DNA of 36,986 nucleotides from Dehalococcoidia bacterium (lineage in GTDB: Bacteria; Chloroflexota; Dehalococcoidia; GIF9; AB-539-J10), in contig JAUVZB010000022.1 of NCBI GenBank assembly GCA_030602785.1, forward strand, positions 1-36,986, in the 5' to 3' direction. Shown in pieces: positions 1 to 36,986 of this stretch (positions within the stretch are counted from its first letter, which is position 1; every line of letters starts with the position of its first letter). The notes beneath the pieces are model-generated. The model saw nothing but the letters and a program-made list of their open reading frames with translations, ran no database searches and was not told the origin of the DNA. The translations under genes were made by a program, and so were the position numbers.

Positions 1-2
1 AT

Positions 3-116
3 GGCAAATGCAACATGGTCATCGTGGGCGCGGCTATGCGCAAACTCGTTCACATCATCTTCGGAGTGCTCAAGAACGGAAGCCCATTCGACCCTGCCAT
101 AGCTATAGCAGCTTGA
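3..116 (+). CDS. IS110-family transposase, C-terminal fragment (cut by window start)
   Basis: Frame 3 is open from the first base and ends at TGA 114-116. The visible 37 residues contain MRKLVHIIFGVLKNG followed by PFDP. This matches, from memory, the conserved C-terminal end of IS110/IS116/IS902-family transposases (typically MRKLL-x-IxxGVLK-x-x-x-PFDP). These are DEDD-type enzymes that insert DNA using a bridge RNA encoded in the element's non-coding end. The rest of the gene lies left of the window, so intactness cannot be judged. Only 58 bases separate its stop from the stop of the tail-to-tail neighbour at 175. The non-coding right end must therefore be short, perhaps ending near 137-145 after a GACGGTATCTACGGGAG stretch; that boundary is a guess. 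Confidence rests on one short conserved block. Confidence 0.7.
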   Translation, partial: GKCNMVIVGAAMRKLVHIIFGVLKNGSPFDPAIAIAA

Positions 117-174
117 CATGCAAGACGGTATCTACGGGAGACGAAGACACCGGCAGGGACAGCTTGCCTCGGCG

Positions 175-906
175 CTATGTCGTGTCCAGCGGGACGAGCT
201 GTACGGCCCCCTGCATGCCGACCTGCCCCTCTATGGTCGCGAAGGCGCCTAGGACCTCGGGTGGTAAATGGGGCGTGTCCAGGGCCTGCGACAGGTCGGC
301 TGCGGTGCGGATGCGGTTGCACAGCGCAGTCGCCATTGCGTCGGCAATGGCTGCCGAGCGCGCAAGGACTGTGCAGGCGTCGGCCCCGCCGAAGCTCAGC
401 GAGTGACCGAAGCTTCCGGTAGAAGTACAGATTCCCAATGGTGTCTCCTCCGGAGCAACCCGGATGCCGATATGCCCGCTGAGAGCGGAGCGGCCTGCGT
501 ACAGCCCCACTGTCCGGGGGACAAGCGTTCTGATGAAGATATCCCCCCCGTTCTCGACGATGACTTCGTCGGCATGCTGGAGCAGGTCCCTCCCGACCGC
601 TTCAGCGATGGCGCCTGCCACCGCGGCAAGCGGTCCGAGGCCTGCGAGTCGTGACGCATCGGCCATGGAGCGGACTATGGCTGGCGCCTCACTGTGTACT
701 TCCTGTGGCTCCAGGCTGGTGGCAAACCGGGGGTGCGAGCGAAAGTATGTTTCGACGGAATGCCTGTGTGCCGTGACTGACACCAGGGCTTCGCGGCTCA
801 GGTCGCGCGTCGCTGTCACGAGAAGGTCTGTCTCTCCCGCGGCAGCCGTGAAGCAGACCAGGTTGTCGCTGGTTACCCAGTCCCTGTAGATGCGGCGACT
901 GTTCAC
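175..906 (-). CDS. UPF0280 family protein (COG2122), putative homocysteine-biosynthesis accessory
   Basis: This 243-aa protein has the full UPF0280 signature: GPLAAVAGAIAEAVG near residue 90, then VIVENGGDIFIRT, AGRSALSGHIGIR, GICTSTGSFGHSLSFG and ADACTV. The fold is related to ApbE (FAD:protein FMN transferase), but the true reaction is unknown to me. In methanogenic archaea, COG2122, COG1900 (DUF39) and a NIL/ferredoxin protein have been linked genetically to making homocysteine from aspartate semialdehyde and sulfide. All three lie in one operon here. The start is GTG at 906, 13 bases after the stop of the upstream Fe-S gene, with only a weak ribosome site (GAGC). It is the last gene of the operon, facing the IS110 fragment tail-to-tail. 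Family assignment is strong; role is inferred from neighbours. Confidence 0.9.
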   Translation of the reverse strand: MNSRRIYRDWVTSDNLVCFTAAAGETDLLVTATRDLSREALVSVTAHRHSVETYFRSHPRFATSLEPQEVHSEAPAIVRSMADASRLAGLGPLAAVAGAIAEAVGRDLLQHADEVIVENGGDIFIRTLVPRTVGLYAGRSALSGHIGIRVAPEETPLGICTSTGSFGHSLSFGGADACTVLARSAAIADAMATALCNRIRTAADLSQALDTPHLPPEVLGAFATIEGQVGMQGAVQLVPLDTT

Positions 907-919
907 TGTCAGCGCGGGC

Positions 920-1330
920 TCAGAAGACGATGGTCATGGCGCGCGGCGGACACGCCTGCACGCAGATACCGCAGAGAACGCACTTGTCCTGGTCGAAGTC
1001 CACCTTCCTGCTCTCGGGGTTCACCGTGAACGCACCGGCGGGGCATACGGCAACACACGCTCCGCAATGGGTGCAGCGAGCTTCGTCACGAAGGACATCC
1101 TGACCCAGTGGTTGAACTATGACACCCGTCTCCTTCAGGTACCGCATCCCCTTGTCGTAGTCTGCCTTCTCCCCCGTCAACTCCAGCATCAGGAGGCCAT
1201 CCTGTCCCGGTGACACGGAGGCCTTGAGGATGTTGAACATGAGGTCGAAGTCCTTCGTCAGGCGATAGACCACCGGCTGACCAGTGACCAGCGGGGGAAA
1301 GCGCAGCACAATTCGTCTTGATACTTTCAT
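920..1330 (-). CDS. NIL domain protein with two [4Fe-4S] clusters
   Basis: A 136-aa protein. Residues 1-75 form a NIL domain, the small ferredoxin-fold ligand domain first described in methionine ABC transporters. Residues 80-136 form a bacterial-type ferredoxin with CTHCGACVAVCP (Cys86, 89, 92, 96) and CVLCGICVQACP (Cys117, 120, 123, 127), enough for two [4Fe-4S] clusters. It would be a cytosolic electron carrier and probable redox partner of the DUF39 protein encoded immediately upstream; related NIL-ferredoxin proteins are required with DUF39 for homocysteine synthesis in methanogens. The ATG at 1330 gives the best family start, with AGG five bases upstream. An ATG at 1348 overlapping the DUF39 stop would add six residues. 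An oxygen-labile cluster protein agrees with anaerobic life. Confidence 0.9.
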   Translation of the reverse strand: MKVSRRIVLRFPPLVTGQPVVYRLTKDFDLMFNILKASVSPGQDGLLMLELTGEKADYDKGMRYLKETGVIVQPLGQDVLRDEARCTHCGACVAVCPAGAFTVNPESRKVDFDQDKCVLCGICVQACPPRAMTIVF

Positions 1331-1340
1331 CACTACCTGC

Positions 1341-2549
1341 CTACTCATCCACAGGACGTTCCACCAGATGGTGGTAACCGACTTCGGATTCTGTCCCCGG
1401 TAGAGGGGCAACGCGCTCCGTGAGCAGGAAACTGCCTTCAGCTATCCACTGCTTGAGCATGGACGCGATTTCCCGGGCCCGGGGGTAGCTCGAGAGAGAT
1501 GCCGTGGGGACTTCCTTGCCCTTGACGATGATGCGCCCGCTTCGCAGCTCTGCATACGTCACCTCGCCCAGCGTTTCCGGTTCCCTCTGCGGTTGGGCGC
1601 TGGCGTAGTCCACAACAGGCGCCACGATGTCTGCATCTGTCACAAGCGTATGGGCGAATATCTCCTCCGACAGTATGGGAATCGGCACGCCGATTCCCAC
1701 TGTGAGTGTCGGGCCGTACCCCATCATGCTGGTTCCTACGAGCCAGCGAGGACCCATCTGCTTCATGTCGCCGATGAGGGCGAGGGTCCCGGACGGCACC
1801 CGCGGCACATCGTTGTCGAGCCGCGGCACGTGCGGATTGTGCTGCGTGCCGTGCCAGGCCACGTAGCCGATACCGCCTCCCAGGAACACCCTTGTGCCGA
1901 TGCCAATGGTTCGATAGTCGGGGTCATTGAGAAGTGGCGACAGCGTACCGGACGTGGCGTAGTTCGCGTTGCCCAGATGCGGCTTCAGGACACCCATGTA
2001 GGTGTAAATCATCCGCTCGCTCGCGTTCACGGCCACCCCGTAGTTCTGGTAGCTGTTGCGCATGTTGAAGAGCGTGGCGCTGTTGAGATCGGCCAGCCGT
2101 ATCCACGTATCGAGCTTTCTTCGAGGATAGCAGTCCGTGCCGTAGGCGGTCGCCTGGAGGCGGATGTCTTTGCCGGCCACCAGGTCCTCGATGACATGGC
2201 CGCCGCCGTACCTGAACTCTCCCGGGTATATCTTGTTTAGAGGGTCGTCATCCGGCATCGCCGCGGCGCCGAGGAACAGGTCGACTGCCGCGACCCCGGT
2301 GTATGCGGGCACGTCGTTGAGCGTCGTCTTGCCGCCGCCCAGCTTGATGCGCGGCTTGGAGTGGCCGATGTTCATGTACATCCCTGAGGAGCACATGGGG
2401 CCGAACGTGCCTGTCGTGACCACGTCTACAGTGCGCGCTGCCTTTTCGAAGCCTTCCTTCTTGACGTAGTCGAGGACTTCCTCAGCAGTCAGGACGACAG
2501 CCTCCCGACGAGAGATGCGTTCGTTTATCTCGGCGATTGTCTTGGTCAT
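1341..2549 (-). CDS. DUF39 homocysteine biosynthesis protein (COG1900)
   Basis: A 402-aa protein of the DUF39/HcyBio family, proposed to form homocysteine from aspartate semialdehyde and sulfide without O-acyl-homoserine intermediates. Recognisable blocks are VTTGTFGPMCSSGMYMNIGH near residue 45, LGGGKTTLNDVPAYTG, FRYGGGHVIEDLVAGK, ATAYGTDCYPRRKL, and VFLGGGIGYVAWHGTQHNP. Cys in GPMCSSG and in GTDCYPR are candidate sulfur-handling residues. There are no C-terminal CBS domains, unlike some family members. The start is ATG 2549 (MTKTIAEIN), with GGAG eight bases upstream; the open frame extends 16 codons further but that extension has no family similarity. Its stop lies just before the NIL-ferredoxin gene, indicating translational coupling. 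The thi4 gene lies 53 bases upstream. Confidence 0.92.
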   Translation of the reverse strand: MTKTIAEINERISRREAVVLTAEEVLDYVKKEGFEKAARTVDVVTTGTFGPMCSSGMYMNIGHSKPRIKLGGGKTTLNDVPAYTGVAAVDLFLGAAAMPDDDPLNKIYPGEFRYGGGHVIEDLVAGKDIRLQATAYGTDCYPRRKLDTWIRLADLNSATLFNMRNSYQNYGVAVNASERMIYTYMGVLKPHLGNANYATSGTLSPLLNDPDYRTIGIGTRVFLGGGIGYVAWHGTQHNPHVPRLDNDVPRVPSGTLALIGDMKQMGPRWLVGTSMMGYGPTLTVGIGVPIPILSEEIFAHTLVTDADIVAPVVDYASAQPQREPETLGEVTYAELRSGRIIVKGKEVPTASLSSYPRAREIASMLKQWIAEGSFLLTERVAPLPGTESEVGYHHLVERPVDE

Positions 2550-2602
2550 GATGGCTCCAGCGCGGTGGCCACAGGGGCTTCCCGAGGCTCCGCACACATG
2601 TC

Positions 2603-3379
2603 TTAGCTCTTCAATAGCTCCACGCTGAGCTCAGCGGCCCTCTTGCCCGAGAGCAGCATGCCTCCGAAAATCGGTCCCATCCGCGGCGCACCGAACGCGG
2701 CGTTGGCCGCCATGCCTGCCACCAGCAGGCCGGGATACACCTCGGCCGTGTGCTCCGCAATATCTTTCTCGGCAATCTCGGCCCACATCGACCTCTCGCC
2801 CATCACCGTGCCGTCCGCCGTGCGCAGCCGGCCGCCCAACTTGTTCACTACCAGGTGGCACACCTCGCAGGCATGGCCTGTTGCATCGATGACCAGTTTG
2901 GAGCGCACGGCGAGAGGGTCGATATGGAGGTTTGCTATCTGTACGGCGCTCCAGTTGAGGACCAGCCCGCTCACCCTGTCCCCCTCCCTGATAACCACGT
3001 CCTCCATGCTTATCAGATTGAAAATCCGTGCCCCGGCCTTCACCGCGCGTGAGCACATGGTGGATGCCATCTCAACCGCGCCGACGATGTGATAGTCAGG
3101 CTGGTACTCGACGGTCGACACTCCCAGGTCGTCCAGCACGCGTTTGCCGGAGTCCTGTACGACCAGCTTGTTGAACATCATGCCACCACCCCAGATGCCG
3201 CCGCCGATACTGAGGTGGCGCTCGAAGACAGCCACGTTGACGCCTGCCTGAGCGAGGTAGAATGCAGCCGTCAGGCCGGCGGGGCCGGCTCCAACGATGG
3301 CAACGTCAAGCTCCAGCGCATCGAGGAGTTCCTTCGTGTAGCTTTCGATTATGGCGCGAGAGATAGTGACTTCGTCCAT
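2603..3379 (-). CDS. thi4: Thiazole synthase Thi4, archaeal/sulfide-dependent (His) type
   Basis: A 258-aa enzyme making the thiazole half of thiamine from NAD, glycine and a sulfur source. The dinucleotide site is VAIVGAGPAGLTAAF (residues 27-40), followed by FERHLSIGGGIWGGGMMFNK, DATGHACEV and the C-terminal GPIFGGMLLSGKRAAEL. In yeast and plant Thi4 the sulfur comes from a cysteine in SCMDP and the enzyme is single-turnover. Here the aligned block reads NLHIDP, with His152 in place of the Cys. That substitution marks the catalytic, sulfide-using archaeal type. The start is ATG 3379, with AGGAG nine bases upstream; the in-frame ATG at 3517 lies upstream of a good minus-strand promoter. It is first in the operon with DUF39, NIL-ferredoxin and UPF0280. 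No other thiamine genes are in the window. Confidence 0.95.
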   Translation of the reverse strand: MDEVTISRAIIESYTKELLDALELDVAIVGAGPAGLTAAFYLAQAGVNVAVFERHLSIGGGIWGGGMMFNKLVVQDSGKRVLDDLGVSTVEYQPDYHIVGAVEMASTMCSRAVKAGARIFNLISMEDVVIREGDRVSGLVLNWSAVQIANLHIDPLAVRSKLVIDATGHACEVCHLVVNKLGGRLRTADGTVMGERSMWAEIAEKDIAEHTAEVYPGLLVAGMAANAAFGAPRMGPIFGGMLLSGKRAAELSVELLKS

Positions 3380-3441
3380 CGGTGAAGGCTCCTTCGGATT
3401 CGTGCGCGCGAACGCGGGAACGCGTGCGCGACTATCGCGGT

Positions 3442-3471
3442 AGTATACGCCCGACAGCTTCTCTTTTCCAA
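3442..3471 (-). promoter_or_regulatory. Predicted promoter of the thi4 operon
   Basis: Read on the minus strand there is TTGGAA (3466-3471), an 18-base spacer and TATACT (3442-3447), placing transcription start near 3435. The leader to the ATG at 3379 is then about 56 bases, too short for a TPP riboswitch, and it lacks the CUGAGA element. It does contain a GC-rich inverted repeat around 3400-3428 (GCGCGAACGCG against CGCGTGCGCG) that could fold. The call is by consensus only. Confidence 0.5.
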
Positions 3472-3503
3472 ACGGCATTCCGTACGTGTGGCCCGCCGTG
3501 TCT

Positions 3504-3532
3504 TTGACAGCAAACATGAGTGATGCTACGAT
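3504..3532 (+). promoter_or_regulatory. Predicted sigma70-type promoter for the CNNM operon
   Basis: TTGACA (3504-3509), a 17-base spacer and TACGAT (3527-3532) form a near-consensus promoter facing the CNNM gene at 3711. It is divergent from the thi4 promoter. The expected start, around 3539, coincides with the CTAG that begins the small mobile element at 3543-3633. The element would therefore be transcribed as the first part of the CNNM mRNA leader. Confidence 0.55.
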
Positions 3533-3542
3533 ACCGCCCTAG

Positions 3543-3633
3543 GAGCCTGTCGGAGTAATGTTTTGCCTGAAGCTAAATGCCCCCGATTCTTAGGTTGCTC
3601 TAGCTTTGACTCAGGGATTACTCGGACACACTC
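3543..3633. mobile_element. Small MITE-like element (E3), 91 bp, flanked by CTAG duplications
   Basis: The left end reads GAGCCTGTCGGAGTAAT and the inverted right end GAGTGTGTCCGAGTAAT, three mismatches in 17 bases. Both sides are flanked by CTAG (3539-3542 and 3634-3637), extended to the palindrome CCTAGG. This is the form expected of a non-autonomous element mobilised by a DDE transposase with a 4-bp CTAG target, as in IS5-like families. No coding capacity. The same end sequence bounds the elements at 9740 and 13813. It sits in the leader between a strong promoter and the CNNM gene. Confidence 0.75.
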
Positions 3634-3710
3634 CTAGGAAATATGCTATCGACCCGAGGCCCGAAGGTTGAAGTGTTGGAAGTGGTGCAGGGGCCGGGAT
3701 AGCGCAACAA

Positions 3711-5027
3711 GTGGACGAACCTCCCAGTTGGCAACTGCTCGCATTCCTCTTCTGCCTCTTGCTGTCGGGCTTCTTCTCAAGCGCTGAGTCGGCGTTCATC
3801 TCCATACCGCGCCTGCGCCTGCACTACTTGCAGGACAGCGGAGTGAGGGGCGTACGGGAGTTGACTCGCATACTCGACAGGCCGGAGCGGTTCCTGGCGA
3901 CCGTACTCCTTGGCAACAACCTTGTGAATATCGGCGCGGCTACGCTTGGCACAGTGATGGCGGTGACGGCGTTTGGCGTGCCCTGGGGACCCGTAATCGC
4001 CACTGTTGCGGTAACGGCCATCGTGCTGATATTCGGCGAACTATTACCGAAGACCGTAGCGGTGCACCATGCTGAACGGCTTGCGCTGAGCTACGTGTAC
4101 CCGATTCGCGCTTTCGAGCTCGCCCTGTTCCCCTTTGTTGCGTTGCTCGACAGGATCGGTCTCGGCTTCCGCCGGATGGTGACCGACGCTGAGGAGAAGA
4201 GAGTGCTTGTCAGTGCCGGCGAACTGCGCTCGGCCATCGATGTGGGTGAGAGTGAGGGGGTGGTGGAGGAAGGGCAGGCTGAGATGCTGCATAAGGTGCT
4301 GGAGTTCGCGAACCGGCCTGTGAGCAAGGTCATGATTCCGCGTACCGAGATTGCATGGGTGGAAGAAGGCACCACGCTGAGTGAGTTCCTCGCCATCTAC
4401 GCCGACAGGCCGTACAGTCGCTTCCCTGTCTACCGTGACACGACCGACAATGTGATTGGCATCCTCTCGGCAAAGGATGTCCTGATGAAACTCGCCGCCA
4501 CCGGTGAGCCGGGCAGTGTGCTGGTCGAAGAGGTGATTCGGCCGGCCTTCTTCGTGCCGGATGGCAAGTCGCTGGGTACACTGCTATCCGAGATGAGAGA
4601 CCTCGGTCATCATGCTGCACTCATCGTCGATGAGTATGGTGGTGTCGCGGGCATGGTTACGCTTGGCTTGTTGACTGAAGAAGTGGTTGGCGACATCAAG
4701 GACGAACTCGGGAATGAGGACGAGGACTTCGTTGAGACAGGCACGAACACCTATCAGCTGGATGGCGGCTATCGCGTGGAGGACGCGAATGAGGAACTCG
4801 AACTTGGTCTGCCGATCGGGGACTACGAGACGGTGGCAGGGTTTGTGCTCAGCCACACGGGGCGCATACCGAGGGAAGGTGATCAGTTGAAGTACGGCAA
4901 CCTCAAGCTCGTAATCGCCGAGATGAGCGGGATGAAGATCGAGAAGGTTGTGGTAACGAAGGAAGTGCCGGGAACAGCCACACGCCGGGAGTCCGGACGG
5001 GACGGGGATGCAGCGCCTTCGCCTTAG
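3711..5027 (+). CDS. CNNM/CorC-HlyC family membrane protein with CBS domains
   Basis: A 438-aa member of the CNNM family of magnesium/cobalt transporters, often annotated as hemolysin-like. Residues 5-185 form the DUF21 membrane domain, with a first helix LLAFLFCLLLSGFFSSAES followed by ESAFISIPRLRL. Further hydrophobic segments follow, with FGELLPKTVAV between them. Residues 205-330 hold a CBS pair (VMIPRTEIAWVEE; SRFPVYRDTTDNVIGIL; LIVDEYGGVAGMVTL) that would bind adenine nucleotides. Residues 345-425 are the CorC/HlyC C-terminal domain (GYRVEDANEELEL; TVAGFVLSHTGRIPREGD). The start is GTG 3711, the first start codon after the in-frame stop at 3669; no strong ribosome site lies at the usual distance. 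The gene overlaps the next by 20 bases. Confidence 0.93.
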   Translation: MDEPPSWQLLAFLFCLLLSGFFSSAESAFISIPRLRLHYLQDSGVRGVRELTRILDRPERFLATVLLGNNLVNIGAATLGTVMAVTAFGVPWGPVIATVAVTAIVLIFGELLPKTVAVHHAERLALSYVYPIRAFELALFPFVALLDRIGLGFRRMVTDAEEKRVLVSAGELRSAIDVGESEGVVEEGQAEMLHKVLEFANRPVSKVMIPRTEIAWVEEGTTLSEFLAIYADRPYSRFPVYRDTTDNVIGILSAKDVLMKLAATGEPGSVLVEEVIRPAFFVPDGKSLGTLLSEMRDLGHHAALIVDEYGGVAGMVTLGLLTEEVVGDIKDELGNEDEDFVETGTNTYQLDGGYRVEDANEELELGLPIGDYETVAGFVLSHTGRIPREGDQLKYGNLKLVIAEMSGMKIEKVVVTKEVPGTATRRESGRDGDAAPSP

Positions 5028-5652
5028 GTTCGGGCGTGGGTCCACCGTTCGATTCATCTCCCACCTGGACACGATGCGCTGTTGGGAGAGGGTCTTCCGG
5101 AGAGCGGGTGTTCCGCTCGAGTACACTCAGGGATTCACTCCGCACCCGAAGCTTGCGGTGGCGGCTCCTCTCGCTGTAGGGTTCACCGGCGCAGCCGAGC
5201 TGATGGACATCTGGCTTCGGAAATGGACTCCTCCGGAAGCTGTGATGATGATGCTGCGGCCCGAGTTGCCGCCGGGGTTCGAGCTTTCAGAGGTATGGGA
5301 GGTCCCGCTGCGAGCACCATCGCTCCAATCAATCATCTGTTCGGCGCGCTATCGGTGTGTGGCGTGGTGTGATGACGGCGTTTCCGCCGCGCGGGCGGCT
5401 GCTCAGGCGTTTCTCGCATCGGAGAGCGTCATGTACGAATACCGGCGGAAGGATGAGGTGCGGTCTCAGGACATCAGGCCGCTTGTGCGCGACGTGGTGG
5501 TGGGACCAGGAGCCGGCGGAGCGTGTGAGATAGAATTGGATGTGCGCCTCGGCCAGGACGGCAGCGTGCGACCGGAACACGTGCTCGCGGTTCTGGGCTT
5601 TGCCGGGCGGCCTGAGTCAATACACCGCGTTGGCCTGTCCTGGGAGTCGTAG
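5008..5652 (+). CDS. TIGR03936/DUF2344 radical-SAM-linked protein
   Basis: A 214-aa protein whose N-terminus carries the DUF2344 signature: LRFGRGSTVRFISHLDTMR, then WERVFRRAGVPLEYTQGF, TPHPKLAVAAPLAVGF and AELMDIWL. Family members are normally fused to, or encoded directly after, a radical-SAM/B12 protein (TIGR03960) and are thought to help modify RNA or protein; the reaction is unknown to me. No radical-SAM gene lies next to it here. Its ATG lies 20 bases inside the CNNM gene, suggesting translational coupling; an 87-base gap separates it from the phosphatase gene downstream. Confidence 0.88.
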   Translation: MQRLRLRFGRGSTVRFISHLDTMRCWERVFRRAGVPLEYTQGFTPHPKLAVAAPLAVGFTGAAELMDIWLRKWTPPEAVMMMLRPELPPGFELSEVWEVPLRAPSLQSIICSARYRCVAWCDDGVSAARAAAQAFLASESVMYEYRRKDEVRSQDIRPLVRDVVVGPGAGGACEIELDVRLGQDGSVRPEHVLAVLGFAGRPESIHRVGLSWES

Positions 5653-5739
5653 ACTCCCGCTTGCTGCCATGGTGTGGTGTGGTACAGTGGCCGGCGGTTG
5701 GTCGAGCCAATCATTGCTACTTGTCGAGGAGGTCTTGTC

Positions 5740-6345
5740 TTGAGGTTGATACTGGTCCGACACGGGGAAACCGTGTGGAATAGCGAACGAAAGGTGCAGG
5801 GTGGGGCGCGTGATATCGAGCTGAGCGAGAATGGCCGTAACCAGATAGGCTTGCTTGCGAACGTGTTGCGGAATGAGAGCGTCGACCTGATAGTGGCCAG
5901 TCCGCTCAAGCGTGCTGTCGAGACGGCGGAAGCGATTGCCGGGTTTCATGGCCTTCCGGTTCACACCGACCCCGGCCTGAAGGAAGTCGACGTTGGAGAG
6001 CTCGACGGAATGTCGACCATTGGGATGCCGCAGACCTTCACCCAGCTTCTGTTGGAGTGGTGGAGGGGTGAGACAGACAGGCTCCCGGGTGGGGAGAGCT
6101 TCAAGGAGCTTCAGGAACGATGCTGGGCTGTGGTCAAGCCCTATGTCGAGACACCGACCTGCGAGGACGTGCTTGTTGTGAGCCACTATTTCGTCACGCT
6201 CTCAATCATCTTCAAGGCTCTTGACTGGCCGCTCAACACGCTGGTCAAGTTCAGGATGGACCCTGCCTGTATCAACGTGCTCGAGTTCGGTGAGTTCGGG
6301 CCCAGGCTCGCGCGATTCAACGATACCTCGTATCTGGCGGTCTGA
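5740..6345 (+). CDS. Histidine phosphatase family protein
   Basis: A 201-aa phosphoglycerate-mutase-like phosphatase. The phospho-accepting motif is LILVRHGETVWNSE, with His8. ASPLKRAVETAEAIA and LKEVDVGELDG follow, and the second catalytic His is in VVSHYFVTL near residue 150, where the family more often has SHGG. The substrate cannot be read from sequence; phosphosugars, alpha-ribazole-5-phosphate and broad-specificity roles all occur in this family. The start is TTG 5740, with a strong GAGGAGG at 5726-5732, seven bases upstream. An upstream in-frame start at 5674 would add 22 residues of unrelated sequence. The stop overlaps the ATG of tilS (TGATG). Confidence 0.9.
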   Translation: MRLILVRHGETVWNSERKVQGGARDIELSENGRNQIGLLANVLRNESVDLIVASPLKRAVETAEAIAGFHGLPVHTDPGLKEVDVGELDGMSTIGMPQTFTQLLLEWWRGETDRLPGGESFKELQERCWAVVKPYVETPTCEDVLVVSHYFVTLSIIFKALDWPLNTLVKFRMDPACINVLEFGEFGPRLARFNDTSYLAV

Positions 6346-7805
6346 TGGAAAGCGTGCCTGCCCCGCCGGCGGACGGAGTGGAGACGAGGGTCCTCGGCTT
6401 CATCCGGGCTCAGCGGCTGTTTGAGCCGGGCGAGTCTGTGGTGGTCGCCGTGTCCGGAGGCGCCGATTCCCTTTGCCTCATTCAGGTCCTGCATGTACTT
6501 CGCGAGCAACTGGACATAAGGCTGCACGTGGCGCATCTGGACCACATGCTCCGGGGCTCCGAGTCGAGCCTCGACGCGAGTTTCGTGTCTTCCCATGCCC
6601 GCTCCCTGGGGCTCGACTGCACGGTGGAGGCCCGCGATGTACAGGCCTACCGGCGGAGCCGCCGTTGTTCGTTGGAAGAGGCGGCCCGCGAGGTGCGGTA
6701 CGCGTTCCTGGCCGAGGTGGCGCGGGAGACCGGAGCCACAGTAGTTGCCACGGGACACACCCGGGACGACTCGGTCGAGACGGTGATGTTGCACGTCCTG
6801 CGAGGAACAGGGGTGCACGGCCTGCGCGGGCTCGACGCCGTATCGCGACTCCACGCTTTTCCTGGGACCGAAACGAACAGGGATGCGGCTCCAAGACTGG
6901 TGCGACCTCTCCTGCCACTGTCGCGAGATGAGACACAAGAGTACTGTCTCGCGAAGGGGCTGGCGGCGCGCTCTGATTCGTCCAACGAGTCGCTGTCGCC
7001 GCTGCGCAACCGCGTCAGGCTGGAGTTGCTCCCCTATTGCCGGAGCCTCAACCCCCGCTTCGACGACGCGGTGCTGCGGCTCTCCGTGGCCGCGAGAGAG
7101 GACGATGAGCATCTGTCGGAGGCCGCCCGGGCGCTATGGGCGAAAATCGTCTCGGTGTCCGGGGTAGAGGTCCGCATCGATCTGAACGGCTTTGCCGGGG
7201 CAACACGGGCACTGCAGTCCCGGCTCATCCACCAGTCAGTAGCGCATCTGAATGGGTCCGCGAGGGACGTGGCCTTCGACCACATTGCTGCCGTGCGGGA
7301 CCTGGTCTCAAAGCCAGTCGGAAAATCGGTCGACCTGCCCGGCTGCATCGCATGGCGCAGGGAGGATTCGAGTCTTGTTGCCTTCAGGACGGATGTGGTG
7401 ACAGAAGCACCGCGTGAAGGCGTGTCGGTTGAACCCGTGCGCATTCACGTTCCGGGCGAGACGTCCATCCCGTACTGGCATGTGACGGCGCGCGTTATCG
7501 AGGGGGCCGCTGGCGCCGGCCCCGGCGCCTTCGTGGCCCATTTCGACGCCGACCGGCTGGGGACATGTCTCTTCGTTCGCAGACGCAGGCAAGGGGACAG
7601 GTTCCGGCCCCTTGGCATGTCCGGGGAGAAGAAGTTGCAGGACTTCATGGTTGATGCCAGGATACCCGCCGCGCACCGCGATGAAGTGCCGATTGTGTGT
7701 TCGGAGTCGCAGATAGCGTGGGTTGTGGGCTGGCGGATTGACGACAGGGTGAAGGTCTTGCCGGATACCCGTGCCGTGCTGCGGCTCGAGTTCTCGCCTG
7801 ACTGA
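6345..7805 (+). CDS. tilS: tRNA(Ile)-lysidine synthase TilS
   Basis: A 486-aa enzyme that converts C34 of tRNA-Ile(CAU) to lysidine so that it reads AUA codons. The N-terminal PP-loop ATPase has VVAVSGGADSLCLIQVLH (SGGADS at residues 37-42), followed by HVAHLDHMLRG, ATGHTRDDSVETVMLHVLRGTG in two blocks, and RPLLPLSRDETQEYC. Residues 400-480 form the C-terminal TilS domain (GDRFRPLGMSGEKKLQDFM; WVVGWRIDDRVKV). Length fits long-form TilS. The ATG overlaps the phosphatase stop by one base. hpt and ftsH, frequent TilS neighbours, are absent; truB follows 52 bases downstream. Confidence 0.95.
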   Translation: MESVPAPPADGVETRVLGFIRAQRLFEPGESVVVAVSGGADSLCLIQVLHVLREQLDIRLHVAHLDHMLRGSESSLDASFVSSHARSLGLDCTVEARDVQAYRRSRRCSLEEAAREVRYAFLAEVARETGATVVATGHTRDDSVETVMLHVLRGTGVHGLRGLDAVSRLHAFPGTETNRDAAPRLVRPLLPLSRDETQEYCLAKGLAARSDSSNESLSPLRNRVRLELLPYCRSLNPRFDDAVLRLSVAAREDDEHLSEAARALWAKIVSVSGVEVRIDLNGFAGATRALQSRLIHQSVAHLNGSARDVAFDHIAAVRDLVSKPVGKSVDLPGCIAWRREDSSLVAFRTDVVTEAPREGVSVEPVRIHVPGETSIPYWHVTARVIEGAAGAGPGAFVAHFDADRLGTCLFVRRRRQGDRFRPLGMSGEKKLQDFMVDARIPAAHRDEVPIVCSESQIAWVVGWRIDDRVKVLPDTRAVLRLEFSPD

Positions 7806-7857
7806 CAGAGCCCCGCTTCCCAGCTTCGCGGACGCCGCATGGGCTATACTACTGAGC

Positions 7858-8556
7858 ATGGACACCATCATTCTCGTTGACAAGCCTAAGGGCATTACTT
7901 CTGCGAGAGCTGTGGCGCTTGTCAAGAGGAGAATCAAGGTCAAGATCGGCCACACCGGTACGCTGGACCCCCTGGCCACAGGCCTTCTGATTATGCTGAC
8001 AGGCAAGCGGACGAAGCAGGCGAGTTCTTTCCTCCACATGGACAAGTCGTATGTGGTCAGGGCTATCCTGGGCATGACTACAACCACGTATGACGTGGCC
8101 GGTGATGTTGTGAGCAAGTGCGACCGACCGGTTACGCGGGAGGAACTGGAATCCGCCTTGGAAGGCTTTACCGGAGAGATGCAGCAGGTGCCACCCGCGT
8201 TCTCCGCGAAGAAAATCGGCGGCAAGAAGGCCTACGAGCTTGCCCGGAAGGGTATAGACGTGGAGATACCGGCATCTCAGGTCCGTGTGGACTCGCTCCG
8301 CCTGGCCCATTTCGACTACCCGAATTTCACGCTTGAATGCGACGTCTCGTCGGGCTTCTATGTGCGCAGTCTTGTGCACGACGTCGGGCAGAAGCTTGGC
8401 GTTGGCGCGACGGTGGAGGAAGTCCGCAGGGTCAGGGTTGGGGCCTACACCATTGCTAACGCGAGGCCTCTCGACGACATTCTCGCCGAGATGTCGAGCC
8501 AACTGGATAGCGCGCCTGTTCAGCAGCAGGCCCCGATGAGCCGTCCGATTTCGTGA
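7858..8556 (+). CDS. truB: tRNA pseudouridine(55) synthase TruB
   Basis: A 232-aa enzyme isomerising U55 in the T-loop of tRNAs. The catalytic block is KIGHTGTLDPLATGLLI with the nucleophilic Asp in LDPLA. The N-terminal VDKPKGITSARAV, the PPAFSAKKIGGKKAYELAR block and the SSGFYVRSLVHDVGQKLG motif are all present. It is at the short end of the family and ends soon after the catalytic domain, so the PUA domain seen in longer homologues is missing. The start is ATG 7858; the in-frame ORF upstream overlaps the end of tilS and lacks family similarity. The ribosome site is weak. No rbfA or ribF lies nearby, the usual context of truB in many bacteria. Confidence 0.95.
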   Translation: MDTIILVDKPKGITSARAVALVKRRIKVKIGHTGTLDPLATGLLIMLTGKRTKQASSFLHMDKSYVVRAILGMTTTTYDVAGDVVSKCDRPVTREELESALEGFTGEMQQVPPAFSAKKIGGKKAYELARKGIDVEIPASQVRVDSLRLAHFDYPNFTLECDVSSGFYVRSLVHDVGQKLGVGATVEEVRRVRVGAYTIANARPLDDILAEMSSQLDSAPVQQQAPMSRPIS

Positions 8557-8605
8557 CACGGGTCGGGAGTCGTATGCCGCTAGTCCGATAGTGGCGGTCG
8601 GCGGC

Positions 8606-8635
8606 GTGACACGGATTGCAGTCGTCCACTATAAT
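8606..8635 (+). promoter_or_regulatory. Predicted promoter for hisA-hisI
   Basis: GTGACA (8606-8611), an 18-base spacer and a perfect TATAAT (8630-8635) lie in the 126-base gap after truB. Transcription would start near 8642, giving a leader of about 41 bases before the hisA ATG at 8683. A weak hairpin (CCGCTA pairing with TAGTGG, about 8578-8594) precedes it and might end truB transcripts, but it has no T-tract. Confidence 0.55.
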
Positions 8636-8682
8636 CTTCGTTCTGACAGAAGGCGGGCGTGTGTTCGCCCGTGGAGTTCCAC

Positions 8683-9414
8683 ATGGAAGTAATCCCTGCG
8701 ATTGACCTGAGGCATGGCGTGTGCGTGCGCCTGTTCCAGGGGGACTACGACAAAGAAGAGGTCTTCCACGACAGTCCCTCTGCCGTGGCGCAGCGCTGGC
8801 AGGCGTGTGGTGCCGGACTGATTCACGTAGTGGACCTGGATGGGGCCGCCGGAGGGGGCCTTGTCAACAAGGACGGCATCCTCGATGTGATGTCGGTTGA
8901 GGGGGTGCGGGTGGAAGTTGGAGGTGGCATCCGGACGAAGGCCGACGCAGACTGGCTCTTTGAGCATGATGCCGAGCGTATTGTGCTGGGAACCGTCGCG
9001 GTGGAAGACCCGCCGCTGGTCATGGACCTTGTTCGGGCCTACCCGGGGGCGATTGTCGTCAGTCTTGATGCGCGCGACGGGTGGATAACGACGCGCGGCT
9101 GGCTTGTGGGCACCCGGGTCTCGGTGACGGAGCTGTGCCTGCGCATGAGAGAGGCTGGCGTTTCGAGGTTCGTGTACACGGATGTGCGGCGCGACGGGAC
9201 GCTGACAGAGCCCAATTTCGCCGCAATCGAGCGACTGGCTAGAAGCACTGATGTGCCTGTCGTCGCCGCCGGCGGCTTCTCGTCTCTGGAGCATCTGCGG
9301 CTGTTGCGTGATACCGGTGCTGCCGGGGCAATACTCGGCAAGGCGCTCTACACGGGCTCGATAGACCTTGCTGAGGCGATATCATTGTACGGAGGAATAG
9401 ATGCTCAAGCTTGA
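8683..9414 (+). CDS. hisA: ProFAR isomerase HisA
   Basis: A 243-aa (beta/alpha)8 enzyme of histidine synthesis that performs the Amadori rearrangement of ProFAR to PRFAR. The first strand MEVIPAIDLRHGVCVRLFQG carries the catalytic Asp (AIDL); the second Asp lies in VVSLDARDGW. IHVVDLDGAAGG, VEVGGGIRTKADADWL, VYTDVRRDGTLTEPN and PVVAAGGFSSLEHLR complete the family pattern. The start is ATG 8683 with GGAG at 8673-8676; a GTG at 8659 is possible but less likely. hisI overlaps its 3-prime end by 14 bases. No other his genes are in the window, so the pathway is split. A dual HisA/TrpF (PriA) role cannot be excluded from sequence alone. Confidence 0.95.
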   Translation: MEVIPAIDLRHGVCVRLFQGDYDKEEVFHDSPSAVAQRWQACGAGLIHVVDLDGAAGGGLVNKDGILDVMSVEGVRVEVGGGIRTKADADWLFEHDAERIVLGTVAVEDPPLVMDLVRAYPGAIVVSLDARDGWITTRGWLVGTRVSVTELCLRMREAGVSRFVYTDVRRDGTLTEPNFAAIERLARSTDVPVVAAGGFSSLEHLRLLRDTGAAGAILGKALYTGSIDLAEAISLYGGIDAQA

Positions 9415-9739
9415 TAACCAGGGACTTGTTCCGGCAATCATCCAGGACGCGGAGACGAACGAGGTCCTGATGCTCGGATACATGAACAAGGAGTCACTGA
9501 GTCGCACCGTCTCGAGTGGTGATGTGTGGTTCTTCAGCCGCAGCCGCCAGGAGTTGTGGCACAAGGGCGAGACGTCCGGCAACTTCCTGCGCCTGCGGTC
9601 TATCTGCAAGGACTGTGACAACGACACTATTCTCGTGAAAGCCTCTCCTGTGGGCCCCGTGTGCCATCTGAACACTCGAACGTGCTTCGTGACCGAAGCG
9701 GGCGAGATGCGGGGTCTGGACGACGACGACACGCGCTAG
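9401..9739 (+). CDS. hisI: Phosphoribosyl-AMP cyclohydrolase HisI
   Basis: A 112-aa zinc and magnesium enzyme opening the adenine ring of PR-AMP in histidine synthesis. Signature blocks are LMLGYMNKESLSRT, FSRSRQELWHKGETSGN, SICKDCDNDTILVK and VCHLNTRTCF; Asp/Cys in CDNDT and the later Cys residues are the expected metal ligands. It is a stand-alone cyclohydrolase without the HisE domain. Its ATG lies within the last codons of hisA (14-base overlap). The TAG stop (9737-9739) is part of the CTAG flanking the element at 9740, so an insertion sits directly on the stop codon. Confidence 0.96.
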   Translation: MLKLDNQGLVPAIIQDAETNEVLMLGYMNKESLSRTVSSGDVWFFSRSRQELWHKGETSGNFLRLRSICKDCDNDTILVKASPVGPVCHLNTRTCFVTEAGEMRGLDDDDTR

Positions 9740-10304
9740 GAGCCTGTCGGAATAACCACACTGACGGCGAGGCTACTCAGCGTAGGGCAGGGTTGGTGCG
9801 CCACTTCACGAAGGCCGGGAGTGCGCGAAGCGCGAAATGTAGGGGCAGGCCTCTGCGCCTGCCCGTGGTGGTGGATGAAGTGTTGTGATTCGGTGTAGGG
9901 GCGCTTCGGGAAGCGCCCGGTGATCGTGGCAGGACGCGGTTGTAGCCATCGGGCGGGACGAGAATAGCGTGGGGTGATGCGGGTGACCGTGGTCGCGAAC
10001 GGGGCCGGGCCGTTCACGAACGGCCCCTACATCACGAACCACCACCACGCGTTGACCCAACGGGCGGACACAGAGGTCCGTCCCTACAATGGAACACTAC
10101 CCAACCCCGACGGGCAGGCATGGGAGCCTGCCCCTACAGGGGACCACCACGACACCATCCTTCCATCGGTGGGCGGACACAGAGGTCCGCTTCTACACAA
10201 GGGTGCTTGACCATGAGTGGTGGTAATGAGTGGCGTGTCAACGGCACGACGTGGCCGAGCTGCTCCCTTCTTACCAATGTCGAGGGGGCTGTTTCTCCGA
10301 CAGG
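9740..10304. mobile_element. Element E1: CTAG-flanked, inverted-end element carrying six hairpins
   Basis: The left end reads GAGCCTGTCGGAATAACC; the right end, inverted, reads CCTGTCGGAGAAACAGCC and has lost its outermost three bases. CTAG flanks both sides (9736-9739, 10305-10308). Arms match element E2 in inverted orientation: 9740-9838 matches 14046-14144 with about three differences in 99 bases. The right arms (about 10200-10304) match less closely. Inside are six hairpins of the GTAGGGGC type: plus-oriented at 9839-9865 and 9895-9919; minus-oriented at 10007-10030, 10061-10087, 10111-10137 and 10171-10196. The first and last hairpins are shared with E2; the middle four are extra. No convincing protein is encoded. 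It fills the whole gap between convergent hisI and the DUF1385 gene. Confidence 0.75.
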
Positions 10305-11189
10305 CTAGGCGGCGTCGGGCTCAGCGGGTTCCTCGAGTACTGCCTCCAGGGCAGCGATGGCGGCTTCCACCTGGCTGTCGTCCGGTCGACGCGTTACGAG
10401 CCTCTGCAGCAGCAATCCGGGAAACGTGATTGAACGGACCAGCGGGTTCTGCTGTCGGGAGGCTGACCACTTGAGAATCTCGTAGCTGGCTGCCGCGATG
10501 AGTGGCAGCAGCAACACGCGGGAGAAAATGCCTATCCATATAGGTGGTCTCCCGAGAAGCGCCAGCACAAGAATCGAGACCGTCAGGACAACGAACATGA
10601 AGCTGGTTCCGCATCGTGCATGTGAGGTGGAGTACTCCTGAACTGACTCAGGGGTGAGCGGGACCCCGGACTCGTAGGCGTTGATGACGCGGTGTTCGGC
10701 TCCGTGGTATGCAAACACCCGCTTCACGTCCGGCATCAGCCCTATCAGGGCGACATACAGCACGAATATCACCATGCGGAGGATGCCCTCGAGCACGTTG
10801 CTCACCAGGTCGGATGTGATGAACTGGTCGAGGCTGCGAGAGATGAGCAGGGGGACAACGAAGAACAGCAGGACGCCGAAGCCAAGGCTGGCGGCTACCG
10901 CCAGCCAGAGCATCGCCTTCGGCATTTCCTCACCTTCCTCGCCCGAGGCTGCCTTCTCCGCGGAGTAGAGCAGCGCCTGTGTGCCGAGCAGGAGGGTCTC
11001 CAGCAGAACAAGAATGCCTCTGAACAGGGGCACGCTTCTCAGACGGCCCGTGTATATCGACGGAATGGGCTTGTGCGTTGTCTCCAGTGTGCCGTTCGGC
11101 AGCCGCACAGACATGGCTATGTCGCGGGGTCCGCGCATCATGACACCCTCGATAAGTGCCTGGCCTCCGTAGCGAAACGAATGTGACAT
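10305..11189 (-). CDS. DUF1385 family membrane protein (YqhQ-like)
   Basis: A 294-aa integral membrane protein of unknown function. The N-terminus RYGGQALIEGVMMRGPRDI is the hallmark of the family. FRGILVLLETLLLGTQALLY, several hydrophobic stretches between about residues 95 and 255, and VFAYHGAEHRVINAYE with HARCGTSF in the middle are also typical. The start is ATG 11189 (MSHSFRYGG), with AGG upstream; the longer open frame overlaps rpmE and is rejected. In Gram-positive bacteria and relatives this gene often follows rpmE, as here, in the rplU-rpmA-rpmE transcript. Its TAG stop lies in the CTAG at the right edge of element E1. Confidence 0.9.
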   Translation of the reverse strand: MSHSFRYGGQALIEGVMMRGPRDIAMSVRLPNGTLETTHKPIPSIYTGRLRSVPLFRGILVLLETLLLGTQALLYSAEKAASGEEGEEMPKAMLWLAVAASLGFGVLLFFVVPLLISRSLDQFITSDLVSNVLEGILRMVIFVLYVALIGLMPDVKRVFAYHGAEHRVINAYESGVPLTPESVQEYSTSHARCGTSFMFVVLTVSILVLALLGRPPIWIGIFSRVLLLPLIAAASYEILKWSASRQQNPLVRSITFPGLLLQRLVTRRPDDSQVEAAIAALEAVLEEPAEPDAA

Positions 11190-11266
11190 TAAGCCGCCTG
11201 CGGATAACAGAAAAGGAATGGCATGCAGCGCAGCCATTCCTCTCGACGTGAACACCGAACGGATGC

Positions 11267-11473
11267 TCAGTCCTTGATGCCGTGCCTTTTCTTGAATCGC
11301 TCCACACGGCCCATCGTGTCGACGATTCTCTGCTGGCCTGTGTAGAACGGGTGGCACTTACTGCAAATCTCCACCCGGACCTCCGGTTTCGTAGCCCCAA
11401 CGGGGAACGAATTGCCGCACAGGCACGTTACCTTGGCATCGTCATAGTACTTGGGGTGTATCTTGGCTTTCAT
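11267..11473 (-). CDS. rpmE: 50S ribosomal protein L31 (zinc-binding type)
   Basis: A 68-aa ribosomal protein, [20 protein letters not shown] at the start, then [18 protein letters not shown] and [14 protein letters not shown]. The CLCG and CSKCH cysteines form the zinc site of the C+ form of L31. The ATG overlaps the rpmA stop by four bases (ATGA). It is third in the L21-L27-L31 series, followed 77 bases later by DUF1385. Confidence 0.97.
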
Positions 11474-11721
11474 GGGTATACGCTGACCTTCTTCTGGAAC
11501 TTGCTTGCCGGCTCGAACTTGACGTGGCCGTCGATGAGCGCGAACAGAGTGTAGTCTCTGCCAACTCCGACGTTCTGTCCCGGCTTCATGCGGGTGCCAC
11601 GCTGTCGCACGATGATGTTTCCTGCGCGAACAACCTCGCCTCCGTACTTCTTCACGCCGAGGCGCTTCGGCTGACTATCTCGTCCGCACCTGGTGCTGCC
11701 GCCACCTTTTTTGTGTGCCAT
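11470..11721 (-). CDS. rpmA: 50S ribosomal protein L27
   Basis: An 83-aa ribosomal protein located at the peptidyl-transferase centre. [40 protein letters not shown] and [19 protein letters not shown] are diagnostic. The N-terminus begins directly with AHKKGGG, so it is not the cleaved Firmicutes form. It starts 3 bases after the rplU stop and overlaps rpmE. Confidence 0.98.
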
Positions 11722-11724
11722 TAG

Positions 11725-12045
11725 CTACTCTCCCGGCATAACCACCCGGTCAACCACCAGGCGGGTGTACTGAGTCCTGTGTCCTGTCTTCTTGCGGTAC
11801 CTTGTCTTGTTCCTGTACCGGAACACGACGATTTTCTTGCCCTTGATCAGCCCCATCGAGGTCGTAACGACTTTGGCCCCCTCAATCATGGGAGAGCCAA
11901 CATGCGTCGTCTCGCCGTCCGACACCAGCAATACCCTGTCAAGCTCTACAGTCTCGCCGTTCGGCGCATCGAGAAGGTCGACATCCAAGGTCTGTCGCGG
12001 CTCGACTTTGAATTGTTTTCCACCGGATTCGACTATGGCGTAAAT
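11725..12045 (-). CDS. rplU: 50S ribosomal protein L21, probable AUU start
   Basis: A 106-aa protein (E. coli L21 is 103 aa) reading YAIVESGGKQFKVEPRQTLD, GDRVLL-like core (ELDRVLLVSDGE), VGSPMIEGAKVV and KTRYRKKTGHRTQYTRL. The usual L21 start is M-Y-A-I-V. Here the codon before TAC-GCC is ATT at 12043-12045, with GGAGGT six bases upstream. The only in-frame ATGs (12072 and 12069) lie in or just after the -10 box of a near-consensus promoter, upstream of the expected RNA start. Initiation at AUU, as in bacterial infC, is therefore the best reading. If the ATG were used the protein would carry nine extra residues. First gene of the ribosomal operon. Confidence 0.9.
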   Translation of the reverse strand: MYAIVESGGKQFKVEPRQTLDVDLLDAPNGETVELDRVLLVSDGETTHVGSPMIEGAKVVTTSMGLIKGKKIVVFRYRNKTRYRKKTGHRTQYTRLVVDRVVMPGE

Positions 12046-12070
12046 CTCCGCACCTCCAGAACAGCGCATC

Positions 12071-12100
12071 ATTGTAGCATCAGGACGAACGGAGCGTCAA
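12071..12100 (-). promoter_or_regulatory. Promoter of the rplU-rpmA-rpmE operon
   Basis: On the minus strand TTGACG (12095-12100), an 18-base spacer and TACAAT (12071-12076) give a start near 12064, about 19 bases before the ATT start codon. A strong GGAGGT lies in that short leader. There is no room for a structured L21 leader. Good consensus match and correct position. Confidence 0.65.
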
Positions 12101-12238
12101 TCTGCGGCCGGGCACTTGTTGATGGTCTACGATTCTGTCCTCCCCTGAGCGTTCAGCGAAAATGTCCGCATGCAGGAGATGGTGATGTTGAACAGGAAGG
12201 GGTGGAAGATGCCGGTGACCACGAGCCCAAGCGTAGCC
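12101..12238. other. Spacer upstream of rplU promoter without recognised feature
   Basis: Between the rplU promoter and the first hairpin of the following repeat block I see no gene, no signature RNA and no element ends. It is the unique DNA separating the ribosomal operon from the repeat block. Confidence 0.5.
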
Positions 12239-12515
12239 GTAGGGGCGAGGCATGCCTCGCCCGTCGGGTTGTGTGCCGTTCGCGGTTGTGTTGACCTTTG
12301 CGGCGTTCCGTGACTCCTGTGTAGGGGCGGACCTCCGTGTCCGCCCGCAGGGTAGTGTGTCGTTCAAGGCTGTGTTGACCTCTGCGGCGTTGTGTGACTC
12401 CTGTGTAGGGGCGGACCTCCGTGTCCGCCCGCAGGGTAGTGTGCCGTTCACGGTTGTGTTGACCTTTGCGGCGTTGTGTGACTCCTGTGTAGGGGCGGAC
12501 CTCCGTGTCCGCCCG
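12239..12515 (+). repeat. Tandem array of hairpin-plus-spacer units (82/84/84 bp and a partial)
   Basis: Units start at 12239, 12321, 12405 and 12489. Each of the first three is a hairpin followed by a 57-base spacer. Units 2-4 carry a 27-base hairpin with stem GGGCGGAC/GTCCGCCC. Unit 1 carries a 25-base hairpin with a different stem, GGGCGAGGC/GCCTCGCCC. The 57-base spacers are highly similar (ending GCGGCGTT, then GTGACTCCTGT) and the two-base difference in unit length is entirely in the hairpin. Unit 4 keeps the hairpin but has a different, shorter following sequence leading to the hairpin at 12542. A relative of the unit-1 hairpin plus spacer occurs inverted at 36470-36554. Confidence 0.85.
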
Positions 12516-12541
12516 TGGAGGATTGGGGTATGTGGTCTCCT

Positions 12542-13006
12542 GTAGGGGCGCTTCGGGAAGCGCCCGGAGATGGTGTCAGGACACGGTTGTAGCTAGCGAG
12601 CGGGACGTGAACAGCGCGGGCGTGGTACAGGGGGCCGTGGTCGCGTGTGGTGGCCGGGTCGTTCTCGAACGACCCCTACGCCGGAACCACATCTTGCCCC
12701 CGCCACCGTGGGCGGACACAGAGGTCTGCCCCTACGTTATGAACCACCACCATGTCCCCACGGGCAACCGCGGGCTGCTATCGTGACCTTCATCGATCGC
12801 CGGGCGGTTCGCTGATGGCCCCGCGGGGGTTGTGGTGTGTGGTCTACGGTAGGGGCGCTTCGAGAAGCGCCCCGTGATTGACGTGCTACGAGGTTGGAGC
12901 CATCTCGGGGAGTAGGTGGTTGTGGTGGCCGGCAGGTTTCAAAGTTGGATTTGGGCTACAACCGTGGTTTCAGGCAATGGCCGAGCCGTTCACGAACGGT
13001 ATCTAC
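12542..13006. repeat. Convergent hairpin-doublet repeats upstream of and into the hydrolase gene end
   Basis: Two related modules. The first runs from a plus hairpin at 12542-12566 (stem GGGCGCTTC/GAAGCGCCC) to a minus hairpin at 12655-12679 (stem GGGTCGTTC/GAACGACCC), with a second minus hairpin at 12710-12735. The second runs from 12849-12873 to a decayed minus hairpin at 12983-13006. Sequence between the paired hairpins is similar in both, in E1 (9895-10030) and inverted at 36653-36808. The last hairpin overlaps the 3-prime end of the hydrolase gene. The rest of 12736-12848 has no visible gene. Confidence 0.75.
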
Positions 13007-13793
13007 GCCGAGGACTTTTTCGCTGGACAGCAACACCGGCGGCAGCGGATTGAAGGTGCAGCCATTCCAGCGCTATGGACATGGCCTGCTCGTCGACGCG
13101 GAGCCTGTGCACCCCTCCCTCGATGACCGCAAGCTGCTTCGGGTCCCCGGCGGCATCGAAAAGCGCACGAGCATGAGAGAGGGGCACTACTTCATCGGCA
13201 TCCCCGTGAATAAGCAGCAGAGGCCTGGGAGCAATACGCCCCACGAGAGAGATAGGAGCCACTTCCCTGAAACCTGCGGCCCAGGAAGCGAAATCCGGGG
13301 GGAACTCGGGGTCCCGCACTATGCCTATCTGCCTCCATTGCGAGAGGCTCTCTTCCAGTTGTGAGCCTTGCAGGATACCCTCGAAATCGGCAGGGGAGGC
13401 GCAGGATACGACGCCGGCCACACGCCTGTCTGCGGCTGCTACGCAGATGCTCGCCGCAGCGCCTCCGCTGAATCCAAGGAGGAAAGTCTTCGAGTTGTCG
13501 ACGACCTCAAGTCCCTGCATGAATGTCAGCGCATGCCCGAGGTCTCTGGTCCATCCGGGCATGTCGAAGTTGCCCTCGCTAAGCCCCGCGCCGCGGAAGT
13601 TGAATATCAGCGTGACGAAGCCTTCGGCGGCGAGCTTCTGCGCAAGTTCGGCGTAGCCACGTTCGCCGGGGTTGAACGGTACAGCGGGAATGCCGTGGCA
13701 GACACACACGGCCGGCAGCATGCCTGCCGAAGTGGGCGAATAGAGTTCACCTGCAAGGCGTAGCTCATCGCTCCTGATCTCAACCTTGCGCAT
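12990..13793 (-). CDS. Alpha/beta hydrolase
   Basis: A 267-aa cytosolic alpha/beta hydrolase. The oxyanion region is VCVCHGIPAVPFNPGE, the nucleophile elbow LLGFSGGAAASI, the acid IHGDADEVVPLSHA, and the catalytic His is in EGGVHRL. The FNFRGAGLSEGN block is typical of COG1073/DLH-like esterases. Substrate unknown. The start is ATG 13793 with a poor ribosome site. The last residues (about RRRYRS) and the stop come from a decayed copy of the hairpin repeat at 12983-13006, so the C-terminus has been rewritten by repeat DNA. Element E2 begins 20 bases upstream of its ATG and separates it from the rhomboid gene, with which it probably once formed an operon. Confidence 0.88.
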   Translation of the reverse strand: MRKVEIRSDELRLAGELYSPTSAGMLPAVCVCHGIPAVPFNPGERGYAELAQKLAAEGFVTLIFNFRGAGLSEGNFDMPGWTRDLGHALTFMQGLEVVDNSKTFLLGFSGGAAASICVAAADRRVAGVVSCASPADFEGILQGSQLEESLSQWRQIGIVRDPEFPPDFASWAAGFREVAPISLVGRIAPRPLLLIHGDADEVVPLSHARALFDAAGDPKQLAVIEGGVHRLRVDEQAMSIALEWLHLQSAAAGVAVQRKSPRRRYRS

Positions 13794-13812
13794 GTGGGTC
13801 CAACGGGCCTAG

Positions 13813-14144
13813 TAGCCTGTCGGAGAAACAGCCCCCTTGGTATTGGTACGAAGGGAGCAGTTCGGCCATGTCGCGCTGTCGACACGCCACTCATTACCAC
13901 CATTCATGGTCGAGTCCCTTGGTGTAGGGGCGGACCTCTGTGTCCGCCCGCCACGGGTTTGTGCACCGTCGGCGGTTGACTGCACCAACAGCTCCACCTG
14001 CATCCATCGCCCCCACCACGGGCAGGCGCAGAGGCCTGCCCCTACATTTCGCGCTTCGCGCACTCCCAACCTTCGTGAAGTGGCGCACCAACCCTGCCCT
14101 ACGCTGAGTAGCCTCACCGTCAGTGTGGTTATTCCGACAGGCTC
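13813..14144. mobile_element. Element E2: CTAG-flanked inverted-end element with two hairpins
   Basis: The left end is TAGCCTGTCGGAGAAACAG, the inverted right end GAGCCTGTCGGAATAACC. CTAG flanks both sides (13809-13812 and 14145-14148), extended to CCTAGT on both sides, a clean target duplication. Both arms match those of E1 in the opposite orientation. Inside are a plus hairpin at 13924-13950 (stem GGGCGGAC/GTCCGCCC) and a minus hairpin at 14019-14045 (stem GGGCAGGC/GCCTGCCC). These are the same first and last hairpins as in E1. The right CTAG supplies the rhomboid stop codon. No coding capacity seen. Confidence 0.78.
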
Positions 14145-14720
14145 CTAGTAGTAGAAGAGCCGCCCGCCCCTGCGCTTGAAGTAGTATCCCGCCGCGAGGC
14201 CTAGGAGGAAGCCACCAAGGTGAGCTTGCCATGCGATTCCGCTGATGAAGAAAGAGACAACGAGAAAGAACGTCATGGCTCCCCAGAGGGGCACGGGAAA
14301 AGGCAGGGGGAACACGAGCACAGGCAGCCGGGGCGCCATCATGGCGAGCGTGCCGCCTACCGCGAAGATGGCGCCTGAGGCCCCGACGCCGGGTATCATG
14401 GCCGGACCCAGAAGTATGTACAGGAAGTTCCCTGCCAGCCCCCCGATGAAGTAGACCTTCATGAATCTCGACTCTCCGACGAGCCTCAACAGGAAGCTGC
14501 CAAGGAAATAGAGGCTGATCATGTTGAACAGTATGTGGGTGAAGCTCGCGTGCACGAACATGTTCGTCACAATCGTCCACGGCTGTTGCAGGACAAGGAT
14601 CGGAGTGAGCCCGAGAAAGCGCGTGAGCTCCGGGCGGATGAGCTGGAAGAAGAACACCAGTATGTTGAGGGCGACCAGGAAGAGAATTGGGTTCATCGAG
14701 GAGTTGTCACGACGCTGCAT
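14145..14720 (-). CDS. Rhomboid family intramembrane serine protease
   Basis: A 191-aa six-helix membrane protease. The catalytic Ser is in GVGASGAIFAVGG (GxSG) and the catalytic His in WQAHLGGFLLGL. NMFVHASFTHILFNMISLYF and VYFIGGLAGNFLYI are the conserved helix-2 and helix-3 blocks. The start is uncertain. ATG 14720 lies eight bases after a TATAAT, so the mRNA may begin at the ATG itself (leaderless). ATG 14696 (MNPILFLVA) is the other option but lacks a Shine-Dalgarno. Its TAG stop is in the CTAG at the edge of E2. Without E2 the next gene would be the alpha/beta hydrolase about 20 bases downstream. Confidence 0.92.
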   Translation of the reverse strand: MQRRDNSSMNPILFLVALNILVFFFQLIRPELTRFLGLTPILVLQQPWTIVTNMFVHASFTHILFNMISLYFLGSFLLRLVGESRFMKVYFIGGLAGNFLYILLGPAMIPGVGASGAIFAVGGTLAMMAPRLPVLVFPLPFPVPLWGAMTFFLVVSFFISGIAWQAHLGGFLLGLAAGYYFKRRGGRLFYY

Positions 14721-14727
14721 GACGCAG

Positions 14728-14757
14728 ATTATAGAGGAAGCTGGAAGTCGTCTTCAA
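14728..14757 (-). promoter_or_regulatory. Predicted promoter of the rhomboid gene
   Basis: On the minus strand TTGAAG (14752-14757), an 18-base spacer and TATAAT (14728-14733). The expected start nucleotide, seven to eight bases on, is the A of the ATG at 14720. This suggests a leaderless transcript if that start is used. Confidence 0.55.
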
Positions 14758-14780
14758 ACGCGGCGGAGAGGAAACTGCTG

Positions 14781-15224
14781 TCAGACCCACGCTGACCCGA
14801 TGGCAATCCCCAGGATTCCACCTGCCACCACCTGGAACCGCGTGTGTCCCACGAGTCCCTCGAGGAATCTGTCGAAGTCGTCCTGTGTTCTCGGAACGTG
14901 GTTGAGCAGGTGTGTGAGGATTTCGGACTGTTTGTCCACGGCCTGTCGCACCCCTACGGCGTCGTACATGACTATGGCGGCAAGAACCAGCGTGATGGCG
15001 AACAAGGGTGAGCCGAATCCCTGTGTCTTTCCGACTGTGGTGGCGAGGGCGCACACGAGGGCCGAGTGTGCGCTGGGCATGCCGCCGGTGCCCACCAGCA
15101 GCCTGAGGTTCAGTCTCTTGTATCGGGCGGCATCAATGAGCGTCTTCAGCAGCTGCGCAGCCATCCACGCAACGACTGAAGCCGTGACCATCTTGTTGCC
15201 CAGTATCTGTCCCAGTACTTCCAC
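14781..15224 (-). CDS. DUF212 (divergent PAP2) membrane protein
   Basis: A 147-aa protein of the divergent PAP2 family (YuiD-like). The motif GTGGMPSAHSALVCALA around residue 45 is the family hallmark and corresponds to part of the acid-phosphatase site. AIVMYDAVGVRQAVDKQ is the second conserved block. Hydrophobic segments lie near residues 12-30, 50-65, 75-90 and at the C-terminus. Phosphatase activity on a lipid or small phosphate is possible but unproven in this family. The start is GTG 15224 with GAGAG about nine bases upstream. It is transcribed divergently from the fatty-acid operon. Confidence 0.9.
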   Translation of the reverse strand: MEVLGQILGNKMVTASVVAWMAAQLLKTLIDAARYKRLNLRLLVGTGGMPSAHSALVCALATTVGKTQGFGSPLFAITLVLAAIVMYDAVGVRQAVDKQSEILTHLLNHVPRTQDDFDRFLEGLVGHTRFQVVAGGILGIAIGSAWV

Positions 15225-15241
15225 TAGTGACTCTCTCTCAT

Positions 15242-15295
15242 GGGTGGAACCACCCGACGCCTGCTAATCTTATGCGTGTGGCCGCGCTGTTACAA
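15242..15295 (-). promoter_or_regulatory. Predicted DUF212 promoter and leader hairpin
   Basis: On the minus strand TTGTAA (15290-15295), a 17-base spacer and TAAGAT (15267-15272), with start near 15260. A perfect short inverted repeat GGGTGGAACCACCC (15242-15255) lies at the beginning of the transcript. The -35 box overlaps the first copy of a 14-bp tandem repeat shared with the divergent operon's control region. Confidence 0.45.
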
Positions 15296-15363
15296 GCTGC
15301 GGATTACAAGCTGCGGATGTTGACACGTATACCCGCTCGTGAGATGATAACCGGAATTTCCGG
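15290..15363 (+). promoter_or_regulatory. Control region of the fatty-acid synthesis operon: tandem repeat, promoter, operator-like palindrome
   Basis: Three features follow each other. TTACAAGCTGCGGA occurs twice in tandem (15290-15303 and 15304-15317). A promoter follows with a perfect TTGACA (15320-15325), 17 bases and GATGAT (15343-15348). A palindrome CCGGAA-T-TTCCGG (15351-15363) lies over the expected transcription start near 15355. The layout resembles a repressor operator over the start site plus an upstream activator or repressor site. Fatty-acid operons are commonly controlled by FapR- or FabR-type regulators, but no regulator gene is near. Confidence 0.5.
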
Positions 15364-15395
15364 CGTCTCAATGCGTGGCGAAAGGGCATTGGGAC

Positions 15396-15815
15396 ATGGA
15401 ATGTCTGACTCGTGACGCAGGTGCTGTTGAATTGCCCAAAGGGTATGACGAACTGACCCCCGGATACGAGTTCCCGCCTGTAGACTACAGCCTGAGTCCC
15501 GCTGTCGTTGCGGCCTACGTTGAGGCGGTCGGCGCAGTGAAGCGCGACTACGTTCCTCCTCTGGCGGTGGCTGCCCGGGCGATTGGCTTGCTCGGTGAGT
15601 TGGTCGCGCTGCCACCCGGCACCATACACGCCTCCCAGGAATTCGAGTTCACCGGGCTTGTGCCCATTGGTTCCCGCGTTACGTGTGCGGTGAAAGTGCT
15701 CAGGAAACTGGCACGCGGCCCCGTGCGGATGCTGACGCTGGAGATGGTGATTTCGGATGATGCAGGCGTCGTTGTCCAGCGCGGGCGCTCTACAGTGGTT
15801 GTGCCGGAGTCGTAA
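15396..15815 (+). CDS. MaoC-like N-terminal hotdog protein (HadA-like dehydratase subunit)
   Basis: A 139-aa single-hotdog protein resembling the N-terminal half of MaoC-type dehydratases (FAS1_DH/PF13452) and mycobacterial HadA. VDYSLSPAVVAAYVEAVG, VAARAIGLL, IHASQEFEFTGLVPIGSRVT and VVQRGRSTVVV are visible. It lacks the Asp-x4-His dyad, which is carried by the next gene, so it probably forms the substrate-binding partner of a heterodimer. The start is ATG 15396 with AAAGGG upstream; GTG 15375 is possible. Three bases separate its stop from the partner's ATG. First gene of the operon. Confidence 0.8.
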   Translation: MECLTRDAGAVELPKGYDELTPGYEFPPVDYSLSPAVVAAYVEAVGAVKRDYVPPLAVAARAIGLLGELVALPPGTIHASQEFEFTGLVPIGSRVTCAVKVLRKLARGPVRMLTLEMVISDDAGVVVQRGRSTVVVPES

Positions 15816-15818
15816 CAC

Positions 15819-16238
15819 ATGAAGCTGCCTATTCTTGAGGGAACTGCGCTGCCGGAGTTGGTCAGGCGCGTAACGCAGCCTGATATCCACAAGTACGCTG
15901 AGGCTTCCGGGGACTACAACCCGATACACATTGACGAGCAATTTGCTGCTGCGACGCCGCTGGGCGGCACTATCGCGCACGGGATGCTTGTCCTGGCCTA
16001 CATGTCCGAGATGCTGAGTGCTGCCTTCGGGGAGCCGTGGGACAGCACGGGCCGCCTATCGATTCGCTTCAGGAGCCCTGCCCGGCCCGGTGACACACTG
16101 ACTGTGTCTGGTCAGGTTGAATCGGTGGCAGAAGAGAATGCTATAGTATGTGTCACTTGTTCGCTATCGTGTTGCAATCAGGCGGGCGAAGTTGTGGTCT
16201 CCGGTGAGGCGCGTGTGAGGATTCCTGCCTCGTTGTGA
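15819..16238 (+). CDS. MaoC domain dehydratase (HadB-like), catalytic subunit
   Basis: A 139-aa hotdog protein. The hydratase-2 motif is ASGDYNPIHIDEQFAAATPL, with the catalytic Asp and His of the MaoC/R-hydratase family, followed by IAHGMLVLAYMSEML and IRFRSPARPGDTLTVSGQV. It most likely dehydrates (R)-3-hydroxyacyl-ACP in fatty-acid elongation, together with the HadA-like protein before it, replacing FabZ. A polyhydroxyalkanoate-type R-specific hydratase is the alternative, but the position before plsX-acpP-fabL-fabF-fabG favours fatty-acid synthesis. Confidence 0.87.
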   Translation: MKLPILEGTALPELVRRVTQPDIHKYAEASGDYNPIHIDEQFAAATPLGGTIAHGMLVLAYMSEMLSAAFGEPWDSTGRLSIRFRSPARPGDTLTVSGQVESVAEENAIVCVTCSLSCCNQAGEVVVSGEARVRIPASL

Positions 16239-16316
16239 CGTTGCAGAGCCGGATGCGTTCTGCAGGACGTGTTCTTTAGGTATGTTCGGTCTTTCCAGCC
16301 AGTAGAGGAGACGAGT

Positions 16317-17357
16317 GTGTCACAGACTGCAGGAAGAGTGAGGATAGCTGTTGACGCCATGGGCGGTGACTACGCTCCCGAAGAGATTATCAAGGGGGCC
16401 GTGGCTGCGGCGCGTGGTGGAGAGGCGAACATCATCCTGGTCGGCCAGGAGGACGTCGTCACCGCGGGACTGCAGAAGGAAGGCGCTCCCGAGGGCCTTG
16501 TCCGGCTCGTACATGCGCCGGAAGTAATCAAGGAAGGCGAGGCTCCTGCCGTGGCGATTCGGCAGAAGCGGCAGTCTTCGATTGTCGTTGGCACGAAGCT
16601 CATCAAGCAGGGCGAGGCTGATGCATTCATCAGTGCCGGTTCGTCCGGTGCGGTGGCGGCAAGTGCCGCGACCTATCTCGGGATGGTCGAAGGTATGGAG
16701 CGGCCCACATTGGGTGGGGGCTTCAGCAGCTTCGCTCCGAATATCGTGGTGATGGACCTCGGGGCCAACGTGGACTGCAAACCCCACCAGCTCGTGTCGT
16801 TTGCGATAGCAGGCACGGTGTACGCGCGGACCACGTACGGGATTGAGAACCCGACTGTCGGGCTTCTCAGTACGGGCAGCGAAGAGGGGAAAGGCAACGA
16901 GCTAGTCAAAGAGGCGTTCCCGCTGTTGCAGGCGAGCGGTCTCAACTTCATCGGGAACATCGAGGGAAATGACATCCTGATGGGGAAGGCAAATGTTATT
17001 CTGTGCGACGGCTTCGTCGGGAACGTGTTGCTCAAGTTCTATGAGAGCATCGGCGACCGTGGACGCATATGGCTGCTGGAGAAGTACCCGGCGTTCAGGG
17101 GGATTGTCGGATTCCTGTTCGACCGTGTGCTGCCGCTGAAGAAGCTGTCGTATGAGGGCGAAGAAGAGGGCACCGGTGTCCTGTGGGGTGTTGATGGTAT
17201 CGTCAGGATTGCTCACGGCGCGTGTAGCGCCGAGCACATGCTGCACGGTATCAACGCGGCCAGGAAGGCGGTGCAGTCCGACATCGTTGGCAGTCTCAAG
17301 AAAGAAATCGCTCATTTGAAAGAGCAAGGTAAGCTTATGGAAGGAGGTCACAGCTAA
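16317..17357 (+). CDS. plsX: Phosphate acyltransferase PlsX
   Basis: A 346-aa enzyme that makes acyl-phosphate from acyl-ACP, feeding PlsY in phospholipid synthesis. VRIAVDAMGGDYAPEEIIKG at the N-terminus is diagnostic; AVAIRQKRQSSIVVGTKLI, ADAFISAGSSGAVAASA, VVMDLGANVDCKPHQL, VGLLSTGSEEGKGNELVKEA and FIGNIEGNDI follow. The start is GTG 16317 with GGAG six bases upstream; an in-frame start at 16269 would add 16 unrelated residues. The stop overlaps the acpP ATG by one base. Confidence 0.96.
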   Translation: MSQTAGRVRIAVDAMGGDYAPEEIIKGAVAAARGGEANIILVGQEDVVTAGLQKEGAPEGLVRLVHAPEVIKEGEAPAVAIRQKRQSSIVVGTKLIKQGEADAFISAGSSGAVAASAATYLGMVEGMERPTLGGGFSSFAPNIVVMDLGANVDCKPHQLVSFAIAGTVYARTTYGIENPTVGLLSTGSEEGKGNELVKEAFPLLQASGLNFIGNIEGNDILMGKANVILCDGFVGNVLLKFYESIGDRGRIWLLEKYPAFRGIVGFLFDRVLPLKKLSYEGEEEGTGVLWGVDGIVRIAHGACSAEHMLHGINAARKAVQSDIVGSLKKEIAHLKEQGKLMEGGHS

Positions 17358-17596
17358 TGTCTGTTGAGGAAGAAATCAAGGACATCGTGTCCAAAATTGC
17401 GCACATCGACAAGAGCATCATGACCCGGGAAGGTACGTTCAAGGAGATGAAGGCTGACTCTCTCGATATCGTGCAGGCGCTGGTCGCAGTCGAGGAGAAG
17501 TACGACATCGAGATACCGGACGAGGAGGCGCAGAAGTTCACCAACTTTGGCGACTTCGTCTCGTTCGTTGAGCAAGAGGTAGAGAAAAAGGGGTAG
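17357..17596 (+). CDS. acpP: Acyl carrier protein
   Basis: A 79-aa carrier protein. The phosphopantetheine Ser is in KADSLDIVQALVAVEEKYDI, matching the usual DSLD motif, and the tail EAQKFTNFGDFVSFVEQEV is typical of fatty-acid ACP. It is preceded by AAGGAGG. The coupling plsX-acpP and the following reductase identify it as the fatty-acid ACP rather than a secondary-metabolite carrier. Confidence 0.95.
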   Translation: MSVEEEIKDIVSKIAHIDKSIMTREGTFKEMKADSLDIVQALVAVEEKYDIEIPDEEAQKFTNFGDFVSFVEQEVEKKG

Positions 17597-17601
17597 TCAT
17601 C

Positions 17602-18384
17602 GTGAAGTCATTGCAGGGTAAGCTGGCACTGATAACGGGCAGTGGACGCGGCATAGGCAAGGCCACTGCCTTGAAGCTGGCATCGGAGGGATGTGACATC
17701 GTGGTCAACTTCTTCCGGCGCCGGGAGGCTGCGGAGAAGACAGTCGAGGAGATTCGGGCGCTGGGCGTGAGAGCCGAACTCGTCAGGGCGAACGTTGGAG
17801 ACCCGGCCAAGATTGCCGAGATGTTCAACTTTGTTGCCGACAAGTTCGGGTACCTCGATATCTTCGTCAGCAACGCCGCCTCCGGAGTTGGCCGGCCCAT
17901 CTTTGATATCGATGAGAAGGCGTGGAACTGGACGATGGACATCAACGCGAGGGCGTTGCTTCTGTGCGCGCAGCGCGCCGTCGGTCTCATGGAGGGCAGG
18001 AACGGCAGAATAGTCAGTATTTCGAGCCTCGGCTCGAAGTTCGTCTGGCCGACCTATGCGGCCGTTGGAGTATCGAAGGCGGCCCTCGAGGCGCTGACTC
18101 GATACCTCGCGATTGAGATGGCGCCACATGGCATCTCAGTAAACGCCGTGTCAGCATCGGCGGTGGATACGGAGGCGCTCAAGTTCTATATCAGAGAGGG
18201 TCTTGTCAAGGACCTCAAGCAGACCACACCTGTGGGCAGGATGGTGACTCCCGAGGACGTGGCCGGCGTGGTTGCCTTCCTGTGCAGTGATGAGGCCTAC
18301 ATGATTCGCGGCCAGACAATCATCGTGGACGGAGGCACGTCAGTGGCTCCTTTCGCTCCCATGGCTCAGAAAGGGGACGATTGA
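17602..18384 (+). CDS. fabL: FabL-type enoyl-[ACP] reductase (SDR family)
   Basis: A 260-aa short-chain dehydrogenase. The cofactor site is ITGSGRGIGKATALKLA; the catalytic Tyr and Lys are in YAAVGVSKAALEALTRYLAI. The blocks ANVGDPAKIAEMF, FVSNAASGVGRP, WNWTMDINARALLLCAQ and MIRGQTIIVDGG match B. subtilis FabL (enoyl-ACP reductase III) rather than FabG; FabL has NAASG where FabG has NNAG. It probably does the last, NADPH-dependent reduction of each elongation cycle. Start GTG 17602, preceded by AAGGGG. Five bases after acpP, and its stop overlaps fabF. An SDR of other function remains possible. Confidence 0.82.
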   Translation: MKSLQGKLALITGSGRGIGKATALKLASEGCDIVVNFFRRREAAEKTVEEIRALGVRAELVRANVGDPAKIAEMFNFVADKFGYLDIFVSNAASGVGRPIFDIDEKAWNWTMDINARALLLCAQRAVGLMEGRNGRIVSISSLGSKFVWPTYAAVGVSKAALEALTRYLAIEMAPHGISVNAVSASAVDTEALKFYIREGLVKDLKQTTPVGRMVTPEDVAGVVAFLCSDEAYMIRGQTIIVDGGTSVAPFAPMAQKGDD

Positions 18385-19616
18385 TGCAGACTCCCAGAGT
18401 AGTGATAACCGGGCTTGGAACGGTCAATCCACTGGGGCTCTCGGTCAATGAGTTCTGGCAGGGTGCAGTGTCCGGCAGGTCGGCCATCGCGCCGATTGCC
18501 AGGTTCGATACATCGAAGTTCTTTGTCAAGGTGGATGCGGAGGTCAAGGACTTCGACCCGTACCTGTACATGGACCCCAAGGCTGCGGACCGTAACCCGA
18601 GGGCTGTCCACTATGGTGTCGCTGCCGCAAAAGAGGCCATGGCCCATGCCGGCATTGACATGAGCCGCGAGCAGCCGGAGAGAGTGGGAGTGAGCGTCGC
18701 CTGCCTGTCGGAGAGCGACTATATCATCAAGCAATACGACATACTGCAGCGGCGCGGCCCCCGGAGGGTGGACCCTCTTTTCGTTGCACGGTCCGGCCCG
18801 ACCGGGCCCTCCATGCAGATAGGGATGATTTTCGAGGCGAGAGGGCCAAACACCAGCGTCAACAGCCTCTGTGCGTCGGGCGCAGATTCCCTCGGAACCG
18901 CCATGAACTTCATCAGGCTCGGCTATGCCGATGTGATGATAGCGGGCGGGACCGATTCGTGTCTGTCGCCTGTGGGCATAGCGGGGCTGGACATACTCGG
19001 CGCGGTATGCCGGGAACCTGATCCTGCCGTGGCGAGTCGCCCGTTTGATGCGAACCGTAGCGGATTTGTGTTCGGCGAAGGTGGGGCCATAGTCGTGCTG
19101 GAGTCGCTGGAACATGCGAAGGCGCGCGGCGCCGAGGTTCTGGCGGAGCTGGGTGGTGTGGGGTGGTCTTTCGATGCGTACGACACGACTGCTCCGGCGC
19201 CGGAGGCCGAGGCGTACGCGATGGGTGTGGCGCTCAAGCAGGCAGGCGTTGCTGCCGCGGACGTGCAGTACGTGAATGCCCATGGCACGAGCACGCGGCT
19301 GAATGACCCTACTGAGACGCAGGCGCTCAAGCTGGCCCTGGGGGACCATGCTTACAAGGTGCCCGTCAGCTCGACGAAGTCCATGATAGGTCACGCCATA
19401 ACCGCTGCCGGTGCGATTGAGGCAATCGCCTGCGTGATGACTATCAGGGACGGCGTGATTCATCCCACCATCAACTACGAGACGCCCGATCCCGAGTGCG
19501 ACCTGGACTACGTGCCGAACGTCGCCCGCAAGGCGAACGTGGACGTGTGCCTGACGGACAGCTTCGGTCTTGGTGGCGAGAACTGCTGCCTGGTTATCAA
19601 GCGATTCAAGGGATGA
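18384..19616 (+). CDS. fabF: Beta-ketoacyl-ACP synthase II
   Basis: A 410-aa condensing enzyme. The N-terminus RVVITGLGTVNPLG, the nucleophile in NSLCASGADSLGTAMNFIRL, and the two His residues in VNAHGTSTRLNDPTE and STKSMIGHAITAAGAIEA give the Cys-His-His triad. SRPFDANRSGFVFGEGGAI is also conserved. It elongates acyl-ACP with malonyl-ACP. The ATG overlaps the reductase stop (TGATG); a TTG three bases before is less likely. No fabH or fabD is in the window, so initiation is encoded elsewhere. Confidence 0.95.
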   Translation: MQTPRVVITGLGTVNPLGLSVNEFWQGAVSGRSAIAPIARFDTSKFFVKVDAEVKDFDPYLYMDPKAADRNPRAVHYGVAAAKEAMAHAGIDMSREQPERVGVSVACLSESDYIIKQYDILQRRGPRRVDPLFVARSGPTGPSMQIGMIFEARGPNTSVNSLCASGADSLGTAMNFIRLGYADVMIAGGTDSCLSPVGIAGLDILGAVCREPDPAVASRPFDANRSGFVFGEGGAIVVLESLEHAKARGAEVLAELGGVGWSFDAYDTTAPAPEAEAYAMGVALKQAGVAAADVQYVNAHGTSTRLNDPTETQALKLALGDHAYKVPVSSTKSMIGHAITAAGAIEAIACVMTIRDGVIHPTINYETPDPECDLDYVPNVARKANVDVCLTDSFGLGGENCCLVIKRFKG

Positions 19617-19622
19617 CACAAC

Positions 19623-19644
19623 GGGGAAGCTCAGGGCTTCCCTG
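19623..19644 (+). other. Intercistronic hairpin between fabF and fabG
   Basis: GGGGAAGC and GGCTTCCC are self-complementary around a TCAG loop in the 48-base gap. There is no T-tract, so it is more likely an mRNA-stabilising or attenuating stem than a full terminator. GGAGG for fabG follows. Confidence 0.4.
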
Positions 19645-19664
19645 TCGTCCGTTGCGGAGGCAAC

Positions 19665-20414
19665 ATGGAATTGGAAGGTAGGGTCGCCCTTGTGACAGGT
19701 GCTTCCCGCGGCATGGGCAGGGCCATTGCCCTGAAGCTCGGAGCCATGGGCGCCAGGGTCGCCGTCAACTACGTCAGCGTGGACCCCCAGAACGAAGTGG
19801 ATGCCCGCGAGGTCGTATCCGCGCTGGAGGGGTTGGGGGCTGAGGGTTTCATCGTTGAGGCCGACGTCCGCGACGGCGAGGCGGTCAAGCGCATGGTGGA
19901 TGAGGTCGTCGAGAAGTGGGGTGCAGTCAATATCCTCGTGAATAACGCGGGAATAACGCGGGACACGCTTCTGCTCCGGCTGTCGGAGCAGGCCTGGGAT
20001 GATGTTATTGACATAAATCTTCGCGGCACATTCCTCTGCTCGAAGCATGCGCTCAAGTCGATGATGCGGCAGGGTGGTGGCAGGATTGTGAGCATCGCGT
20101 CCATAGCCGGCGTAATTGGCAATCCCGGTCAGACCAACTACTCAGCCTCCAAGGGAGGCATCATCGCCTTCACTAAGAGCCTTGCGAAGGAGGTCGGGTC
20201 GCGTGCCATCACGGTCAACGCGGTTGCTCCCGGCTACATTCGCACGCAGATGACAGATGTCCTGCCCGAGGAAGTCCGCAGCAAGTTCGTGGAGATGATT
20301 GCGCTCCGCCGTGCGGGTGAGGTGGAGGAGGTTGCGGAGGTGGTGGCCTTTCTTGCTTCCGACCGCGCCTCGTATGTCACAGGCCAGGTCATCGGTATAG
20401 ACGGCGGCATGTAG
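19665..20414 (+). CDS. fabG: 3-oxoacyl-[ACP] reductase FabG
   Basis: A 249-aa NADPH-dependent SDR. ALVTGASRGMGRAIALKL is the cofactor site; ILVNNAGITRDTLLLRLSE, VIDINLRGTFLCSKHA, IVSIASIAGVIGNPGQTNY, YSASKGGIIAFTKSLAKEV and VNAVAPGYIRTQMTD are classical FabG blocks, with Ser, Tyr and Lys catalytic residues. It reduces 3-oxoacyl-ACP before the HadAB-like step. GGAGG lies a few bases before ATG 19665. Last gene of the operon. Confidence 0.95.
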   Translation: MELEGRVALVTGASRGMGRAIALKLGAMGARVAVNYVSVDPQNEVDAREVVSALEGLGAEGFIVEADVRDGEAVKRMVDEVVEKWGAVNILVNNAGITRDTLLLRLSEQAWDDVIDINLRGTFLCSKHALKSMMRQGGGRIVSIASIAGVIGNPGQTNYSASKGGIIAFTKSLAKEVGSRAITVNAVAPGYIRTQMTDVLPEEVRSKFVEMIALRRAGEVEEVAEVVAFLASDRASYVTGQVIGIDGGM

Positions 20415-20701
20415 CCGCGTCGGCGCGGTGCCTGGACGCCATGTCAGGGCCGTGGACACGGTGCCAGACGGTGGGTGTCTTGAGATGGGGTGTGAGTGAT
20501 GATTGGGAATGGTTTCTCTCTTCCAGCAAGAGGCTCTGAGCGTGGTTGAGGCTGTCTGTGACCACGCTCCGCTTGAAGCCGGGGATGCTACACGCGGGCT
20601 CAGCGACTTCGACGTTCCGGAGACTGTGGCAATCCTACCTGCAGGGCGAGCAGCATCTACTGACACCGGAGCCACGAGTGACGCGAACGCACGGCGATTG
20701 T
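20415..20701. other. Boundary gap between the fatty-acid operon and polysaccharide locus
   Basis: This 287-base stretch contains no recognised protein domain. An open frame runs through its right part into the methyltransferase gene, so the methyltransferase could start earlier than annotated (TTG 20546). I see no terminator with a T-tract, no tRNA and no element ends. Confidence 0.4.
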
Positions 20702-21493
20702 ATGGTTGAGGCGGAGCTGCCAGGACGGCTAACCAACTTAAGGACCGTGCAGACCATTGCGCGGCGGTACGTCCTTGCAGGCGCATCGGTCACCGGGTGT
20801 CGGGTCCTTGAGGTAGGGTGTGGACCCGGTCTCGGACTGGGATACCTGCTGGAAAAGGGCGCGTCGCGAGTCCTTGGTGCAGACATCACGTCCGATTTCC
20901 TTGCCACCGCACACCGGCTGTACGGGGCAACTGTACCGCTTGCTCAACTCGATGCGCACCATTTGCCGTTCAGGGATGAGACGTTCGACGCGGTCCTGCT
21001 GTTTGAGGTGATCCTCTATCTGAGAGACCCGGACCTTGCGTTACTGGAGTGCAGACGCATCCTCGCGCCCGGGGGTGTCGTCATGGTCTCACTGCCAAAC
21101 AAGAGCGTTTCGGGCTTTCGTCCCAACACATTGCCATTCGCATACTATTCGTCTGAGCAGTTGCGTGCTCTGCTCTGCGACGCAGGCTTTGTGGCACACG
21201 TGTATGGTTCCTTTGAGGTGAGTTCGGGAACGGCGTATGCTGCTTCTCGGCGATTGGCCTGGAAGTGCGGAAGTCGATTGCTGGACATCGTGCAGCCTCT
21301 GCCAAAGGGGCCGGCCCTACGCAGTCTCGTCCACCGGAAGATCCAGAAGAAGACCCTTTCGATCCCCACGCAGATTACTGTTGCACATGAACGCGATGTG
21401 GTGAACGTGCGGGTCGACGAAATCCCACCCGAGGCGGATGACAGGAGCCACAGAGTACTCTATGGAATCGGACATGTTGTCCCTCCAACCTGA
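20702..21493 (+). CDS. Class I SAM-dependent methyltransferase
   Basis: A 263-aa protein. The SAM site is CRVLEVGCGPGLGLGYLLEK, with GADITSDFLATA as the acidic loop and LPFRDETFDAVLLFEVILYL as motifs II-III; LLECRRILAPGGVVMVSLPN is the post-motif strand. This is the Methyltransf_11/25 type seen in O-antigen and lipid loci; substrate unknown. The N-terminus is uncertain: ATG 20702 gives a sensible beginning (MVEAELPGRL) but lacks a clear ribosome site. With the following glycosyltransferase it forms a two-gene plus-strand unit converging on the main polysaccharide series. Confidence 0.85.
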   Translation: MVEAELPGRLTNLRTVQTIARRYVLAGASVTGCRVLEVGCGPGLGLGYLLEKGASRVLGADITSDFLATAHRLYGATVPLAQLDAHHLPFRDETFDAVLLFEVILYLRDPDLALLECRRILAPGGVVMVSLPNKSVSGFRPNTLPFAYYSSEQLRALLCDAGFVAHVYGSFEVSSGTAYAASRRLAWKCGSRLLDIVQPLPKGPALRSLVHRKIQKKTLSIPTQITVAHERDVVNVRVDEIPPEADDRSHRVLYGIGHVVPPT

Positions 21494-21502
21494 CAGGGGT
21501 GC

Positions 21503-22804
21503 ATGATCGGCAAAGTAAGGAAGTCGGCACTCATCGTAGGCGCTATCTGGCCATACCACAGCGGAGGTGCCCGCCTGCATGGGCTGGCGAAGTACCTTCC
21601 GGAGCATGGATGGGACCCGGTCGTCCTCACATGGCCGTTGCCCGAGAATGCTGATCTTCCCTATCGCGTTGAAGCTGTGGAGGGAGACGAGGCAGTTGCG
21701 AATCTCGTCAAGGGGATGGGGGGAGATCCTCATCGCAGCGTTCGCACACAACTCGCTCAGAAACTCGGAATGTCCTCCGACAATCGATTGCTGTGCTGGA
21801 CGATGACCCGCGCTCGCGAGGTGACGGAGTATCCCGATGGCCACAAGAGATGGTGTCGCAGTGCCACGCAGCGTGCGCTGGCGCTCGTCCAGGAAGAGGA
21901 CTTCGATGCAGTTATCAGCACGTCATCGCCGGTGTCGAGTCACCTGGTTGCCTGCGAGTTGAAGAGGGAGTTCGGGATGCCATGGGTTGCGGATTTCCCG
22001 CACCTCTGGTCTCAGGACCACGGGACCCCGTACGGGGCCGTCAGGCGCGCCTTCGACCGGAGACTGGAACGGCGTACCCTGGCAAGGGCAGATGCGCTTG
22101 TCACGACCAATCAGTCGCACACAGAAATGTTTGCGAAGATGCACGGGGAGGGACGAGTCAATAGCATCATGCATGGCTTCGACCCGGACACGGTGAACAG
22201 CCCACCTGTGACCCTGGCGCGTAAGTTCACCTTGACCTACACAGGTGGATTCAGCAGGGGGGTGCGGGAGCCGCGCGTCCTGCTGGAGGCACTTGCGGTT
22301 CTTGTGCAACAAGGCGTTGTTGACGAGTCGAACACAGAGGGTCGGTTCTACGGGCCGTGCCTCGACTGGGTGCAGAAGCAGATAGACGAACGGGGGCTCT
22401 CCCGCATTGTGACGCAGTGTGGCAGTGTGCCGCAAGCTGCCGCGTTCGCGCGCCAGCGTGAGTCGCACGTGCTGCTCAGCATCAAGTGCGACCCGCGAGC
22501 AGGCAGCGGCATCCTGTCTTGGAAGGTACTGGAGTACCTTGCGGCCCGGAGACCGATACTCTCCGTTGGCGCCGGGTTGGATCCGGCTGATGACATCGTA
22601 GAGGAGATGGGCGCGGGTGTAGTCGCGACCGATGTGGAAGCGGTCAGGTCGGCCCTGGAGGACGCGTACGCCGAGTACGCGCGCACCGGCACGGTGGCGT
22701 GGCGCGGAAATGACGCCGCAGCCCGCAAATACGGCCAGCAAGAGATGGCCCGCCGATTTGCTGAACTGCTGGACGGACTCGTGCCTCACGACTACCCTCG
22801 TTGA
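21503..22804 (+). CDS. GT4-like glycosyltransferase
   Basis: A 433-aa GT-B-fold glycosyltransferase. N-terminal acceptor domain features are WPYHSGGARLHGLAKYLPEH and GWDPVVLTWP. VNSIMHGFDPDTVNSPP and TLTYTGGFSRGVREPRVLLE mark the start of the donor domain, and SGILSWKVLEYLAARRPIL carries the conserved Glu that contacts the nucleotide-sugar ribose. The VADFPHLWSQDHGTPYG stretch is like membrane-proximal GT4 enzymes of polysaccharide assembly. Start ATG 21503, preceded by AGGGG. Donor and acceptor cannot be deduced. Confidence 0.87.
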   Translation: MIGKVRKSALIVGAIWPYHSGGARLHGLAKYLPEHGWDPVVLTWPLPENADLPYRVEAVEGDEAVANLVKGMGGDPHRSVRTQLAQKLGMSSDNRLLCWTMTRAREVTEYPDGHKRWCRSATQRALALVQEEDFDAVISTSSPVSSHLVACELKREFGMPWVADFPHLWSQDHGTPYGAVRRAFDRRLERRTLARADALVTTNQSHTEMFAKMHGEGRVNSIMHGFDPDTVNSPPVTLARKFTLTYTGGFSRGVREPRVLLEALAVLVQQGVVDESNTEGRFYGPCLDWVQKQIDERGLSRIVTQCGSVPQAAAFARQRESHVLLSIKCDPRAGSGILSWKVLEYLAARRPILSVGAGLDPADDIVEEMGAGVVATDVEAVRSALEDAYAEYARTGTVAWRGNDAAARKYGQQEMARRFAELLDGLVPHDYPR

Positions 22805-23133
22805 ACACGAGGTTGGCGCGTGTGCAGCACGCGGGTGGTGGGCGCGGTTTGTCATGTGCCGGGGGCGTCATCACTCTATCGGCGTTGTCTCTCGAGCTTT
22901 CGATTGCCAGTCAGTCCGGGCAGTAGTTCGCGGCCCTCTGTGGGCATGGGGGACGACTTCAGCTACAGCAAACCAGAAAGTGCTCATGCCCACGGTTTGG
23001 TCGGCACTGCGGGGACGGCCCGGAGAGGGCTATCCAGATGCATGTCTGCGAAGTCCGGTGGGCGACTCATGCAGTGGTTGTGATATCCGGCTGCAACCAG
23101 GGGGAAAGTGACTCCGCTTCACCTCGCGCGTGT
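22805..23133. other. Convergent intergenic gap with a long-range inverted repeat
   Basis: This 329-base gap separates the ends of the GT4 gene (plus) and the membrane protein gene (minus). GTGGGCATG (about 22939-22947) and CATGCCCAC (about 22985-22993) can pair across a loop of about 37 bases. A bidirectional termination role is possible but there is no T-tract. No gene or element ends seen. Confidence 0.45.
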
Positions 23134-25023
23134 TCAAGTTGCTCGCAGGAAGGCCTCCGTGGTCGCGTTCGCGTACACACGGTGCTCCTGTGAGCCGTTG
23201 GGGAGGTAGGAGGCGCCGTCCTCGGAGGACTCCAACAGAAAAAGGTGGTCATACACGCGGACGCGCACCACGTAGACCGGGGGAGCCCCGGGCGTTGCGT
23301 CTATGTCGTCGGGGTTGGTTCCGAGGAACTCGAGAGGCATCTGCGGGTAGGTCGTACGGGGGTACTCTTGTGCGAAGGGTCTGTCAGTGATGAGGAGAAG
23401 GTCGTCGGGTTGTGCGAAATGGTCAACCGCCGCCATCTCGCTGTGGGCGTACGGATAGTAGCCCGGGACATCGTAGAAGGGAGCGCGCAGGTTCACGTGG
23501 GCGTTGTTGACGGAGAAGAAACACACGCCGAACATAAGGACAGCACACATCGATGCGCGTCCCGTAGTGGTCGATGCCAGCCTCACCAGGGTGAGGAGCC
23601 CGCATGCCATCGGCCCGACGGCAAGCAAGAACGCGAATGCGGGCCAGCGCCCCGGCAGCAGGTTCCCAATGTTCAGGATAGGAAACACGACGACGGTGGC
23701 TGCAATAGCGGCAGCACCGCCCAGCACAGCCATGCGCGCGCTGTTGCGCTCACGCTGGGATAGCCAGCCCAGGGCCCCGACCACGGCAAAGCCGATGAGC
23801 AGAAGGAAGAACATCCTGTTGAGCGGGGCATCCGAGGCGGCATAGGGAACGCCGGCAATAGCCACATCAGTTCGCAGGGCATGCTGGAACCAGCCGAAGA
23901 CGTCTCGGAAGAAAAATCTCTGGTCCATGAACCAGGCATACATCCAATATGACAACATCCCCACCCAGAACAGGACGACGAACGCCATGCGAGACGCTGG
24001 CTCGTAAAAACGTTCCCCTGTTGTAGCGCGCCACAGGAGTGCGCCCGCCAACATGCCTGCGAGGGCCACAGCAGTGGCAAACGACGATATGGTGTGGGTG
24101 GTGATGAGCACTCCACACATCAACAGCAACAGCACGTTGGTGCGGTAGCTCCCTCCGTGTCTCAATACCAGCATCAGGATTAGGGCGAACAGCGCCGTCC
24201 CCAGCGCGTTCGGAATCATGAACGCTCCCCACGTGACGAGGAATGTAGCGAAGCTTGCAAGCAGCGCGGCAACGAGCCCCACCCTTTCGCCTGCCAGACG
24301 GCGCACCACGATGAAGACAGAGAGGATGCTGAAGACCTGGTAGAGGGTGGCCGACAGGAACATGGAATCCTTGGCAGGCAGCGCTGAGAGTATCCTGGTG
24401 GAAACCGCGAACAGATGGAACACCGGATAGACATAGTAGGAGGTCTCGCCGATTGGCGTGAACCGTGTCACGTGAGCGCTCGTAGCCCACGACTCGATGA
24501 CCACGGCATGGCTCCACGTGTCGGTCCCGTAGAAGCCCGGGAATTCGTACGCGAGGCCTGCTCTGAGGGTCACTGCAAGCAGCAGTGCCTTGACAAGCAC
24601 CAGGGACACGGAGGACCTGCCACGGGAGCAGAACAGCTCCCCGGCCGCTGCGGCAGCAGCCACCGACATGAGCACGAAGTAGGCCTGTGGACGGAGCCAG
24701 CAGACATGTGACAGGAGAAGGCTCGCGGCGAATGCAAGCACGAAAACGACATTGAGGACCAGTCGCAGCCTCGCGGCGGTCTCCACTCCCATCTGGCGCG
24801 GTACCCGTGGCGCACCACGAGAACGGAGCACAAGGTACAGCGCGCTCCCCGCCAGCACGCTGAGCATAATCTCAGTGGTCGCCCGGGCGCCTGCGTACGC
24901 CGTCACTGCCGCAGCCAGACTGCCGAAGATGATGGCCGCAAGGGCTGCGTAGACGTCAAGCCGTGCAAGCGCTTTTCTGGCGAGCGCAGAGGTGGCAGAC
25001 GGAGGACCGTTCATTGAAGCCAT
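23134..25023 (-). CDS. Large multi-spanning membrane protein, GT-C glycosyltransferase-like
   Basis: A 629-aa protein with about 12 hydrophobic helices through residue 530 and a soluble tail. The first long periplasmic loop contains LAYEFPGFYGTDTWSHAVVI, where an acidic residue in a GTDTWSH context resembles the catalytic loop of GT-C enzymes that use polyprenyl-phosphate sugars (compare PMT/ArnT and STT3-like families). GETSYYVYPVFHLFAV follows. This suggests lipid-linked sugar transfer on the outer face of the membrane; a Wzy-like polymerase is the alternative. The start is ATG 25023 (MASMNG), 11 bases after the upstream glycosyltransferase stop; the open frame further upstream overlaps that gene. 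Last gene of the minus-strand series. Confidence 0.72.
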   Translation of the reverse strand: MASMNGPPSATSALARKALARLDVYAALAAIIFGSLAAAVTAYAGARATTEIMLSVLAGSALYLVLRSRGAPRVPRQMGVETAARLRLVLNVVFVLAFAASLLLSHVCWLRPQAYFVLMSVAAAAAAGELFCSRGRSSVSLVLVKALLLAVTLRAGLAYEFPGFYGTDTWSHAVVIESWATSAHVTRFTPIGETSYYVYPVFHLFAVSTRILSALPAKDSMFLSATLYQVFSILSVFIVVRRLAGERVGLVAALLASFATFLVTWGAFMIPNALGTALFALILMLVLRHGGSYRTNVLLLLMCGVLITTHTISSFATAVALAGMLAGALLWRATTGERFYEPASRMAFVVLFWVGMLSYWMYAWFMDQRFFFRDVFGWFQHALRTDVAIAGVPYAASDAPLNRMFFLLLIGFAVVGALGWLSQRERNSARMAVLGGAAAIAATVVVFPILNIGNLLPGRWPAFAFLLAVGPMACGLLTLVRLASTTTGRASMCAVLMFGVCFFSVNNAHVNLRAPFYDVPGYYPYAHSEMAAVDHFAQPDDLLLITDRPFAQEYPRTTYPQMPLEFLGTNPDDIDATPGAPPVYVVRVRVYDHLFLLESSEDGASYLPNGSQEHRVYANATTEAFLRAT

Positions 25024-25033
25024 TCCGGGCACG

Positions 25034-25957
25034 TCACGAGGCGCTGCTTGGTCTTGCCCACCGAGAGGTGCACAGGGCAACCCTGCGGCAGACAGCGGCC
25101 GCCTTGCGCAAGGCCTCCGCCGCAACCCAGAGGAACCACAGGCGGGGATGTAGCACAGGGACGCTCATGAACCGGCTGTACACGTACGGTACGCGGATGG
25201 CGTGGCGGACAGTTCCCGTGCGGAGAACATGCGTAGCGTGGTTGATGCCGAAGCTTCGGCCTCTGCCGCCGAGCAACAGCAGATTGCGCTCCCGTTCGGG
25301 CCCTTTCCAGACGCCACTGCTGCCTCCACGAACATGACCGTAGTCGTGATTCTGATGGATTGCCCTCACGACATGGCTTGCGTCAACGACGCGGGCCCCC
25401 AGGTCCCGGGCATGGAACACGAGCCAATTGTCCCAGGCGGCCCGTCCCAGGGCGAACGGAGGCACGTCGTCATATAGCCCGCTGGGAAAAACGAAGTAGT
25501 CGATACCATATGGACCGTGCAGCCTCCCGTTCTCGCGAACAGCGTTCTCAAGCCGCGCTTCCGACTCTGCGACGCCGAAAGCCAGCGGGAAATCAATATC
25601 AACGTCTGTCCTTCTCCCCAACATCAAGAACCAGTCATCAGCTACACGGCTCACTGCCTCCGTGAAATTCGGAGGCAATATGATATCCGCGTTCACGTAG
25701 CAGAACAGCCTGTGGTTGGTTGCAGCCTGCGCTTCTCGGAAAACAGAGTCCACCAGTGGCGTGCCGTACTCGTTGCGGCTCAACTCCCCGATATGCCTTG
25801 TTCCAAGCTGTGTGGAGGCCTCTGAGATTCCAGGCTCGTCACCTAGCAGAATGATTTCGCACTCCGGCTTGAGCCTTTTCCAGCTCGCAATCGCGTTTCG
25901 CTGTATGGTTGCGATATGCCCGACAAACGGTTTGGGTACCGAGAAGATGGTCAGCAT
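25034..25957 (-). CDS. Glycosyltransferase, GT-A-like
   Basis: A 307-aa protein with a nucleotide-diphospho-sugar transferase appearance. MLTIFSVPKPFVGHIATIQR opens it, with IILLGDEPG and LFCYVNADIILPPNF; NAD in VNADIIL is the likely metal/nucleotide-binding DxD-like motif. GPYGIDYFVFPSGLYDDVPP and AWDNWLVFHARDLGARVVD follow, as in uncharacterised polysaccharide-locus transferases. It would act in the cytoplasm on nucleotide sugars. The ATG overlaps the end of the UDP-glucose dehydrogenase gene by seven bases, implying translational coupling. Confidence 0.75.
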   Translation of the reverse strand: MLTIFSVPKPFVGHIATIQRNAIASWKRLKPECEIILLGDEPGISEASTQLGTRHIGELSRNEYGTPLVDSVFREAQAATNHRLFCYVNADIILPPNFTEAVSRVADDWFLMLGRRTDVDIDFPLAFGVAESEARLENAVRENGRLHGPYGIDYFVFPSGLYDDVPPFALGRAAWDNWLVFHARDLGARVVDASHVVRAIHQNHDYGHVRGGSSGVWKGPERERNLLLLGGRGRSFGINHATHVLRTGTVRHAIRVPYVYSRFMSVPVLHPRLWFLWVAAEALRKAAAVCRRVALCTSRWARPSSAS

Positions 25958-27315
25958 CCTTCAGACTCCACTGCCTGCACCGGGGTGCGGTTGACACCCA
26001 GGGCGATGTACTCCACCGTCTGGCCGAAGTCTGCCGCATTGAATACTCGCCAGCAGTCCAACACGACCGCATTGCGCATTTCGCCACTGAAGTCCTCCGG
26101 ACGCAGACGTTGAAACTCCGGCCACGGCGTCGCTATGACTGCCAGGTCCGCACCACTGAGACATTCCCGCAGCGACCGTGCATAGACGATGCTGTCGTCT
26201 GAGAGCACCGCCCGTGCATTCTCCAGGCCCGCAGGGTCGTAGACCACAAGTGTCGCACCGTCCCGGGCCAGAGCCTGAACGATAGCCACAGCAGCCGACT
26301 CATCGACCACGTCCGTTTCCGGCTTGTAGGTGAGCCCGAGTACCGCGATCCTCTTCCCTGTCAACGCGCCAAGCTTCTGGAGGACCAGCGAAGCCACCCT
26401 GGATACCTGGTGCGCGTTCTCGGCGTCAGTCGCACGCGACAGCCGTGCCTCACTGCCTACGCTGGCAGCGAACGCCGCGAACGCCGCGTTGTCCCTGGGG
26501 AAACACGGGCCGCCGTAGGCCAGCCCGCCGGAGAGATACTTCCTGCCGATCCTCTTGTCCAGCCCGAGCATCCCCGTGACGGCGTCGACGTCGCCACCAG
26601 GGATACGCTCGCATATCTCGGCCAGGGTATTTGCAAAGCTTATCTTCATGGTGACGTAGGCATTGAGAGATATCTTGGCGAGTTCGGCGTTCCGGACGCT
26701 CATTCTGGCCACCGGCGGGTCGTTGTCGCAGACAACCTTGTACAGGTTGGCAAGTCTGGCGCCGCTGGCGGGGTCTCTCTCGCCGATGAGCACGACGTCC
26801 GGGTTTGTGAAGTCGCGTATGACGCTCCCAAGGGCGATGAACTCAGGGTTGTAGCAGTAGCTGAAGTCCTTGCCGCAGGTCCTGCCGGAAGTCTGTTCCA
26901 GGAGGGGTATCAGGGTGCCGTCGCTTGCGCCCGGGAGCACGGTGCTGACGAGCATGACATCATGGTGCCTGCGCGTGTCCCTGAGGGCCTGCCCGATGCG
27001 CTGGCAGGCGTCCTCCGCGTACCGGGTGGAGAAACCCCCGCCGACATCGCTTGGCGTGGGCACCACGATGAACGTGGCCCTTGTTTCTGCGACGGCCTCC
27101 CGGATGTCCAGCGTTGCTCTCAGTCGGTCTCCCACCTGCACAAGAAGCTCGGCAAGTCCTGGCTCATATACGGGGCTGCGCCGCTGGTTGACCGCGTCGA
27201 CCGTTTCACGGTTGACGTCGGCCCCGATGACTCGAAAGCCCTTCCGCGCGAAACAAGCAGCGGTGCAGAGTCCGAGCTTGCCGATTCCAACCACTGAGAT
27301 GCTCTTGTCCTGCAT
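25951..27315 (-). CDS. UDP-glucose/GDP-mannose dehydrogenase family protein, probably UDP-glucose 6-dehydrogenase
   Basis: A 454-aa NAD-dependent enzyme. SVVGIGKLGLCTAACFARKG is the Rossmann motif, PVYEPGLAELL and FIVVPTPSD follow, and the catalytic Cys271 is in GGLAYGGPCFPRDN. The C-terminal domain has VLGLTYKPETDVVDESAAV. It oxidises the C6 of a UDP-hexose to a uronate, most likely UDP-glucose to UDP-glucuronate. The N-terminal motif has GKLGL where the family usually has GYVGL, so a related UDP-sugar remains possible. Start ATG 27315. Downstream glycosyltransferase overlaps; the epimerase gene lies 42 bases upstream. Confidence 0.85.
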   Translation of the reverse strand: MQDKSISVVGIGKLGLCTAACFARKGFRVIGADVNRETVDAVNQRRSPVYEPGLAELLVQVGDRLRATLDIREAVAETRATFIVVPTPSDVGGGFSTRYAEDACQRIGQALRDTRRHHDVMLVSTVLPGASDGTLIPLLEQTSGRTCGKDFSYCYNPEFIALGSVIRDFTNPDVVLIGERDPASGARLANLYKVVCDNDPPVARMSVRNAELAKISLNAYVTMKISFANTLAEICERIPGGDVDAVTGMLGLDKRIGRKYLSGGLAYGGPCFPRDNAAFAAFAASVGSEARLSRATDAENAHQVSRVASLVLQKLGALTGKRIAVLGLTYKPETDVVDESAAVAIVQALARDGATLVVYDPAGLENARAVLSDDSIVYARSLRECLSGADLAVIATPWPEFQRLRPEDFSGEMRNAVVLDCWRVFNAADFGQTVEYIALGVNRTPVQAVESEGC

Positions 27316-27357
27316 GTGAACGACTCCTTTTCTGACGGTTGTGGCGGCGTACCCGCG

Positions 27358-28365
27358 CTAGAGGTCGCAGACCTGGCGGACGTGGTCGAGGCGGGCGACC
27401 GTCCATTCGTAGGTTCGCCTCAGACCTTCTTCGAGAGTCACCTCCGGCTCCCAGCCGAGGACCTGGCGCACACGTGTGAGGTCTGCGTTCCGCCCCCGGA
27501 CGCCCTGGGGCTTGGTGAGGTCGTGCGTGGGCACGATTGTCTTCCCTGAGATGTGGATGACGATGTCTGCGAGTTGATTGATGGTGACCAGCCTGTCTGA
27601 ACCGATGTTGATCGGCCGCCCATGGTCGCTTGCCACAAGCCGGAGCACTCCCTTGATGCAGTCATCGATGTAGAGAAAGCTGCGCGTCTGCTCGCCGTCG
27701 CCCCATATGTCGAATGGCGAGTCCGGATGCTGGATGGCCTTCATGATGAGGTGGCACGGCGCCTTGCCCTTCGCCTTGTCGAAGCCGGTGTACACCGGGC
27801 CGAAGACGTTGTGAAAGCGGGCCACGCGGATGCACATACCGTAGTCTTTCTGATAGGCCTCGCAGAGCTTCTCGGTGAAGAGTTTCTCCCAGCCGTAGAA
27901 CTGGTCCGGCTCTGCAGGATAGGCGTCCTCCTCTTTGAGTGCGGTCACGTGCTCGTCAGTCTGACGGTACTCCGGGTAGACGCAGGCCGATGAGCTATAG
28001 AAGTAGCGCTCCACGTTTGCTGACCTGGCTGCTTCCAGCATGTTGATGTTGATGCCTGCGCTGTCGCGCATGATCTCGGCGCCGATGGAAGTGATGTAGC
28101 CGATGCCGCCCATGTTGGCGGCCAGTTGGAACACAACGTCCTTCCCTCGGGCGGCAGCGTCGCAGATGGCGGGGTCTCGCAGATCTGCGACCAGCACCTC
28201 TGCGTCGTCTCTGATGTCCTCGATGTTGTCGAGCACGCCGCTCGAGAGGTTGTCCACGATTGTCACCGCGGCGCCTCGCTGCAGCAGCTCACGGGCGATG
28301 AAGGACCCGATGAGCCCCGCACCGCCGCATACCAGTACCTGCTTTCCTGACCAGTTCATTCCCAT
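27358..28365 (-). CDS. NAD-dependent epimerase, GDP-mannose 3,5-epimerase-like
   Basis: A 335-aa extended SDR. VLVCGGAGLIGSFIARELL binds NAD. AANMGGIGYI, NMLEAARSANVERYFYSSSA, ACVYPEYRQ, YGWEKLFTEKLCEAYQKDYG, ARFHNVFGP and WGDGEQTRSFLYIDDC parallel plant GDP-mannose 3,5-epimerase. Its catalytic set is conserved in spacing: Cys128, Tyr157, Lys161 and a Lys near 199-201, equivalent to C145, Y174, K178 and K217 of the Arabidopsis enzyme. It may epimerise GDP-mannose to GDP-L-galactose or GDP-L-gulose, or act on another NDP-sugar. Three in-frame ATGs follow AGGAGG; the second (28365) has the best seven-base spacing. Confidence 0.8.
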   Translation of the reverse strand: MGMNWSGKQVLVCGGAGLIGSFIARELLQRGAAVTIVDNLSSGVLDNIEDIRDDAEVLVADLRDPAICDAAARGKDVVFQLAANMGGIGYITSIGAEIMRDSAGININMLEAARSANVERYFYSSSACVYPEYRQTDEHVTALKEEDAYPAEPDQFYGWEKLFTEKLCEAYQKDYGMCIRVARFHNVFGPVYTGFDKAKGKAPCHLIMKAIQHPDSPFDIWGDGEQTRSFLYIDDCIKGVLRLVASDHGRPINIGSDRLVTINQLADIVIHISGKTIVPTHDLTKPQGVRGRNADLTRVRQVLGWEPEVTLEEGLRRTYEWTVARLDHVRQVCDL

Positions 28366-28442
28366 TCCCATGCCTCCTTTGATGTGACTACTCAGTATTC
28401 AGTTGCTCTTGTAGTCAGCCCGTGATTCTACATCCGTTTGTC

Positions 28443-30377
28443 TCATGAGTTCGTGTCCAGCTTGGATGCACGCAGCACTTGAGATAGCTCCAGGTTCATG
28501 TCTTCGCGCCCCTGCCTCTCGATAAACAACCGAATGCTGAACTCGAGCCCGAGCAACGCATCCAGCCTGAGGAAATGGCCCATCTTTCCGGCCACGTGCT
28601 GTTCCAGGAGGCCGGAGACATACTGCTGGTTGCAGTACGCTCGGATTCGGCTGTCGGGCGAAAGCAGCGCCCAGCGTACGATTGCCTGCCAGGAGCGTTC
28701 GTACTGCAACCACTGTCCAAAAGGAGCGAAAGGTCGGCGGTCTGTCAGGCTGACTAGAGCCCCCCCCGACAGTTGCGAGAGATAGCGGTACGCCCGCGCC
28801 TTGCCGGACTGCCACATCAGAGCCGTGTGCGTGACCGCTTGCGGGAGACATGGGCTCACCATAGTGTTGGCATAGGTCCAGCAGGCCATGCGCTCATCAA
28901 GTCGTCGCATCACCGCAATCTGCATCCTGCCGCCCAGCTTGAGTTCGGCCGGCACGGCCAGCGCCGCGTCAACGAACTCGTTGTCATAGGTAGGCGCTGT
29001 CATGCCGACATAGTTGGGCCGGATGAAGCTGCCAGCCATCACGAAATGGCGCCGCTGGAGGTGCTGCATCACGAATCGCTCGGCCTTTTCCCAGGGGGCG
29101 CCTTCGTACTCGCGCAGGATGCACGCAATCCTCGTGCGCGGCAGGCGTGCCTCATCACTGCCGTACGACCCCAGCAGCAGATGTGCCATGGCTTCGTCAC
29201 CAAAAACTCTGCGCCTGTCCAGTAGGGGCACCACATCCGCGTCGCCACGACCACGCAGCAGCGCCTCCGAGAGATAGGAGCCCTTCAGAATGACTTCCAA
29301 CGTGAGCCCTTCACAGAGCGACCGGAGACCGGGCGGCAGTTCTTCGTGCACCGCGACCGCAGCCCCACCGTGTGGGACGTAGGCACCATCGGTCAGGTAT
29401 ACACTGTCCACCATGTGTCGTGCGACCTTGTCGGGGGACAGACAGCAGAACACATGTTTTGTCTGAGCCAACCGCGCTATTGCCTCCGCAATACGTGCAT
29501 CGTTGCAGCCATCCACGCCATACGTGATGGTTGTCAACGTCTGCCTGCGTTCGGGCGGAACCGCCGCAAGAACCAGCCGCGAGTCCAGTCCGCCGCTGAG
29601 GAGAAGCCCATGGCACTCTCCTGCAGGCAATTGTGCTTCCACCGCCCTGGTCAGCGTTGCTGCAAGACGTTCCGAATGCTCGTGAGCCGGCACTCGATGG
29701 GAGACACTGTGCCTGAAGTAGGGCCACCAGTGATGCACATGAAGGTGGCTATCACGAAACACCAGCATGGACGCGGGAGGAAGCAACTGCACCCCTTCAA
29801 ACAGGGTTCTGTCTCCGAGGACTGTTCCGATAGTCAGATGGTCCTCCATGCCAATCTCGTCGATTTGCCGGCGCAGCCGCCCGCTTTCCAGCAAGCCTTT
29901 CGCCTCGGTGGCGAATAGCAGTTCGCTCCCGCACTGTGTGTAGTGGAGAGGGCACTGCCCGAAGCGGTCGTTGAGAACCAGCAAGCTGTGCGCTTGCCGG
30001 TCCCAGATGAGGACAGTGAAGAAGCCGTTCAGTCGGAGCCGGGCAGCAAAATCCCGGCCGTATTCCTCGTAGGCGTGGGCGCAGTATTCTGCTGCGGCCT
30101 CGGACCGGAACGAGTGCTTGCCTTCGAGGCGCTGTCCTTCCTGCTTGAGTCCGTGGATTCTTCCGTACACCATGGCCACAACTGTGCCGTCCTCAGTAGA
30201 AGCCATTCGTTGGCCTTCTCCGATGGAGTCCCCGAGACTAACGCAGGCAGCACGGAACGGCGGGGCGTCATATGAGTCGGCAGACTGCCCCGACCTGTGA
30301 GTCACCCCGTGCGCCATGTCGGCAAGAACCCGAGTTGCGTCGTCCTTTGCAGACACGATTCCAACTAGTCCGGGCAT
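28443..30377 (-). CDS. Asparagine synthase-like protein lacking the N-terminal Cys nucleophile
   Basis: A 644-aa two-domain protein. Residues 1-205 resemble the class-II glutamine amidotransferase domain (LNDRFGQCPLHY; LLFATEAKGLL); residues 220-580 form the asparagine-synthetase domain, with the ATP-PPase loop LLLSGGLDSRLVLAAV (SGGLDS at 261-266). True AsnB begins Met-Cys-Gly; here the sequence is MPGLVGIVSA, so Cys2 is Pro and glutamine hydrolysis should be impossible. Such proteins are frequent in polysaccharide loci and may amidate or otherwise activate a sugar carboxylate using ammonia, which is inference. The uronic acids made by the neighbouring dehydrogenases are plausible substrates. 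Start ATG 30377 with AAGGGGGT; one base after the flippase stop. Confidence 0.85.
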   Translation of the reverse strand: MPGLVGIVSAKDDATRVLADMAHGVTHRSGQSADSYDAPPFRAACVSLGDSIGEGQRMASTEDGTVVAMVYGRIHGLKQEGQRLEGKHSFRSEAAAEYCAHAYEEYGRDFAARLRLNGFFTVLIWDRQAHSLLVLNDRFGQCPLHYTQCGSELLFATEAKGLLESGRLRRQIDEIGMEDHLTIGTVLGDRTLFEGVQLLPPASMLVFRDSHLHVHHWWPYFRHSVSHRVPAHEHSERLAATLTRAVEAQLPAGECHGLLLSGGLDSRLVLAAVPPERRQTLTTITYGVDGCNDARIAEAIARLAQTKHVFCCLSPDKVARHMVDSVYLTDGAYVPHGGAAVAVHEELPPGLRSLCEGLTLEVILKGSYLSEALLRGRGDADVVPLLDRRRVFGDEAMAHLLLGSYGSDEARLPRTRIACILREYEGAPWEKAERFVMQHLQRRHFVMAGSFIRPNYVGMTAPTYDNEFVDAALAVPAELKLGGRMQIAVMRRLDERMACWTYANTMVSPCLPQAVTHTALMWQSGKARAYRYLSQLSGGALVSLTDRRPFAPFGQWLQYERSWQAIVRWALLSPDSRIRAYCNQQYVSGLLEQHVAGKMGHFLRLDALLGLEFSIRLFIERQGREDMNLELSQVLRASKLDTNS

Positions 30378-30378
30378 C

Positions 30379-31878
30379 TCAGTACCCCCTTCGTGAGATG
30401 ACAAGTCGGACAATATCCTTGGCGAGGGCCCTGTCGGTGCCTTCAAGCAACACTCCCCATACTACCAACAGGTAGGCTGCAAGCACGCAGGCCCCGGAGG
30501 CAGAACGACCCAGCACTAGGGACAATCCCAGAAACACGCCCACCGCCAGGCATGCTGTCAGACTTGCCCGCAGGTGCCATCTCAGGTCAATGGTTATCGG
30601 ACTGAAGCGGCGCAGCCACCAGAAGAACACGGCCGTGTTCGCCAGCAGCGCAATCGCTGTCCCCACTGCAGCCCCAATCAGCCCCAGCCGTGGGATGAGT
30701 ATTGCGTTCAGGCATCCATTGAGCAAAAGGCCTCCTATGTCTATCTTGAGGTTGATGTCCGGCCGCCCAAGTGCAGGTATCAGTTTCGCCACAGGCGTCA
30801 TCGTTGACCCACGGATGATGCGGATGCTGACCAGGATCAGCAGGGGGCCGAATGCAATCACGTATGCTGGCCCGAACACAAGTCTGATTAGCTCATCCCC
30901 GAAGAAGAATACCCCCAAACCGAGCGGGAGCATGATGCATGTGGTCCATCTGATGACCCTGTGGAGCAGATGAGTGACTGATTCGAAGTCGTTTGCAGCG
31001 AAGGAGTGGGAAGCCGTCGGGAACATGACCATCTGGATTGCGCCCGGGACTATCGAAAAGAAGGACGCGATGGTCACAGCAACGCTGTATGTGCCAACCG
31101 CACTGGCGGACATCAAGCGCCCTATGAAGAGAATGTCCACCTGTGCGAAGACAGCGTACACTGCATTTGCCGCACACATGAGCGCGCCGAAGCTCGCTAG
31201 TTCCTTTGTTTGCACCAAGATGTGTCCTGTCAGAGGTGCCAGGTAGCGGCGCGCGAACCAGACTCCAACGAGGCACGCGCAGACCTCTGCTGCGAGCACA
31301 CCTGCTACGGCGCCGACAACGCCAAAGCCCGCCACAACAACTGGCAGGACCACCGCGGCTCTCAGCAGACGCCTGCTCACGCCTGTCAGGGCGTAGGTCC
31401 GCATGGACCGAAGCCCGTTGAGAACGCCCTGCACAGAAGCGAACACGGATGCGAATGGCAAACTGACAGCTACGAGTATCAGTAGACCCGTCAGTTGCTG
31501 ACAATCGAAGAACTGCGCGATGAGCCCCCGCATGCCGAAAAGCACCGCCGCCCCGACGATACCCAGTCCGGCGGATAGGCTGAGGCCCAGCACGACATAT
31601 TGGGACACTGCCTGAGGGTTGTCGGAGTTCCGAGCGACGTGGTGAATCAGAGCTTGACTGAGGCCCAGGTTGGCACCGATGCCGGCGATTCCCGCCACGG
31701 TCAGGCTGAGCGTGTATAGGCCCAGCCCCGAGGCTCCAAGCAGTCGAGCGAGGATTGCCTGCACCGCGAATGCTATGGCGAGTCCACTCGCTTGGGGCAC
31801 GAGCATCCATCCTACGTCGCTCACGAAGCGGGCTGGTTCCACGGAAGAAGGCCCGCTCTTCTTGCGACTTGAGTACAT
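30379..31878 (-). CDS. Oligosaccharide flippase (Wzx/RfbX-like, MOP superfamily)
   Basis: A 499-aa membrane protein with about 12-14 helices. The N-terminus DVGWMLVPQASGLAIAFAVQ, then ILARLLGASGLGLYTLSL, is typical of the polysaccharide_synt family; further helices continue to the C-terminus. It would flip undecaprenyl-linked repeat units to the periplasmic face. The start is ATG 31878 with AAGAG upstream; an in-frame ATG at 31980 adds 34 polar residues without similarity. The AsnB-like gene follows directly (TGA, one base, ATG), so the two are coupled. Confidence 0.88.
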   Translation of the reverse strand: MYSSRKKSGPSSVEPARFVSDVGWMLVPQASGLAIAFAVQAILARLLGASGLGLYTLSLTVAGIAGIGANLGLSQALIHHVARNSDNPQAVSQYVVLGLSLSAGLGIVGAAVLFGMRGLIAQFFDCQQLTGLLILVAVSLPFASVFASVQGVLNGLRSMRTYALTGVSRRLLRAAVVLPVVVAGFGVVGAVAGVLAAEVCACLVGVWFARRYLAPLTGHILVQTKELASFGALMCAANAVYAVFAQVDILFIGRLMSASAVGTYSVAVTIASFFSIVPGAIQMVMFPTASHSFAANDFESVTHLLHRVIRWTTCIMLPLGLGVFFFGDELIRLVFGPAYVIAFGPLLILVSIRIIRGSTMTPVAKLIPALGRPDINLKIDIGGLLLNGCLNAILIPRLGLIGAAVGTAIALLANTAVFFWWLRRFSPITIDLRWHLRASLTACLAVGVFLGLSLVLGRSASGACVLAAYLLVVWGVLLEGTDRALAKDIVRLVISRRGY

Positions 31879-32132
31879 CTCTTGTTCCGTCACATCCGCA
31901 GCACCACAGTCCGCCAATGAGTGTGGCGCACGGGATGAATGAGTTGTTTTGCTTGCTTTTCCGTCGTCACTCCTGCGCACATGTTTCGCCCGGGCATTGA
32001 TTTCCGTAGGGTGCTGCCGGTCTGGCTGCGCCTGGCGCGAGTGAGACCACCTTCCCCAAGTTCAAGCCCCTTCTGCCGACGGGCCAAGGCGCACGACGGC
32101 TATTCGCGCGAAATGAATGTCCAGTCCAATCA
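31879..32132. other. Gap inside the polysaccharide series, nothing recognised
   Basis: These 254 bases separate the WbpE gene from the flippase gene. No domain, hairpin repeat or element end is visible and I find no strong minus-strand promoter. It may be a remnant of a lost gene or a module junction, because all other genes of the series are closely packed. Confidence 0.35.
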
Positions 32133-33350
32133 TCAGGGTTGCCTAGGGCCTGAGTCTCTGTGGTTGCTCGAACGGGCAACTGTGCTTTCACGATTGTCCG
32201 AATGCGAGTGACCTAGCACTCCTGGGTTGGACTCATGCCCCATGCCCGAATGCGCAGCCTTAAGTAGGCTGTGCGTCTGTTGCGGTGTAAGTTCCGGGTA
32301 AATGGGGAGCGAGAGCACGGCTTCTTGTGCCGGCTCCGCGCAGGGGAATCTCCCCGGAGCGTGTCCGAGCTGACGGTACACAACCTGCAGGTGCAGCGCA
32401 AGGGGGTAGTAGACCGCCGATGCGATGCCGTGCGACTTGAGATGGGCTGCGAGCGCGTCTCTGCGCTGCGCCCCACCGGCAACTCGAATGGTGTAGTAGT
32501 TGAACACGTGAACTGCGCCGTCTCTGACAATCGGAGTCGTGATGTCCTCGATGTTCGCCAGGCCGTCCGCGTATGCGGCCGCGATTTTCCTCCGGCGCTC
32601 GAGCCACCCGTCCAGGTGTCCCAGCTTCACCCTCAGCACAGCCGCCTGGAGCGCGTCCAGCCGGCTGTTGAAACCGTTGACCTCGTGGTAGTACTTCACG
32701 CGCCCGCCGTGGTTCCGCAGGATTCGCACCCTCTCCGCAACGCCGGCGTCGTTCGTTACGACCATTCCGCCGTCGCCGTACGCGCCCAGCACTTTGCTGG
32801 GGAAGAAGCTCAGGCAGCCCGCATCGCCGAAAGAGCCCACTCGCTGCCCTATCCAAGTGGCGCCGAGCGCTTGCGCGCAGTCCTCGATGACCTTGAGTCC
32901 GTGCCTGCGGGCGGTTTCCATGATGCGCGTCATGTCGCACGGGTGGCCGTACAGGTGCACCGGCAGGAGCGCCTTGGTGCGTGGGGTGATGTGTTGTTCC
33001 ACGCGTGACGGGTCCATGTTGAGTGTCTCAGGCTCGATGTCCACGAAGACCGGCGTGGCGCCGCAGTTGACGATGGCCTCCGTCGTGGCGATGAAGGTGA
33101 ACGGCGTGGTGATGACCTCGTCGCCTGGGCCTACCCCGCATGCCAGGAGAGCGAGTTGCAGCGCGTCTGTCCCGGAGGCCACGCCCACCGCGTGGGACGT
33201 GCCGCAGTATGCGGCCATCTTCTGCTCGAACGCCTCCACCTCCGGCCCCAGTATGAATGACCCTGACGAGATGACGCGCCTGACGGCCTCGTCAATCTCG
33301 TCCTTGATGTCGGCGTACTGGGCCGCCAGATCAGTCAGTGGTATCCGCAT
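32133..33350 (-). CDS. DegT/DnrJ/EryC1 aminotransferase, WbpE-like
   Basis: A 405-aa PLP-dependent sugar aminotransferase. [77 protein letters not shown] and the internal-aldimine Lys186 in [15 protein letters not shown] are all present. The blocks match WbpE, which transaminates UDP-3-oxo-GlcNAcA to UDP-GlcNAc(3NH2)A with glutamate. Neighbouring WbpA- and WbpB/D-like genes support this. The start is ATG 33350 with GGAG, overlapping the WbpBD gene by 20 bases. After [14 protein letters not shown] the protein has an extra polar tail of about 35 residues (ending [11 protein letters not shown]) not expected in the family; it may be read-through into non-coding DNA. Confidence 0.9.
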
Positions 33351-34929
33351 GCATGTTCTCCTCGACAGGTGCTATCGAGTCAGTGCCCCCGCACGCATAG
33401 CGCGCCCCGCAGGCAGGGCAATGCAGCCCGTGCTCTTCCTGCAATAGCCGCACGCCGCAGGCGCACATCCAGCCGCAGCGCCGCGCCGGGTTGCCGTAGA
33501 CAAGCGCGTAGTCCGGAACGTCCTGCGTCACGACCGAGCCGGCGCCGATGAACGCATAGCGCCCGATGGTATGGCCGCACACGATGACCGCATTCGCGCC
33601 TATCGTGACGCCCTTCCGCACAAGGGTCGGACGGAACTCGTGCTTCCGCGAGACATGGCTGCGCGGATTGATGACGTTCGTGAAGACGCAGGACGGGCCG
33701 CAGAACACGTCGTCCTCGAGCGTCACGCCCTCGAAGACGGACACGTTGTTCTCCACCTTGACGTTGTTGCCGAGCCGCACGTTGCTGCCGATGAAGACGT
33801 TCTGGCCCAAGACGCAGCCCCGGCCGATGATTGCGCCGGGCATGACGTGCGTGAAGTGCCAGATTTTGCTGCCTGACCCTATCTGCACGGGCTGCTCGAT
33901 GACGCTTGAAGCGTGTGCGAAGTAATCGGCGGCGGAGTGGTTCGGCCGCACGAGGACGCCGCCGTTCTCGAGCGACTCCTGGCAGGCGGCCAGCACCTTG
34001 AGGACCTGTAGTGCCCTGCGTCCGTCCGACTTCGGACAGCCGCGGTCCTGGATGCAGCGCAGGAAGTCGAGGCACTCGAGGCGCAGGGGCTCGTCCCCCG
34101 GAAACGGCACCGGCCGTGCCTCGCCGGGCACAGGCTGCGGCATGCGGTCAACCCAGTCAATCCGGTGCTCGTAGAGCTTCAGCTTGTCCGTTGCGTCGGT
34201 GTCAGCGAACTCCGCCATCTTCCGGTCGCCCACGACCACGAGGCGCTGCTCCTTGAACGGGTGCAGCCAACTGACGAAGATGTGCGCGCGGGCCTCGCTC
34301 GCGAACGTGAGAGTGCTGAGAGTCACGTCGGCTATGCCGCTGTTGAGATAGGAGCCGCCGTGTGCGGAGACATGCGTCGGCAGCTCGTCGCCGAGCAGCC
34401 CGAGTATGGACGCTATGTCGTGAGGCGCGAAGCTCCAGAGGATGTTCTCCTCCGTCCTGAACTTGCCCAGGTTGAGACGGTTCGAGTAGATATACTGGAC
34501 CTTGCCCAGCTCACCGTCGTTGACTATCTGCCTCAGGATGTCCAGCGCCGGGTGATACTCGAGCAGATGGCCGACGAGCAGCACGCGCTCGGAGGTACCT
34601 GCCAGCTCCACCAGTTCCGCGCCCTCGTGGACGCTTAGCGCCAGGGGCTTCTCGACGAAGACGTCCTTGCCGGCGAGCAGTGCCGCGCGGGCCATCGAGT
34701 AGTGCTGCGCTGCGGGAGTGGCAATGACGACGCCTCGAACCCCGGCATCATCGAGCACGCGCCGATAATCTGATTGAGTCCTGACGTCCGGATACCTGGC
34801 CGCAGCCTCCTGAAGAGCCGGGGCGCTCGCGTCGCAGATGGTGTGAAGCGCACCCAACTCGGCGAAGTTCCTGATGAGGTTCTTGCCCCAGTACCCGGCT
34901 CCAACGACCGCGATGTTTCTGTCCGTCAT
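33331..34929 (-). CDS. Fused Gfo/Idh oxidoreductase and left-handed beta-helix N-acetyltransferase (WbpB-WbpD fusion)
   Basis: A 532-aa fusion. Residues 1-315 are a Gfo/Idh/MocA oxidoreductase ([29 protein letters not shown] with the EKP motif at 93-95), corresponding to WbpB, which oxidises C3 of UDP-GlcNAcA. Residues 335-485 are hexapeptide repeats ([53 protein letters not shown]), corresponding to WbpD, which acetylates the new 3-amino group. A C-terminal zinc ribbon follows ([11 protein letters not shown] with HCPACGARY). The two activities flank the WbpE transamination in the pathway and are here joined. The start is ATG 34929; the open frame extends upstream antisense-like through the WbpA gene and is rejected. 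Confidence 0.9.
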
Positions 34930-34937
34930 TGGCTGTC

Positions 34938-36200
34938 TCACAGTGTCTTGTAGGCGAAACCCAGTTCCTCCGCATGTGAGCCATCGTAGAGGCGGCGGAC
35001 GTCCACGAGGACTGGGTCCTTCCCGGCGTGCCGGCGCAGGTCTTCGAGAGTTGTTCGCCTGAAAGCGGTGTGCGCTACTGTGACCACGAGTGCGTCGAGT
35101 CCCTCGACCTTGTCGGGGGAGTCGAGCAGCGTCACGCCGGCCGGGGCATCTGCCTCGGTGACGTACGGGTCGCACGCGTACATCTCGACCCCGTAGTCCG
35201 CCAGCTCCCGGATAAGCTCGAACGACGGCGATTCGCGCGTGTCGTCCACATCCTCCTTGTAGGTCAGGCCCATGACGAGCACGCGCGAGTCGCGTATCAC
35301 CTTGCCGGCCTCGTTCAAGGCCTTCACCGTCATCTCCGCGACGTGCTTCGGCATCGAGTCGTTGATTGCCCTGCCCGCAAGTATCACCTGCGGATGGTAG
35401 CCAAGCTCCTTTGCCTTGTAGACGAGGTAGTACGGGTCCACCGGTATGCAGTGGCCTCCGACAAGCCCCGGCGAGTAGCTGTGGAAGTTCCATTTCGTCG
35501 CGGCGGCCTCCAGCACGGCCTCCGTGTCCAGTCCCATTTTCGAGAAGATGAGCGAGAGCTCGTTCACCAGGGCTATGTTCAGGTCCCTTTGGACATTCTC
35601 TATGACCTTGCACGCCTCGGCCGTCCGGATATCCCTCGCCTTGAAGATGCTCCCGGCGATAAGGCCGTAGAGTGCCGCTACACGGCCCGTTGTGTCGTCG
35701 TCCATCCCGGACACCACCTTGGTGCTCCTGCCTATGGTGTGCTCCGGGTCACCCGGGTTGATACGCTCGGGGCAGTACGCTATCTTGAAGTCCTCACCGC
35801 AGCGAAGGCCGGACTGCTCCTCCAGCAGCGGCGCCAGCACCTCCTCCGTGACACCCGGGTACACGGTTGACTCCAGGACGACCACCATGCCGCGCTTCAG
35901 GTGTGCACCGACGGATGCTGCGGCGCCGCGTACGAAGCTCAGGTCAGGTTCCTTGGAGCGCGTCACCGGCGTGGGCACGGCGATGATAATGAAGTCTGCG
36001 GACTCGACGGCCGCCATGTCGCCCGTGACCGTCAACCCGGGAATGGAGGGCGCGTGCTGCAACTCCTCCACCCTGCCGCCGTTGGCATCCACACCTGTGA
36101 CGGCGAGATGTCCGGCAAACGCCTCGGCGAGGGGGAGCCCCACATAGCCAAGCCCCACAACCGCCACAGCCTGCGCCTTCCGGCCCGTCGTACGCATCAT
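34938..36200 (-). CDS. Nucleotide-sugar dehydrogenase, WbpA/WecC-like (UDP-GlcNAc or UDP-ManNAc 6-dehydrogenase)
   Basis: A 420-aa NAD-dependent dehydrogenase. [19 protein letters not shown] binds [23 protein letters not shown] and [19 protein letters not shown] follow. [32 protein letters not shown] and the catalytic Cys251 in [16 protein letters not shown] match WbpA/WbpO/WecC enzymes that use N-acetylated UDP-hexosamines. Followed by WbpBD- and WbpE-like genes, UDP-GlcNAc is the likely substrate, giving UDP-GlcNAcA for a 2,3-diacetamido uronate. Start ATG 36200 (or 36197), without a clear ribosome site; a longer in-frame start at 36308 lies upstream of the predicted TATAAT. First gene of the minus-strand polysaccharide series. 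Confidence 0.92.
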
Positions 36201-36230
36201 AGAGAGGTCAAGAACGAACGAATGCACTCC

Positions 36231-36236
36231 ATTATA
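36231..36236 (-). promoter_or_regulatory. Possible -10 box of the polysaccharide operon
   Basis: On the minus strand a perfect TATAAT lies 31 bases before the WbpA-like ATG, but no good -35 hexamer is at the right distance. Transcription would start near 36224. If real, an activator or alternative sigma factor may be required. Confidence 0.35.
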
Positions 36237-36396
36237 GTCCTGCGTACCGTGGTGTGGATAGGCCCTGCATCGAGAAGGAGGAATGAAGAGCGTCAGCGGT
36301 TCTCGCATACCGCTGTAGGCCTGTGTCCTACACGCGGAACGAGCCGACTCTCTTTGACGTGCCCGGCAGGTTCAGCGTGGGGTTGTGGTTCGTGAT

Positions 36397-36875
36397 GTAG
36401 GGGCACGTTGCACGTGCCCGATGGGCGGTGGGGCAGTCCGAATGCAGGGGCCAGACGTGCCTGACCCGCCATCTCATCGCCACACAACACCGCAACCACC
36501 AACACTGCCTTGAACGACACACAACCCGACGGGCGAGGCATGCAGCGCCTCTACAGGTTCGCTCGTGGTGGGGCGCGCGATCGTGGTTCGTGATGTAGGG
36601 GCGGACCTCCGTGTCCGCCCGTGGGGGGCAGGGTCAGGGGGGTGGTCCAAATGTAGGGGGCGTTCGTGAACGCCCCGGCGGCTGTCCGAGACCACGGTTG
36701 CAGCCCAAATCCTGGCGTCGAAACCTTCCGGCCGCCACAAGCAGCGGCGCTCGATGGCTACGACCGCGTCCTGACACAATCACCGGGCGCTTCCCGAAGC
36801 GCCCCTACGCGGAAATGACGCGATTCCACCCTGCCCGCAACCCACCCCACGGGCACGTGCAACGTGCCCCTTGTA
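36397..36875. repeat. Cluster of six GTAGGGGC-type hairpins
   Basis: Plus-oriented hairpins at 36397-36420 (stem GGGCACGT/ACGTGCCC), 36595-36621 (GGGCGGAC/GTCCGCCC) and 36653-36676 (GGGCGTTC/GAACGCCC). Minus-oriented at 36530-36554 (decayed GGGCGAGGC type), 36784-36808 (GGGCGCTTC/GAAGCGCCC) and 36851-36875 (ACGT core again). The stretch 36653-36808 matches, inverted, the module at 12849-13006. The stretch 36470-36554 matches, inverted, the first unit of the tandem array at 12239. Apart from the hairpins, 36237-36986 contains no gene that I can support. Confidence 0.8.
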
Positions 36876-36905
36876 TCTTGATGTACAGTGTCCCAGCGAT
36901 GTCGC

Positions 36906-36976
36906 GGGAGAGGGGAATCAGACGTGCCCCTTAGGCGTAAGAGCCTGTCGCGTAGATTACGATCCCCTCTCCCCGG
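36906..36976. repeat. Inverted repeat and possible further element end at the window edge
   Basis: GGGAGAGGGGAATC (from 36906) and GATCCCCTCTCCCC (about 36960-36973) are inverted copies. Between them GAGCCTGTCG (36941-36950) equals the outer end of elements E1-E3. It could be the left end of another element leaving the window, but the flank reads GTAA rather than CTAG, and the match stops after ten bases. Confidence 0.35.
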
Positions 36977-36986
36977 CGCCAGTCCC

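Follow-up and report, generated by a model that had tools for sequence, protein, structure and literature searches.

The rplU gene for ribosomal protein L21 in a 36,986-nt stretch of a Dehalococcoidia genome (the window; GCA_030602785.1, contig JAUVZB010000022.1, positions 1 to 36,986) appears to begin at an AUU codon, a start that is strongly supported by sequence comparison. Three observations carry it: the codon is conserved in the family to which the genome belongs, the ATGs upstream of it are poorly conserved, and many loci of the class offer no canonical start upstream. The best joint explanation, which we consider quite probable, combines a promoter, a leader of about 18 nt, initiation of a normal L21 at AUU, and an output of L21 that would depend on initiation factor IF3.

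The window is part of a 2.57-Mb assembly of 141 contigs, and the nearest named matches to its L21 in the genome collection are Dehalococcoidia MAGs (96%, 84% and 73% identity for L085, L086 and L087, respectively). On the minus strand, the promoter is followed by rplU, rpmA and rpmE. Read from AUU, rplU (11725..12045, minus strand) encodes 106 aa, and whole-profile matches identify the product as L21 (TIGR00061, 105.4 bits against a cut-off of 43.7, E 1.6e-30; PF00829, 110 bits against a cut-off of 27, E 1.3e-31). The ATG of rpmA (11470..11721, minus strand; ribosomal protein L27, TIGR00062, E 2.7e-37) lies 3 nt past the rplU stop, and the last 4 nt of rpmA overlap rpmE (11267..11473, minus strand; ribosomal protein L31, NF000612, E 4.3e-30). 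When the protein is taken from 12042 on, its residue 1 aligns to position 1 of the TIGR00061 profile, so homology begins one codon past the ATT, where the sequence reads TAC GCC ATA GTC (YAIV). Two repeats are also found upstream of rplU or in its neighborhood: an 84-bp tandem unit in 3.1 copies (12258-12515, upstream of the gene) and a 61-nt repeat with GTAGGGGCGCTTCG present at 12511-12571 and 12818-12878.

The predicted rplU promoter (12100-12071, minus strand) is near-consensus, its -35 element TTGACG (12095..12100) and its -10 element TACAAT (12071..12076), 18 nt apart, together having 10 of the 12 consensus bases. From the position of the -10 element, transcription is expected to start at about 12064, which would leave a 5' leader of about 18-19 nt (12046..12064). 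The sequence-only reading had noted that no in-frame ATG, GTG or TTG lies between this point and the ATT, and that the ATT stands exactly where the first codon is expected; both statements hold. The start codon (12043..12045) is preceded, at a spacing of 6 nt, by an extended Shine-Dalgarno sequence, GGAGGT (12052..12057), which with the next base forms a 7-nt match to the anti-Shine-Dalgarno complement (GGAGGTG).

Two in-frame ATGs are found further upstream (12067..12072, minus strand), the first of which is the start that a mechanical search for open reading frames assigns. A protein starting at 12072 or 12069 would carry the extension MMRCSGGAEI or MRCSGGAEI and would call for a transcript from further upstream or for leaderless initiation, which occurs in bacteria. 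We regard this as very improbable. As the earlier reading had pointed out, the two ATGs overlap or directly follow the TACAAT box. The ATG at 12072-12070 overlaps it and that at 12069-12067 begins one base after it, and the strong Shine-Dalgarno sequence lies downstream of both. In the genus (seven sequences including the window), TTGAC, TA(A/C/G)AAT, GGAGGTG and ATT are kept throughout, whereas both ATGs are present in only two sequences (the window and L036), one is present in L033, and the remaining four have neither. Downstream of the ATT, most differences within the genus are at third codon positions (648 of 986); over the 45 nt that precede it this bias is weaker (90 of 197), although the proportion exceeds one third there too.

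We next refer to ATT, ATC or ATA at the codon directly before the conserved L21 block as ATH, and to ATG, GTG or TTG as canonical. L21 matches were obtained in 226 genomes, and starts were read in 165 Dehalococcoidia loci (55 plus 110, the latter comprising the 30 best-scoring and 80 chosen across families); 61 L21-bearing genomes, the f36 genomes among them, fall outside this sample. All but one of the loci (164/165) were classified, L193 being dropped because its profile match lies in another frame. By eye, L193 (genome G062) reads ATC TAC GCA after AGGAGGAAAGCG, possibly another ATC start with a frame problem.

In the family of the window (f1), the start codon is ATT or ATC in 33 of 35 genomes and ATG in none; the earlier reading had named ATT conservation in relatives as a check, and ATG at this position as the observation that would point to a sequencing error. 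This conservation is far beyond chance. The two exceptions (L039 and L043, from one genus) have an alanine or threonine codon at this position; two codons before it they have a GTG, which is itself preceded by GGAG at a distance of five nt. All 18 loci of the sister family f2 have a canonical codon further upstream instead.

In the class as a whole, 91 of 164 loci are ATH (75 ATT, 14 ATC and 2 ATA), spread over 37 of 65 family codes. The subset drawn from the class (109 loci, namely the 30 best-scoring and 79 countable ones chosen across families) contains 56 ATH loci, which represent 34 of its 61 families. The other 73 class loci comprise 23 with a canonical codon at the same position, 42 in which a canonical codon precedes the block by 2-6 codons, and eight with neither. 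Four of these eight, all from family f10 (L169, L176, L186 and L056), seem by eye to start at an ATC or ATT that lies one codon before this position, such as the ATC of ATC AAC TAC. Since many members of the class have canonical rplU starts, the ATH trait must be dispensable.

In over half of the ATH loci (56/91, in 25 families), the reading frame upstream of the ATH codon runs into a stop before any ATG, GTG or TTG is reached, so that a canonical start would cost them conserved L21 residues; this counts further against an upstream ATG as the general start. The stop lies within 9 codons of the ATH codon in 18 loci, as in L008, where a TGA is found two codons before the ATT. Five ATH loci (L065, L076, L173, L177 and L213) have a canonical codon nearby and no Shine-Dalgarno sequence that serves the ATH codon, and in these the canonical codon may be the true start, which gives a safer count of 86 loci in 33 families. 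Ten further loci have a canonical codon nearby, yet their Shine-Dalgarno sequence fits the ATH codon; in two of them, from family f16, the TTGs precede the Shine-Dalgarno sequence. ATT is likewise found at rplU in six f16 genomes that consist of a single contig; each has 19-38 reductive-dehalogenase matches, and we infer them to be Dehalococcoides and Dehalogenimonas.

A tree of L21 with 105 rows requires 17 changes of the ATH state, compared with 35 for shuffled labels; its topology is weak and poorly resolved, its columns are too few for the origin to be dated, and the f10 loci were counted as canonical. The state thus appears to be inherited but often changed, and it may plausibly have arisen once, early in the class, and been lost repeatedly.

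Three other explanations of the ATT were rejected. A sequencing error is at odds with the recurrence of the codon in 91 genomes, and an isoleucine codon inside a longer protein with the in-frame stops shortly upstream in many loci. A special initiator tRNA that reads AUU was sought with an initiator-type stem search in 12 genomes; nine have candidates with 0-1 mismatches, all with CAT anticodons, six of which ARAGORN confirmed as tRNA-Met (cat), while G078 gave only matches with 3 mismatches and G009 and G110 gave none. The genome of the window itself encodes an initiator-type tRNA-Met with the ordinary CAT anticodon.

The arrangement seen in the window recurs in the class. We counted as a promoter any -35/-10 pair that agrees with the consensus at 9 or more of its 12 bases, has a spacing of 16-19 nt and stops 8-60 nt short of the ATH codon; such a pair is present in 79 of 91 ATH loci, compared with 3.7% of 1,820 control sequences made by shuffling blocks of two bases. 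The distance from the end of the -10 box to the ATH codon is 23-35 nt in 69 of these 79 loci, which implies a short leader, of about 16-28 nt if transcription begins 7 nt past the -10 box. No canonical in-frame codon precedes the ATH codon within the predicted mRNA in 64 of the 79. A Shine-Dalgarno sequence of at least 5 nt at a spacing of 5-9 nt is found in 77 of 91 ATH loci. The mean match to the anti-Shine-Dalgarno complement is 6.0 for ATH rplU (n=91), 3.98 for canonical rplU (n=64), 5.35 for rpmA (n=80) and 5.53 for ATH infC (n=30), the match of infC being no longer than that of rpmA (P 0.36; the sequences are related, so that P values in this comparison overstate the differences).

In other bacteria, the rplU-rpmA operon is preceded by the L21 leader RNA described in Rfam. 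Such a leader would control the same operon as the start codon considered here, but the predicted rplU leader is too short for it. An RNA leader was rejected: Rfam gave no family match in the window and no L21-leader match in the window or in 19 class loci, and the two matches that these 20 sources did give are not leaders. One is a 5S rRNA in L060, about 390 nt upstream of the conserved L21 start; the other is a selenocysteine tRNA gene (tRNA-Sec) in the class member L062 (1908-2001), on the same strand as rplU and about 105 nt upstream of that start. In the window, the fold of 12063-11983 is not more stable than those of shuffled sequences (z +1.0).

Outside the class, 400 Chloroflexota genomes were scanned with exact patterns, which miss divergent L21, for ATH or a canonical codon followed by L21; the ATH pattern matched in 37 genomes and the canonical one in 128. 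On reading, the 37 ATH matches comprise 27 class L21 genes, one chance match within the class (G037) and nine matches outside it. The nine were rejected as evidence that the trait extends beyond Dehalococcoidia, as a family search placed their L21 elsewhere: seven of these L21 genes have ATG or GTG at the codon, L362 has ATG one codon earlier, and L361 (G536) has CTG. Together with 16 genomes picked from different families, they make up 25 Chloroflexota from outside the class that were checked by profile, none of which has ATH at the L21 codon. A canonical codon is present at this position or one before it in 23 of them; L361 has the CTG, and L339 has no canonical codon among the 15 codons shown. 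In L361 a GTG is also found seven codons before the CTG. Of 72 records not titled Dehalococcoidia, 71 could be counted (L104 was dropped); the trait is absent from these, all of which have ATG, GTG or TTG at the codon or one before it.

The genes compared as controls in the class start canonically for the most part. The gene next to rplU, rpmA, has ATG, GTG or TTG in 79 of 80 class motif matches, and in the infC loci rpmI is canonical in 26/26 and rplT in 12/13. Among the S10-alpha genes, 23 of 32 groups have a canonical codon in at least 80% of rows at the picked column, a control that leans canonical because the column was picked for canonical codons with a Shine-Dalgarno sequence; the ATH score of this comparison also counted internal columns, exceeded the canonical score in some groups, and is no test of starts. 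The other nine groups have no clean start column; in one of them, S17, an in-frame ATG lies upstream in all eight sequences shown.

The exception is infC, which encodes IF3 itself. Its expected first codon is ATH in 30 of 37 class loci (23 ATA, 5 ATC and 2 ATT; for example TAG CCA GGA ATA in G072), and in 19 of these 30 the stretch from the nearest stop upstream to the conserved block contains no canonical codon. The infC of the window genome (L300, G000:C22:82000-83300) has ACG at the usual codon and ATG ten codons upstream, with no clear Shine-Dalgarno sequence by eye. In the 37 genomes, both genes are ATH in 14, infC alone in 12, rplU alone in two and neither in two, and rplU was not seen in seven. 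The two traits overlap but are not strictly coupled.

Translation would then proceed as follows. The promoter at 12100-12071 would yield an rplU mRNA carrying about 18 nt of leader, on which initiator fMet-tRNA (anticodon CAU), aided by GGAGGTG, would start at the AUU (12045-12043) and produce an L21 beginning fMet-Tyr-Ala. Given the CAT anticodon of the initiator tRNA-Met, AUU would pair with a third-base mismatch, and IF3 would be expected to reject many initiation complexes for this mispairing. In a purified system that contained fMet and 1.5 uM IF3, the reported share of full-length product is 31.1% at AUU/CAU versus 90.4% at AUG/CAU, the remainder being drop-off and re-initiation (PMC10158994). 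The output of L21 would accordingly vary with the occupancy of 30S subunits by IF3, rather than being simply low, and an excess of free 30S over IF3 would raise L21 and perhaps, by coupling, L27. We thus envisage IF3 as the sensor and free 30S excess as the signal. A strong promoter and a strong Shine-Dalgarno sequence in front of a weak codon argue that output is conditional, not merely low, and the strength of the first two argues that the codon is held by selection. Taken together with the short leader, these features suggest IF3-sensitive translation of L21. IF3 control of rplU, which the earlier reading had mentioned as an unusual possibility, would fit the ATH starts of infC in the class, though not the infC of the window genome, which lacks one. 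More tentatively, rplU and infC of Dehalococcoidia might form a small IF3-sensing regulon that acts through AUU, AUC and AUA, in which 30S excess titrates IF3 and so releases synthesis of IF3 and of L21 (with L27 coupled), balancing 50S against 30S with neither an RNA leader nor a ribosomal-protein repressor.

The AUU could also be genuine and merely lower L21 translation against the strong promoter, with the level of IF3 taking no regulatory part, a reading we hold to be possible though rather doubtful. In Staphylococcus aureus reporters, the output from non-canonical starts is described as about 10% of that from AUG when the medium is poor, and as reaching 30% for ccpN when it is rich (PMC13009471); the infC of the window genome lacks a non-AUG start of this class, and the response to IF3 in Dehalococcoidia is deduced. 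A weaker promoter or Shine-Dalgarno sequence would serve the same end, yet most ATH loci have both of them close to consensus, and the codon class has been kept over much of a bacterial class. IF3 is also reported to counter AUU initiation in vitro (PMC10158994), and infC shares the codon class in 30 of 37 class loci. Neutral retention seems unlikely: AUU would have arisen once, been compensated by the extended Shine-Dalgarno sequence, and drifted since with occasional loss. The many changes on the poorly resolved tree agree with such inheritance, and the longer Shine-Dalgarno matches of ATH rplU could be compensation. However, a one-base change to AUG is always available and is seen in no genome of the family, while f2 uses a canonical codon further upstream instead. 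IF3-dependent output from an AUU start is the explanation we prefer.

In Escherichia coli, infC starts at AUU and is under autocontrol by IF3. The rplU case resembles it in placing a start of the AUU/AUC/AUA class in a gene of the translation machinery, and the infC of most class loci belongs to the same codon class; it differs in that rplU encodes a 50S protein, so that control would act on a gene other than that of the repressor, and in being known from genome data. In S. aureus, infC starts at AUA, and this start, the AUU of cvfC1 and the AUA of ccpN are reported to sit behind extended Shine-Dalgarno sequences (PMC13009471). Like rplU, cvfC1 and ccpN combine a conserved AUU or AUA start with such a sequence, but they do not encode ribosomal proteins and were mapped by retapamulin ribosome profiling (PMC13009471). 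The Streptomyces sigR gene, reported from experiment to be repressed by IF3 (PMC5472188), is likewise a non-infC gene with a conserved non-canonical start, a very strong Shine-Dalgarno sequence and a start misplaced by annotation; unlike rplU, it starts at GTC, encodes a sigma factor and is conserved within Streptomyces (PMC5472188).

Among the titles and abstract openings listed for the open full-text literature, we found no earlier report of an AUU start of rplU. A preprint by Gvozdjak and Samanta reportedly deals with genes that prefer non-AUG starts and may hold an rplU case. To our knowledge, no gene other than infC would keep such a start as widely as rplU keeps its AUU or AUC. The device is already known from infC, sigR, cvfC1 and ccpN, and what appears to be new is a ribosomal-protein gene that keeps it over much of a class. 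Gene callers limited to ATG, GTG and TTG would misplace the start of rplU in these genomes. The trait reaches the f16 genomes, the probable cultured relatives, and so can be tested there. For Dehalococcoidia, the AUU start suggests how the rplU-rpmA operon might be controlled, and it may make an essential part of the ribosome responsive to a translation-initiation factor.
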